A stretch of 39,437 nt of DNA from Alphaproteobacteria bacterium (lineage in GTDB: Bacteria > Pseudomonadota > Alphaproteobacteria > SMXS01): the NCBI GenBank assembly GCA_004356955.1, contig SMXS01000009.1, positions 1 through 39,437 on the forward strand. The letters run 5' to 3'. A program made the position numbers and the translations under genes. Below the pieces are notes generated by a model. The model did no database searches and had not been told where the DNA came from. It worked only from the letters and a program-made list of their open reading frames with translations. Shown here piece by piece: positions 1-39,437 of the stretch (the stretch's first letter is position 1; every line of letters begins with the position of its first letter).

Positions 1-1
1 C

Positions 2-145
2 CTGGTCGATGTGGTGAACGACGACCGGATGTTCCTGCCGTTTGAAACAGATGAAGGCGATTTTGTCATCTTGAACAAGACACTGATCGCAAAGTTGCAA
101 GATCGCGAAGGGGCTTCCAAGCTCAGATTGCGGGCAGCTGACTAA
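2..145 (+). CDS. C-terminal end of an unidentified protein (partial)
   Basis: An open frame runs in from the left edge and stops at TAA 143-145, giving 47 visible residues that begin LVDVVNDDRMFLPF and end LRLRAAD. It contains the phrase FLPFETDEGDFVILNKTLIA, acidic then hydrophobic, like a small beta-rich conserved hypothetical domain. I do not recognise the family with confidence. The codon use resembles neighbouring genes and the frame is uninterrupted, so it is probably the real end of a gene starting outside the window. It lies 31 bases before the next gene on the same strand and could be co-transcribed with it. Confidence 0.55.
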   Translation: MVDVVNDDRMFLPFETDEGDFVILNKTLIAKLQDREGASKLRLRAAD

Positions 146-176
146 CCCATTTCCTGTCTCAGATCTTTGGCCCATT

Positions 177-1499
177 ATGATTTCCTACCAAGAAACCTAT
201 CAGCAAAAACTGGTCACGCCTGACGAGGCCGTCGCGCCTATTGAAGACCGCTCCAACCTCATCATTTCCATGAGCGCCTCTATGCCGCCCGCGCTGATGG
301 ATGCCGTTGGGCGCAAAGCAAAGAATGGCGGCTATAACAATCTGAATCTCTATTACATGCATGCATCGCCCGCTGCGGCGCAAAGCCTGATCCGGGCTGA
401 CTTGATGGATGTCATCCATCCACATCCACTGTTTATGAGTGTCTTTGATCGCATGTTGGCCAAAGAAGGGCGGGACCAGGGCAAGGATTGGGTCGACTTT
501 ATCCCCTGCATGTTCCACCAAGCTGGCCGATTGCTGACTGAAAATATATCCCCAGACGCCTTCATCGTAACTGTGTCCCCCATGGACAAGGCGGGTTATT
601 TCAGCCTTGGCACCAATGCAGATTATGGCGCGACCGTCGTGCGCCACGCAAAAAATGTCATTGTCGAGGTCAACACCCACATGCCGCGCACGTTCGGTGA
701 ATGCCTGGTGCATGTGAACGATGTGGACTTCATCGTCGAAAATGATGTGCCCCTGATGGAAGGGGTGTTGGGCCCGCCAGAAGACATAGACATCGTGATT
801 GCCAAACAGGTGGCGGCCGAAATTCCCGATGCCGCGACATTGCAAATGGGCATTGGGGCCGTCCCCAGCATCGTGCTGGGAGAACTGGCCAATCACAATG
901 ATTTGGGACTGCATACGGAGCTGTTTTCGACCCCCATGATTCCATTGATCAAAAGTGGTGTCATCAACGGGCGGGCAAAGACTGTGATGCCCATGAAGCA
1001 TGTGTTCACCCTGGCGATTGGCGACCGGAATACTTACGAATTTATGGACGACAATCCGTCGATTGTGGGTTACCCGGCTGATTGGGTAAACAGCCCAGCT
1101 GTCATCCGCAAGAACGACCGGATGATTTCGGTGAATGCGGCCCTCGAGGTTGACCTGACCGGTCAGATCAACGCGTCAGCCATGGGTGGTCTGCCTTTCA
1201 GCGGGACGGGCGGCCAGCTGGATTTTGTGCGCGGGGCCTATTCATCGAAGGGGGGCAAATCCTTCATTGCCATGCGGTCAGCCACCAAACACGGTAAAAT
1301 CTCCAAGATTGTTCCCACCATCCAGGGTGGTACCATCACCGATACGCGTATGGACACCCATTATGTGGTGACTGAACAGGGCATGGTTAATCTAAAAGGT
1401 CGGTCATTGTCAGAACGTGCAGAAATGCTAATCGGCATTGCCCACCCAGATTTTCGGGATGAATTGCGCGCCGCCGCCAATCGGATGCATTTGCTTTAA
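177..1499 (+). CDS. Acetyl-CoA hydrolase/transferase family protein (4-hydroxybutyrate CoA-transferase-like)
   Basis: This 440-residue protein has the length and two-domain layout of class I CoA transferases of the Cat1/4-hydroxybutyrate CoA-transferase group. These enzymes move CoA between an acyl-CoA and a carboxylate in the cytoplasm through a glutamyl-CoA intermediate. The conserved LQMGIGAVP loop is at about residues 222-230, and the segment LGLHTELFS places the expected catalytic glutamate at about residue 248. The C-terminal half has the family glycine-rich segment around GGLPFSGTGGQLDF. No clear Shine-Dalgarno sequence precedes the ATG at 177, so the start is less certain than the family call. 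The gene converges on the MFS gene and their stop codons overlap. The substrate cannot be read from sequence; acyl-CoA activation for the catabolic genes downstream is a reasonable guess. Confidence 0.88.
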   Translation: MISYQETYQQKLVTPDEAVAPIEDRSNLIISMSASMPPALMDAVGRKAKNGGYNNLNLYYMHASPAAAQSLIRADLMDVIHPHPLFMSVFDRMLAKEGRDQGKDWVDFIPCMFHQAGRLLTENISPDAFIVTVSPMDKAGYFSLGTNADYGATVVRHAKNVIVEVNTHMPRTFGECLVHVNDVDFIVENDVPLMEGVLGPPEDIDIVIAKQVAAEIPDAATLQMGIGAVPSIVLGELANHNDLGLHTELFSTPMIPLIKSGVINGRAKTVMPMKHVFTLAIGDRNTYEFMDDNPSIVGYPADWVNSPAVIRKNDRMISVNAALEVDLTGQINASAMGGLPFSGTGGQLDFVRGAYSSKGGKSFIAMRSATKHGKISKIVPTIQGGTITDTRMDTHYVVTEQGMVNLKGRSLSERAEMLIGIAHPDFRDELRAAANRMHLL

Positions 1500-2755
1500 C
1501 TTAGCGGCTCGTTGCGCCTGTCCTGGATCGTCAGGGCCACACAAAAACTGACAATTGCCATTGCGGCGATATACCACGCGAAAGACAGATCATCATGGGT
1601 GCGGTTGATCAGCCACAGCGCGACAATAGGCGCTGTCCCGCCAAAGATGGCATAAGTCAGATTATAGCCAAGGCTGACGGCCGACACGCGCACATTGTGC
1701 GGGAACATCTCTGTCATCGCCGCGGGCAGGACAGACATGAACAATGAAATAATGGCGGCAAACCCGATTTGCCCGGTCAAAATCAGGGTGATGTCGGGAT
1801 GATGCATCAGCCACAATAATGGATAAGCCATCACCGCCATACTACCCATGCCAATCAACAACATCAGCTTGCGGCCATATTTGTCGGACAAAATGGCGGC
1901 AATGGGAATGAACACCAGTAATGTGGCCATCGACAGGGTGTTGATGTCGAGGGCGGTTGAGTTGGGTTCCTGCACCCGGTCTATCAGCCAGGTCACGATA
2001 TAGACAAAGATCAGATAAAAGCTGACTGCCGAGACAATATTCAGCGCCGATACGCGCAGCATCTCGCGCCAATGCTTTGTAAAAGCGGTTTTAACAGGGG
2101 ATTCTGCAAGGGCAGCAGGCTCTTCGGCGGGCATGCCCCGGCGGATCAAAAAGCCAACCAGGGCCACCACAATGCCGCCCAGGAAGGCTGATCGCCAACC
2201 CCAGGTCATGAGGGCCTCGTCGGTCAAGAAGCTGGTGAGGCCTGCCCCTACGGCTGATCCCAACATCGTGCCAGCGACGGCACCAAACATGGCCCAACTG
2301 GTAAAGAAACCGCGTTTGCCCGGTGGCGCACTTTCAGCCAGGAACACGATCGAGCTGGTATATTCACCACCGACGGCCACACCCTGGGCCATCCGCAACA
2401 GCACCATCAAGACGGCGGCGGCCATGCCGATGCTTTCATAGGTCGGCAATAGGCCAATCAGGAAGGTCGGGACCGCCATTAACATTACCGACAGTATCAG
2501 CGAGCGCCCGCGCCCCAATTTGTCGCCAATATGCCCAAACAAGGCTGCACCGACGGGGCGCATCAAAAACCCGGCGGCGAAGGCGCCAAAGGCTGCAATC
2601 AGTGAGATGGTCGGGTCGTCTGACGGAAAAAATTGCCGGGCGATGATGGGGGCAAAAAAGCCGTAGACCGCAAAATCATACCATTCCAGCACATTGCCGG
2701 CGATCCCAGCGGTGATCGTATGGCGCCGAGACCATTTGGGTTGGCTTGAAGACAT
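1496..2755 (-). CDS. MFS transporter, metabolite:H+ symporter type
   Basis: A 419-residue membrane protein with about 12 hydrophobic segments. The N-terminal signature NVLEWYDFAVYGFFA (about residues 21-35) and the loop motif GHIGDKLGRGRS after the second membrane segment (about 74-85) are typical of the metabolite:H+ symporter branch of the major facilitator superfamily. That branch includes ProP-, KgtP- and ShiA-like permeases for small organic acids and betaines. The ATG at 2755 has a good AGGGAG Shine-Dalgarno sequence that overlaps the stop of the ZIP transporter gene upstream, and the two are 10 bases apart, so they are probably one operon. The gene ends tail to tail with the CoA-transferase gene, the stop codons overlapping at 1496-1499. 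Substrate is unknown; a carboxylate would fit the CoA-transferase next door. Confidence 0.9.
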   Translation of the reverse strand: MSSSQPKWSRRHTITAGIAGNVLEWYDFAVYGFFAPIIARQFFPSDDPTISLIAAFGAFAAGFLMRPVGAALFGHIGDKLGRGRSLILSVMLMAVPTFLIGLLPTYESIGMAAAVLMVLLRMAQGVAVGGEYTSSIVFLAESAPPGKRGFFTSWAMFGAVAGTMLGSAVGAGLTSFLTDEALMTWGWRSAFLGGIVVALVGFLIRRGMPAEEPAALAESPVKTAFTKHWREMLRVSALNIVSAVSFYLIFVYIVTWLIDRVQEPNSTALDINTLSMATLLVFIPIAAILSDKYGRKLMLLIGMGSMAVMAYPLLWLMHHPDITLILTGQIGFAAIISLFMSVLPAAMTEMFPHNVRVSAVSLGYNLTYAIFGGTAPIVALWLINRTHDDLSFAWYIAAMAIVSFCVALTIQDRRNEPLS

Positions 2756-2765
2756 TACTTTCTCC

Positions 2766-3515
2766 CTAAGCCCATATGGCGATCAAGGCCATCAGGGTAA
2801 ATCCGGCAACAACGGCGCCCCATTTCAGGGCAGTGCGGCCACCCGACCTCATGGCACCCGGCAATATATCGAAACAGGCGACGTACAAGAAAGTGCCCGT
2901 CGCCAGGCCGTCAAACACGGCTTCCAGTGCCAGATCGGTAGTCCCTGTAAAGGCTGATGACAAATATGTCCCCAGGGCAATGCCCAATGGCGTCATGGCT
3001 GCAAACATCAATATTGTGCGATTGTGATGGGCGGGTTCTGCGTCGTCCTTTGCCAGCGCGATCCCAAGCGCAAAACCTGCGCTACCCTTATGGGCCATGA
3101 TTGCCACAAAGATGGCGGCGGACGCGACACCAGCACCCTCCAGACCCAAGGCCGCGCCTGCGATGATTGAATGGATCGACAGAACCAGAAACAGAAGGGT
3201 TGGGTGCCCTCCCTCTTTATTGGTTTGGATGCGGCTTTTGCCGAGTTGGTCAAACAACAAGATCAGCAACAGTCCCAGGCCGGCAACAACAGACGCGAAG
3301 GGGAAATCTATATCCCCTGCAAGCTGTGAGAATTTGTCAGCCGAATCAGGCAACAAATGTATCAGGCCTGCGCCCAAGAAAATGCCACCCGAAAAGGCCT
3401 CGCCAAGGTCTATCAGGTTGGACCGATGCGCATGTCCTTTGGCTTTGGCCGGCGCGCGTCCGCCAATCAAACCAATGATAAAGATTGAGACCATGTAAAA
3501 TAGCGTAACCAACAA
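2766..3515 (-). CDS. ZIP family metal cation transporter
   Basis: A 249-residue integral membrane protein of the ZIP family, which imports divalent metals such as zinc, iron or manganese across the inner membrane. Supporting features are the segment LIHLLPDS (His53, Asp57), the membrane-embedded metal motif HSIIAGAALG (His115) and the paired segment MAHKGSAGFALG (His142-Lys143). Family members often have HN or HE at the last site, so the HK pair is a variation. A cytoplasmic-type loop near residues 22-33 contains histidines, as is common in the family. I read the start as TTG at 3513-3515 because a strong AGGGGGGA sequence lies six bases upstream; the first internal ATG (3494) has none. It is the first gene of a two-gene operon with the MFS transporter. 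Confidence 0.85.
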   Translation of the reverse strand: MLVTLFYMVSIFIIGLIGGRAPAKAKGHAHRSNLIDLGEAFSGGIFLGAGLIHLLPDSADKFSQLAGDIDFPFASVVAGLGLLLILLFDQLGKSRIQTNKEGGHPTLLFLVLSIHSIIAGAALGLEGAGVASAAIFVAIMAHKGSAGFALGIALAKDDAEPAHHNRTILMFAAMTPLGIALGTYLSSAFTGTTDLALEAVFDGLATGTFLYVACFDILPGAMRSGGRTALKWGAVVAGFTLMALIAIWA

Positions 3516-3620
3516 GATATCCCCCCTCAGGAAAGTAGGATAATGCCTAGCATAGAGTGGCTTGTGAAGCGTGGAGTTCGCCAGTTATTTCATCTGGCAA
3601 CAATCTCTACTATGGTGCAG

Positions 3621-3645
3621 CCCGAATCATGGCCCCCGAATCATG
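3621..3645. repeat. Short direct repeat in the trhO leader
   Basis: The 11-base sequence CCCGAATCATG occurs twice, at 3621-3631 and 3635-3645, with a 14-base period, about 35 bases before the trhO start. A further small inverted repeat (GCCAG...CTGGC) lies at about 3579-3597. The 165-base gap between the divergent ZIP and trhO genes should hold both promoters; I could not assign -35/-10 boxes with confidence. The repeat may be a regulator site or replication slippage. Confidence 0.4.
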
Positions 3646-3680
3646 AACAGAGCGTGGTCGCTTCTGACTGGTAATTAGTA

Positions 3681-4628
3681 ATGAAGACTGACAATAAAAT
3701 CGTCATTGTGGCGCTATATAATTTCACGGCGTTTCCCAACTTTGAAGAGTTGAGGGAACCGCTGCAGGCTTGCTGTGCCCAGGCGGGTACGATGGGCACC
3801 ATATTGCTGGCGAGCGAAGGCATCAACGGCACTATCGCTGGATCGCGTGTCGGTGTTGATGCTGTGCTGGCGCATATCCGCGACCTGCCGGGTTGTGCTG
3901 ATCTGGCACACAAGGAGTCCTTTGATACAGAAAACCCGTTTCTGCGCATGAAAGTGCGCCTGAAGAAAGAGATTGTCACCATGGGCGTGCCTGGCACGGA
4001 CCCTAACAATATTGTCGGGACCTATGTAAACCCTGACGATTGGGATGCGCTGATTTCTGACCCCGATGTCGTCGTTATTGATACACGGAACGACTACGAG
4101 GTCGGCATTGGCACCTTCAAAGGCGCGATTGACCCGAACATCAAATCTTTTCGGGAATTTCCCGATTGGTTTCATGCACAGGACATTATTAGCCCGGATA
4201 CCAAAGTGGCGATGTTCTGTACCGGCGGTATTCGCTGCGAAAAGTCGACCGCCTTTGTGAAGGCTGCGGGCATCAAGGACGTGTTCCACCTCAAGGGTGG
4301 TATCCTGAAATATCTGGAAACCCAGCCCGAAGAGGACAATCTGTGGGAAGGCCAGTGCTTTGTCTTTGATGATCGGGTGTCGGTGGGTCCTGGACTGGTG
4401 CCCGGCGATTACGACATGTGCCATGCCTGTCGCCAACCCATTACCGAAGATGACAAGCTGTCCGAGCTGTATGTGCCTGGCGTTGCGTGTCCCAAGTGCC
4501 ATGACGTCAGCTCGCCCGAACAAAAGCAGCGCTTTGCCGAGCGCCAAAAGCAGATGGATTTGGCCCAAGCCAAGGGTGAACAGCACCTTGGGTCGGCGCC
4601 CCTAAAGGTAAAAGCTGCGGAGGGTTGA
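3681..4628 (+). CDS. trhO: tRNA uridine-34 hydroxylase TrhO (rhodanese-domain protein)
   Basis: The 315-residue protein matches the TrhO/YceA family, which hydroxylates uridine 34 in the anticodon loop of certain tRNAs in an oxygen-dependent way as part of 5-(carboxy)methoxyuridine formation. The N-terminal ferredoxin-like domain contains ASEGINGTI (about residues 44-52). The rhodanese domain carries the active loop CTGGIRCEK with the catalytic Cys at about 180. The C-terminal part has the CxxC pairs CHAC (247-250) and CPKC (270-273), likely a zinc site. Length and motif order are normal for the family. The stop TGA overlaps the ATG of the GST gene (ATG at 4628), indicating a translationally coupled operon trhO-GST-dcp. 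The start ATG at 3681 has only a weak ribosome-binding site. Confidence 0.95.
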   Translation: MKTDNKIVIVALYNFTAFPNFEELREPLQACCAQAGTMGTILLASEGINGTIAGSRVGVDAVLAHIRDLPGCADLAHKESFDTENPFLRMKVRLKKEIVTMGVPGTDPNNIVGTYVNPDDWDALISDPDVVVIDTRNDYEVGIGTFKGAIDPNIKSFREFPDWFHAQDIISPDTKVAMFCTGGIRCEKSTAFVKAAGIKDVFHLKGGILKYLETQPEEDNLWEGQCFVFDDRVSVGPGLVPGDYDMCHACRQPITEDDKLSELYVPGVACPKCHDVSSPEQKQRFAERQKQMDLAQAKGEQHLGSAPLKVKAAEG

Positions 4629-5311
4629 TGACAGACGTCGAAACCAGATCGGATGGCTTGCCAATCCTGTATTCGTTTCGGCGCTGTCCCTATGCCATGC
4701 GGACCCGTATGGCGCTGTCAAAGTCCCAGACTGTCTGTGCCCTTCGCGAAGTTCTTTTGCGCGACAAACCGGCAGAAATGATGGTGGCCTCGTCCAAGGG
4801 CACCGTGCCCGTCATTGTGTTGTCGGACGGTACAATCATTGATGAAAGCCTCGACGTGATGCTGTGGTCGCTGGGCAAAAGCGACCCGGACGGTTGGTTG
4901 CAGCCCCAGCGCGGCACGCTCGACGACATGATGGCGCTGATCTCCGAGGCCGATGGGCCTTTCAAAACCCATCTGGACCGATACAAATACGGCACGCGCT
5001 ACCCTGGTGAACAGGCGCTGGATCATCGCGCGGCGGGCCTGGTGTTCCTACAGCAGCTGGACACGATTTTGGCGGCATCATCTTATCTATTTGGTGACCG
5101 ACCGGCCCTGGCCGATATCGCAATATTCCCCTTTGTGCGCCAATTCGCCAATACCGACCGAGACTGGTTTGACGCGTTGTCCCTGCCAGCGTTGCAGGCA
5201 TGGCTGGCAGGCTGGTTGGGCTCCGACCTGTTCAAAGGGGTAATGCAAAAATGGCCGGTCTGGCAGACGGGCGATACCGAACCCTTGTTTCCACAAAAGG
5301 ACGCTGCATGA
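4628..5311 (+). CDS. Glutathione S-transferase family protein
   Basis: A 227-residue protein with an N-terminal thioredoxin-fold domain carrying the CPYAMR motif (Cys at about residue 20) and the cis-proline stretch GTVPVIV. An all-helical C-terminal domain includes FGDRPALADIAIFPFV, the N-capping segment typical of GSTs. Members with a CPxA motif often act as glutathione-dependent thiol reductases rather than conjugating enzymes. I place the start at ATG 4628, which overlaps the trhO stop; a TTG three bases earlier is also in frame but less likely. The gene's own TGA overlaps the dcp ATG at 5308, so all three genes are coupled. Precise substrate unknown. Confidence 0.88.
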   Translation: MTDVETRSDGLPILYSFRRCPYAMRTRMALSKSQTVCALREVLLRDKPAEMMVASSKGTVPVIVLSDGTIIDESLDVMLWSLGKSDPDGWLQPQRGTLDDMMALISEADGPFKTHLDRYKYGTRYPGEQALDHRAAGLVFLQQLDTILAASSYLFGDRPALADIAIFPFVRQFANTDRDWFDALSLPALQAWLAGWLGSDLFKGVMQKWPVWQTGDTEPLFPQKDAA

Positions 5312-7350
5312 CCAACAACAATAATCCGCTGCTACAGACCTGGGATACGCCCTTCGGTGTGCCCCCGTTCCGAGACATTGAAGAAGATCACTTCATGCCA
5401 GCCTTTCACGCGGCGATGGAATTGCATTGTCAGGAAATTGCGGTAATTGCCGACCAGCAGGCAGCGCCGACTTTTGAAAATACGATTGAGGCGCTAGAGA
5501 AAAGCGGCGATACCCTGTCGCGGGTCTCGGCAGCCTTTTTCAACCTGTCCGCGGCCCACACGAATGAAGCGCTGCAAGATATTCAGGTGCAGGTCTCGCC
5601 GTTACTGTCGCGGCACTACAGCACCATTTCTTTGAACGCGACTCTGTTTGCGCGGATTGAAGCACTCACAGAGGCCGATCTTGACCTGAGCGCGGAACAA
5701 GCTCGGGTGCTGGAGCGCTATCATACGGGAAATATCCGTGCTGGCGCCAAGTTAAAGGGCGATGATCGGGATCGCATTGCAGCGATCAGCGAACGCCTGG
5801 CCGAAATTGGCACCCAATTCGCCCAGAATATGTTGGCGGATGAAAGCGACTGGGAAATGGTCCTTGAAGAAGGCGACCTTGATGGCTTGCCAGACTTTTT
5901 GCGCGCACAAGCTGCCAACGAGGCAATGGCCAGGGGCCATGATGGCAAATTTGTCATCACCTTGTCGCGGTCGAGCATCGAACCCTTTTTGATGTCGTCA
6001 GCGCGGCGCGACTTGCGCGAACGCGCCTTCACAGCGTGGGCCAAGCGCGGCGACAATGATGACGCCAACGACAATAAGGCCGTGATTGCCGAAACCATGG
6101 CCCTGCGGGCCGAAAAAGCCAAATTGCTGGGTTTTGCGAATTTTGCCGACTTTCGCTTGGACGACCAGATGGCCAAAGAGCCTGCCCGGGCGCGGGATCT
6201 GTTGTTGCAAGTGTGGGCCCCGGCCAAAAAAATAGCGGCGAGCGAAAAGAAAAAGCTGCAGGACATGGCGCAGGATGACGGCGAAAATTTCGATATAGCC
6301 CCGTGGGATTGGCGCTATTACGCCGAAAAAGTGCGCAAGGCAGAATTTGATATCGATGCCTCCGATGTGAAGCCCTACCTGCAGCTCGATCAGATGATCG
6401 ATGCTGCGTTCGATACGGCGACAAAATTGTTCGGTCTGCAGTTCCGGTCGGTTGACGACGTGCCGACCTATCACCCTGACATTCAGGTTTGGGAAGTGCT
6501 GGATGACAAGGGCGACCATTTGGGTCTGTTCATGGGTGACTATTTTGCCCGATCCTCTAAACGCAGTGGAGCCTGGATGACCGGCTTTCGCGAGCAGGAA
6601 AATCTGACAGGCCGGGTTCGTCCCATCGTTTGTAATGTTTGTAACTTTGCCAAAGGTGCCGATGGCCAGCCGACGCTATTGTCCTTTGACGATGCGCGCA
6701 CGTTGTTTCATGAATTCGGTCACGCCCTGCATGGGTTGATGTCTGATGTGACCTATCCGACGATCTCTGGCACCAATGTTGCGCGCGACTATGTCGAGCT
6801 GCCGTCGCAGCTGTTTGAGCACTGGTTGTCCGAACCCCAGATATTGACGCAGTTCGCATTGCATCATGAAACGGGCGAACCCATGCCGCAGGATCTGCTG
6901 GATCGGTTGCAGGCTGCAGAAAACTTCAATCAGGGGTTTACGACCGTTGAATTTGTCGCCTCGGCCCTGGTGGATATGGAACTGCACCTGCGCGATGACT
7001 TCACGGATTTTGACATCGGTACGGCCGAGCAAGAAATACTGGCTGATATCGGCATGCCAGCAGAAATCATCATGCGCCACCGGTCGCCGCATTTTGGCCA
7101 CATCTTTGCCGGGGATGGCTATGCGGCTGGATACTACAGCTATATGTGGTCCGAAGTGATGGACGCTGACGCCTTCCAGGCATTTGAAGAAACAGGCGAT
7201 ATTTTCGATAAAGAAATTGCAACTCGACTGAAAACTGAAATTTATTCTTCGGGCGGTCGGCAAGACCCGGCGGACGCGTTTAGGGCCTTTAGAGGCCGCG
7301 ATCCCAAGGCCGAAGCGCTTTTGCGCAAACGCGGGCTTGATGCGGTATGA
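5308..7350 (+). CDS. dcp: M3 family peptidyl-dipeptidase Dcp
   Basis: A zinc metallopeptidase of family M3A, 680 residues from the ATG at 5308, almost exactly the length of Escherichia coli Dcp (681). Dcp removes dipeptides from the C-terminus of peptides in the cytoplasm or periplasm. The zinc motif HEFGHALH begins at residue 468. The following segment SGTNVARDYVELPSQ matches the Dcp-type third-ligand region, and the C-terminal HIFAGDGYAAGYYSYMW is the substrate-binding loop. The frame is open further upstream, but the ATG overlapping the GST stop (ATGA) is the natural start and gives an N-terminus aligned with Dcp. No signal peptide is seen. The related oligopeptidase A (PrlC) is the main alternative; overall resemblance favours Dcp. 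Confidence 0.93.
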   Translation: MTNNNNPLLQTWDTPFGVPPFRDIEEDHFMPAFHAAMELHCQEIAVIADQQAAPTFENTIEALEKSGDTLSRVSAAFFNLSAAHTNEALQDIQVQVSPLLSRHYSTISLNATLFARIEALTEADLDLSAEQARVLERYHTGNIRAGAKLKGDDRDRIAAISERLAEIGTQFAQNMLADESDWEMVLEEGDLDGLPDFLRAQAANEAMARGHDGKFVITLSRSSIEPFLMSSARRDLRERAFTAWAKRGDNDDANDNKAVIAETMALRAEKAKLLGFANFADFRLDDQMAKEPARARDLLLQVWAPAKKIAASEKKKLQDMAQDDGENFDIAPWDWRYYAEKVRKAEFDIDASDVKPYLQLDQMIDAAFDTATKLFGLQFRSVDDVPTYHPDIQVWEVLDDKGDHLGLFMGDYFARSSKRSGAWMTGFREQENLTGRVRPIVCNVCNFAKGADGQPTLLSFDDARTLFHEFGHALHGLMSDVTYPTISGTNVARDYVELPSQLFEHWLSEPQILTQFALHHETGEPMPQDLLDRLQAAENFNQGFTTVEFVASALVDMELHLRDDFTDFDIGTAEQEILADIGMPAEIIMRHRSPHFGHIFAGDGYAAGYYSYMWSEVMDADAFQAFEETGDIFDKEIATRLKTEIYSSGGRQDPADAFRAFRGRDPKAEALLRKRGLDAV

Positions 7351-7490
7351 ACAAAATCGGCTAAGTACCTAAAAACTATCTAAAATTCGAATTTAAAAGA
7401 ACTTTACTTACATGAACTATCTGTGTTTATGGGCAGTGTAATTAGTATCTGAGGCACATGATTGACGCTGAATATGTCGATCGCCTGGCG

Positions 7491-7580
7491 ACTAACCACG
7501 AAACGGCAAACCGTCAGTAATGGCGGGACGCAAAGCCACCGGCCCTTTTCACAAGGGTGGCGAGGTTACCGAAAGGAAGG
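7491..7580 (+). promoter_or_regulatory. Cyclic-di-GMP-I riboswitch (GEMM-I)
   Basis: The segment carries the conserved GEMM-I pieces in order: ACGGCAAACC at 7502-7512, GGGACGCAAAGCC at 7525-7537, and GAGGTTACCGAA near 7562-7573. A short closing helix P1 can form between 7493-7497 and 7564-7568. The P2 stem 7511-7516/7521-7526 is capped by a GUAA tetraloop, the GNRA loop that docks in this family. The P3 stem 7543-7547/7553-7557 follows. Such aptamers bind cyclic di-GMP and control the downstream gene. Here the purine-rich 3' edge GGAAGG (7575-7580) is also the Shine-Dalgarno sequence of the small ORF at 7587, so translational control is possible. The AT-rich stretch 7351-7490 upstream probably contains the promoter and includes a 12-base palindrome AAATTCGAATTT at 7383-7394. 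Confidence 0.9.
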
Positions 7581-7586
7581 CAGAAA

Positions 7587-7736
7587 ATGCCGATAGTAGA
7601 AAGCCGCCCGGTCGCTTGGGATACCCTGGACAACCAGGCCTATGCCCGGACCCTGGCCAACAGCATTTCCAACTATCGTCCGACCTATTCGCTCAGCGCT
7701 GACAAGTGGTGGTTGCACACATTTCGCAAAGCATAA
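7587..7736 (+). CDS. Small protein (49 aa) under a c-di-GMP riboswitch
   Basis: ATG 7587 to TAA 7734-7736 encodes 49 residues beginning MPIVESRPVAWDTLD and ending KWWLHTFRKA. A GGAAGG Shine-Dalgarno sequence sits six bases before the ATG and directly after the riboswitch core, the arrangement expected for a real riboswitch-controlled gene. There is no signal peptide or membrane segment; the C-terminus is rich in aromatic and basic residues (WWLHTFRK), and the middle reads like an amphipathic helix (NQAYARTLANSISNY). I do not recognise a family. No other gene follows before the terminator at 7781, so this small protein is the only visible output of the riboswitch. It may be a short effector or regulator of surface/motility behaviour; that is inference. 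Confidence 0.65.
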   Translation: MPIVESRPVAWDTLDNQAYARTLANSISNYRPTYSLSADKWWLHTFRKA

Positions 7737-7742
7737 AGTTTT

Positions 7743-7779
7743 GTTAGGGGCTACCGTCCACATTGGTGGACGTCCTAAC
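7743..7779 (+). other. Stem-loop between small ORF and terminator
   Basis: A two-part hairpin: outer stem GTTAGG (7743-7748) with CCTAAC (7774-7779), then an asymmetric internal loop, then a perfect inner stem CGTCCAC (7755-7761) with GTGGACG (7766-7772) around an ATTG loop. It starts seven bases after the small ORF stop and is immediately followed by the terminator hairpin. It has no T-tract, so it is not itself a terminator; it may protect the mRNA end, or a processed 3' fragment could be a small RNA. Confidence 0.5.
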
Positions 7780-7780
7780 T

Positions 7781-7817
7781 AAAAGCCCGGTCCCTGGTTT
7801 ACAAGGGCCGGGCTTTT
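7781..7817. terminator. Strong bidirectional intrinsic terminator
   Basis: AAAAGCCCGG plus TCCCT (7781-7795) pairs with AAGGG plus CCGGGCTTTT (7803-7817) around a short loop. The stem is GC-rich with a T-tract on one strand and an A-tract on the other, so it can end transcription from the riboswitch/small ORF on the plus strand and from the thioesterase gene (stop at 7838) on the minus strand. Confidence 0.9.
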
Positions 7818-7837
7818 AAGATTCCGGGTTTTGTGAT

Positions 7838-8761
7838 TTAGGCGAATTCTTTGTGGAGATTCTGTTCCAGCATTTCACGCATCTTGGGAGGGAATTCCAT
7901 TGACTTGCGCGTGACCAGATCAAACCCCAGGCCAATTTGTCCCACCATCATCAAAGGGCGGCCTGTATCCTGGTTGAACGTCCAATGTACCGAATGCAGG
8001 GTCTTGCGACCCACATCCAGATGGGTGGACCGGGTCACGATGGTGTCACCCAGTTTGGGGGTCTCTATTAGATATTGACGGCTTTCCATCGTGGCGATGG
8101 CGACGCGGTCATCACCCCAACCTCTTTCTTTGCCCTTGACGCCTTTGGGGCGTTCAAACTTGATGGGCAGCTTTGCAAAAGCCAGAGACGTCCCGTCCGA
8201 GACATCCATATAGCCGTGTTCGTCGCAGTCTTCAGCCAGCACCTCATAGGGTTCCAGATGCATCATTACCTGTTTGTCACCCATATCGGCCAGCGTGATA
8301 TCTGTGCGAACCGGGTCCAGATCGACGCTACGAGGGCGACCGTGATCGGGCCAGTCAACAATGCACCCCAGCGCCGCCTGGATGACACTGTCATCCATTC
8401 TCTGTGGCATCCGCGTCTTGGTATCTGCAAGGCGAAAGCTGTTGGTGAACGTTGCAGCTAGGTCGCCATTGGTGGCATTTGACAACTCGAAATAGGCCGT
8501 AATCAGATCAGGGGTGGCTGATAGCACACCGCCTTTGACCACCAGGGCTGCGCCTTCCAACTGTTCACGATAAAACCGGGTATGGTTGTCGTGGTTTTGC
8601 ACAATGGCGCCCAGGGAAGCCAATTTGGCACCGTCCAGACCCAGATGGTCCGCCAGGGCATAGGTGGCGATGGCCGACTTGCGGCCATAGACCCGCATAT
8701 TCATGTGGCCAAGATTGTCGATATCGGCAGGTTCTACCCGGCCTTCGTAGAAAGTTTGCAT
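7838..8761 (-). CDS. Double-hotdog acyl-CoA thioesterase-like protein
   Basis: About 307 residues from ATG 8761. The N-terminal hotdog domain contains ADIDNLGHMNMRVYGRK, the D-x-x-GH-x-N pattern of 4-hydroxybenzoyl-CoA-type thioesterases. A second hotdog-like half (about residues 165-290) includes SRQYLIETPKLGDTIVTRSTH and the HWTFNQDTGRPLM strand. These enzymes hydrolyse acyl-CoA to free acid and CoA in the cytoplasm; the double domain lets one chain form the dimer-like active site. A longer frame with an ATG at 8797 exists, but it overlaps the end of the MATE gene by 22 bases and adds a non-conserved tail, so I prefer 8761. It is the last gene of the minus-strand run containing thiolase, fitting acyl-CoA metabolism. 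Confidence 0.8.
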   Translation of the reverse strand: MQTFYEGRVEPADIDNLGHMNMRVYGRKSAIATYALADHLGLDGAKLASLGAIVQNHDNHTRFYREQLEGAALVVKGGVLSATPDLITAYFELSNATNGDLAATFTNSFRLADTKTRMPQRMDDSVIQAALGCIVDWPDHGRPRSVDLDPVRTDITLADMGDKQVMMHLEPYEVLAEDCDEHGYMDVSDGTSLAFAKLPIKFERPKGVKGKERGWGDDRVAIATMESRQYLIETPKLGDTIVTRSTHLDVGRKTLHSVHWTFNQDTGRPLMMVGQIGLGFDLVTRKSMEFPPKMREMLEQNLHKEFA

Positions 8762-8775
8762 AAGAGAAGTCTCGT

Positions 8776-10230
8776 CTAAACTTGAATGGTTTTCCATTTA
8801 CCCTGGCGAAAACGCCAGATCATCATGGAGGCCTTGAGCAGGTAGTCCAACAGCAGGAAGCTCCAGACTGTTTGGATGCCTGCGTCGAACATGTAAACCG
8901 CAATATAGGCGGGAATAACACGACAAAAGAACAAGCCACAGAATACTGTGACCAACGGAAAGCGCGTATCGCCCGCCCCGCGCAAGCCGCCGCCAAGGGC
9001 GTTTTCGATGGCCATCATCGGCTGGGCCAGGCCCAACAACCAGATGAACTGTACGGACAGGGCCACAACTTCGTCATTGTCGATGAACCAACGGGCAAAG
9101 GGCTCGGCAATAGCGATCATCAGGGCACCCATGGCGCTCATCACCCAGATGGCCATGACCATCGACCGCCAGCCTGCAGCAACGGCGAGGTCTGGCCTAT
9201 CAGCCCCCAGATGTTGCCCCACCAGGGTGGAAGCCGCAGTGGCGAAACCGTGCCCCGGCAAAAAAGCCATTGCCAGGACCTGAATGCCAATTTGATAGGC
9301 GGTGAACTCAGCCGTGCCAAAGGTCGCCATCAGGCCCATAAAGGCCAATAGACCTGCCTGGAAGATGAAGCCTTCGATACTGGCGGGATAACCGATTTTC
9401 AAGATGCGTTTCCACAGATCGAAATCCAGTTTCAGCGATAGTGATTTGGGCTTTATCACCAGCATGCTGTTGCGCCACATATAGAGAAAGACAACCAGTT
9501 GAATAAACATGGCTGCGCTAGAGGCAATACCGGCGCCGACCACGCCCAGTGCCGGCGCGCCCAAATTGCCGTAAATCAGCACCCAGTTCAGGAAAATATT
9601 AATGACGTTGGACACCACGCCCACATAAAGCGGCGTGCGAGAATCACCGGCGGCGCGCAAGGCTGCGCCAAAAACAAACGTCAGGGTGAAGGGGATATTC
9701 CCGACCAACAGCCAAAAGGTATAGTCGGCCCCCATGGTCACGACCGCGTCTTCCATGCCCAGTAAGGCGATGGCAGGTGTCAGCCATGGCAGAAAGGCCA
9801 GCCAGGAAACCAGACCAAAGATCGTGCCCATCACGATGGACTGACGTAACACCCGGTCCGCCAAGCTCATATCATTGGCACCGAACGCGCGGGCCACCAG
9901 GGCCACGGTACCCATGGTCAGGGCCATGACGACAGCCTGGACGACCCAATAGATTTGCCCGCCAGCGGTGACACCGGCGATAGCCTCCATGCCCAGATCG
10001 CCCACCATCTTGATGTCGACCCAGCGCACCACAGTGTGCATCAGGGCGGCCAGAATTGTTGGCCAGGCTAGTTCCCAAATGCCCAGGGATGCGGGCATGG
10101 GTGCCAGGCGTGAAGATGGTTTTTCACGGAAATCCCACAGGGAACGGGCGACCGCCTGGTCGGCAGCTTCCTCTGGGCTGGAGTCCTTGGGGGACTTTCC
10201 AGCAAAGAAATTCTTGATCCGTTCCAGCAT
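8776..10230 (-). CDS. MATE family efflux transporter
   Basis: A polytopic inner-membrane protein with about 12 hydrophobic segments arranged as two homologous halves, the layout of multidrug and toxic compound extrusion (MATE) antiporters. Visible family features are ELAWPTILAALMHTVVRWVD in the first segment, GAALRAAGDSRTPLYV in the first half and GGGLRGAGDTRFPLVT in the second, the repeated loop typical of MATE halves. The frame is open back to a TTG at 10344, but the ATG at 10230 gives a normal length (484 residues) and has AGGAA upstream, though spaced long. It lies in the minus-strand run downstream of arfB. Substrates cannot be inferred; MATE proteins export cationic drugs or metabolites using Na+ or H+. 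Confidence 0.9.
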   Translation of the reverse strand: MLERIKNFFAGKSPKDSSPEEAADQAVARSLWDFREKPSSRLAPMPASLGIWELAWPTILAALMHTVVRWVDIKMVGDLGMEAIAGVTAGGQIYWVVQAVVMALTMGTVALVARAFGANDMSLADRVLRQSIVMGTIFGLVSWLAFLPWLTPAIALLGMEDAVVTMGADYTFWLLVGNIPFTLTFVFGAALRAAGDSRTPLYVGVVSNVINIFLNWVLIYGNLGAPALGVVGAGIASSAAMFIQLVVFLYMWRNSMLVIKPKSLSLKLDFDLWKRILKIGYPASIEGFIFQAGLLAFMGLMATFGTAEFTAYQIGIQVLAMAFLPGHGFATAASTLVGQHLGADRPDLAVAAGWRSMVMAIWVMSAMGALMIAIAEPFARWFIDNDEVVALSVQFIWLLGLAQPMMAIENALGGGLRGAGDTRFPLVTVFCGLFFCRVIPAYIAVYMFDAGIQTVWSFLLLDYLLKASMMIWRFRQGKWKTIQV

Positions 10231-10346
10231 GGGAAGGGCGCGTTCCTGAAGAAAATGGTTGTGGGGTGCACGGGTGCACCGGTTGTTATTCGGTGGTGTC
10301 TTTATAGAGACATCAATAATTTTGTCACGCGCTGTGAGGCGCAATG

Positions 10347-10775
10347 TTAGTAGCCGTCGCCAAATCCAGATTTGCGCCTGGTCTTCTTGACCTGGCCGCG
10401 TTTTTTCTTGCCGTCCATGCGCTTGAGGCGTGCGCTGCGGCTGGGGCGGGTCGGCCGCCGGTGCTTGGGCGGGGTCAGGGCTCGGGCGATCAGCGCCGCC
10501 AACCTGGCCCGTGCGTCTTTGCGATTGCGATCCTGGCTGCGGTGGTTCTGGGCTGTCAGCACAATGGTGCCGTCTGCTGTCATGCGCCTGCCCGCGATCA
10601 GCTTCAGGCGCTCAAAAACTGCCTGGCTGATAGAGGGGGACGCAGCGGCATTAAAGCGCAGTTGGACGGCGGTTTCGACTTTGTTGACGTTCTGTCCGCC
10701 AGGCCCTGACGACCGGATAAAGCTTTCTGTAATCTCGGCATCATCGATGGAAATATGGTCACTAATTTCCAGCAT
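10347..10775 (-). CDS. arfB: Alternative ribosome-rescue factor ArfB (GGQ peptidyl-tRNA hydrolase)
   Basis: A 142-residue protein with the release-factor domain motif SSGPGGQNVNKV (GGQ at residues 26-28), which catalyses hydrolysis of peptidyl-tRNA on stalled ribosomes. The C-terminal tail is strongly basic (KRMDGKKKRGQVKKTRRK), as required for insertion into the empty mRNA channel. Length matches ArfB/YaeJ (about 140 residues), and there is no stop-codon recognition domain. It starts 9 bases after the stop of the quinohemoprotein gene, which suggests co-transcription although no functional link is obvious. Confidence 0.95.
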   Translation of the reverse strand: MLEISDHISIDDAEITESFIRSSGPGGQNVNKVETAVQLRFNAAASPSISQAVFERLKLIAGRRMTADGTIVLTAQNHRSQDRNRKDARARLAALIARALTPPKHRRPTRPSRSARLKRMDGKKKRGQVKKTRRKSGFGDGY

Positions 10776-10784
10776 TGCTTACCC

Positions 10785-12698
10785 CTATTGGTCCTCTACT
10801 TCGCTCTCTACTTCGCTGGCTGCTTTGCTTGTGGCTTCTTTCAGCACGATCAGCAAATTGCCTGCCATGTGACCGGCATAGGCATAACCGGACATGATGT
10901 AAATCTGCCCGTCATAGGCCACGGGACCGGCGCCATTCATCGACCCGCCGTGGCCCTCAACACCATTGATACCCGTCATCGCCTGGGTTGTGTCCATCGA
11001 CCAGACGATCTCGCCCGTGTGTCGGTTGTGGACGCGGACCCATCCATCCAGGGCGTTGGCCATCACATAGTCACCAAATATGGTCGGGGGTGCTGCCACG
11101 CCCGGGTCACAGAACTGGCGGCCTTGGCAGGTATCCTCCGTCGGCTCCCACGCCCAGATAATGTCGCCATTGGCGATATCCAGGGCAAACAGGCCGGGGC
11201 GCGCCGCGACCGTATAAACAGCGGCGTCGCCGTCATATATCATGTCGGAATTGGGGATATAGGCGACGCCGTCATGGGCCGCCAGGCCAAAGTGGATACC
11301 GCCCTGGATGCCACCACGACCCAGCGTATTACGCCAGATGCCAATCCCCGTATCAGGGTCGATGCCGTGGGCCGTTGATGACTTTTGACCCGATACCACG
11401 ACGTCGCGGCCATTTTTATCAGTGGTGATCAGGGTGCCAGCGCCCATGTCAAAATCTGGGCCTTCATTTTCTGGACAATTAGGGCCGCGAATACCGGCCA
11501 TGCAGGCGGTGTTCCAGCGGTCGTTTGATGTGCCCTGATAGACCCATTTTATCGCGCCTGTATCCAGATCCAGCGCCAGCACAGAATCGCTGGTGCCGCT
11601 GCCGGGGCTGGCATAATTGTTGCCGGTGCCGACATAAATCTGGCTGCGTTTCAAATCGATGCTGGCTGTATTCCAGACCGACGCGCCTGCCGACCCGTAT
11701 TGTTTGGTCCCGACGCTGCTGGTGCCCTGCAATTTCGCCTCGTCAGGGATGGTATAGCTGATCCAGATCGTCTCGCCGGTTTTAAGGTCCAACATCGCCA
11801 CGGCCCCGCGAAAGGTGCAACACGGATAGTCCGGGTCTGCAGCCGACGAATCCTCATGCGAGGCAATGGTCACAATCACCCGGTCGCCAATGATGCGCGG
11901 TGTGCCGCTGATTTTGGCGTGTGGGTGGTCATGGGGCCGGGCCCGCCAGATCTGCTTGCCAGTGATGGCGTTCAATCCATAAAAATTACCGACGTGGTCA
12001 CCAAAGACAGCCATAGGCGTGGGCGATGCGTCATCTGCTTCCCACGAGGATACGGCCACGCCGGTCCGTACTTCTGAAAAGGCGCTGAAGGTCCAGTGCT
12101 GGCAGCCTGTTTTGGCGTCCAGCCCATAAACAGTGCCATCCTGGCTGCCGAACAACATCAACCCACCTGCAAAGCCGGGTTGTGACCGCATTTGCATGGT
12201 GTGAGGCAGGGCGATGGTCCAGGCGACTTCCAGGTTTTCCATCGCCGTGTCGCCGAGCCCGGCATTTTCCAGGCTTTGATAGCGGGTTCGGGCGTAATCC
12301 ATGCCCCAATCGCGGACATGTGGCTGGATGGTGGGGTCAAAGGCTTCGACCGTGCAAAGCGGGATGTTTGCGCCTGCCTGGTTTTCGCCAATTTTGCTTT
12401 GAGTCAGATATTCTGCGACGGCGCGTTTGTCATCGTCTGACAGGTCTGATGATTGCGCTGTCATCATGCCCTGGGTCATCGCCTTGTAAACGGCGTCGGG
12501 GGTCATCTTTTCCAACAAAGCCACATGGGGTGTGCGGGGCATGACGTCGTCATGGCAGGTTGCGCAAGTGCCTTCGTAAATGGCCTGGCCGGGATGCGGT
12601 GATTCTATCGTTTCTGTGGGTGGTTCTGTCGGGGGGTCAGATTCTGAACACCCGACAAGAAGTAAAACGCTGAAGAGCGCCAACATTTTATGGTTCAT
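10785..12698 (-). CDS. PQQ-dependent quinohemoprotein dehydrogenase, polyvinyl-alcohol-dehydrogenase type lipoprotein
   Basis: 637 residues from ATG 12698, which has a GAGG Shine-Dalgarno sequence; the frame is open further upstream but that part is shadow sequence of the thiolase gene. The N-terminus is a lipoprotein signal with lipobox LLVGC (Cys17). A cytochrome c domain follows with CATCH (45-49), then an eight-bladed PQQ propeller with repeated W/G motifs such as GLDAKTGCQHW and GLNAITGKQIW. Adjacent cysteines at 293-294 (YPCCTF) resemble the vicinal pair in some quinoproteins. This order and length match polyvinyl alcohol dehydrogenase, a periplasmic enzyme oxidising secondary alcohols and passing electrons to cytochrome c. 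The natural substrate here may be another alcohol. It sits 31 bases downstream of the thiolase gene in the same orientation. Confidence 0.85.
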   Translation of the reverse strand: MNHKMLALFSVLLLVGCSESDPPTEPPTETIESPHPGQAIYEGTCATCHDDVMPRTPHVALLEKMTPDAVYKAMTQGMMTAQSSDLSDDDKRAVAEYLTQSKIGENQAGANIPLCTVEAFDPTIQPHVRDWGMDYARTRYQSLENAGLGDTAMENLEVAWTIALPHTMQMRSQPGFAGGLMLFGSQDGTVYGLDAKTGCQHWTFSAFSEVRTGVAVSSWEADDASPTPMAVFGDHVGNFYGLNAITGKQIWRARPHDHPHAKISGTPRIIGDRVIVTIASHEDSSAADPDYPCCTFRGAVAMLDLKTGETIWISYTIPDEAKLQGTSSVGTKQYGSAGASVWNTASIDLKRSQIYVGTGNNYASPGSGTSDSVLALDLDTGAIKWVYQGTSNDRWNTACMAGIRGPNCPENEGPDFDMGAGTLITTDKNGRDVVVSGQKSSTAHGIDPDTGIGIWRNTLGRGGIQGGIHFGLAAHDGVAYIPNSDMIYDGDAAVYTVAARPGLFALDIANGDIIWAWEPTEDTCQGRQFCDPGVAAPPTIFGDYVMANALDGWVRVHNRHTGEIVWSMDTTQAMTGINGVEGHGGSMNGAGPVAYDGQIYIMSGYAYAGHMAGNLLIVLKEATSKAASEVESEVEDQ

Positions 12699-12729
12699 AG
12701 AATGCCTCGCTCTTCGGCTTGTTGGTTGA

Positions 12730-13977
12730 TTACATGCGTTCGATGATGATGGCCGGTGCCATGCCGCCACCAGTGCACATGGTGGCCAGGCCTCGGTGCA
12801 GATCACGACGTTCCAACTCGTCCAACAGGGTGCCCAGGATAATCGCACCGGTTGCGCCGATGGGATGACCCAGGGCCATCGCCCCGCCATTGACGTTTAC
12901 CTTGGCGTAATCAAGATCCAGCATCCGCATGAACCGAAGGGATACCACGGCAAAGGCTTCGTTGATTTCCCACAGGTCAATGTCGTCTGTAGTCAGGCCA
13001 GCCATGTCGAGGGCTTTGCGTGCGGCAGGCACCGGGGCATTCAGCATGGTGGTGGGGCTGTCGCCATCAGCGGTGGTGCAGATGATCTTGGCCCGCGGCT
13101 TCAGGCCGTGTGCCCTGGCATAATCAGGGGATGCCAACACCAGTGCGCCCGCCCCATCAACAACACCGGATGAATTGCCGGCATGATGGATGTGGTTGAT
13201 TTCAATGTCCGGATAGACTTTTTGTACCAATGACTTGTAAGAAGCGCCTTCATCATCAAAGGGGTATTCATACATGGCTTCAAAAGATGGCTTCAGTGCG
13301 GCCAGGCCCTCTAGGGTTGTTTGTGGGCGTGGGAATTCTTCATGATCCAACGCGACAGAACCATCGTCGTGCAACACGGGCACCAGGGACTTGTCGAAGT
13401 AGCCTTGTCTGATAGCGTTATCGGCACGGATCTGGCTTTCCACAGCATGTTCTTCGGTTTCGAGGCGGGTGATGCCTTCCAGTGTACCAATCAGATCAGC
13501 GCAAATACCCTGGTGCGGTTGCGGGTGCAGATCGCGCAAATGCAAATTATTGCGGTCGAGGGTTGGCATGCGTTCGCCGCCAGCTTCGCGGCCATAGGTG
13601 CCCGCATATGACATGGACTCGACGCCGCCAGCGACAATCAGGTTCTGCATGCCAGACATGATGCCCATGGCCCCCAGACTAACCGACGTGAGGCCCGACC
13701 CGCAAAAACGGTCGAGGGAAAAGCCCGTGGCCCGTTCGCTATAGCCGGCATCCAATGCAGACATGCGGGCAATACAGGCGCCCTGGCGACCAACCTGGCT
13801 GCCGCAGCCAGCAATAACGTCATCGATATCTTCGGTGGCCAGGCTGTTGCGCTCGGCCAGTTCTTTCAGCACCGATGACAGAATGCGTTGGGGATGGACG
13901 TCCGCCAGCGACCCTTTGCCTGCTTTGCCAATGCCACGCGGGGTGCGGGCTGCGTCGATAATCCATGCTTCTGCCAT
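12730..13977 (-). CDS. Thiolase family acetyl-CoA C-acyltransferase
   Basis: 415 residues from ATG 13977, preceded by a perfect AGGAGA at six bases; this start is better than the longer frame. The protein has all thiolase catalytic elements: nucleophile Cys92 in DRFCGSGLTS, NEAF at about 339-342, His371 in GGAMALGHPIGATGA, and Cys401 in CTGGGMA. Thiolases cleave 3-ketoacyl-CoA to acetyl-CoA and a shortened acyl-CoA (or condense two acetyl-CoA) in the cytoplasm. The closest type is the degradative acetyl-CoA acyltransferase. It lies upstream of the quinohemoprotein gene and near the thioesterase, consistent with a route from alcohol to acyl-CoA to acetyl-CoA. Confidence 0.94.
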   Translation of the reverse strand: MAEAWIIDAARTPRGIGKAGKGSLADVHPQRILSSVLKELAERNSLATEDIDDVIAGCGSQVGRQGACIARMSALDAGYSERATGFSLDRFCGSGLTSVSLGAMGIMSGMQNLIVAGGVESMSYAGTYGREAGGERMPTLDRNNLHLRDLHPQPHQGICADLIGTLEGITRLETEEHAVESQIRADNAIRQGYFDKSLVPVLHDDGSVALDHEEFPRPQTTLEGLAALKPSFEAMYEYPFDDEGASYKSLVQKVYPDIEINHIHHAGNSSGVVDGAGALVLASPDYARAHGLKPRAKIICTTADGDSPTTMLNAPVPAARKALDMAGLTTDDIDLWEINEAFAVVSLRFMRMLDLDYAKVNVNGGAMALGHPIGATGAIILGTLLDELERRDLHRGLATMCTGGGMAPAIIIERM

Positions 13978-14086
13978 TGTCTTCTCCTGATGAATGGGGC
14001 TGTTTGCCACCGTGTTTTTTGCCTCGTGGCAATCATTGTCACGAGTCTATGGTGTGTCTGCAAGTCTGTTTTCTAGTGTGCCCAAC

Positions 14087-14620
14087 CTACCTGGTCCGAA
14101 GCGCCTCGCGATCGAAACTGATGTCGTCTGCGCCGCGGCCCCCCATGATGGTGCCTTCCATTGTTTTCAACACATCGTCGGCCGCAGGCTCTGAGCGTGC
14201 AAAGTCGACCACTTCAGTCCGGTGGGCGATCTTCCATGTGCCAAACCGCTTTTCATAGCGGTCGACATAACGTCCGGCGATGATCAGGTCTGTTTTTTCG
14301 TCGCCATCTTCAAGCCGATGGAAGGCGTTGAAGTACACCTCGCCAAAGGCCACGTCGTTTTCGACTTCGACTTCAATTTGGGCCTGGCCGATCATGTGAT
14401 GGTTCGATGCGTGGGGGGCAAGGGCACCCTGGGCAAACTCGACAAATTCGTCGGGGCCGCCCTGGAAAAACCCATAATCCAGCGTCGCATCATCAAAAAA
14501 CACCGACCGGTGCATCACCGGGTCCAGGCGATCTTGGCCGCGCATATAGCGGCAAAGCAATTTGTCGATCTCCATGCGGGCGATCAATTCGTCGATTTGG
14601 CGGTCTTTGCGTAGTTCCAT
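14087..14620 (-). CDS. NTF2-like / SnoaL-fold protein
   Basis: 177 residues from ATG 14620, with a strong GGAGGG ribosome-binding site. The fold is indicated by the N-terminal helix with DKLLCRYMRGQDRLD and the C-terminal strand pair AGRYVDRYEKRFGTWKIAHRTEVVDF, typical of SnoaL-like proteins of the cystatin-like NTF2 superfamily. Members include ketosteroid isomerases, dehydratases and ring-cyclising enzymes, but many have unknown reactions. Two other genes of the same fold lie in this window (35111 and 38157). It precedes the thiolase by about 110 bases on the same strand. Function stays at the family level. Confidence 0.8.
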   Translation of the reverse strand: MELRKDRQIDELIARMEIDKLLCRYMRGQDRLDPVMHRSVFFDDATLDYGFFQGGPDEFVEFAQGALAPHASNHHMIGQAQIEVEVENDVAFGEVYFNAFHRLEDGDEKTDLIIAGRYVDRYEKRFGTWKIAHRTEVVDFARSEPAADDVLKTMEGTIMGGRGADDISFDREALRTR

Positions 14621-14773
14621 TTTTCCCTCCAGCTTGATGCTGATTTAAATTTGTAGAAGGCAAATGTAACGGCAGGTGCGAGATTGTCACCTGATAAGTC
14701 GCAATCACTTCTTCTGGACTCAGCCGGTCTATGTGTATGGTGCGAGTCCGATTATCAAAGGGGAGTATTCAGT

Positions 14774-15319
14774 ATGGGAAAAGTTACCGATATCGCCGTT
14801 AACAAGATTGATGGCTCACCAAGTTCGTTAGGTGAATATGATGGCGATGTGCTGTTGGTGGTCAATGTCGCCTCGGCCTGTGGCCTGACACCACAATATG
14901 AAGCACTTGAAAAGACCTATCAGACCTATCGCGATCGTGGGTTTGTCGTGCTTGGCTTCCCCGCCAATAATTTTGGTGCACAAGAACCTGGCACCGATGA
15001 GGAAATTCAGGATTTCTGCACCACCAAATTCAGTGTCGAATTTCCGATGTTCTCGAAAATCTCGGTAAAGGGCGATGACCAGCACCCGCTCTATAGTGCC
15101 CTGATCGAAGAACAGCCCGCGCGCACAGAACTTGAAGGTGGTGGCCTCAAGGGCATGCTGGAAAAGAACAATCTGGGCCCCGACAATGACACCGATGTGA
15201 TGTGGAACTTTGAAAAGTTCCTGGTTGGTCGGGACGGTTCGGTCATCGGTCGGTTCGCACCAGACATGACACCAGAAGACCCAACAGTGGTCGCCGCCAT
15301 CGAAGCTGCTTTGGGCTAG
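14774..15319 (+). CDS. Glutathione peroxidase family protein (Cys type)
   Basis: 181 residues from ATG 14774; an in-frame upstream ATG at 14684 exists, but a GGGGAG sequence precedes 14774 and the protein then begins where the family does. The thioredoxin-fold peroxidase tetrad is complete: Cys36 in NVASACGLTPQYEAL, Gln70 in FPANNFGAQEPG, and Trp144-Asn145 in MWNFEKF. It is the cysteine form, with no selenocysteine. Such enzymes reduce hydrogen or lipid peroxides using thioredoxin or glutathione. The last codons (GCT TTG GGC TAG) form the first degenerate unit of a 23-bp tandem repeat. It stands alone, divergent from the NTF2-like gene. Confidence 0.92.
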   Translation: MGKVTDIAVNKIDGSPSSLGEYDGDVLLVVNVASACGLTPQYEALEKTYQTYRDRGFVVLGFPANNFGAQEPGTDEEIQDFCTTKFSVEFPMFSKISVKGDDQHPLYSALIEEQPARTELEGGGLKGMLEKNNLGPDNDTDVMWNFEKFLVGRDGSVIGRFAPDMTPEDPTVVAAIEAALG

Positions 15320-15422
15320 GTCTCAATTACAATTTGGGCATGGCCCTAGTCACAATTTGGGCCATGCCCCAGGCATAATTTGGGCCAGGTCCCAGGCACA
15401 ATTTGAGCCAGGTCCCTGTCAT
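15308..15422. repeat. Five-unit 23-bp tandem repeat starting inside the gpx stop
   Basis: Four clear units begin at 15331, 15354, 15377 and 15400, each 23 bases and starting AATTTGGGCCAGG-like. A fifth, degenerate unit at 15308-15330 covers the last three codons and stop of the glutathione peroxidase gene (TTTGGGCTAGGTC). Units differ at a few positions. The period is exactly 23 bases throughout. The array ends just before the terminator at 15429. Confidence 0.85.
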
Positions 15423-15428
15423 AAATGT

Positions 15429-15468
15429 AAAAGGGCGGCCAATCATCTGATTAGCCGCCCTTTTTTTT
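15429..15468. terminator. Intrinsic terminator between gpx and the Rieske gene
   Basis: AAAGGGCGGC (about 15430-15439) pairs with GCCGCCCTTT (15454-15463), and inner AATCA/TGATT bases extend the stem, leaving a tiny loop. Eight T residues follow on the plus strand, and an A-run precedes it, so it can serve both the peroxidase gene (+) and the Rieske oxygenase gene (-, stop at 15490). Confidence 0.92.
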
Positions 15469-15489
15469 AATCCCGATTGGGAAAATATT

Positions 15490-16674
15490 TTACTGGTTGG
15501 ACCCTGCGAACAGTTTGTTCAGGTCTTCATCAGCTGTTTCGATAATGCGGTCAACCCAACTGTGGAATTTCTGTCCGCCGCCTTCGTTGCGACCAAACAG
15601 AACGTGATCCTTGTGGCCAGTTTCCAGCGCTTTTTGCAGGCGCAGGCCGGTTGCGTAATCTTCTTTCTCCACAACATATTCCAGCAGCGTGAACTGCTTG
15701 TCGGCCTCGACCTCTTGCTCGGGCGTCGGCTTGTGTTCCATCATGTAGTTCTGCACCGTATACGATTCGCCAGGCGTCTTGCCGGGGAACAATTGCGAGA
15801 GCATGACAGAGCGACCACCGCCTTCAAACGATGCGATGGAGACATGAGGGAATACGGTCCATACACCCATCATCATCAAATTGGTGTCCCACTCGTCCTT
15901 GGGCATGTCTTCCAGACCAATCATGAATGGTGAGGGGGACGATACGCGCTGGTGTGGCCCCCAGCTGTAATAGAGCGCCTGATTGGAAATTTCTGTCCCG
16001 AAGGTTTTGCTGTGCAGGACCGGCAGATGGTAAAGGTCGAGGTAACCGTCATAGGCGACCTTCCAATTCGGCCCGCGCAAGGTGCGCTGGTCGTGCATGT
16101 GCCATGTTTCAAACCCGAAATTGGCCAGTAGGTCGTCATAGCCAGACAGGAAAGCGTCAAAGTCGATGTCTGAATTGGGGCGCAGGCAAACCCAGATCAG
16201 TCCCGCGCGCTCGATGACGGGCAGAGGCACAAGGCCGTATTCGCTTTTGTCGATCTCGCCAAAGTCTTCTTTCGAGGAAATGCCGATCAGATCGCCGTTC
16301 TGGTTGTAGGTCCAGGCATGGTATGGGCAGACAAACCGCTTGGCATTGTCGCAGCCCAATTCGACCAGGGCGGCACCGCGATGACTGCACATATTCATAA
16401 AGGCATGAATTTTGCCTTTGGAATCACGGTTGATCAGGACAGGCACGCCCACGGCTTCCATGGCCTTATAGTCGCCAGGGTTGCGCAGTTCTGCCGTCGT
16501 CGCCAAAAGCAATGGCACGCGCTTGAAAATCTTTTCAACCTCGGCTTCATATTGGTCCTGTGCGTAATATTTGGTCGCCGGCACTTTGAAGACATCAGGT
16601 TCCATATCGATGGTACCCGCTTTGGAATGAGCGATGTTGTGCTCAGTCATTTTGATGAGCTGTTCTCTGGACAT
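15490..16674 (-). CDS. Rieske non-heme iron oxygenase, alpha subunit
   Basis: 394 residues from ATG 16674 (GGAGAAG upstream). The N-terminal Rieske [2Fe-2S] domain has Cys96-x-His98 in MCSHRGAAL and Cys116-x2-His119 in VCPYHAW. The C-terminal catalytic domain contains GYLDLYHLPVLH, giving bridging Asp213 and iron ligands His216 and His221. Such terminal oxygenases hydroxylate or dihydroxylate aromatic or alicyclic rings with O2 and electrons from a ferredoxin/reductase. No small beta subunit is present, so it is probably an alpha-only (homotrimeric) type. A ferredoxin gene lies 169 bases upstream on the same strand, but that ferredoxin is a 7Fe type more often linked with P450s. Substrate unknown. 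Confidence 0.93.
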   Translation of the reverse strand: MSREQLIKMTEHNIAHSKAGTIDMEPDVFKVPATKYYAQDQYEAEVEKIFKRVPLLLATTAELRNPGDYKAMEAVGVPVLINRDSKGKIHAFMNMCSHRGAALVELGCDNAKRFVCPYHAWTYNQNGDLIGISSKEDFGEIDKSEYGLVPLPVIERAGLIWVCLRPNSDIDFDAFLSGYDDLLANFGFETWHMHDQRTLRGPNWKVAYDGYLDLYHLPVLHSKTFGTEISNQALYYSWGPHQRVSSPSPFMIGLEDMPKDEWDTNLMMMGVWTVFPHVSIASFEGGGRSVMLSQLFPGKTPGESYTVQNYMMEHKPTPEQEVEADKQFTLLEYVVEKEDYATGLRLQKALETGHKDHVLFGRNEGGGQKFHSWVDRIIETADEDLNKLFAGSNQ

Positions 16675-16843
16675 AGTCTTCTCCGTTCTTCGTCGTTGGC
16701 GCATCCGTGGTTATGGATGGTCCACAATCAATCTGTTGGGCGCAACTCTATTTGTAATGGCGCGCCTGGGCAATGGTTCAGATCATAAAGGTAACATGGG
16801 CTGAAAAGCCCGAGAACTATAGTTTTTGAGAGGTAAAATCGCT

Positions 16844-17125
16844 TTAAGACGCGAATTCATTGACTTTTTTACGCGCCGCTTCTTTGTCATCGAACCACAA
16901 GGCATTGATGCCCAAAAAGTCTATAGATTCGGGCGGGGTATCGTCATCGGCAAAAATGGCACCCACCGGACAGGCCGAAATGCAGACGGCGCAATCGATA
17001 CACTCTGCAGGTTCGATATACAGGATGCGGTCTTCCTCGTCGGAATGGATGCAATCAACGGGGCACACTTCGACGCAGGATTGATCCTTCACATCGATGC
17101 AAGCATCGGTAATTACAAATGTCAT
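16844..17125 (-). CDS. 7Fe-type ferredoxin (3Fe-4S/4Fe-4S)
   Basis: 93 residues from ATG 17125, with AGGA/GAGGAAC sequences upstream; the frame is open further back, but this start matches the usual MTFVITDACIDV beginning. The cysteine pattern follows FdxA-type seven-iron ferredoxins: Cys9, Cys17 and Cys52 for the 3Fe-4S cluster, and Cys21, Cys42, Cys45 and Cys48 for the 4Fe-4S cluster. A C-terminal extension of about 40 residues contains FLGINALWFDDKEAARKKV. These cytoplasmic carriers feed electrons to oxygenases. The gene is divergent from the P450 gene starting at 17311, and a shared control region would let both be expressed together. Confidence 0.92.
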   Translation of the reverse strand: MTFVITDACIDVKDQSCVEVCPVDCIHSDEEDRILYIEPAECIDCAVCISACPVGAIFADDDTPPESIDFLGINALWFDDKEAARKKVNEFAS

Positions 17126-17210
17126 GTCCTGGTTCCTCATCTGGCCCATCCCCTTGTGACTGTGTCTCGGGGGGTGGGGTCGATTGTTAGTTTTCCTTAT
17201 GACCACACAT

Positions 17211-17241
17211 TGTCAAACTAATGCACCATGACAGTCTGTCA
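17211..17241. promoter_or_regulatory. TGTCA/TGACA sites between ferredoxin and P450 genes
   Basis: The 185-base divergent region contains TGTCA at 17211-17215, TGACA at 17229-17233 and TGTCA at 17237-17241. The last two form the inverted repeat TGACAGTCTGTCA. The clustering suggests a regulator binding site controlling both divergent genes. No promoter boxes were assigned. Confidence 0.35.
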
Positions 17242-17310
17242 ATCTGTTGCCTGAGTCTGCCTTACGTTGTAACTTATCCTCAATTGAACATTCAAGCATG
17301 AAGGTAGAAT

Positions 17311-18759
17311 ATGAGTTCGGCAAATTCCGTTACAGGCTCGATCGCACGCGCGATTGATCCGATGCTACAGTCTGCATCCGCCCCTGAACAGGCAGTGCCA
17401 GACTTTCCGATGATGCCCCTGGGCCAGGCGACAGACATGGGCCACGCGCCCGATGGCACGCCTTTGTTGGACCCGCGCATTTTCAACACGATGGAATTTA
17501 TGCGCAATCCCTATCCCTATTACAAAATCATGCGCGACCATTACCCGGTCTTCCACGACAAATTGCACAATTGCTATTACGTCACCCGCTATGCCGACAT
17601 CACCGATTGTTATTTCGATGATGAAGGCTTTAACACCATCCCCAAAGGCAGCTCTAGCGGCGTGTTGGGCAACACCCAGCTGGAACTCAGCGGGATAGAA
17701 CATCGCCGCCGGCGCAATCTGTATGGCCAACATCTGGTGGGGCAGTCACTGAATCATCGCGTGCCCGCCATCGAAAAGCTGGCCGAACAGATGATCAGCA
17801 ATTGGGACAATCTGACGCCGGAGCAGGGGGTCGAAGACAAAGGCGGCGTGCGGTCCATTCAGTTGGGTAAGGTATTTGCCAATGAATTCCCCATTCGCGT
17901 GGTTTGCCAAGTGCTTGGCTTCCCTGAGGAATCTCAGGAAGATTTTTACTATTGGTACAATTCCATGATGTCTGGCCTGGGTGGTTCGGACACCCAAAAA
18001 CAGGGCCTGGAGGCCCGTCAGCATCTTGAGGATTATCTGGAAGAAATCGTCGAGGCCCGCCGCAAACAACCGACCTATCTGTATGACAATGATGGCAAAG
18101 AGCTGGGCAAAGATGTCATCAGCAAATTGTGTGAAAGCAAGATCGATGGTGACTATCTGTCGACTGAAGAAATCACCTCGAACATCGCGCTCGTGGTTGG
18201 CGGCGGCGGAGAAACAACCCGCGGCGCCATCTTGAACATGTGGTACCTGTTGTTGCAGCACCCCGACCAATTTGCCGAAGTGGTGGCGGACGAAGACAAG
18301 TGGAACCTGGCGTTCCACGAAACGCTGCGTCATTCAACACCCATTGGTGGGCAGCCCCGTCACAATACGTTCGATTTGGATATGCATGGCGTCAAGGTAC
18401 CCGCCGGGTCTTTGGTCAATATGGTCGACTTTTCGGCCAACCATGATGACCGCATCTTCAAGGACCCCGAGACTTTCAATATCTTCCGCGACGATCTGTA
18501 CAGCGGCAAATTGCTGCGGTCGGGCTTTGCCAAAGAAGGCAAGAGCAGCCATATGGCCTTTGGCGTAGGGCCGCACCTGTGCCCCGGTGCCTGGATTTCG
18601 CACCAAGAAGCGGTGGTTGGTTCCAAAATTCTGATCAAGCATATGAAGAACCCGCGCATTCGTGTCGACAAGATGCCCAAGGATATTGACGGCGAAAGCC
18701 TGGCCCCTATCGGCCTGATTTCCGTGCGGGAACTTTGGATCGACTACGACCTCGAATAG
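17311..18759 (+). CDS. Cytochrome P450 (catalytically complete)
   Basis: A 482-residue soluble bacterial P450 with every hallmark: C-helix EHRRRR (about 130-135) for heme propionate contact, I-helix oxygen-activation motif GGGGETT (297-303), K-helix ExxR as ETLR (337-340), and heme-binding loop FGVGPHLCPG with the thiolate Cys424. It hydroxylates an organic substrate using O2 and electrons from a ferredoxin. The N-terminal 60 residues are longer than in many class I P450s and look disordered. An AAGGTAG ribosome-binding site precedes the ATG. A diverged P450-like gene follows after 26 bases, so they are likely co-transcribed. Family resemblance is to bacterial steroid/terpene/fatty acid P450s; I cannot fix the substrate. 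Confidence 0.95.
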   Translation: MSSANSVTGSIARAIDPMLQSASAPEQAVPDFPMMPLGQATDMGHAPDGTPLLDPRIFNTMEFMRNPYPYYKIMRDHYPVFHDKLHNCYYVTRYADITDCYFDDEGFNTIPKGSSSGVLGNTQLELSGIEHRRRRNLYGQHLVGQSLNHRVPAIEKLAEQMISNWDNLTPEQGVEDKGGVRSIQLGKVFANEFPIRVVCQVLGFPEESQEDFYYWYNSMMSGLGGSDTQKQGLEARQHLEDYLEEIVEARRKQPTYLYDNDGKELGKDVISKLCESKIDGDYLSTEEITSNIALVVGGGGETTRGAILNMWYLLLQHPDQFAEVVADEDKWNLAFHETLRHSTPIGGQPRHNTFDLDMHGVKVPAGSLVNMVDFSANHDDRIFKDPETFNIFRDDLYSGKLLRSGFAKEGKSSHMAFGVGPHLCPGAWISHQEAVVGSKILIKHMKNPRIRVDKMPKDIDGESLAPIGLISVRELWIDYDLE

Positions 18760-18785
18760 GGGCGACAACAAGAAGGCTCAGCAAA

Positions 18786-20153
18786 ATGAGTACACAAGAC
18801 CAGTCAGCCGGCAAAGACAGATCGGCCATTCGCAAATTCACCCGCGACATCACCGTCGGCCGCAATGGCGTGCCGGTCGCGCGGGCTAAAACCAGCGGCG
18901 AGGGCTTTCGGACCTACGAAATTCACCAGCGCATGCGGCCGGGCGAAACCACCGCCAAAATGCGACCCAACCGGTTGATATCTGAAGAGTTTTTGACAGA
19001 CCCCTATGCGCCACTCGAGGTGTTGCGAGAGAATTATCCCTGCTATCGGGACTGGATTGGCAATTCATACTGGGTCACACAATATAATGATGTGACATCG
19101 ATATTTGTCGACGATGCCAATTTCGAAACGCGCCCGAAAAGCTGGTTCTATAGTATTGAAGGCTTTGGCCGCGATCTGCGGGGCGAAATTCCGGTGCTTT
19201 CTGCCCAGGCCAATCGCATTGACGAAAACATCGACGCCATTGCCAGCCAGATTGTTGACGATATGGCTGCCTCAGACGCACCGGACTTGGCGCTTGATCT
19301 GGCGGCCCGTCTACCGATGGAATTGCTGGCCTGCGTGCTGGACCTGCCCAAAGATGATGTGCCTTTATTTGTTGAACGTTATTGGGCCATGCAGCGCGGC
19401 TATCATTGGGAACCAAAGTCTGAACAGGCGGGCCTTGCGGCCATTGAAGACCTGACTGCCTATTTTGATCCCATAATAGAGGCGCGTCGGGCCAACCCCG
19501 GGGACGACATGGTCTCGGCCATTGCCACGCTCGATCTGGACAGTGGGCCCGCCACCGGGGCAGACGTCGTCGCCACATTGCTGGAGGCCGATCATGAAAG
19601 CCTGCATGGCGGCCTGGCCAATATGTGGTTCCTGCTGCTGACCAATCCGGACCAGTTGGCCATCATCAAAGATGATCGTCGGTTCATCAAATTTTCCTGG
19701 TTCGAAACCTTGCGTCATTCCACCCCGGTGGTGACGGCCAAGCGTTTTGCTCTGCACGAGGTCGAACGGTTTGGCCTGATGCTGCCCGAAGGTGCCATGA
19801 TGAATTGCTCGGCGGCTGCGGCCAATCGTGACCCCCGTATCTATGAAAACCCGGACAGCTTCCTGGTGACGCGTAAGGATATGTGCCAACGCGAACCCCG
19901 TGGCATGTACCGGGCAGACGGCCTGCCTGCGGGCATAACCTTTGGCATGGGCCCCCCGTCAAAGCACCCGGCAGTGCCAGAAGACCGGCCCCGGTCGCTT
20001 TATGCCATCAACAAAGATATCGCAGTCAAGGCCAGCAATATTCTGTTGGACAAGATGCCCAATATTGGCCTGAAATCAGGCGCTTCGCCAGAATTGCGCG
20101 CGTTACGCAACGGCGAGATGCATACTTGTTGGCATTTACCGGTTGAATTTTGA
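18786..20153 (+). CDS. Cysteine-less P450-like protein (probable non-heme pseudoenzyme)
   Basis: 455 residues from ATG 18786 (GAAGG upstream). It aligns along its length with the P450 just before it: DPYAPLEVLRENYP matches NPYPYYKIMRDHYP, NMWFLLLTNPDQ matches NMWYLLLQHPDQ, and the ExxR motif ETLRHSTP (307-314) is kept. However, the heme loop reads FGMGPPSKHP, with Lys393 where the heme-ligating Cys should be. The I-helix motif is EADHESLHGG instead of GGGGETT, and the C-helix HRRRR is absent. No other frame restores a Cys, and the gene has no stop or frameshift, so it is not simple decay. Heme-free P450 homologues are known as partner proteins of glycosyltransferases (EryCII/DesVIII type). 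A role as partner of the adjacent P450 is inference. Confidence 0.88.
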   Translation: MSTQDQSAGKDRSAIRKFTRDITVGRNGVPVARAKTSGEGFRTYEIHQRMRPGETTAKMRPNRLISEEFLTDPYAPLEVLRENYPCYRDWIGNSYWVTQYNDVTSIFVDDANFETRPKSWFYSIEGFGRDLRGEIPVLSAQANRIDENIDAIASQIVDDMAASDAPDLALDLAARLPMELLACVLDLPKDDVPLFVERYWAMQRGYHWEPKSEQAGLAAIEDLTAYFDPIIEARRANPGDDMVSAIATLDLDSGPATGADVVATLLEADHESLHGGLANMWFLLLTNPDQLAIIKDDRRFIKFSWFETLRHSTPVVTAKRFALHEVERFGLMLPEGAMMNCSAAAANRDPRIYENPDSFLVTRKDMCQREPRGMYRADGLPAGITFGMGPPSKHPAVPEDRPRSLYAINKDIAVKASNILLDKMPNIGLKSGASPELRALRNGEMHTCWHLPVEF

Positions 20154-20187
20154 AGGCCCTCTTTAGAGCGCAAGACATCCTCCAACC

Positions 20188-20352
20188 CCGTTCGTGCTGA
20201 GTGAATTCGGGGCACCCGAATTTGTATCGAAGTGCGTGAAATCAGCCCGAGAGTGGCCGCTTCCCCTATCGCCATCACGTAACCTTCGGCAAGCTCCGGA
20301 CAGGCTTCGATACAATTTGTCGCTCACGCGCCAAATCACTCAGCACGAACGG
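20188..20352. repeat. Paired REP-like element A (inverted units)
   Basis: A left unit (20188-20232) begins CCGTTCGTGCTGAGTGA, contains an inner hairpin AATTCGGG/CCCGAATT and ends TTGTATCGAAG. A right unit (20315-20352) begins CTTCGATACAA, has an inner ATTTG/CAAAT stem and ends with the exact 17-base reverse complement of the left end. The pair lies between the convergent P450-like (+) and enoyl-CoA hydratase (-) genes. Related pairs are at 32183 and 35836. The organisation resembles BIMEs. Confidence 0.85.
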
Positions 20353-20409
20353 TCTGGATGGGATCGACATGTAATTTCATGTCTCAATCTGAATTGAAGA
20401 AGCCCGCGC

Positions 20410-21249
20410 CTAGTCGGCCCCAATTCGTTTGAAATTAGGGGGCCGCTTTTCCCGGAAGGCGGTCATGCCCTCGGTGACGTCACCGCTGGCGCGGGCTTCG
20501 GCCAATGCCTGGCGGGATTCGTCAAAGGCGGTGCCAAAATCCAGCTCCAATGATCGGAATAATTGCTTCTTCATCGCATGGATCGACGATGGCGCAACGG
20601 TGTCGGCGAGCATCTGGATAAAGGCCTTGGCCTCGTCAATCAGCTGGTCCCCCGGTACACATTTTTCCGCAAGACCCAGCTCGGCGGCTTCTGTCCCCCT
20701 GACTTTGCGGGACGACCACAATATCTCGAGCGACCGCCCAATGCCGATCATGCGGGGCATCATCCAGGCGATGCCGTTTTCCGCGACCAGCCCGCGCTGG
20801 CCAAAGGCCGACATGAAATAGGCGTCTTCGGCGATGTAGCGCATGTCGCACATCATCGCCAAAACAAAGCCCAACCCCACGCAAGGGCCGTTGACAGCTG
20901 CGATCACCGGTTTGCGCAATGTCGCCAGATAGGCATAGGACCGCGCATAACCTTCGCCAACATCCGGGTCGCCCAGCTCGACTGGCAGGCTGCCGTCACC
21001 TTCAGGCTTGGAGGGACCCGATGCGCCGCCCGGAGCAATATCGCGGCCCGCGCAAAACCCACGCCCCTTGCCGGTGATGATGATACCGACGACCGCCGAG
21101 TCAGCCTCTGCCTGGGCACACGCATGGCGCAGCTCGGCCAGCATTTTGTCAGAGGCGGCGTTCAGCCGGTCTTCGCGGTTGAACTCGATAATCGCGACCG
21201 GGTCTTCGACCGTGTAATTGATGTCTTCATATTCAATAGTGTCTGGCAA
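20410..21249 (-). CDS. Enoyl-CoA hydratase/isomerase family protein
   Basis: 279 residues from a TTG start at 21249. I chose TTG because the sequence GGCAGGAGCATAAGTTG places AGGAG seven bases before it, overlapping the amidohydrolase stop; the longer open frame upstream is shadow of that gene. Crotonase-fold features are GKGRGFCAGRDI (first oxyanion-hole strand), NGPCVGLGFVLAMMCDMRY (second oxyanion-hole helix) and a C-terminal helical tail. Members hydrate or isomerise enoyl-CoA in beta-oxidation-like pathways. The catalytic residues vary, so hydratase and isomerase cannot be distinguished. The one-base gap to the amidohydrolase stop indicates translational coupling. Confidence 0.9.
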   Translation of the reverse strand: MPDTIEYEDINYTVEDPVAIIEFNREDRLNAASDKMLAELRHACAQAEADSAVVGIIITGKGRGFCAGRDIAPGGASGPSKPEGDGSLPVELGDPDVGEGYARSYAYLATLRKPVIAAVNGPCVGLGFVLAMMCDMRYIAEDAYFMSAFGQRGLVAENGIAWMMPRMIGIGRSLEILWSSRKVRGTEAAELGLAEKCVPGDQLIDEAKAFIQMLADTVAPSSIHAMKKQLFRSLELDFGTAFDESRQALAEARASGDVTEGMTAFREKRPPNFKRIGAD

Positions 21250-21250
21250 C

Positions 21251-22681
21251 TTATGCTCCTGCCAATATCTCGGCGGTTTCAGTTTCGATACGGGTGCCTT
21301 TAAAGAAGTCCGGGTTGGTATCCCCATATAAATGCACAGAATTTTCGAATCCGAACTTTTTGAAGTCTGCGTCATTGAACAGGCCCATCTCGACCTGCTC
21401 ATAGGCCTCGGCCGCGGCGTGGTCCATATTGGTGACGTCCCAATGGCCCAAATCAAAGCTCATGATCGCGCGGACCTGTTCGCCCAGCGGGTTAATTTTG
21501 CGGTCAAAGGCAATGCACGCCAAGGGGTCATCAGACTCACACCCAAAATAAAAGTTGGGGATAAACCGGTCGCGGATGTCTTCCTTGGTTTCGACTTCCA
21601 TGGCCCTGAAGTCGTTCTTCAACAGAGGGTCGATTTCCTGGGGACCGACCTTCAGGGTTGCCTCCAGCCCGGCAATTTTGGCCTGAGTGGCCGCATCGCC
21701 ATATTGTTCGAACAATTGATTGGCCAGCGCCATGTCCAGATTGGTGGGGTCCAGGCGTTCCAGCCGGTCGGGGCGACGCTTGGACCAGCGCGAGAATATG
21801 TCGGCATACAGGCGCACACCGTTTTGCACGCCGCCTTCCAACAAGGCGACCCGCAGGTCGGGGAAGCGCGCGGTGACACCCCCCATCAACAGGCTTTTGG
21901 CCAGCACTTCGCCACCGGCGGCAAAGTGGCCCATATGGTTGTACATGTAGTTCGATATCGACCTACGATCATCAAAGCCCATGCCGCCAGAATGCGCCGC
22001 GACGGGGAAACCCAGCTCGACACATTTGGCCCAGAACGGGTCATAGTCATAGGCGCTGTCGATGCCGTAGGAATCCAGCCAGGTGACTTTATGTGCAATG
22101 TCCGGGTGGCTCTCGGCAGTCTTGGGCACGGGGCGCCTGATATAAGACGGGATCATCGCCACCTTGAGCCCCAGCGAATGGGCGTGCTCCAACTCGCGAA
22201 TGCCTTCATCGGGCGTGTGCAGTGGGATGATGGCCGCAGGGGTCATGCGGTCCGAATATTGGCCGTAACAGTCTGCAATATATTCATTATAGGCGTGGCA
22301 CACGACCTGGCGGTATTCGGTGTTTTCAGCACCAATATAAAACAGCCCCTGGGTTGGGTATAAGACCATGAAATCAAGGCCAAAATCGTCCATGCGTTCA
22401 TAGTAAAGTTGCGGCAACATGGCCGTCACTCGGTCGGTCGTATTCTGTGTCGGCAAGGCCCACCACGGCCCGCGCATGGTGCGCCCCTGGCGGCGCTGTT
22501 CGTCGGTCATGGAATACCAGCCCGCAACATTGCGCCCCTTCTCCATGACCCGGGCAAAGTCTTCGCCACCCGCCGCGCGGACAAAGTCCATCAACACCGG
22601 CGTGTATTCAATGATATGCGAATCCCCGTCAATGAGTGGGTGATTGATTTTTGCGCGCGCATCCGCAGCACTGGTCCCCAT
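21251..22681 (-). CDS. Amidohydrolase-related metal-dependent hydrolase/decarboxylase
   Basis: 476 residues from ATG 22681 (AGGGG upstream; a GTG at 22702 is an alternative). It belongs to the amidohydrolase_2 superfamily, which includes ACMSD-type decarboxylases and hydratases. Visible are the N-terminal metal motif DGDSH (Asp20, His22), a second metal-side histidine at 230 in PVAAHSGGMGFDD, and an expected metal Asp in SFDLGHWDV near the C-terminus. It is longer than most family members. Enzymes of this size are frequent in bacteria degrading steroids and aromatics, where some decarboxylate or hydrolyse ring products; the exact reaction here is unknown. It forms an operon with the enoyl-CoA hydratase and is divergent from the Baeyer-Villiger gene. 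Confidence 0.85.
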   Translation of the reverse strand: MGTSAADARAKINHPLIDGDSHIIEYTPVLMDFVRAAGGEDFARVMEKGRNVAGWYSMTDEQRRQGRTMRGPWWALPTQNTTDRVTAMLPQLYYERMDDFGLDFMVLYPTQGLFYIGAENTEYRQVVCHAYNEYIADCYGQYSDRMTPAAIIPLHTPDEGIRELEHAHSLGLKVAMIPSYIRRPVPKTAESHPDIAHKVTWLDSYGIDSAYDYDPFWAKCVELGFPVAAHSGGMGFDDRRSISNYMYNHMGHFAAGGEVLAKSLLMGGVTARFPDLRVALLEGGVQNGVRLYADIFSRWSKRRPDRLERLDPTNLDMALANQLFEQYGDAATQAKIAGLEATLKVGPQEIDPLLKNDFRAMEVETKEDIRDRFIPNFYFGCESDDPLACIAFDRKINPLGEQVRAIMSFDLGHWDVTNMDHAAAEAYEQVEMGLFNDADFKKFGFENSVHLYGDTNPDFFKGTRIETETAEILAGA

Positions 22682-22716
22682 AATTAACCCCTGTTTTGGC
22701 ACCTACTTTGGCACCT

Positions 22717-22789
22717 GATTTTTGTGACAGGCCATCTGATCATTTGACGGCAGATGGATCAAGGGGTAGCCCGTCAATCCACAAAAATC
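22717..22789. promoter_or_regulatory. Nested inverted repeats in the amidohydrolase/BVMO divergent region
   Basis: The outer 10-base arms are GATTTTTGTG (22717-22726) and CACAAAAATC (22780-22789). Inside are CCATCTG/CAGATGG (22732-22738, 22751-22757) and TTGACGG/CCGTCAA (22744-22750, 22771-22777), interleaved. They sit in the 200-base gap between divergent genes, where both promoters must lie, so operator function is likely. Confidence 0.5.
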
Positions 22790-22881
22790 CGCTGGCTTTA
22801 CCGGCCAGTAACAAGTGTGATATGGGTGTCGATCTGAAAAACATAACAGCCGGGTATCCGGCCTCTTAAGGGAGATACCCT

Positions 22882-24684
<1,803 letters not shown>

Positions 24685-24718
24685 ACGGGTCCGATCGAAG
24701 CGTAGAATCCCCTTCGTC

Positions 24719-24890
24719 GTCCCGTGCCCTGATCGCCCCTATTGCGGGGTGGTCAGGTTACGACACGGGACCCAGAAAAAAGGTAATGCCCTGCCATCGG
24801 CAGGACTTGTTTTAACTCTGGATACCGGATCGGCCATTCTTGTTGGCGCTTCGCTTTTGGGGGCTGCGCCCTGTCCGGCATGACGACAAT
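24719..24890. repeat. Hairpin-rich intergenic region with second repeat type
   Basis: This gap between the convergent BVMO and methyltransferase genes holds no gene. It contains a large branched hairpin with arms GTCCCGTG (24719-24726) and CACGGGAC (24764-24771), and inner stems CCTGA/TCAGG and CCCC/GGGG. A small hairpin CCTGCC-ATC-GGCAGG follows (24790-24804, then a T-rich stretch, a weak terminator candidate for BVMO). A further REP-like segment runs from CTGGATACCGGATC (about 24818) to GTCCGGCATGACGA (about 24872-24885). Confidence 0.55.
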
Positions 24891-24895
24891 TGCGG

Positions 24896-24926
24896 AAAAA
24901 AAGGGCGGGCCCTAAAGACCCGCCTT
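24896..24926 (-). terminator. Intrinsic terminator of the methyltransferase gene
   Basis: On the minus strand GGCGGG (24924-24919) pairs with CCCGCC (24909-24904) around a nine-base loop, followed by a run of seven T. It lies about 24 bases after the methyltransferase stop. Confidence 0.85.
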
Positions 24927-24949
24927 CAGTCTCGTATGGCTAGCATCGG

Positions 24950-25768
24950 TCAATCAGCGGCAACCGCAACCCACACTTGCTTCTTCCCATAGGCGGGCGG
25001 AGAGTACGAAAAGTCGGAATATTCTGCCTCGACCTCAAAGCCTGTGCGTTCAAGCAAATATCTCATTTCTTGGCGCAGCGTCCACCGCAATGCCCACGAT
25101 GTTTCCTCGGTCTGTACGATTTTGCCAGTGTCGTCGAACACCTCGATGCGAATTTTCTCTTCGAACCGTTGCCGCATAGGGTCCAACTCCCTGCCGATGA
25201 TAGAACGTCGGATGAGATGCCCGGTCTGTGGGTCGGTCGCTTCTTCGATCCGCTCACTTCTTGGTCCATCAGGGATGCACATCTCTAATTTAGGGTCAAA
25301 GAGGTGCAGTACCAGTTTGCCGCCGGGGACGAGGTGGCGACGAAAGCAGGTCAGCGCAGCGAATTGTTCTTCCGGTGTTACCAAATGCTGGAAGGCGCAG
25401 GCAGGCACAATGATGAGCGGGAACTGGCGGCCAAGATCAAAGTCGGTCATATCAGCCTCGATAAATTCAACCCTGGAAGCCACGTCAGGCGGATGTTGAC
25501 TGCGTCTGCTCTCAGCAACCGCCAGCATGTTGATGGAGAGGTCCAGACCAACCATCTCTGTACCCTCTTCAGCAAGTACCCAGGTGACCCGGCCTGTGCC
25601 AGCGCCGATTTCCAACACCGGAGAACCACATTCGACGGCTAATTGTCTGTAGAAGCCAATGTCTTCCCAACGTGTGTTCCCTTCGTAAAATAGGTCGTAG
25701 GTCAGTGCCCCTAATTCGCCTTCGTCGTAATAGGCATTGGCATTCTGTCGCTGATTGTCTTTGTTCAT
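24950..25768 (-). CDS. Class I SAM-dependent methyltransferase
   Basis: 272 residues with a Rossmann-like methyltransferase core: SAM motif I VLEIGAGTGRV (51-61), the acidic strand end MVGLDLS, motif GRQFPLIIVPACAFQHL, and LVPGGKLVLHLFDP after it. The N-terminal YDEGELGALTYDLFYEG resembles small-molecule methyltransferases of the UbiE/COQ5-like or phosphonate-type groups, but no acceptor can be named. There is a weak GAG ribosome-binding site. It is flanked on both sides by terminators (24896 and 25834), so it is probably transcribed alone from a promoter within the 119-base gap at 25769-25887. Confidence 0.88.
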   Translation of the reverse strand: MNKDNQRQNANAYYDEGELGALTYDLFYEGNTRWEDIGFYRQLAVECGSPVLEIGAGTGRVTWVLAEEGTEMVGLDLSINMLAVAESRRSQHPPDVASRVEFIEADMTDFDLGRQFPLIIVPACAFQHLVTPEEQFAALTCFRRHLVPGGKLVLHLFDPKLEMCIPDGPRSERIEEATDPQTGHLIRRSIIGRELDPMRQRFEEKIRIEVFDDTGKIVQTEETSWALRWTLRQEMRYLLERTGFEVEAEYSDFSYSPPAYGKKQVWVAVAAD

Positions 25769-25833
25769 AATGTTGGCTCGCTTTCAGTATCATTTTGATT
25801 GAATGGAAAGGCTTGCCTTCGGATGATCCGTTA

Positions 25834-25862
25834 TAAAAAAAAGGCGGATCCGAAGACCCGCC
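25834..25862 (-). terminator. UUCG-loop terminator of the D-aminoacylase-like gene
   Basis: On the minus strand GGCGGGTC and GATCCGCC form an eight-pair stem (one G-U) closed by a TTCG tetraloop (stem 25843-25862), followed by eight or nine T (25834-25842). It starts 25 bases after the stop of the gene at 25888. Confidence 0.92.
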
Positions 25863-25887
25863 CTTGGTTTTGTATGGCTTGGGCTTG

Positions 25888-27573
25888 TTATTCAGCGGCA
25901 ACCGCCATGGTCGACTGGTTGCGGATAATCTCGCCGCCGCGGGCGCCGGTGAGTTCGTCATCGCGCAAAATCACGGTGCCGTTGCAGATGGTGGCTTTAT
26001 AGCCGTGGGCACCCTGAAGGAAGTGGGGCGCGCCATGCGGGAAATTGTGGTGAATCTCCGGCATTTCTTCGCGCAGGTTTTCCAGGTCAATGACATTGAT
26101 ATCCGCGCGTTTGCCGATCTCCAGCGTGCCACGATCAGGCAGGCCCATAATACGAGCCGGCGCGGACGTCAGGCGACGCACGGCCTCCTCGATGGTGTAG
26201 AGGCCGACATCGCGAGTCCAGTGGGTCAGGGTAAAGGTGGCCCAACCGCCATCGGTGACCTGGCTGACATGCGCGCCAGCATCGCCCAGGCCTGGCAGGC
26301 AATTGGCGCAATCCAGCAGATTGGCCACCGCCTTTAGGTTCTTGTTAAAGAAACGGCGGGTGAACCAGGCCTTGCCGTCGCTCTCCAGGGACATGCGAAT
26401 GAAGGTCTTGGCAGGATGTTCACCGTGGTTATCTGCAAAAGTTTGCAGGCTTTTTTCGTCGCCCGAGATATAGTCCGGCTGACCACTTTCGCCTAACCAA
26501 TACAATTCGTTGCTGGGGATCGTGTCGTCCAATTTGGCTTCGGCCAGCAGCTGTTCAACGCGGGCAGGGTCTTGAATAGCGGCCAGTTTTTCTTCCAGCG
26601 TGGCCATTTCGCGGACTTCGTTCCAGGCATTGGTGCGCCATGGCAGGCCTGCCTGCAGACCCAGTACATTGCCGGTGCCCCGAGGGACAGAGATGGCATT
26701 GATGTCGAGATCATTGGCAGCCATGTCTTCCAACATGGCGCGGACGCGGGCACCGGAATTGTCTTTGTCACCAGCGGTAATGCTGAACAGCACGCGGCCA
26801 CCAGCGGCTCTGGCTTCCTTGCGCAACAGCTCTTCTTCACCTTCAAAGTCACCGCCCAAATTGAGGACGTTCTGCATCAGCCCGCCTTCCTGGCCAACGG
26901 CTTCGGCAATGGCGACAACTTCGTCATGCTTGGCGTGGGTGCCGGGGATGTTGCGACCGTCTGGCATAAAATGCCCCAAAAACCGATTGGTCGAGAACCC
27001 CATGGCCCCGTCTCTGACAGCTTGGCGGGCGATATCGACGATTTGTGCTTGTTCTTCTGGTGTGGGGTCGCCTTCAACGCCGCGGTCTCCCATGACGTAA
27101 TAGCGCACGGCGCTATGGCCAACCAGGCCGCCAACATTGATGGCCGGGTTCATCTTTTCGATGGCATCGAGATATTCACCATAGGTGTCCCAGGTCCAGG
27201 GCAGGCCGGTCATGATGGCTTCGCGGGGAATGTCTTCCACGGTTTCCATCATTGCAGCAATAAGTTCGCGATCTTCAACTTTGCAGGGCGCAAAAGTGAC
27301 ACCGCAATTGCCCATCAGGGCCGTGGTGACGCCTTGGCGGCTGATAGGTGTCAGCAACGGGTCCCAACTAATTTGCGCGTCCAGATGCGTATGCAGGTCG
27401 ACCCAACCAGGGGTGACCAGATTGCCCTGTGCATCAATTTCCTCGGTGCCGGCCTCTGTGATGGTGCCGATGGCGACAATTTCATTGCCGTTGATGGCGA
27501 TGTCGGCCTCATAGGCTGGCTTGCCGGTGCCGTCGACCACGCGTCCATTTCGGATAACCAGATCATATGTCAT
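25888..27573 (-). CDS. D-aminoacylase / N-acyl-D-amino-acid deacylase family amidohydrolase
   Basis: A 561-residue zinc amidohydrolase with a small beta-sandwich formed by both ends and a central TIM barrel. The opening YDLVIRNGRVVDGTGKPA and the metal motif HTHLD (His61, His63) are typical. GNCGVTFAP supplies the cysteine metal ligand (about Cys90) seen in D-aminoacylases, and GLGDAGAHVS holds the catalytic aspartate. The family hydrolyses N-acyl-D-amino acids, but many members annotated this way in catabolic regions act on other amides or cyclic compounds, and this one is longer than classical D-aminoacylase (about 480). GGGAG precedes the ATG. It is divergent from the SDR gene. Substrate assignment is uncertain. 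Confidence 0.85.
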   Translation of the reverse strand: MTYDLVIRNGRVVDGTGKPAYEADIAINGNEIVAIGTITEAGTEEIDAQGNLVTPGWVDLHTHLDAQISWDPLLTPISRQGVTTALMGNCGVTFAPCKVEDRELIAAMMETVEDIPREAIMTGLPWTWDTYGEYLDAIEKMNPAINVGGLVGHSAVRYYVMGDRGVEGDPTPEEQAQIVDIARQAVRDGAMGFSTNRFLGHFMPDGRNIPGTHAKHDEVVAIAEAVGQEGGLMQNVLNLGGDFEGEEELLRKEARAAGGRVLFSITAGDKDNSGARVRAMLEDMAANDLDINAISVPRGTGNVLGLQAGLPWRTNAWNEVREMATLEEKLAAIQDPARVEQLLAEAKLDDTIPSNELYWLGESGQPDYISGDEKSLQTFADNHGEHPAKTFIRMSLESDGKAWFTRRFFNKNLKAVANLLDCANCLPGLGDAGAHVSQVTDGGWATFTLTHWTRDVGLYTIEEAVRRLTSAPARIMGLPDRGTLEIGKRADINVIDLENLREEMPEIHHNFPHGAPHFLQGAHGYKATICNGTVILRDDELTGARGGEIIRNQSTMAVAAE

Positions 27574-27707
27574 GTTGTGCTCCCGCTGAGTTCCCTTAAA
27601 GATGAGGGATTATCCAATGTTGGCACTTGGTTCCGCAAGTCTTAAATGACCTTGGGGTCCAGACTATGTAACATGCTGCCAAAGAACACGAATAATAGGG
27701 AACAGTC

Positions 27708-28496
27708 ATGGATTTAGGGATCAGAGGCAAAAAGGGAATCGTCAATGGCGGCAGTGCTGGCCTGGGCATGGGCAGCGCCCGCGCCCTGGCGCGTGAAGGT
27801 GTGGACCTTGTCATCTCGGCGCGCGGTGAAGAACGCCTGGTGCGGGTTTGCAAGGAAATTGCCGAGGAAACCGGCAGCAAGATTACGCCGGTGGTGGCAG
27901 ACCACAGCACCGAGGAAGGCCGTAAAGCCATTTTGGCTGAATGCCCGGAACCCGACATTCTCGTAGGCACCTGTTCGCCCCCTACATTCACGGGGGACTA
28001 TCGCGATATTGAGCCTGATGATTGGTATAAATCCCTCGCCATCACCTTGATCAGTCCGGTGGAATTCATGCGGGCAACCGTTGAAGGCATGGCCGAACGC
28101 GGCTGGGGCCGTGTCGTCAATATCGGCACGGTCGCCGCCAAATATCCTGCAGAAATTCGTATATTGTCTGGCGCGCCGCGCGCCGCCTTGGCGAATTATA
28201 CGACCGCGGTGTCGCATAGGGTCGCTCGGGACGGGGTGATCATCAATAATCTGCTGCCGGGCATGTACCACACGGCGACGGTGTTTGATCTGTTCTCTGA
28301 TACGGCCAAAGAACAAGGCCTGACCTATGAGGAAGTCGCCAAGGCACAGGCAAAGAAAATGCACATCCCTTCTGGTGATTTTGGCGATGTTGATGATTTC
28401 GGTGCGTTCACAGCCCTTCTCTGCAGTGAATTTGCCAGATATACGGTCGGGCAGAACATCGTGATGGATGGCGGCCTGACAAATTCTACGTTTTAG
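27708..28496 (+). CDS. Atypical short-chain dehydrogenase/reductase lacking the Tyr/Lys pair
   Basis: A 262-residue SDR-fold protein. The cofactor loop is NGGSAGLG (13-20), near the usual TGxxxGxG. The typical NNAG stretch is replaced by VGTCSPP (86-92), and the catalytic YxxxK by SGAPR (154-158), so Tyr becomes Ser and Lys becomes Arg. The C-terminal end GQNIVMDGGLTNSTF is normal for the 3-oxoacyl reductase-like group. The fold is secure but normal dehydrogenase chemistry is doubtful; some SDR subfamilies share the loss of Tyr. It may bind a nucleotide or act by a different mechanism. AGGGAAC precedes the ATG. It is followed by the TonB receptor after 144 bases. Confidence 0.88.
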   Translation: MDLGIRGKKGIVNGGSAGLGMGSARALAREGVDLVISARGEERLVRVCKEIAEETGSKITPVVADHSTEEGRKAILAECPEPDILVGTCSPPTFTGDYRDIEPDDWYKSLAITLISPVEFMRATVEGMAERGWGRVVNIGTVAAKYPAEIRILSGAPRAALANYTTAVSHRVARDGVIINNLLPGMYHTATVFDLFSDTAKEQGLTYEEVAKAQAKKMHIPSGDFGDVDDFGAFTALLCSEFARYTVGQNIVMDGGLTNSTF

Positions 28497-28501
28497 GCCA
28501 A

Positions 28502-28543
28502 AACGCGTTGTTCCCAGACGGTTTCTATGCGTGACAACGCGTT
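28502..28543. promoter_or_regulatory. Two AACGCGTT palindromes upstream of the TonB receptor
   Basis: AACGCGTTGT (28502-28511) and ACAACGCGTT (28534-28543) form a perfect 10-base inverted repeat; each arm contains the self-palindrome AACGCGTT. No T-tract follows, so it is a poor terminator for the SDR gene. It could be a paired operator controlling the TonB receptor (start 28641). Confidence 0.45.
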
Positions 28544-28640
28544 CTCCGAGGCATAGGATGCGCCGAATTTTATATGATATGCGCTAAAGGGCCGACATAA
28601 GGCCTAAGCATCAAACAAAAGCACAAAGTGAGGAAACGTC

Positions 28641-31070
28641 ATGATCAAAGGATCAATGAAATCCATTTTGGCACTGTCCCTTGGTGGGGCCGTTCTATTG
28701 AGCGGACCAATTGCTTATGCCCAGGACCAAGACGGTTCGGATGCCACGCAACGGGTAAGTTCTGTCTATCGTCTGATGGACGAAGTAACCGTGACGGCCC
28801 GTAAACGCGAAGAAGGCCTGCAAAGCGCGCCGATTGCCATTACCGCCCTGACGGGTGAAAGCCTGGAGGCTCGGGGTGCCACAAGGCTGGATGAAATCGC
28901 CAAGTTTTCACCCAATGTAACGTTCCAGAACAACCCTGGTTTTTCTGGCGCGTCGTCATCGGCGGCCATTTATATCCGTGGTATTGGCCAGCAGGATTTC
29001 TTGCCGACGGTTGAACCCGGCGTGGGTCTGTATGTGGACGGCGTCTATATTGCCCGTTCTGTCGGTAGTGTTCTTGATTTGATGGACATCGAACGCATCG
29101 AGATATTGCGTGGACCACAGGGAACACTGTTTGGCCGCAACACCATTGGTGGTGCAATCAGTGTCACCACCATCAAGCCAAGTGACGAATTTTCCGGCAA
29201 GGTCGATTTCACGTTTGGGACGGATAAGCGGATCGACGCCAAGGGCGTTGTTAATATCCCGTTGAGCGACAAATTGTTCCTCAAAGTCGCCTTTGCTAGT
29301 CTGAACCAGGACGGCTATGTAGAGCGCTCGTTTGACGGTATCGAACTTGGTGATCGGGATTCGGTCTCTGGCCGCGCGGCCTTGCGCTGGGTGCCCAATG
29401 ACCGCCTGGAAGTGAACCTGGTCTTTGACGGCACACGTTCAAGGGAAAATGGCCCAGCCTTGACGCTGACCGATATTCGCCTGAATAAATTGAACAGCCC
29501 CGAGCTGAACTCTGTGCTGTTCAACCCGGTTGATGCCAATGGCAATTTCGACCCGACCAAATTGAATATCCCGTTTGATGCACCTGCGGATAATTTTGCC
29601 CTTTTGCACAATTACCTCGCCACGTTCCTCGGCGGGCAAGATTGCCTTGGCCTGGTGCCAGGACAGCCGATTGATGCGGGCGGCAACCCAAACAACCCGG
29701 CTTGTTACAATGAACAATTCATTGCCAATGATGAAACAAATGCAGGCACGGCGCCGTCGTTCTCCAACATCGACATTTGGGGTCTGGCACTGACGATCGA
29801 TTATGACATTAACGAAAATGTCTCGATCAAATCGATTACGTCCTATCGCGAAATTGATGCCCAGGCGGCCCGCGATGGCGATCACTCGCCGCATATTATT
29901 GCCCAGTTTTTTGATGACTTCCAACAAGAACAATTCTCCCAGGAACTGCAGCTGTCCGTCAATGCGCTGGATGATCGCCTGAATTGGATCACCGGTTTTT
30001 ACTATTTCCAGGAAGAAGGGCTGAACGAAAATCTGTTGGAATTTGTACCGGCTGATTTCCGCTCTGGTGGCTCCTTCGATAACCAGAACTGGGCCATCTT
30101 TACCCAGGCCACCTACAACATCACCGACCAGCTTAGTGTCACAGCAGGCATTCGTTATACGGACGAGAAAAAGAAGTTCCTGCCTGACCAGATCATTTTC
30201 GCTGATCGTACTTTTGGCCTGCGTCCAGACGGTACTTTGGGGCCACTTTTTGGCGAGGGCACCCGTATTCTGCCCTTCGTAGAAGTCGAGACTTCAATCT
30301 CTGAATTCACACCAATGGTCAATGTCGCCTATGAATTCGAAAACGCGCTGATCTATGCAACTTACTCTGAAGGGTTCAAGTCTGGTGGTTTCAACCAACG
30401 TGTTTTCCCACCACTGCCAGAAACACCGTCTTTCGACCCCGAGTTCGCCAAAGTGTTTGAAGTGGGTGTCAAATATGAAACAGCGGACAAGAAACTTCGC
30501 GTTAATTTCGCCGCCTTCCACACGGATTATGACGATTTGCAAGTGCAGATTTTCCGTGATGTTGCGCCGATCACAACCAATGCGGCCAGTGCAAAAATCG
30601 TGGGCTTCGAGCTAGAGCTTGCGGCCAATCCATTTGAAGGAACTTTTGTCGAGTTGGCGGTTGGCTTGACCGATGCGGACTTCAAAAAGATTGATGAACG
30701 GGCCACCGAAATTAATCTGGATTCCAAATTTGAGCGGATCTCCAAGTGGACACTCAGCGCTGGTGTTTCCCATGAGTTTGCCGTTGGCAACGGGGCTTAT
30801 CTGGTGCCACGCGTTGACTGGGCCTACCGATCTGGCTTTTACAATGACGCTCTGAATTCTCCGGAAATCTATCAGCCGAGTTTCCATCTGCTGAACGCCA
30901 ATGTTGCCTGGCAGGCAGCGGACGATCAATATTCCGTCACGGTAGGTGTAACCAACCTGACCAATGAAGACTATCTGCAGAGTGGCATTTACAGTTCCAC
31001 ATTCAATGCTGCAGAAAGCCTGTTCAACCGTGGTCGTGAATGGTTCATCAACATCAAGGTAAACATGTAA
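28641..31070 (+). CDS. TonB-dependent outer-membrane receptor
   Basis: An 809-residue outer-membrane transporter. A Sec signal peptide (KSILALSLGGAVLLSG) ends at AYA-QD, cleavage after about residue 27. A TonB-box-like DEVTVTARKREEGLQSAP follows, then the plug domain with IYIRGIGQQD, YVDGVYIARS, IEILRGPQGTLFGRN and GGAISVTT. A beta-barrel rich in aromatic strands follows and ends RGREWFINIKVNM. This type, numerous in sphingomonads and marine proteobacteria, imports siderophores, sugars or hydrophobic catabolic substrates. Its place among oxygenase genes suggests substrate uptake rather than iron. No Fur-like box was seen. It is followed after 17 bases by the nitrilase-like gene, so they are probably an operon. 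Confidence 0.95.
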   Translation: MIKGSMKSILALSLGGAVLLSGPIAYAQDQDGSDATQRVSSVYRLMDEVTVTARKREEGLQSAPIAITALTGESLEARGATRLDEIAKFSPNVTFQNNPGFSGASSSAAIYIRGIGQQDFLPTVEPGVGLYVDGVYIARSVGSVLDLMDIERIEILRGPQGTLFGRNTIGGAISVTTIKPSDEFSGKVDFTFGTDKRIDAKGVVNIPLSDKLFLKVAFASLNQDGYVERSFDGIELGDRDSVSGRAALRWVPNDRLEVNLVFDGTRSRENGPALTLTDIRLNKLNSPELNSVLFNPVDANGNFDPTKLNIPFDAPADNFALLHNYLATFLGGQDCLGLVPGQPIDAGGNPNNPACYNEQFIANDETNAGTAPSFSNIDIWGLALTIDYDINENVSIKSITSYREIDAQAARDGDHSPHIIAQFFDDFQQEQFSQELQLSVNALDDRLNWITGFYYFQEEGLNENLLEFVPADFRSGGSFDNQNWAIFTQATYNITDQLSVTAGIRYTDEKKKFLPDQIIFADRTFGLRPDGTLGPLFGEGTRILPFVEVETSISEFTPMVNVAYEFENALIYATYSEGFKSGGFNQRVFPPLPETPSFDPEFAKVFEVGVKYETADKKLRVNFAAFHTDYDDLQVQIFRDVAPITTNAASAKIVGFELELAANPFEGTFVELAVGLTDADFKKIDERATEINLDSKFERISKWTLSAGVSHEFAVGNGAYLVPRVDWAYRSGFYNDALNSPEIYQPSFHLLNANVAWQAADDQYSVTVGVTNLTNEDYLQSGIYSSTFNAAESLFNRGREWFINIKVNM

Positions 31071-31087
31071 CCAGGAAAGCCTTCACC

Positions 31088-32161
31088 ATGGCTAAGATAG
31101 ACCCGTATAACGCCGTCGGCCTGGTCCCCACTGTTCGGGGGATCAGCCGGCGCGAAGATATTATGGTCAATATCGAGCACCACAAACACATGGTGAAGGC
31201 AGCTGTATGGCTGGCGGGGCTGGACCTGCCGGTCAAACTTGTGGCGATCCCCGAGGGGGCGTTGCAGGGTTTTAATGACGAGGTCATGGACCTCGATCAT
31301 GTCGAATTTGCCAATACAGGGGCCATCGATATTCCGGGCCCTGAAACCGATGCGCTGGGCGAGATCGCCAGGGAATATAACGTCTACATCATGGCCCAGG
31401 CCAAGGCGCGGCATCCAGAAATCAAGGATCGCTTCTTTAATGTGGGTTTTATTCTGAACCCGGATGGTGACGTGATCCTGCAGCACTACAAGATTGTACC
31501 GCTGTTGCCGGTGGAACATTCCATGACGCCCCACGATATTTTTGACTGGTGGGTGGAACGTTACGGCAGAACGCTCGATGCGTTTTTCCCGGTGGTGGAT
31601 ACTGATATTGGCCGCATGGGCATCATGATGGCCAATGAGGGATCGTACCCTGAATATGCGCGTGCATTGGCGATGAATGGGGCGGAATTGGTCTATCGGG
31701 CATCGATCCCGCATCCGGCGGCTTCAAACGATTATTTCGAAATCCAGAACCGTGCCCGCGCGCTCGACAACAATATGTATGTCATGGCCCCCAATATGGG
31801 CACCTATTATCTGACGCCAGAGTCTGACATTCCCATCGATACGTTTGGCGGTCGTTCGATGATTGTCGATTATCGGGGCCAGATCGTTGGTCGGCAGGAT
31901 TATGGCGGCGTTTCCACCTCAGTTTGTGGTCCCATCAATATTGAGGCCTTGCGCCATCATCGCACCACGTCCAAATGGACGAACTGGATGAAGGACCTGA
32001 AGACGGAAATAATCGAACTGATTTATGAGCAGGCGATCTATCCTGCGAACCTCTATGCCGACCGCGCACCCATGGCCCATGACGAATATGCCGAAAAAGT
32101 CACGAAAGCGCAGATCGACTTGATGGTAGAGCGGGGCATCTGGAAGAGGCCGACACCCTGA
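31088..32161 (+). CDS. Nitrilase-superfamily protein with Ala in place of the catalytic Cys
   Basis: 357 residues from ATG 31088 (AGGAAAG upstream). The carbon-nitrogen hydrolase fold is shown by IPEGALQG (Glu56), LQHYKIVPLL (Lys135), ARALDNNMYVMAPN and FGGRSMIVDYRGQIV. The third catalytic position, normally Cys before Trp/Tyr and Glu/Asp, reads MMANEGSYPEYAR, so Ala182 replaces the nucleophile. Glu and Lys are kept. It is therefore a probable non-hydrolytic member, or uses an unknown mechanism; the gene is intact with normal codon use. Being 17 bases after the TonB receptor, it may bind or sense the imported compound. This is inference; the fold assignment is firm. Confidence 0.87.
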   Translation: MAKIDPYNAVGLVPTVRGISRREDIMVNIEHHKHMVKAAVWLAGLDLPVKLVAIPEGALQGFNDEVMDLDHVEFANTGAIDIPGPETDALGEIAREYNVYIMAQAKARHPEIKDRFFNVGFILNPDGDVILQHYKIVPLLPVEHSMTPHDIFDWWVERYGRTLDAFFPVVDTDIGRMGIMMANEGSYPEYARALAMNGAELVYRASIPHPAASNDYFEIQNRARALDNNMYVMAPNMGTYYLTPESDIPIDTFGGRSMIVDYRGQIVGRQDYGGVSTSVCGPINIEALRHHRTTSKWTNWMKDLKTEIIELIYEQAIYPANLYADRAPMAHDEYAEKVTKAQIDLMVERGIWKRPTP

Positions 32162-32182
32162 ACCCATTGGGCCCCGTTCATA

Positions 32183-32305
32183 CTTCGATACAATCGCACC
32201 CACTGACGTGGATCCGATCACTCAGCACGAACGGTCTATCTCTACAATTTATGCCGTTCGCCCTGAGTGATTTGGTCGCCGATAGGCGGGCAAATTGTAT
32301 CGAAG
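32183..32305. repeat. Paired REP-like element B
   Basis: A minus-type unit (32183-32234) runs CTTCGATACAA...TCACTCAGCACGAACGG. A plus-type unit (32254-32305) runs CCGTTCGCCCTGAGTGA...TTGTATCGAAGG, with an inner CGCC/GGCG hairpin. The order of the two units is the reverse of elements A and C. It lies between the convergent nitrilase-like and trpB genes. Confidence 0.82.
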
Positions 32306-32324
32306 GGTAACCCCGCCTGACGCC

Positions 32325-33542
32325 CTAGAGCCGGTAATCTTCACCGTGACCAAATGTTGCCGCAACATAATCGATGTCTTTGTCACCGCGACCTGACAGG
32401 TTCAACAGGATGGTTTGCCCGGGCATGTCTTTGGCCACGTCCATGGCCCAGGCCACGGCGTGCGCGCTTTCAAGTGCCGGAATGATGCCTTCATATCGTG
32501 ACATTGCATAGAACGCATCCAGCGCAGCCTTGTCACTGGCGGTGTGATATTCCACCTTGTCAATCGACTTCAGGAAGGCATGTTCAGGGCCAACGCTGGG
32601 ATAGTCCAGCCCGCTGGCCAGGGAATGGACGGGGGCGGGGTCGCCGTTTTCATCCTGCAGCATGATCGACTTGAAGCCATGCATTTCGCCGTCTGTTCCA
32701 TAGGTCATGGTTGCGGCATGTTGGCCCAATTCATTGCCGGTGCCGTGGGGTTCAACCCCATGCAGCTTGACGCCATCGTCATCAAGAAAACCAGCAAACA
32801 AGCCCATGGCGTTGCAGCCACCGCCAACGCAGGCACCCACATGGTCTGGCAACTCGCCGACCATCTCGATAAATTGTTCGCGTGCCTCGAAGCCGACCAC
32901 GGTTTGGAAATTGCGTACCATAACGGGGAAAGGATGCGGCCCGACCACAGACCCAATGGCATAAAATGTATCGTCCGGGCTGTCGACATAGGCGGCGAAA
33001 GCCGAATCCACGGCTTCTTTCAATGTCCGGCCACCAAAGCTGACGGGCACAACAGTTGCGCCCAACAATTTCATGCGCACGACATTGGGATGTTCTTTTT
33101 CGATGTCCACTTCACCCATGTGGATTTCGCATTCCATGCCAAAATAGGCCGCCGCTGTGGCCAGCGCGACGCCGTGTTGGCCCGCCCCGGTTTCGGCGAT
33201 CAGCTTGTTGATACCCATATATTTCGCCAGCAAAGCCTCGCCCATACAATGGTTCAGCTTGTGGGCGCCTGTATGGTTGAGGTCTTCTCGTTTGAGATAG
33301 ATGTGCGCCCCACCGCACTTTTCCGAGATATTGCGCGCATAATGGATTGGTGTTGGCCGCCCCTGGAAATGCTTGCGGATATAGTTCAGCTCATTCACAA
33401 AGTCTGCTGCTCTGGAGTATTTCTTATAAGCGGCTTCAATTTTGGCCATCGGGCCCACCAAGGGCGGTGGCAGGAACGCGCCACCATATTCGCCAAAATA
33501 GCCGTTTTCGTCAGGGTAGGATTTAAGATAGGATTTGTTCAT
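32325..33542 (-). CDS. trpB: Tryptophan synthase beta chain
   Basis: 405 residues with the full TrpB pattern: [10 protein letters not shown] near the N-terminus, PLP lysine Lys95 in [14 protein letters not shown], catalytic Glu117 in [11 protein letters not shown], the phosphate-binding loop GGGCNAMG (usually GGGSNA), and SGRGDKD near the end. It condenses indole with serine to give tryptophan, normally with TrpA. No trpA, trpF or other trp gene is present in the window, and the neighbours are catabolic, so this may be a second or stand-alone TrpB. It begins 79 bases downstream of the aminotransferase gene. The Ser to Cys change in the glycine loop is a small deviation. Confidence 0.95.
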
Positions 33543-33602
33543 TGGAATACTCTGTCACTGGGTATGAATAGGGCGTATGCGCCAGTTTGCCTGTTAAGTA
33601 CC

Positions 33603-33618
33603 TTGACGTAAACGTCAA
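33603..33618. promoter_or_regulatory. Palindromic operator-like site upstream of trpB
   Basis: TTGACGTAAACGTCAA is a perfect inverted repeat (7-base arms, 2-base spacer) in the 79-base gap between the aminotransferase stop and the trpB start, about 60 bases before trpB. Size and symmetry fit a dimeric repressor site of GntR, TetR or LacI type. Confidence 0.45.
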
Positions 33619-33621
33619 AGA

Positions 33622-35010
33622 CTAGCCAACCAGTCCTTCGCTTTTTGCCCATTTGTACGTGTCGTCAAAGGCGGCATCCAGGCGCGTCTTCATCATGCCG
33701 ATCTGTTCCTCGGTGATAATGAAAGGTGGGCACATGGCAATGGCGTCGCCTTTCATGGCGCGCACAATGACGCCATGTTTCTCGCCATTTCTGGCCAGGG
33801 TGGCACCCACTTTGGCAGCAGGGTCAAAGTTTGCCTTGGTATCTTTGTTCTGCACCAGCTCGATGGCGCCGACCATACCAACACTGCGGCATTCACCCAC
33901 CAGCGGGTGGTCCTGGAAGCTGTGCAGCACCTTCTGGAAGGCCGGTGTCAGGCCACGCACGACGCTGACAAGGTCCATTTCTTCGTAGATCTTCAGGGTC
34001 TCGAGGCCAACAGCGGCCGCAACGGGGTGGCCACCATAGGTAAAGCCATGGCTGAAGACGCCCAGTTCGTTCGAGCCATCAGCAATGGCCTGGTACACTT
34101 TATCGCTCAGGATAGTGGCCGACATGGGGATGTAAGATGCGGTCAGGGCCTTGGCGCAGGTGATGATGTCAGGCGTCATGTCATAGGTCTGGCAGCCCCA
34201 CATATTGCCGGTGCGCCCGAAGCCACAGATGACCTCGTCTGACACCAACAAGATGTCGTATTTTCGCAGGATCGGCTGGATTTTGTCAAAATAGGTCGCG
34301 GGCGGAATGATCACGCCACCGGCACCAATGATCGGCTCGGCGAACATGGCGCCAATTGTCTCGGGGCCTTCTTCGATGATCAGGGTTTCCAGATTGCCGG
34401 CGATACGGGTGGCGAACTCTTCTTCGCTCTCGCCTTCCAAACCAAAGCGATAGTGGTGCGGGCAGTCGGTGTGCAACACGCCCTCCATGGGCAGGTCGAA
34501 CCAATTGTGCATGGGTGGCAGGCCACATAGGCTGGCCGACGCAATCGTCGTGCCGTGATAGGCATTGATGCGACCGATCACCTTCTTCTTCAGAGGCTTG
34601 CCAATGGCGTTGTGATAAAACCGCACCATCTTGATGGCGGTATCCACCGCCTCTGACCCCGAGCAGTTAAAGATCACGCGGGACATATTGTCTGGGGCCA
34701 TAGAGATCAGTTTTTCGGCCAGTTCCGCCGTGGGGGTAGAGCTTTTGTGATTGAACGTGTGGTAATAGGGCAGCTTGTTCAACTGGGCGCTGCCCGCGTC
34801 GATCAGTCGCTGGTTGGAAAAGCCAAGCGACGCGCACCACAGGCCTGACATGCCCTCAATATATTCTTTGCCTGTCTCGTCATAGACATAGATCCCATCA
34901 CCCCGTTCCATGACCAGGGCGCCATTTTCTTCATGGGCGCGCCAGTTGGTCTGGCCATGGGCGTGATAGGCGGCGTCTTTTGCGGCGTAGGAATTGGCTG
35001 TCAGGGTCAT
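33622..35010 (-). CDS. Class III PLP-dependent aminotransferase (omega-aminotransferase type)
   Basis: A 462-residue fold-type I aminotransferase. Seen are NCSGSEAVDTAIKMVRFY (about 115-132), YHGTTIASASLCG, the cofactor-contact SDEVICGFGRTG (Asp258), and the PLP lysine Lys287 in CAKALTASYIPMSA, followed by FTYGGHPVAAAVGLE. Members transfer an amino group from amines such as beta-alanine, taurine, putrescine or GABA to pyruvate or 2-oxoglutarate in the cytoplasm. The ribosome-binding site is weak (GCGAG). It is divergent from the NTF2-like gene at 35111, and a 21-base-arm inverted repeat lies between them. trpB follows on the same strand. Confidence 0.93.
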   Translation of the reverse strand: MTLTANSYAAKDAAYHAHGQTNWRAHEENGALVMERGDGIYVYDETGKEYIEGMSGLWCASLGFSNQRLIDAGSAQLNKLPYYHTFNHKSSTPTAELAEKLISMAPDNMSRVIFNCSGSEAVDTAIKMVRFYHNAIGKPLKKKVIGRINAYHGTTIASASLCGLPPMHNWFDLPMEGVLHTDCPHHYRFGLEGESEEEFATRIAGNLETLIIEEGPETIGAMFAEPIIGAGGVIIPPATYFDKIQPILRKYDILLVSDEVICGFGRTGNMWGCQTYDMTPDIITCAKALTASYIPMSATILSDKVYQAIADGSNELGVFSHGFTYGGHPVAAAVGLETLKIYEEMDLVSVVRGLTPAFQKVLHSFQDHPLVGECRSVGMVGAIELVQNKDTKANFDPAAKVGATLARNGEKHGVIVRAMKGDAIAMCPPFIITEEQIGMMKTRLDAAFDDTYKWAKSEGLVG

Positions 35011-35035
35011 GATTTGTCTCGCTGAATTAATTTAT

Positions 35036-35087
35036 CTGCCGGAATATTACAGACAAATGGAATTGATTGTCTGTAATATTCCGGCAG
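35036..35087. promoter_or_regulatory. Perfect 21-base inverted repeat in the divergent promoter region
   Basis: Arms 35036-35056 and 35067-35087 are exact reverse complements, beginning CTGCCGGAATATTACAG and separated by 10 bases. The element fills half of the 100-base gap between the divergent aminotransferase and NTF2-like genes. No T-run follows on either strand, so it is not a typical terminator. It is either a long operator or, within a transcript, a very stable leader hairpin. An AAAGGGGAC ribosome-binding site for the gene at 35111 lies just after it. Confidence 0.8.
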
Positions 35088-35110
35088 TAAAAAAATAAAG
35101 GGGACAGAGA

Positions 35111-35605
35111 ATGGATGCGCTGCAGCGTCTGGTAGACATTGAAGAGATCAAACAATTAAAGGCACGCTATTGGCGGTGCATCGATACCAAGTCATTTGAC
35201 GAGTTGAGCACCGTATTTGCTGAAGACGCCATCTTTGATTTTCGCCAGGCCGTGCGGGACCCCGTTTCTGGCACGCCTGATGGCGTTACCGAGCAACCAC
35301 CGGTAAAGGGCCTTTCGAATATCATCCGCGAAGTGGGGGACGCCCTGAAGGTGGCCCAAAGCGCGCATCAGGGCCATATGCCAGAGATCGAAATCCTGAC
35401 TGACACCACGGCCAAGGGCATGTGGCCATTCGAGGATTACGTGCTCAACGGTGATTTTGAATTCAAGGGTTATGGCCATTATGTCGAGGCCTATGAAAAA
35501 ATTGAGGGCGCCTGGCGCATCAAACATTCCGAGATCACCCGACTACGGGTTGTCATCCTGCAACAAGGTGGGGAGAGTTCCATGTTCCGCAGCGACGAGG
35601 CTTAG
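35111..35605 (+). CDS. NTF2-like / SnoaL-fold protein
   Basis: A 164-residue protein of the cystatin-like NTF2 superfamily: the N-terminal helix LVDIEEIKQLKARYWRCIDT and DELSTVFAEDAIFDFR match SnoaL_4 proteins, and FKGYGHYVEAYEKIEGAWRIKHSEITRLRV is the closing strand set. Related folds act as dehydratases or isomerases on steroid-like and polyketide rings. Its stop is followed after three bases by a 3Fe-4S ferredoxin gene, so the two are co-transcribed. Expression is probably under the long inverted repeat just upstream. Reaction unknown. Confidence 0.82.
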   Translation: MDALQRLVDIEEIKQLKARYWRCIDTKSFDELSTVFAEDAIFDFRQAVRDPVSGTPDGVTEQPPVKGLSNIIREVGDALKVAQSAHQGHMPEIEILTDTTAKGMWPFEDYVLNGDFEFKGYGHYVEAYEKIEGAWRIKHSEITRLRVVILQQGGESSMFRSDEA

Positions 35606-35608
35606 GGC

Positions 35609-35803
35609 ATGAAAATTACCATCGACAAAGACATCTGCTTCAAGACGGGCCAGTGCTTCTTTTTGCACAAAGAACTGATGCGCGAAGGCCTCGACAATTA
35701 CCCTGAGGCGCTGATCAGCGGCGACATCCCCCAAGACAGGCTGGAAGAAGCCATGAAAATGGCCCAGGCCTGCCCATCAGGGGCGCTAAGTTTGCGGGAT
35801 TAG
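35609..35803 (+). CDS. Small 3Fe-4S ferredoxin (P450-partner type)
   Basis: 64 residues with exactly three cysteines: Cys10 and Cys16 in CFKTGQC, and Cys55 in ACPSGAL. This is the pattern of single-cluster [3Fe-4S] ferredoxins that pass electrons to bacterial cytochrome P450s. It has no P450 gene beside it; the P450 in this window is 17 kb away at 17311. It lies three bases after the NTF2-like gene. The start ATG 35609 has only a TTAGGGC-like weak ribosome-binding site and probably depends on coupling to the upstream gene. Confidence 0.92.
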   Translation: MKITIDKDICFKTGQCFFLHKELMREGLDNYPEALISGDIPQDRLEEAMKMAQACPSGALSLRD

Positions 35804-35835
35804 ATACAGGGCCACTATGTGGTTCCAGACAGTCA

Positions 35836-35943
35836 CCGTTCGTCTCGAGTGAATTGCGAAGCAATTTGTATCGAGAGACCTGACCAGGGCACGCATCTCG
35901 ATACAATTTGCCGCCAAAGCGCCAAATCACTCGATACGAACGG
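35836..35943. repeat. Paired REP-like element C
   Basis: The left unit (35836-35876) runs CCGTTCGTCTCGAGTGA, inner hairpin ATTGC-GAA-GCAAT, then TTGTATCGAGAG. The right unit (35896-35943) runs TCTCGATACAA...TCACTCGATACGAACGG, whose end is the reverse complement of the left start with one mismatch. It lies between the convergent ferredoxin (+) and LLM oxidoreductase (-) genes. Confidence 0.83.
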
Positions 35944-35955
35944 TGGTGGGTAGCG

Positions 35956-37149
35956 CTAACTGGCCTTCGCTTTGTTCCCGGACTCTTTAACTGGCGTCTG
36001 CAACGTATAAGCGTTGTATTGCTCCGTATCGATATCCTCTAACGCCAACTCGCCGGCGAGCACGGCGGCCTTCCATTCCTGGTGTGCTTTGTCATAGCCG
36101 TGGAATTCTGGCATGACTTCCTTGGCGAACAGCTCTAGTGAGCTGCAAATGTCCTCATGCGTGTTCTTGCCCGCCTGGTTCAGCAGGATGATCTGGTCGA
36201 TATGGGCTTCCTGGAACTCAAGCAGTTTGTGCTGGATCGTCTCTGGTGACCCGACCAACCCCCGGTTGGGTATTTTCTCGGCCGGGTTGTCTTCTTTCCA
36301 TTCCAGATATCGTTCCCAAAAGTTGACCTGGCCCGGTTCAAACGGCCCTTCTTTGTTGTACAGCACCAGCGCGAACTGAAAGAACGACCAACCATCCATC
36401 TTGCGCTGGGCTTCCTCGTCGGTTTCGCAACACATGAAGGGGGCCACCACAGCCAGATTGGGGTTGGTATCGTAGTCGCATAATTTGTCGAGCTCGTTCA
36501 CATAGGCGTTGTAATAGGCATGCCGCCAGGCTTTGGCAGATTCGGCATCGACGAATTGAAAACCAAGGGCGCCAAAGCCGCGCCGACCGGCCATGCGGAT
36601 CGTCTCTAGTTGGGAACACGCGACCCACAAAGGCGGGTGCTTTTTCTGCAGGGGTTTGGGTATGGTGTTGCGGGCAGGCAGGTCAAAGAACTCGCCATGG
36701 TATTCCCAGGACTCTTCCCAGAATTGCGGCAGGATTGCCCTGACCGCGTCTTCAAAAACCGCGCGCTTGTTGCGGAATTTACGACCAAAGGGGTGTAATT
36801 CCGTCACGGATGACCCTTCGCCTATGCCTAATTCCACCCGGCCATCGCTCAACAGATCAAGCGTTGAGACACGCTCGGCAACCCGTGACGGGTGATTGGT
36901 CGGCAGCTGGATAATGCCATGGCCCAGGCGGATGTTCTTGGTGCGTTGGCTGGCGGCCCCCAAAAAAACCTCGGGTGCAGATGAATGGGAATATTCCTCC
37001 ATAAAATGGTGTTCAACTTGCCATGCATAGTCATAGCCCAGCTGGTCAGCCAATTCGATCTGATCGAGCGCGTTTTTGAACAATTTGTGTTCGCTGTCTT
37101 GCTTCCACGGACGTGGCAATTGCAGCTCATAAAAAACACCAAATTTCAT
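35956..37149 (-). CDS. LLM-class flavin-dependent oxidoreductase (luciferase-like monooxygenase)
   Basis: 397 residues from ATG 37149, which has a purine-rich GGGGGGAAAAG just upstream; the open frame beyond it is not conserved-looking. The start MKFGVFYELQLPRPW, AWQVEHHFMEEYSHSSAPEVFLG, HGIIQLPTNHPSRVAERVSTLD and GRVELGIGEGSS are characteristic of the bacterial luciferase-like TIM-barrel family using reduced FMN or coenzyme F420. Members in catabolic regions hydroxylate or cleave ketones, alkanes and terpenoids with flavin supplied by a separate reductase, which is not encoded here. FMN use is expected in a proteobacterium. It is divergent from the hemD-like gene. Confidence 0.9.
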   Translation of the reverse strand: MKFGVFYELQLPRPWKQDSEHKLFKNALDQIELADQLGYDYAWQVEHHFMEEYSHSSAPEVFLGAASQRTKNIRLGHGIIQLPTNHPSRVAERVSTLDLLSDGRVELGIGEGSSVTELHPFGRKFRNKRAVFEDAVRAILPQFWEESWEYHGEFFDLPARNTIPKPLQKKHPPLWVACSQLETIRMAGRRGFGALGFQFVDAESAKAWRHAYYNAYVNELDKLCDYDTNPNLAVVAPFMCCETDEEAQRKMDGWSFFQFALVLYNKEGPFEPGQVNFWERYLEWKEDNPAEKIPNRGLVGSPETIQHKLLEFQEAHIDQIILLNQAGKNTHEDICSSLELFAKEVMPEFHGYDKAHQEWKAAVLAGELALEDIDTEQYNAYTLQTPVKESGNKAKAS

Positions 37150-37275
37150 CTTTTCCCCCCCATCGGCGACGTTTAATTGTGGCCAAAGCCTACACTGCTG
37201 TTCTGTTTCTATGCAATACAGGTGCCTATCCATGCTTTATGATGGCCGCTCTGACCATCAACCCGAGCATTCTTT

Positions 37276-38091
37276 ATGTCCGACACCCTTGCTGGCCGCC
37301 TGATTGCCGTTCCCGAAACCCGTGCGCTCGACCTGTTTTGCGACATGTTGGAGGGAAGGGGTGCGACCGCAATGCGGTGTCCTATGGTACGCATTCGCGA
37401 TGCTGAAGATGGCGTGCCCATCGAAGCATGGCTTAATCGATTTGTCACCGATCCACCCCATGTGATGATTTTCTACACGGGCGAGGGGCTGATGCGTCTT
37501 GTCGGGTTTGCTGATCGTATGGGATGCGAAGAAGCGTTCGTCGACACCCTGTCAAAAATACGAAAGATCACTCGAGGGCCCAAGCCGGTCAAAGCGCTGC
37601 GCTCTATTGGGCTCGACACGGATTTGCGGGCTGTTAGCCCGACAACAGATGGTCTGGTCGAAACATTGCAGGGTGAAGACCTGGCCGGGCAGCGGGTTGG
37701 GGTGCAGCTATACCCCGACCACAAAGCCCGAGCGCTGTTGGATCTGTTGGATGCGTTGGGGGCCAATGTGGATCGTGTTATCCCTTATCGATATGTCCCC
37801 GCACAGGAATCGACCGAGGCCGCCCGTTTGATCGAGCGCATGGCCGAAGGCGCGGTGGATTTAATTGCGATTACCAGCATGGCGCAAATTAGCCATCTGT
37901 TTGATGTCGCTGCCGCCCTTGGTATTGAAGACGCCCTGGCAGACGGTCTAACAAAAACAGATGTCGCCAGTGTTGGCCCGGTCGCGACAGAAGCGTTGCA
38001 GGCTAGGGGGTATGAGCCCACCATTGTGGCACCAGAACCGTTTGCGCTCAAATCGCTGGTGCGGCGGATCGAGGCGCATTTCGCCCCATAG
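37276..38091 (+). CDS. hemD: Uroporphyrinogen-III synthase family protein
   Basis: 271 residues with the weakly conserved two-domain HemD layout: an N-terminal LAGRLIAVPETRALDLFCDMLEGRGA, a central GEDLAGQRVGVQLYPD starting the second half, and TSMAQISHLFDVAAALG and VASVGPVATEALQARGYEPTIVAPEP near the end, the family's best-conserved region. HemD closes hydroxymethylbilane to uroporphyrinogen III in heme, siroheme and B12 synthesis. hemC is not next to it. HemD-like proteins also occur fused to or near regulators, so the function is probable rather than certain. It is followed 65 bases later by the tandem NTF2-like gene. Confidence 0.8.
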   Translation: MSDTLAGRLIAVPETRALDLFCDMLEGRGATAMRCPMVRIRDAEDGVPIEAWLNRFVTDPPHVMIFYTGEGLMRLVGFADRMGCEEAFVDTLSKIRKITRGPKPVKALRSIGLDTDLRAVSPTTDGLVETLQGEDLAGQRVGVQLYPDHKARALLDLLDALGANVDRVIPYRYVPAQESTEAARLIERMAEGAVDLIAITSMAQISHLFDVAAALGIEDALADGLTKTDVASVGPVATEALQARGYEPTIVAPEPFALKSLVRRIEAHFAP

Positions 38092-38156
38092 ATTATTACT
38101 GATTTTTGTGGAGGTCGCTTTTCTGCCAAGCTATCCTGCTGCCGAGGAGAGGGATC

Positions 38157-39260
38157 ATGAACTCAGAAGATTTTGCGACCAGGCTGCAGCGCTTTGTGGA
38201 TACGTCGGAAATCAGCCAGGTCATTGCCAATCACAGCCGCGGTATTGATCGCGGCGACCCGGCCATATTCGACGACGTGTATCATCCTGATGGTGACGTA
38301 GCCTATGGCTTTTTTGATGGCAGTGCGGTCGAATTTGCACAGGTGGTGACAGGCGGTGCTGATGATACGCCGGGCACCCTGCACCGGCCATCGAATATCT
38401 GGGTCGACGTGGACGGCGACACCGCAAAGTCAGAATCCTATGTGATTGTGTACACGCATGCAGCAGATGAAACGGGCAGCACAGGCGGCGAGACGACCTT
38501 TATTGGTGGGCGCTATCTTGATCGGCATGCACGGCGCGATGGAATCTGGAAGATGACCCATCGCACCTATGTGATGGATTGGAACATCAATAAACCTGGC
38601 ACGGGCAGCGCGATGCCAGGCTTTGACGCATCGCCCAGAATACAGGGGCTGAAGGGCCCGTCAGATTTCAGTATCGAATTTTTGAAGGCAGTGGGTAACA
38701 GCGATATCGCGGAAGAGGACGGAACCATGGTTGAGATATCTAAGAGTTTGATGGATCGGGCAGAAGTGGCCTTTGCCAAGCAAGATATTCACGAGCTGAT
38801 AATGGGCCAGGCTCGGGCCATCGACAGGGCCGATGTGGTCCTGTTCAAATCGCTGTGGTTCGACGACGCGACCGTTGATGTTGCTGGTGTGCAGGGCCCG
38901 GCGCTGGACTGGGTCATTGAAATTCTCGATCAGACCAAAGATATGAAGCGCATGGCCCATTCAGTGGCCAATGAGTGGATCAAGGTCGATGGCGATACCG
39001 CGCGCAGCGAAAGCTATCTGATCGCTTTTACGACGGTTGCGGGCGAGGACGGCAACCAGGATACCTTGACGGGTGGGCGCTATCTCGATGCATTCGAGCG
39101 GCGAGACGGTGTCTGGAAATATATGCACCGGGCCTTTGTGCAGGACTGGGAAGTCACCCAGCCAAGCAGCGACAAAAGTGACGATGGCATGTTGGCGACC
39201 CTGACAAATCGGGCGGCAGCCTATCCGGATGATGCTGTTTACGGGTTTTGGAACCCCTGA
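38157..39260 (+). CDS. Tandem NTF2-like / SnoaL-fold fusion protein
   Basis: 367 residues from ATG 38157 (GAGGAGA upstream). Two homologous SnoaL-like domains follow each other, about 1-160 and 190-345. Matching pieces are RGIDRGDPAIFDD with RAIDRADVVLFKS, VDGDTAKSESYVI with VDGDTARSESYLI, and GRYLDRHARRDGIWK with GRYLDAFERRDGVWK. This looks like an internal duplication, so one chain can form the dimer usual for the fold. An in-frame ATG with AGAGGACGG before it, near 38728, marks where a separate second gene could have begun. Related folds isomerise or dehydrate steroid- or polyketide-like rings. Reaction unknown. Confidence 0.82.
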   Translation: MNSEDFATRLQRFVDTSEISQVIANHSRGIDRGDPAIFDDVYHPDGDVAYGFFDGSAVEFAQVVTGGADDTPGTLHRPSNIWVDVDGDTAKSESYVIVYTHAADETGSTGGETTFIGGRYLDRHARRDGIWKMTHRTYVMDWNINKPGTGSAMPGFDASPRIQGLKGPSDFSIEFLKAVGNSDIAEEDGTMVEISKSLMDRAEVAFAKQDIHELIMGQARAIDRADVVLFKSLWFDDATVDVAGVQGPALDWVIEILDQTKDMKRMAHSVANEWIKVDGDTARSESYLIAFTTVAGEDGNQDTLTGGRYLDAFERRDGVWKYMHRAFVQDWEVTQPSSDKSDDGMLATLTNRAAAYPDDAVYGFWNP

Positions 39261-39271
39261 TCAGCCCCTGA

Positions 39272-39436
39272 TCAGCCTGGGAATTCGGCGCATTTGCGCG
39301 ACAATTGCTGAATGTAGGTCGAGATCCGATCATGGGTCTGACCCCTTGTTACCGACGACAGCACCATACACATTTGCAATTTGATGGTATCGCCGACAAT
39401 GGGTGTGGGGGTCAATCCGCGGGCCCATTCGAAGTA
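39272..39436 (-). CDS. C-terminal end of an unidentified protein, possibly a LysR-type regulator (partial)
   Basis: A minus-strand frame enters from the right edge and stops at the complement of 39272-39274. The 54 visible residues read YFEWARGLTPTPIVG and end QQLSRKCAEFPG. The pattern of a strand followed by a closing helix (THDRISTYIQQLSRK) would suit the end of a LysR-type substrate-binding domain, but this is weak evidence. The frame is open throughout. If it is a regulator it would be convergent with the tandem NTF2-like gene. Confidence 0.45.
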   Translation of the reverse strand, partial: YFEWARGLTPTPIVGDTIKLQMCMVLSSVTRGQTHDRISTYIQQLSRKCAEFPG

Positions 39437-39437
39437 A

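Follow-up and report, generated by a model that had tools for sequence, protein, structure and literature searches.

What can a cytochrome P450 homologue without a heme cysteine do when it lies directly behind a complete P450? The question is raised by the gene termed B in a 39,437-nucleotide stretch of alphaproteobacterial DNA (contig SMXS01000009.1), which was analyzed at its full length and is termed the window. Bacterial P450s are regarded as single-polypeptide catalysts needing only redox partners, and automatic annotation labels B as "cytochrome P450" and so hides it. The reading preferred here, with a probability of about 0.6 and based on comparative sequence analysis, is that the adjoining P450, termed A, has B as an obligate pseudoenzyme subunit that holds no heme. 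If true, a P450 that has its own heme-free subunit of P450 fold, present in two phyla, would be a new architecture in the superfamily and would account for any failure of such P450s when they are expressed without the partner.

P450 signatures in genes A and B

The positions of A, B and their diagnostic elements are collected in Table 1. Gene A contains the heme motif FGVGPHLCPG, an ExxR motif and the I-helix sequence GGGGETT. The B frame opens with an ATG preceded by a Shine-Dalgarno-like AAGAAGG and has no internal stop, confirming the intact frame and the positions given in the preliminary description. The distance from the A stop to the B start is -4 in many Acidimicrobiales pairs (ATGA or GTGA overlaps) and +1 to +37 in most of the remaining pairs, with a maximum of about +78. 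The 4-bp start/stop overlaps suggest translational coupling.

Table 1. Coordinates of the A-B locus, of elements within B and of related genes (window positions unless a locus is named)
Feature	Position	Strand	Basis or remark
Rieske ring-hydroxylating oxygenase	15490..16704	-	Context, outside the A-B unit
A, complete cytochrome P450, 482 aa	17311..18759	+	PF00067 84.9 bits; all P450 signatures
A-B spacer, 26 bases	18760..18785	+	Between A stop and B ATG; carries AAGAAGG
B, heme-cysteine-less P450 homologue, 455 aa	18786..20153	+	ORF, PF00067 score, AF2 model, Foldseek
B-specific N-terminal arm RTYEIHQRMR (R42-R51)	18909..18938	+	Conserved in both phyla, before the P450 core
B I-helix segment E267-A-D-H-E-S-L-H-G275	19584..19610	+	Alignment to A, AF2 model
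B ExxR, K helix, E307-T-L-R310	19704..19715	+	Invariant among B orthologs
B meander segment RKDMCQREPRGMYRADGLPAG (363-383)	19872..19934	+	Most conserved B stretch; within shared 15-residue insertion
B remodelled heme loop FGMGPPSKHPAVP	19941..19979	+	K393 codon at 19962-19964, the cysteine position
A', stand-alone paralog	L110 5982-7925; L111 2078-3547; G005:C13:60713-61990		No B

The PF00067 score of B narrowly passes the cut-off (24.2 bits compared with 22.8), identifying it as a homologue within the P450 superfamily. A profile-profile comparison aligns A and B over 358 columns, most of their length, with a probability of 100 and 30% identity, in agreement with the earlier alignment of the two proteins. 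The position of the heme cysteine is occupied by Lys393 (GMGPPSKHP in B compared with GVGPHLCPG in A), and in the 34 readable orthologs it is Lys, Arg, Ile, Val or Thr, followed at position 394 by His, Tyr, Trp or Asn. B thus fails the FxxGxxxCxG cysteine-ligand test and, judged by its sequence, is a P450 homologue outside the definition of a heme-thiolate P450. The His/Trp-xxx-Arg motif of the C helix is absent because the stretch corresponding to EHRRRR in A is shortened, and the heme-loop His is likewise missing. The retained ExxR, the Lys and the loss of the C-helix His/Arg had all been correctly described beforehand.

The I helix had been described as having no acid/Thr pair, and this is wrong because E271-S272 occupies the acid/alcohol position. 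ADHESLHG of B aligns with GGGETTRG of A, and most orthologs have Glu-Thr at this point, the acid at 271 being Glu in 30, Asp in three and Gln in one of the 34 readable sequences and the alcohol position 272 being Thr in 31, Ser in two and Ala in one. The residues preceding the pair do differ, the glycine run of A being replaced by (E/D)xDx in B. In the same 34 orthologs D269 is invariant, position 267 is always acidic and R320, which aligns with the proposed propionate Arg R350 of A, is also invariant. C367 is invariant in the readable orthologs as well.

The constancy of C367, together with the retention of ExxR and R320, could be taken to mean that B binds heme through another ligand, for example C367 or H394, and might pass electrons to A. 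We regard this as very unlikely. C367 lies in the meander some 26 residues before the normal ligand site, and as a shifted ligand it is improbable because A carries a Tyr at the homologous point of the shared insertion. The residues at 393 and 394 vary as described above, the C-helix His/Arg and loop His are lost, and D269 stands at what we take to be, in P450s generally, the place of a small residue against the heme.

Occurrence, descent and conservation of the A-B pair

Searches located 36 B genes in 29 genomes from the alphaproteobacterial family of the window, Gammaproteobacteria and Acidimicrobiales, the last including Ilumatobacteraceae; two phyla are represented. These are genomes of uncultured bacteria, mostly metagenome assemblies. 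All three genera of the window's family contain B. The heme cysteine is absent from all 35 copies that can be read at the loop, the 36th entering an assembly gap there, and every one of the 36 genes follows an A immediately and in the same orientation, as had been predicted beforehand. In a set of 298 Acidimicrobiales genomes the same 15 yielded both A and B, a sixteenth A being truncated downstream by a contig end, and in ten genomes of the window's order 15 of 15 paired-type A genes have a B. No B was detected in the other 397 genomes sampled from the window's phylum, and two of the 343 genomes of one gammaproteobacterial order contain one; since scoring was confined to the few top first-look candidates of each genome, single misses are possible in these counts. 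B is therefore rare and patchy in distribution.

The constant position of B directly behind A in all 36 cases indicates, at the level of gene order, that B probably serves that P450 as a dedicated partner and has no catalytic role itself. The same linkage would also be expected were B the catalyst of the next pathway step.

In the window's order the only A-like genes without a B nearby are the A' genes of three genomes (G005, G006 and G009), with approximately 64% identity to A. They differ from all paired A sequences at 20 otherwise near-invariant positions, and several of the changes surround the C helix, whose His becomes Asn, the ExxR-HS motif and the next strand (H131N, H341C, R350K, H351N and H378R). 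The possibility that they represent an A that lost its B was rejected; A' is a separate paralog because in G005 it coexists with two A-B pairs.

In maximum-likelihood trees A forms a single clade (support 100/99) and B another (100/100), and the two are sisters (94/90), a relation that holds among the P450s sampled and with a long stem branch to B. A 15-residue insertion in the meander is common to A, B and the two nearest groups of ordinary P450s. The family has two types of A, A1 and A2, often arranged in the order A2-B-A1-B, and the B proteins paired with them split into matching groups. The A-B unit has been duplicated as a whole, because the B groups mirror the A1/A2 duplication. Distances among A sequences and among B sequences correlate only moderately (r 0.59), which speaks against the partner reading. 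The cysteine loss in B probably occurred independently of that in the TIGR04515 activators, because the nearest relatives of B among the sequences in the tree are heme P450s that have the long meander.

Nei-Gojobori dN/dS for most of the closest ortholog pairs, defined by dS below about 0.7, lies at 0.08-0.17 in B and at 0.02-0.07 in A. Pairs at greater distance (e.g. L052 compared with L051) give higher ratios in both genes, and between the window and its congener dS is too large for a trustworthy value. These ratios are well below 1 and B is therefore under purifying selection, as first supposed, approximately two to four times weaker than that on A in most pairs. The most diverged Acidimicrobiales B genes (L102 3523-5031 and L107 7706-8965) are accompanied by A genes that are ordinary or nearly so, which makes them suited to telling the essential features of B from the dispensable ones.

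Conservation within B is unevenly distributed. Residues 370-379 of the meander (EPRGMYRADG) are near-fixed, with a mean entropy of 0.13 bits compared with 1.24 overall, and strong conservation is also seen at residues 40-49 in the N-terminal arm and in the strand around 320-330. The old cysteine position varies freely.

These data bear on the suspicion that B is a decaying pseudogene or an assembly error, to which the preponderance of metagenome assemblies and the faster evolution of B relative to A might point. The 36 copies come from independent assemblies and are intact except where an assembly gap interrupts one and a contig end another, motifs are invariant across phyla and dN/dS is low, and this explanation is already refuted. 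Nor is B a lone mutant among homologues that retain the cysteine. The combination of adjacency in all 36 cases, low dN/dS and the lack of any cysteine-retaining ortholog means that the heme-free partner of a P450 put forward in the preliminary description is well supported by comparative genetics.

Structural models, gene neighbourhood and the proposed role of B

The AlphaFold2 model of B, calculated from 34 alignment rows, has a P450 fold with a pLDDT of 77 and a pTM of 0.79. The best 50 Foldseek matches are all P450 entries and the best PDB match is CYP134A1 (3nc3), with a TM score of 0.68-0.71. The I helix is broken at residues 268-270. Confidence is low at residues 1-48 and 367-398, which cover most of the hyperconserved arm and meander; stretches that are conserved yet disordered in the modeled monomer fit elements that become ordered on a partner, and a shallow alignment can also lower confidence at both places. 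A single-chain prediction of A read through into B is of low confidence, with a mean pLDDT of 58.7 and a pTM of 0.42 from a shallow alignment (five paired rows plus B-only rows); the input came from naturally occurring loci in which A, its stop codon and B share one reading frame, the stop being treated as a residue.

Were the preferred reading correct, the starting point would have been the tandem duplication of an ancestral P450 whose meander loop was long. One daughter gene, A, would have remained an ordinary heme-thiolate monooxygenase. In the other copy the cysteine ligand and the C-helix His/Arg would have disappeared, acidic residues would have taken the place of the I-helix glycine run, and two conserved surfaces found only in B, the arm RTYExxQRxR and the meander CQREPRGxYRADGLP, would have become fixed. 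A and B would form a complex with the contact made by these two surfaces, and B may stabilize A or control its folding, substrate entry or redox-partner docking. The heterodimer of the preliminary description, in which B would modulate or stabilize the active P450, is likewise an inference.

The charged residues of the former heme pocket argue against B being a partner alone, as the invariant E/D267, D269 and R320 exceed what a pure scaffold would need. B may instead have turned the P450 fold to a new use, with heme-independent catalysis or a ligand site of its own that employs the acidic I-helix residues of the former heme pocket, and act on the substrate or product of A or sense a ligand. 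The acidic or amide residue at 271, the retained acid/alcohol pair and the purifying selection on B agree with such a role, which we consider the main rival, a possible but distinctly less probable explanation. A separate enzyme would have no need to stay with A when other genes of the cluster are exchanged, the arm and the meander are more strongly conserved than the pocket, and no complete catalytic or metal-binding set is invariant, because in one clade H274 gives way to Ile and a single ortholog has Pro there. A metal site formed by E267, E271 and H274 was rejected as a general feature of B, since five orthologs carry Ile or Pro in place of the His. The two ideas could be combined in a two-subunit P450 whose heme-free subunit has acquired a new acidic-pocket site that binds an effector or carries out a coupled second reaction, a proposal of low probability.

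The window neighbourhood is one of oxidative catabolism, with the Rieske oxygenase, a thiolase, an enoyl-CoA hydratase, a Baeyer-Villiger-type monooxygenase and a TonB receptor. Three genomes of the alphaproteobacterial family carry a Rieske homologue a short distance downstream of A-B and in the same orientation. A convergent SDR gene follows A-B in 13 of 17 Acidimicrobiales loci, and same-strand SDR genes follow it in three of four gammaproteobacterial loci. The frequent presence of a Rieske or SDR gene beside the pair might suggest that B activates one of these enzymes in the manner of EryCII and that its linkage to A is incidental, and P450-derived proteins that activate enzymes other than P450s are known (PMC3391682). 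This is highly improbable, as the neighbor varies between clades while the A-B unit is constant, and the duplication of the pair copied A and B and not the Rieske gene. The obligate partnership of B with A is the reading retained.

Several other features of these loci are recorded here. The flavin monooxygenase at 22882-24684 of the window matches the PtlE-type (neo)pentalenolactone D synthase, which is a Baeyer-Villiger enzyme, with 842 bits (cut-off 1100), and its homologues also occur near A-B in gammaproteobacterial loci; these observations hint at a terpenoid- or alicyclic-type substrate. Carotenoid-oxygenase (RPE65) genes are found near A-B in Gamma- and Alphaproteobacteria (L037 1473-2882, L038 1435-2808 and L045 6969-8747). 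A single ORF at window positions 38106-39260 contains two SnoaL_4-domain stretches, and more SnoaL-like genes are present at 14087-14620 and 35111-35605. Genome G000 has about 15 to 18 P450 loci in 2.2 Mb, and most related genomes have 30 or more P450 candidates, making the family unusually rich in P450s.

Comparison with known systems

The best family match of both proteins is TIGR04538, represented by the cyclodipeptide oxidase CYP134A1 (CypX), with 176 bits for A and 118 bits for B. CYP134A1 is a heme enzyme, and both scores are far under the TIGR04538 cut-off of 500 bits. The preliminary description drew on the glycosyltransferase activators EryCII and DesVIII as an analogy; B lies outside their family, TIGR04515, scoring 71.1 bits compared with a cut-off of 343. 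A dozen ordinary P450s of the same genome outscore B on this model, and all 34 B orthologs match it less strongly than they match TIGR04538. Membership of B in the EryCII/DesVIII family was consequently rejected on the score. No glycosyltransferase was detected by Pfam scan among the 29 window proteins, nor among ten scanned neighbor proteins of related loci.

In B and in these activators alike a P450 fold without a heme cysteine belongs to a small-molecule gene cluster and bears an additional conserved N-terminal element before the P450 core. The extra N-terminal helix of EryCII contacts the glycosyltransferase, which EryCII stabilizes and activates (PMC3391682); the arm of B is comparably placed, by analogy only. 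The partner gene differs, being a P450 for B and a glycosyltransferase for the TIGR04515 proteins. On the reading preferred here B would act as they do, as a heme-free P450 fold serving a partner, here the neighboring P450. If true, this would be a second independent case, beside EryCII, of the P450 fold used as a protein-binding module.

In the open-licence literature a search for complexes of a P450 with a pseudo-P450 yielded only the glycosyltransferase activators, and no earlier report of a P450 partnered by a heme-free P450 homologue was found there. To our knowledge no pair of pseudoenzyme and active-enzyme paralogs has been described in the P450 superfamily. As in such pairs generally, the A-B unit places an inactive paralog under purifying selection beside an active one, and it displays the obligate co-occurrence and adjacency expected of a heteromeric pseudoenzyme/enzyme pair.
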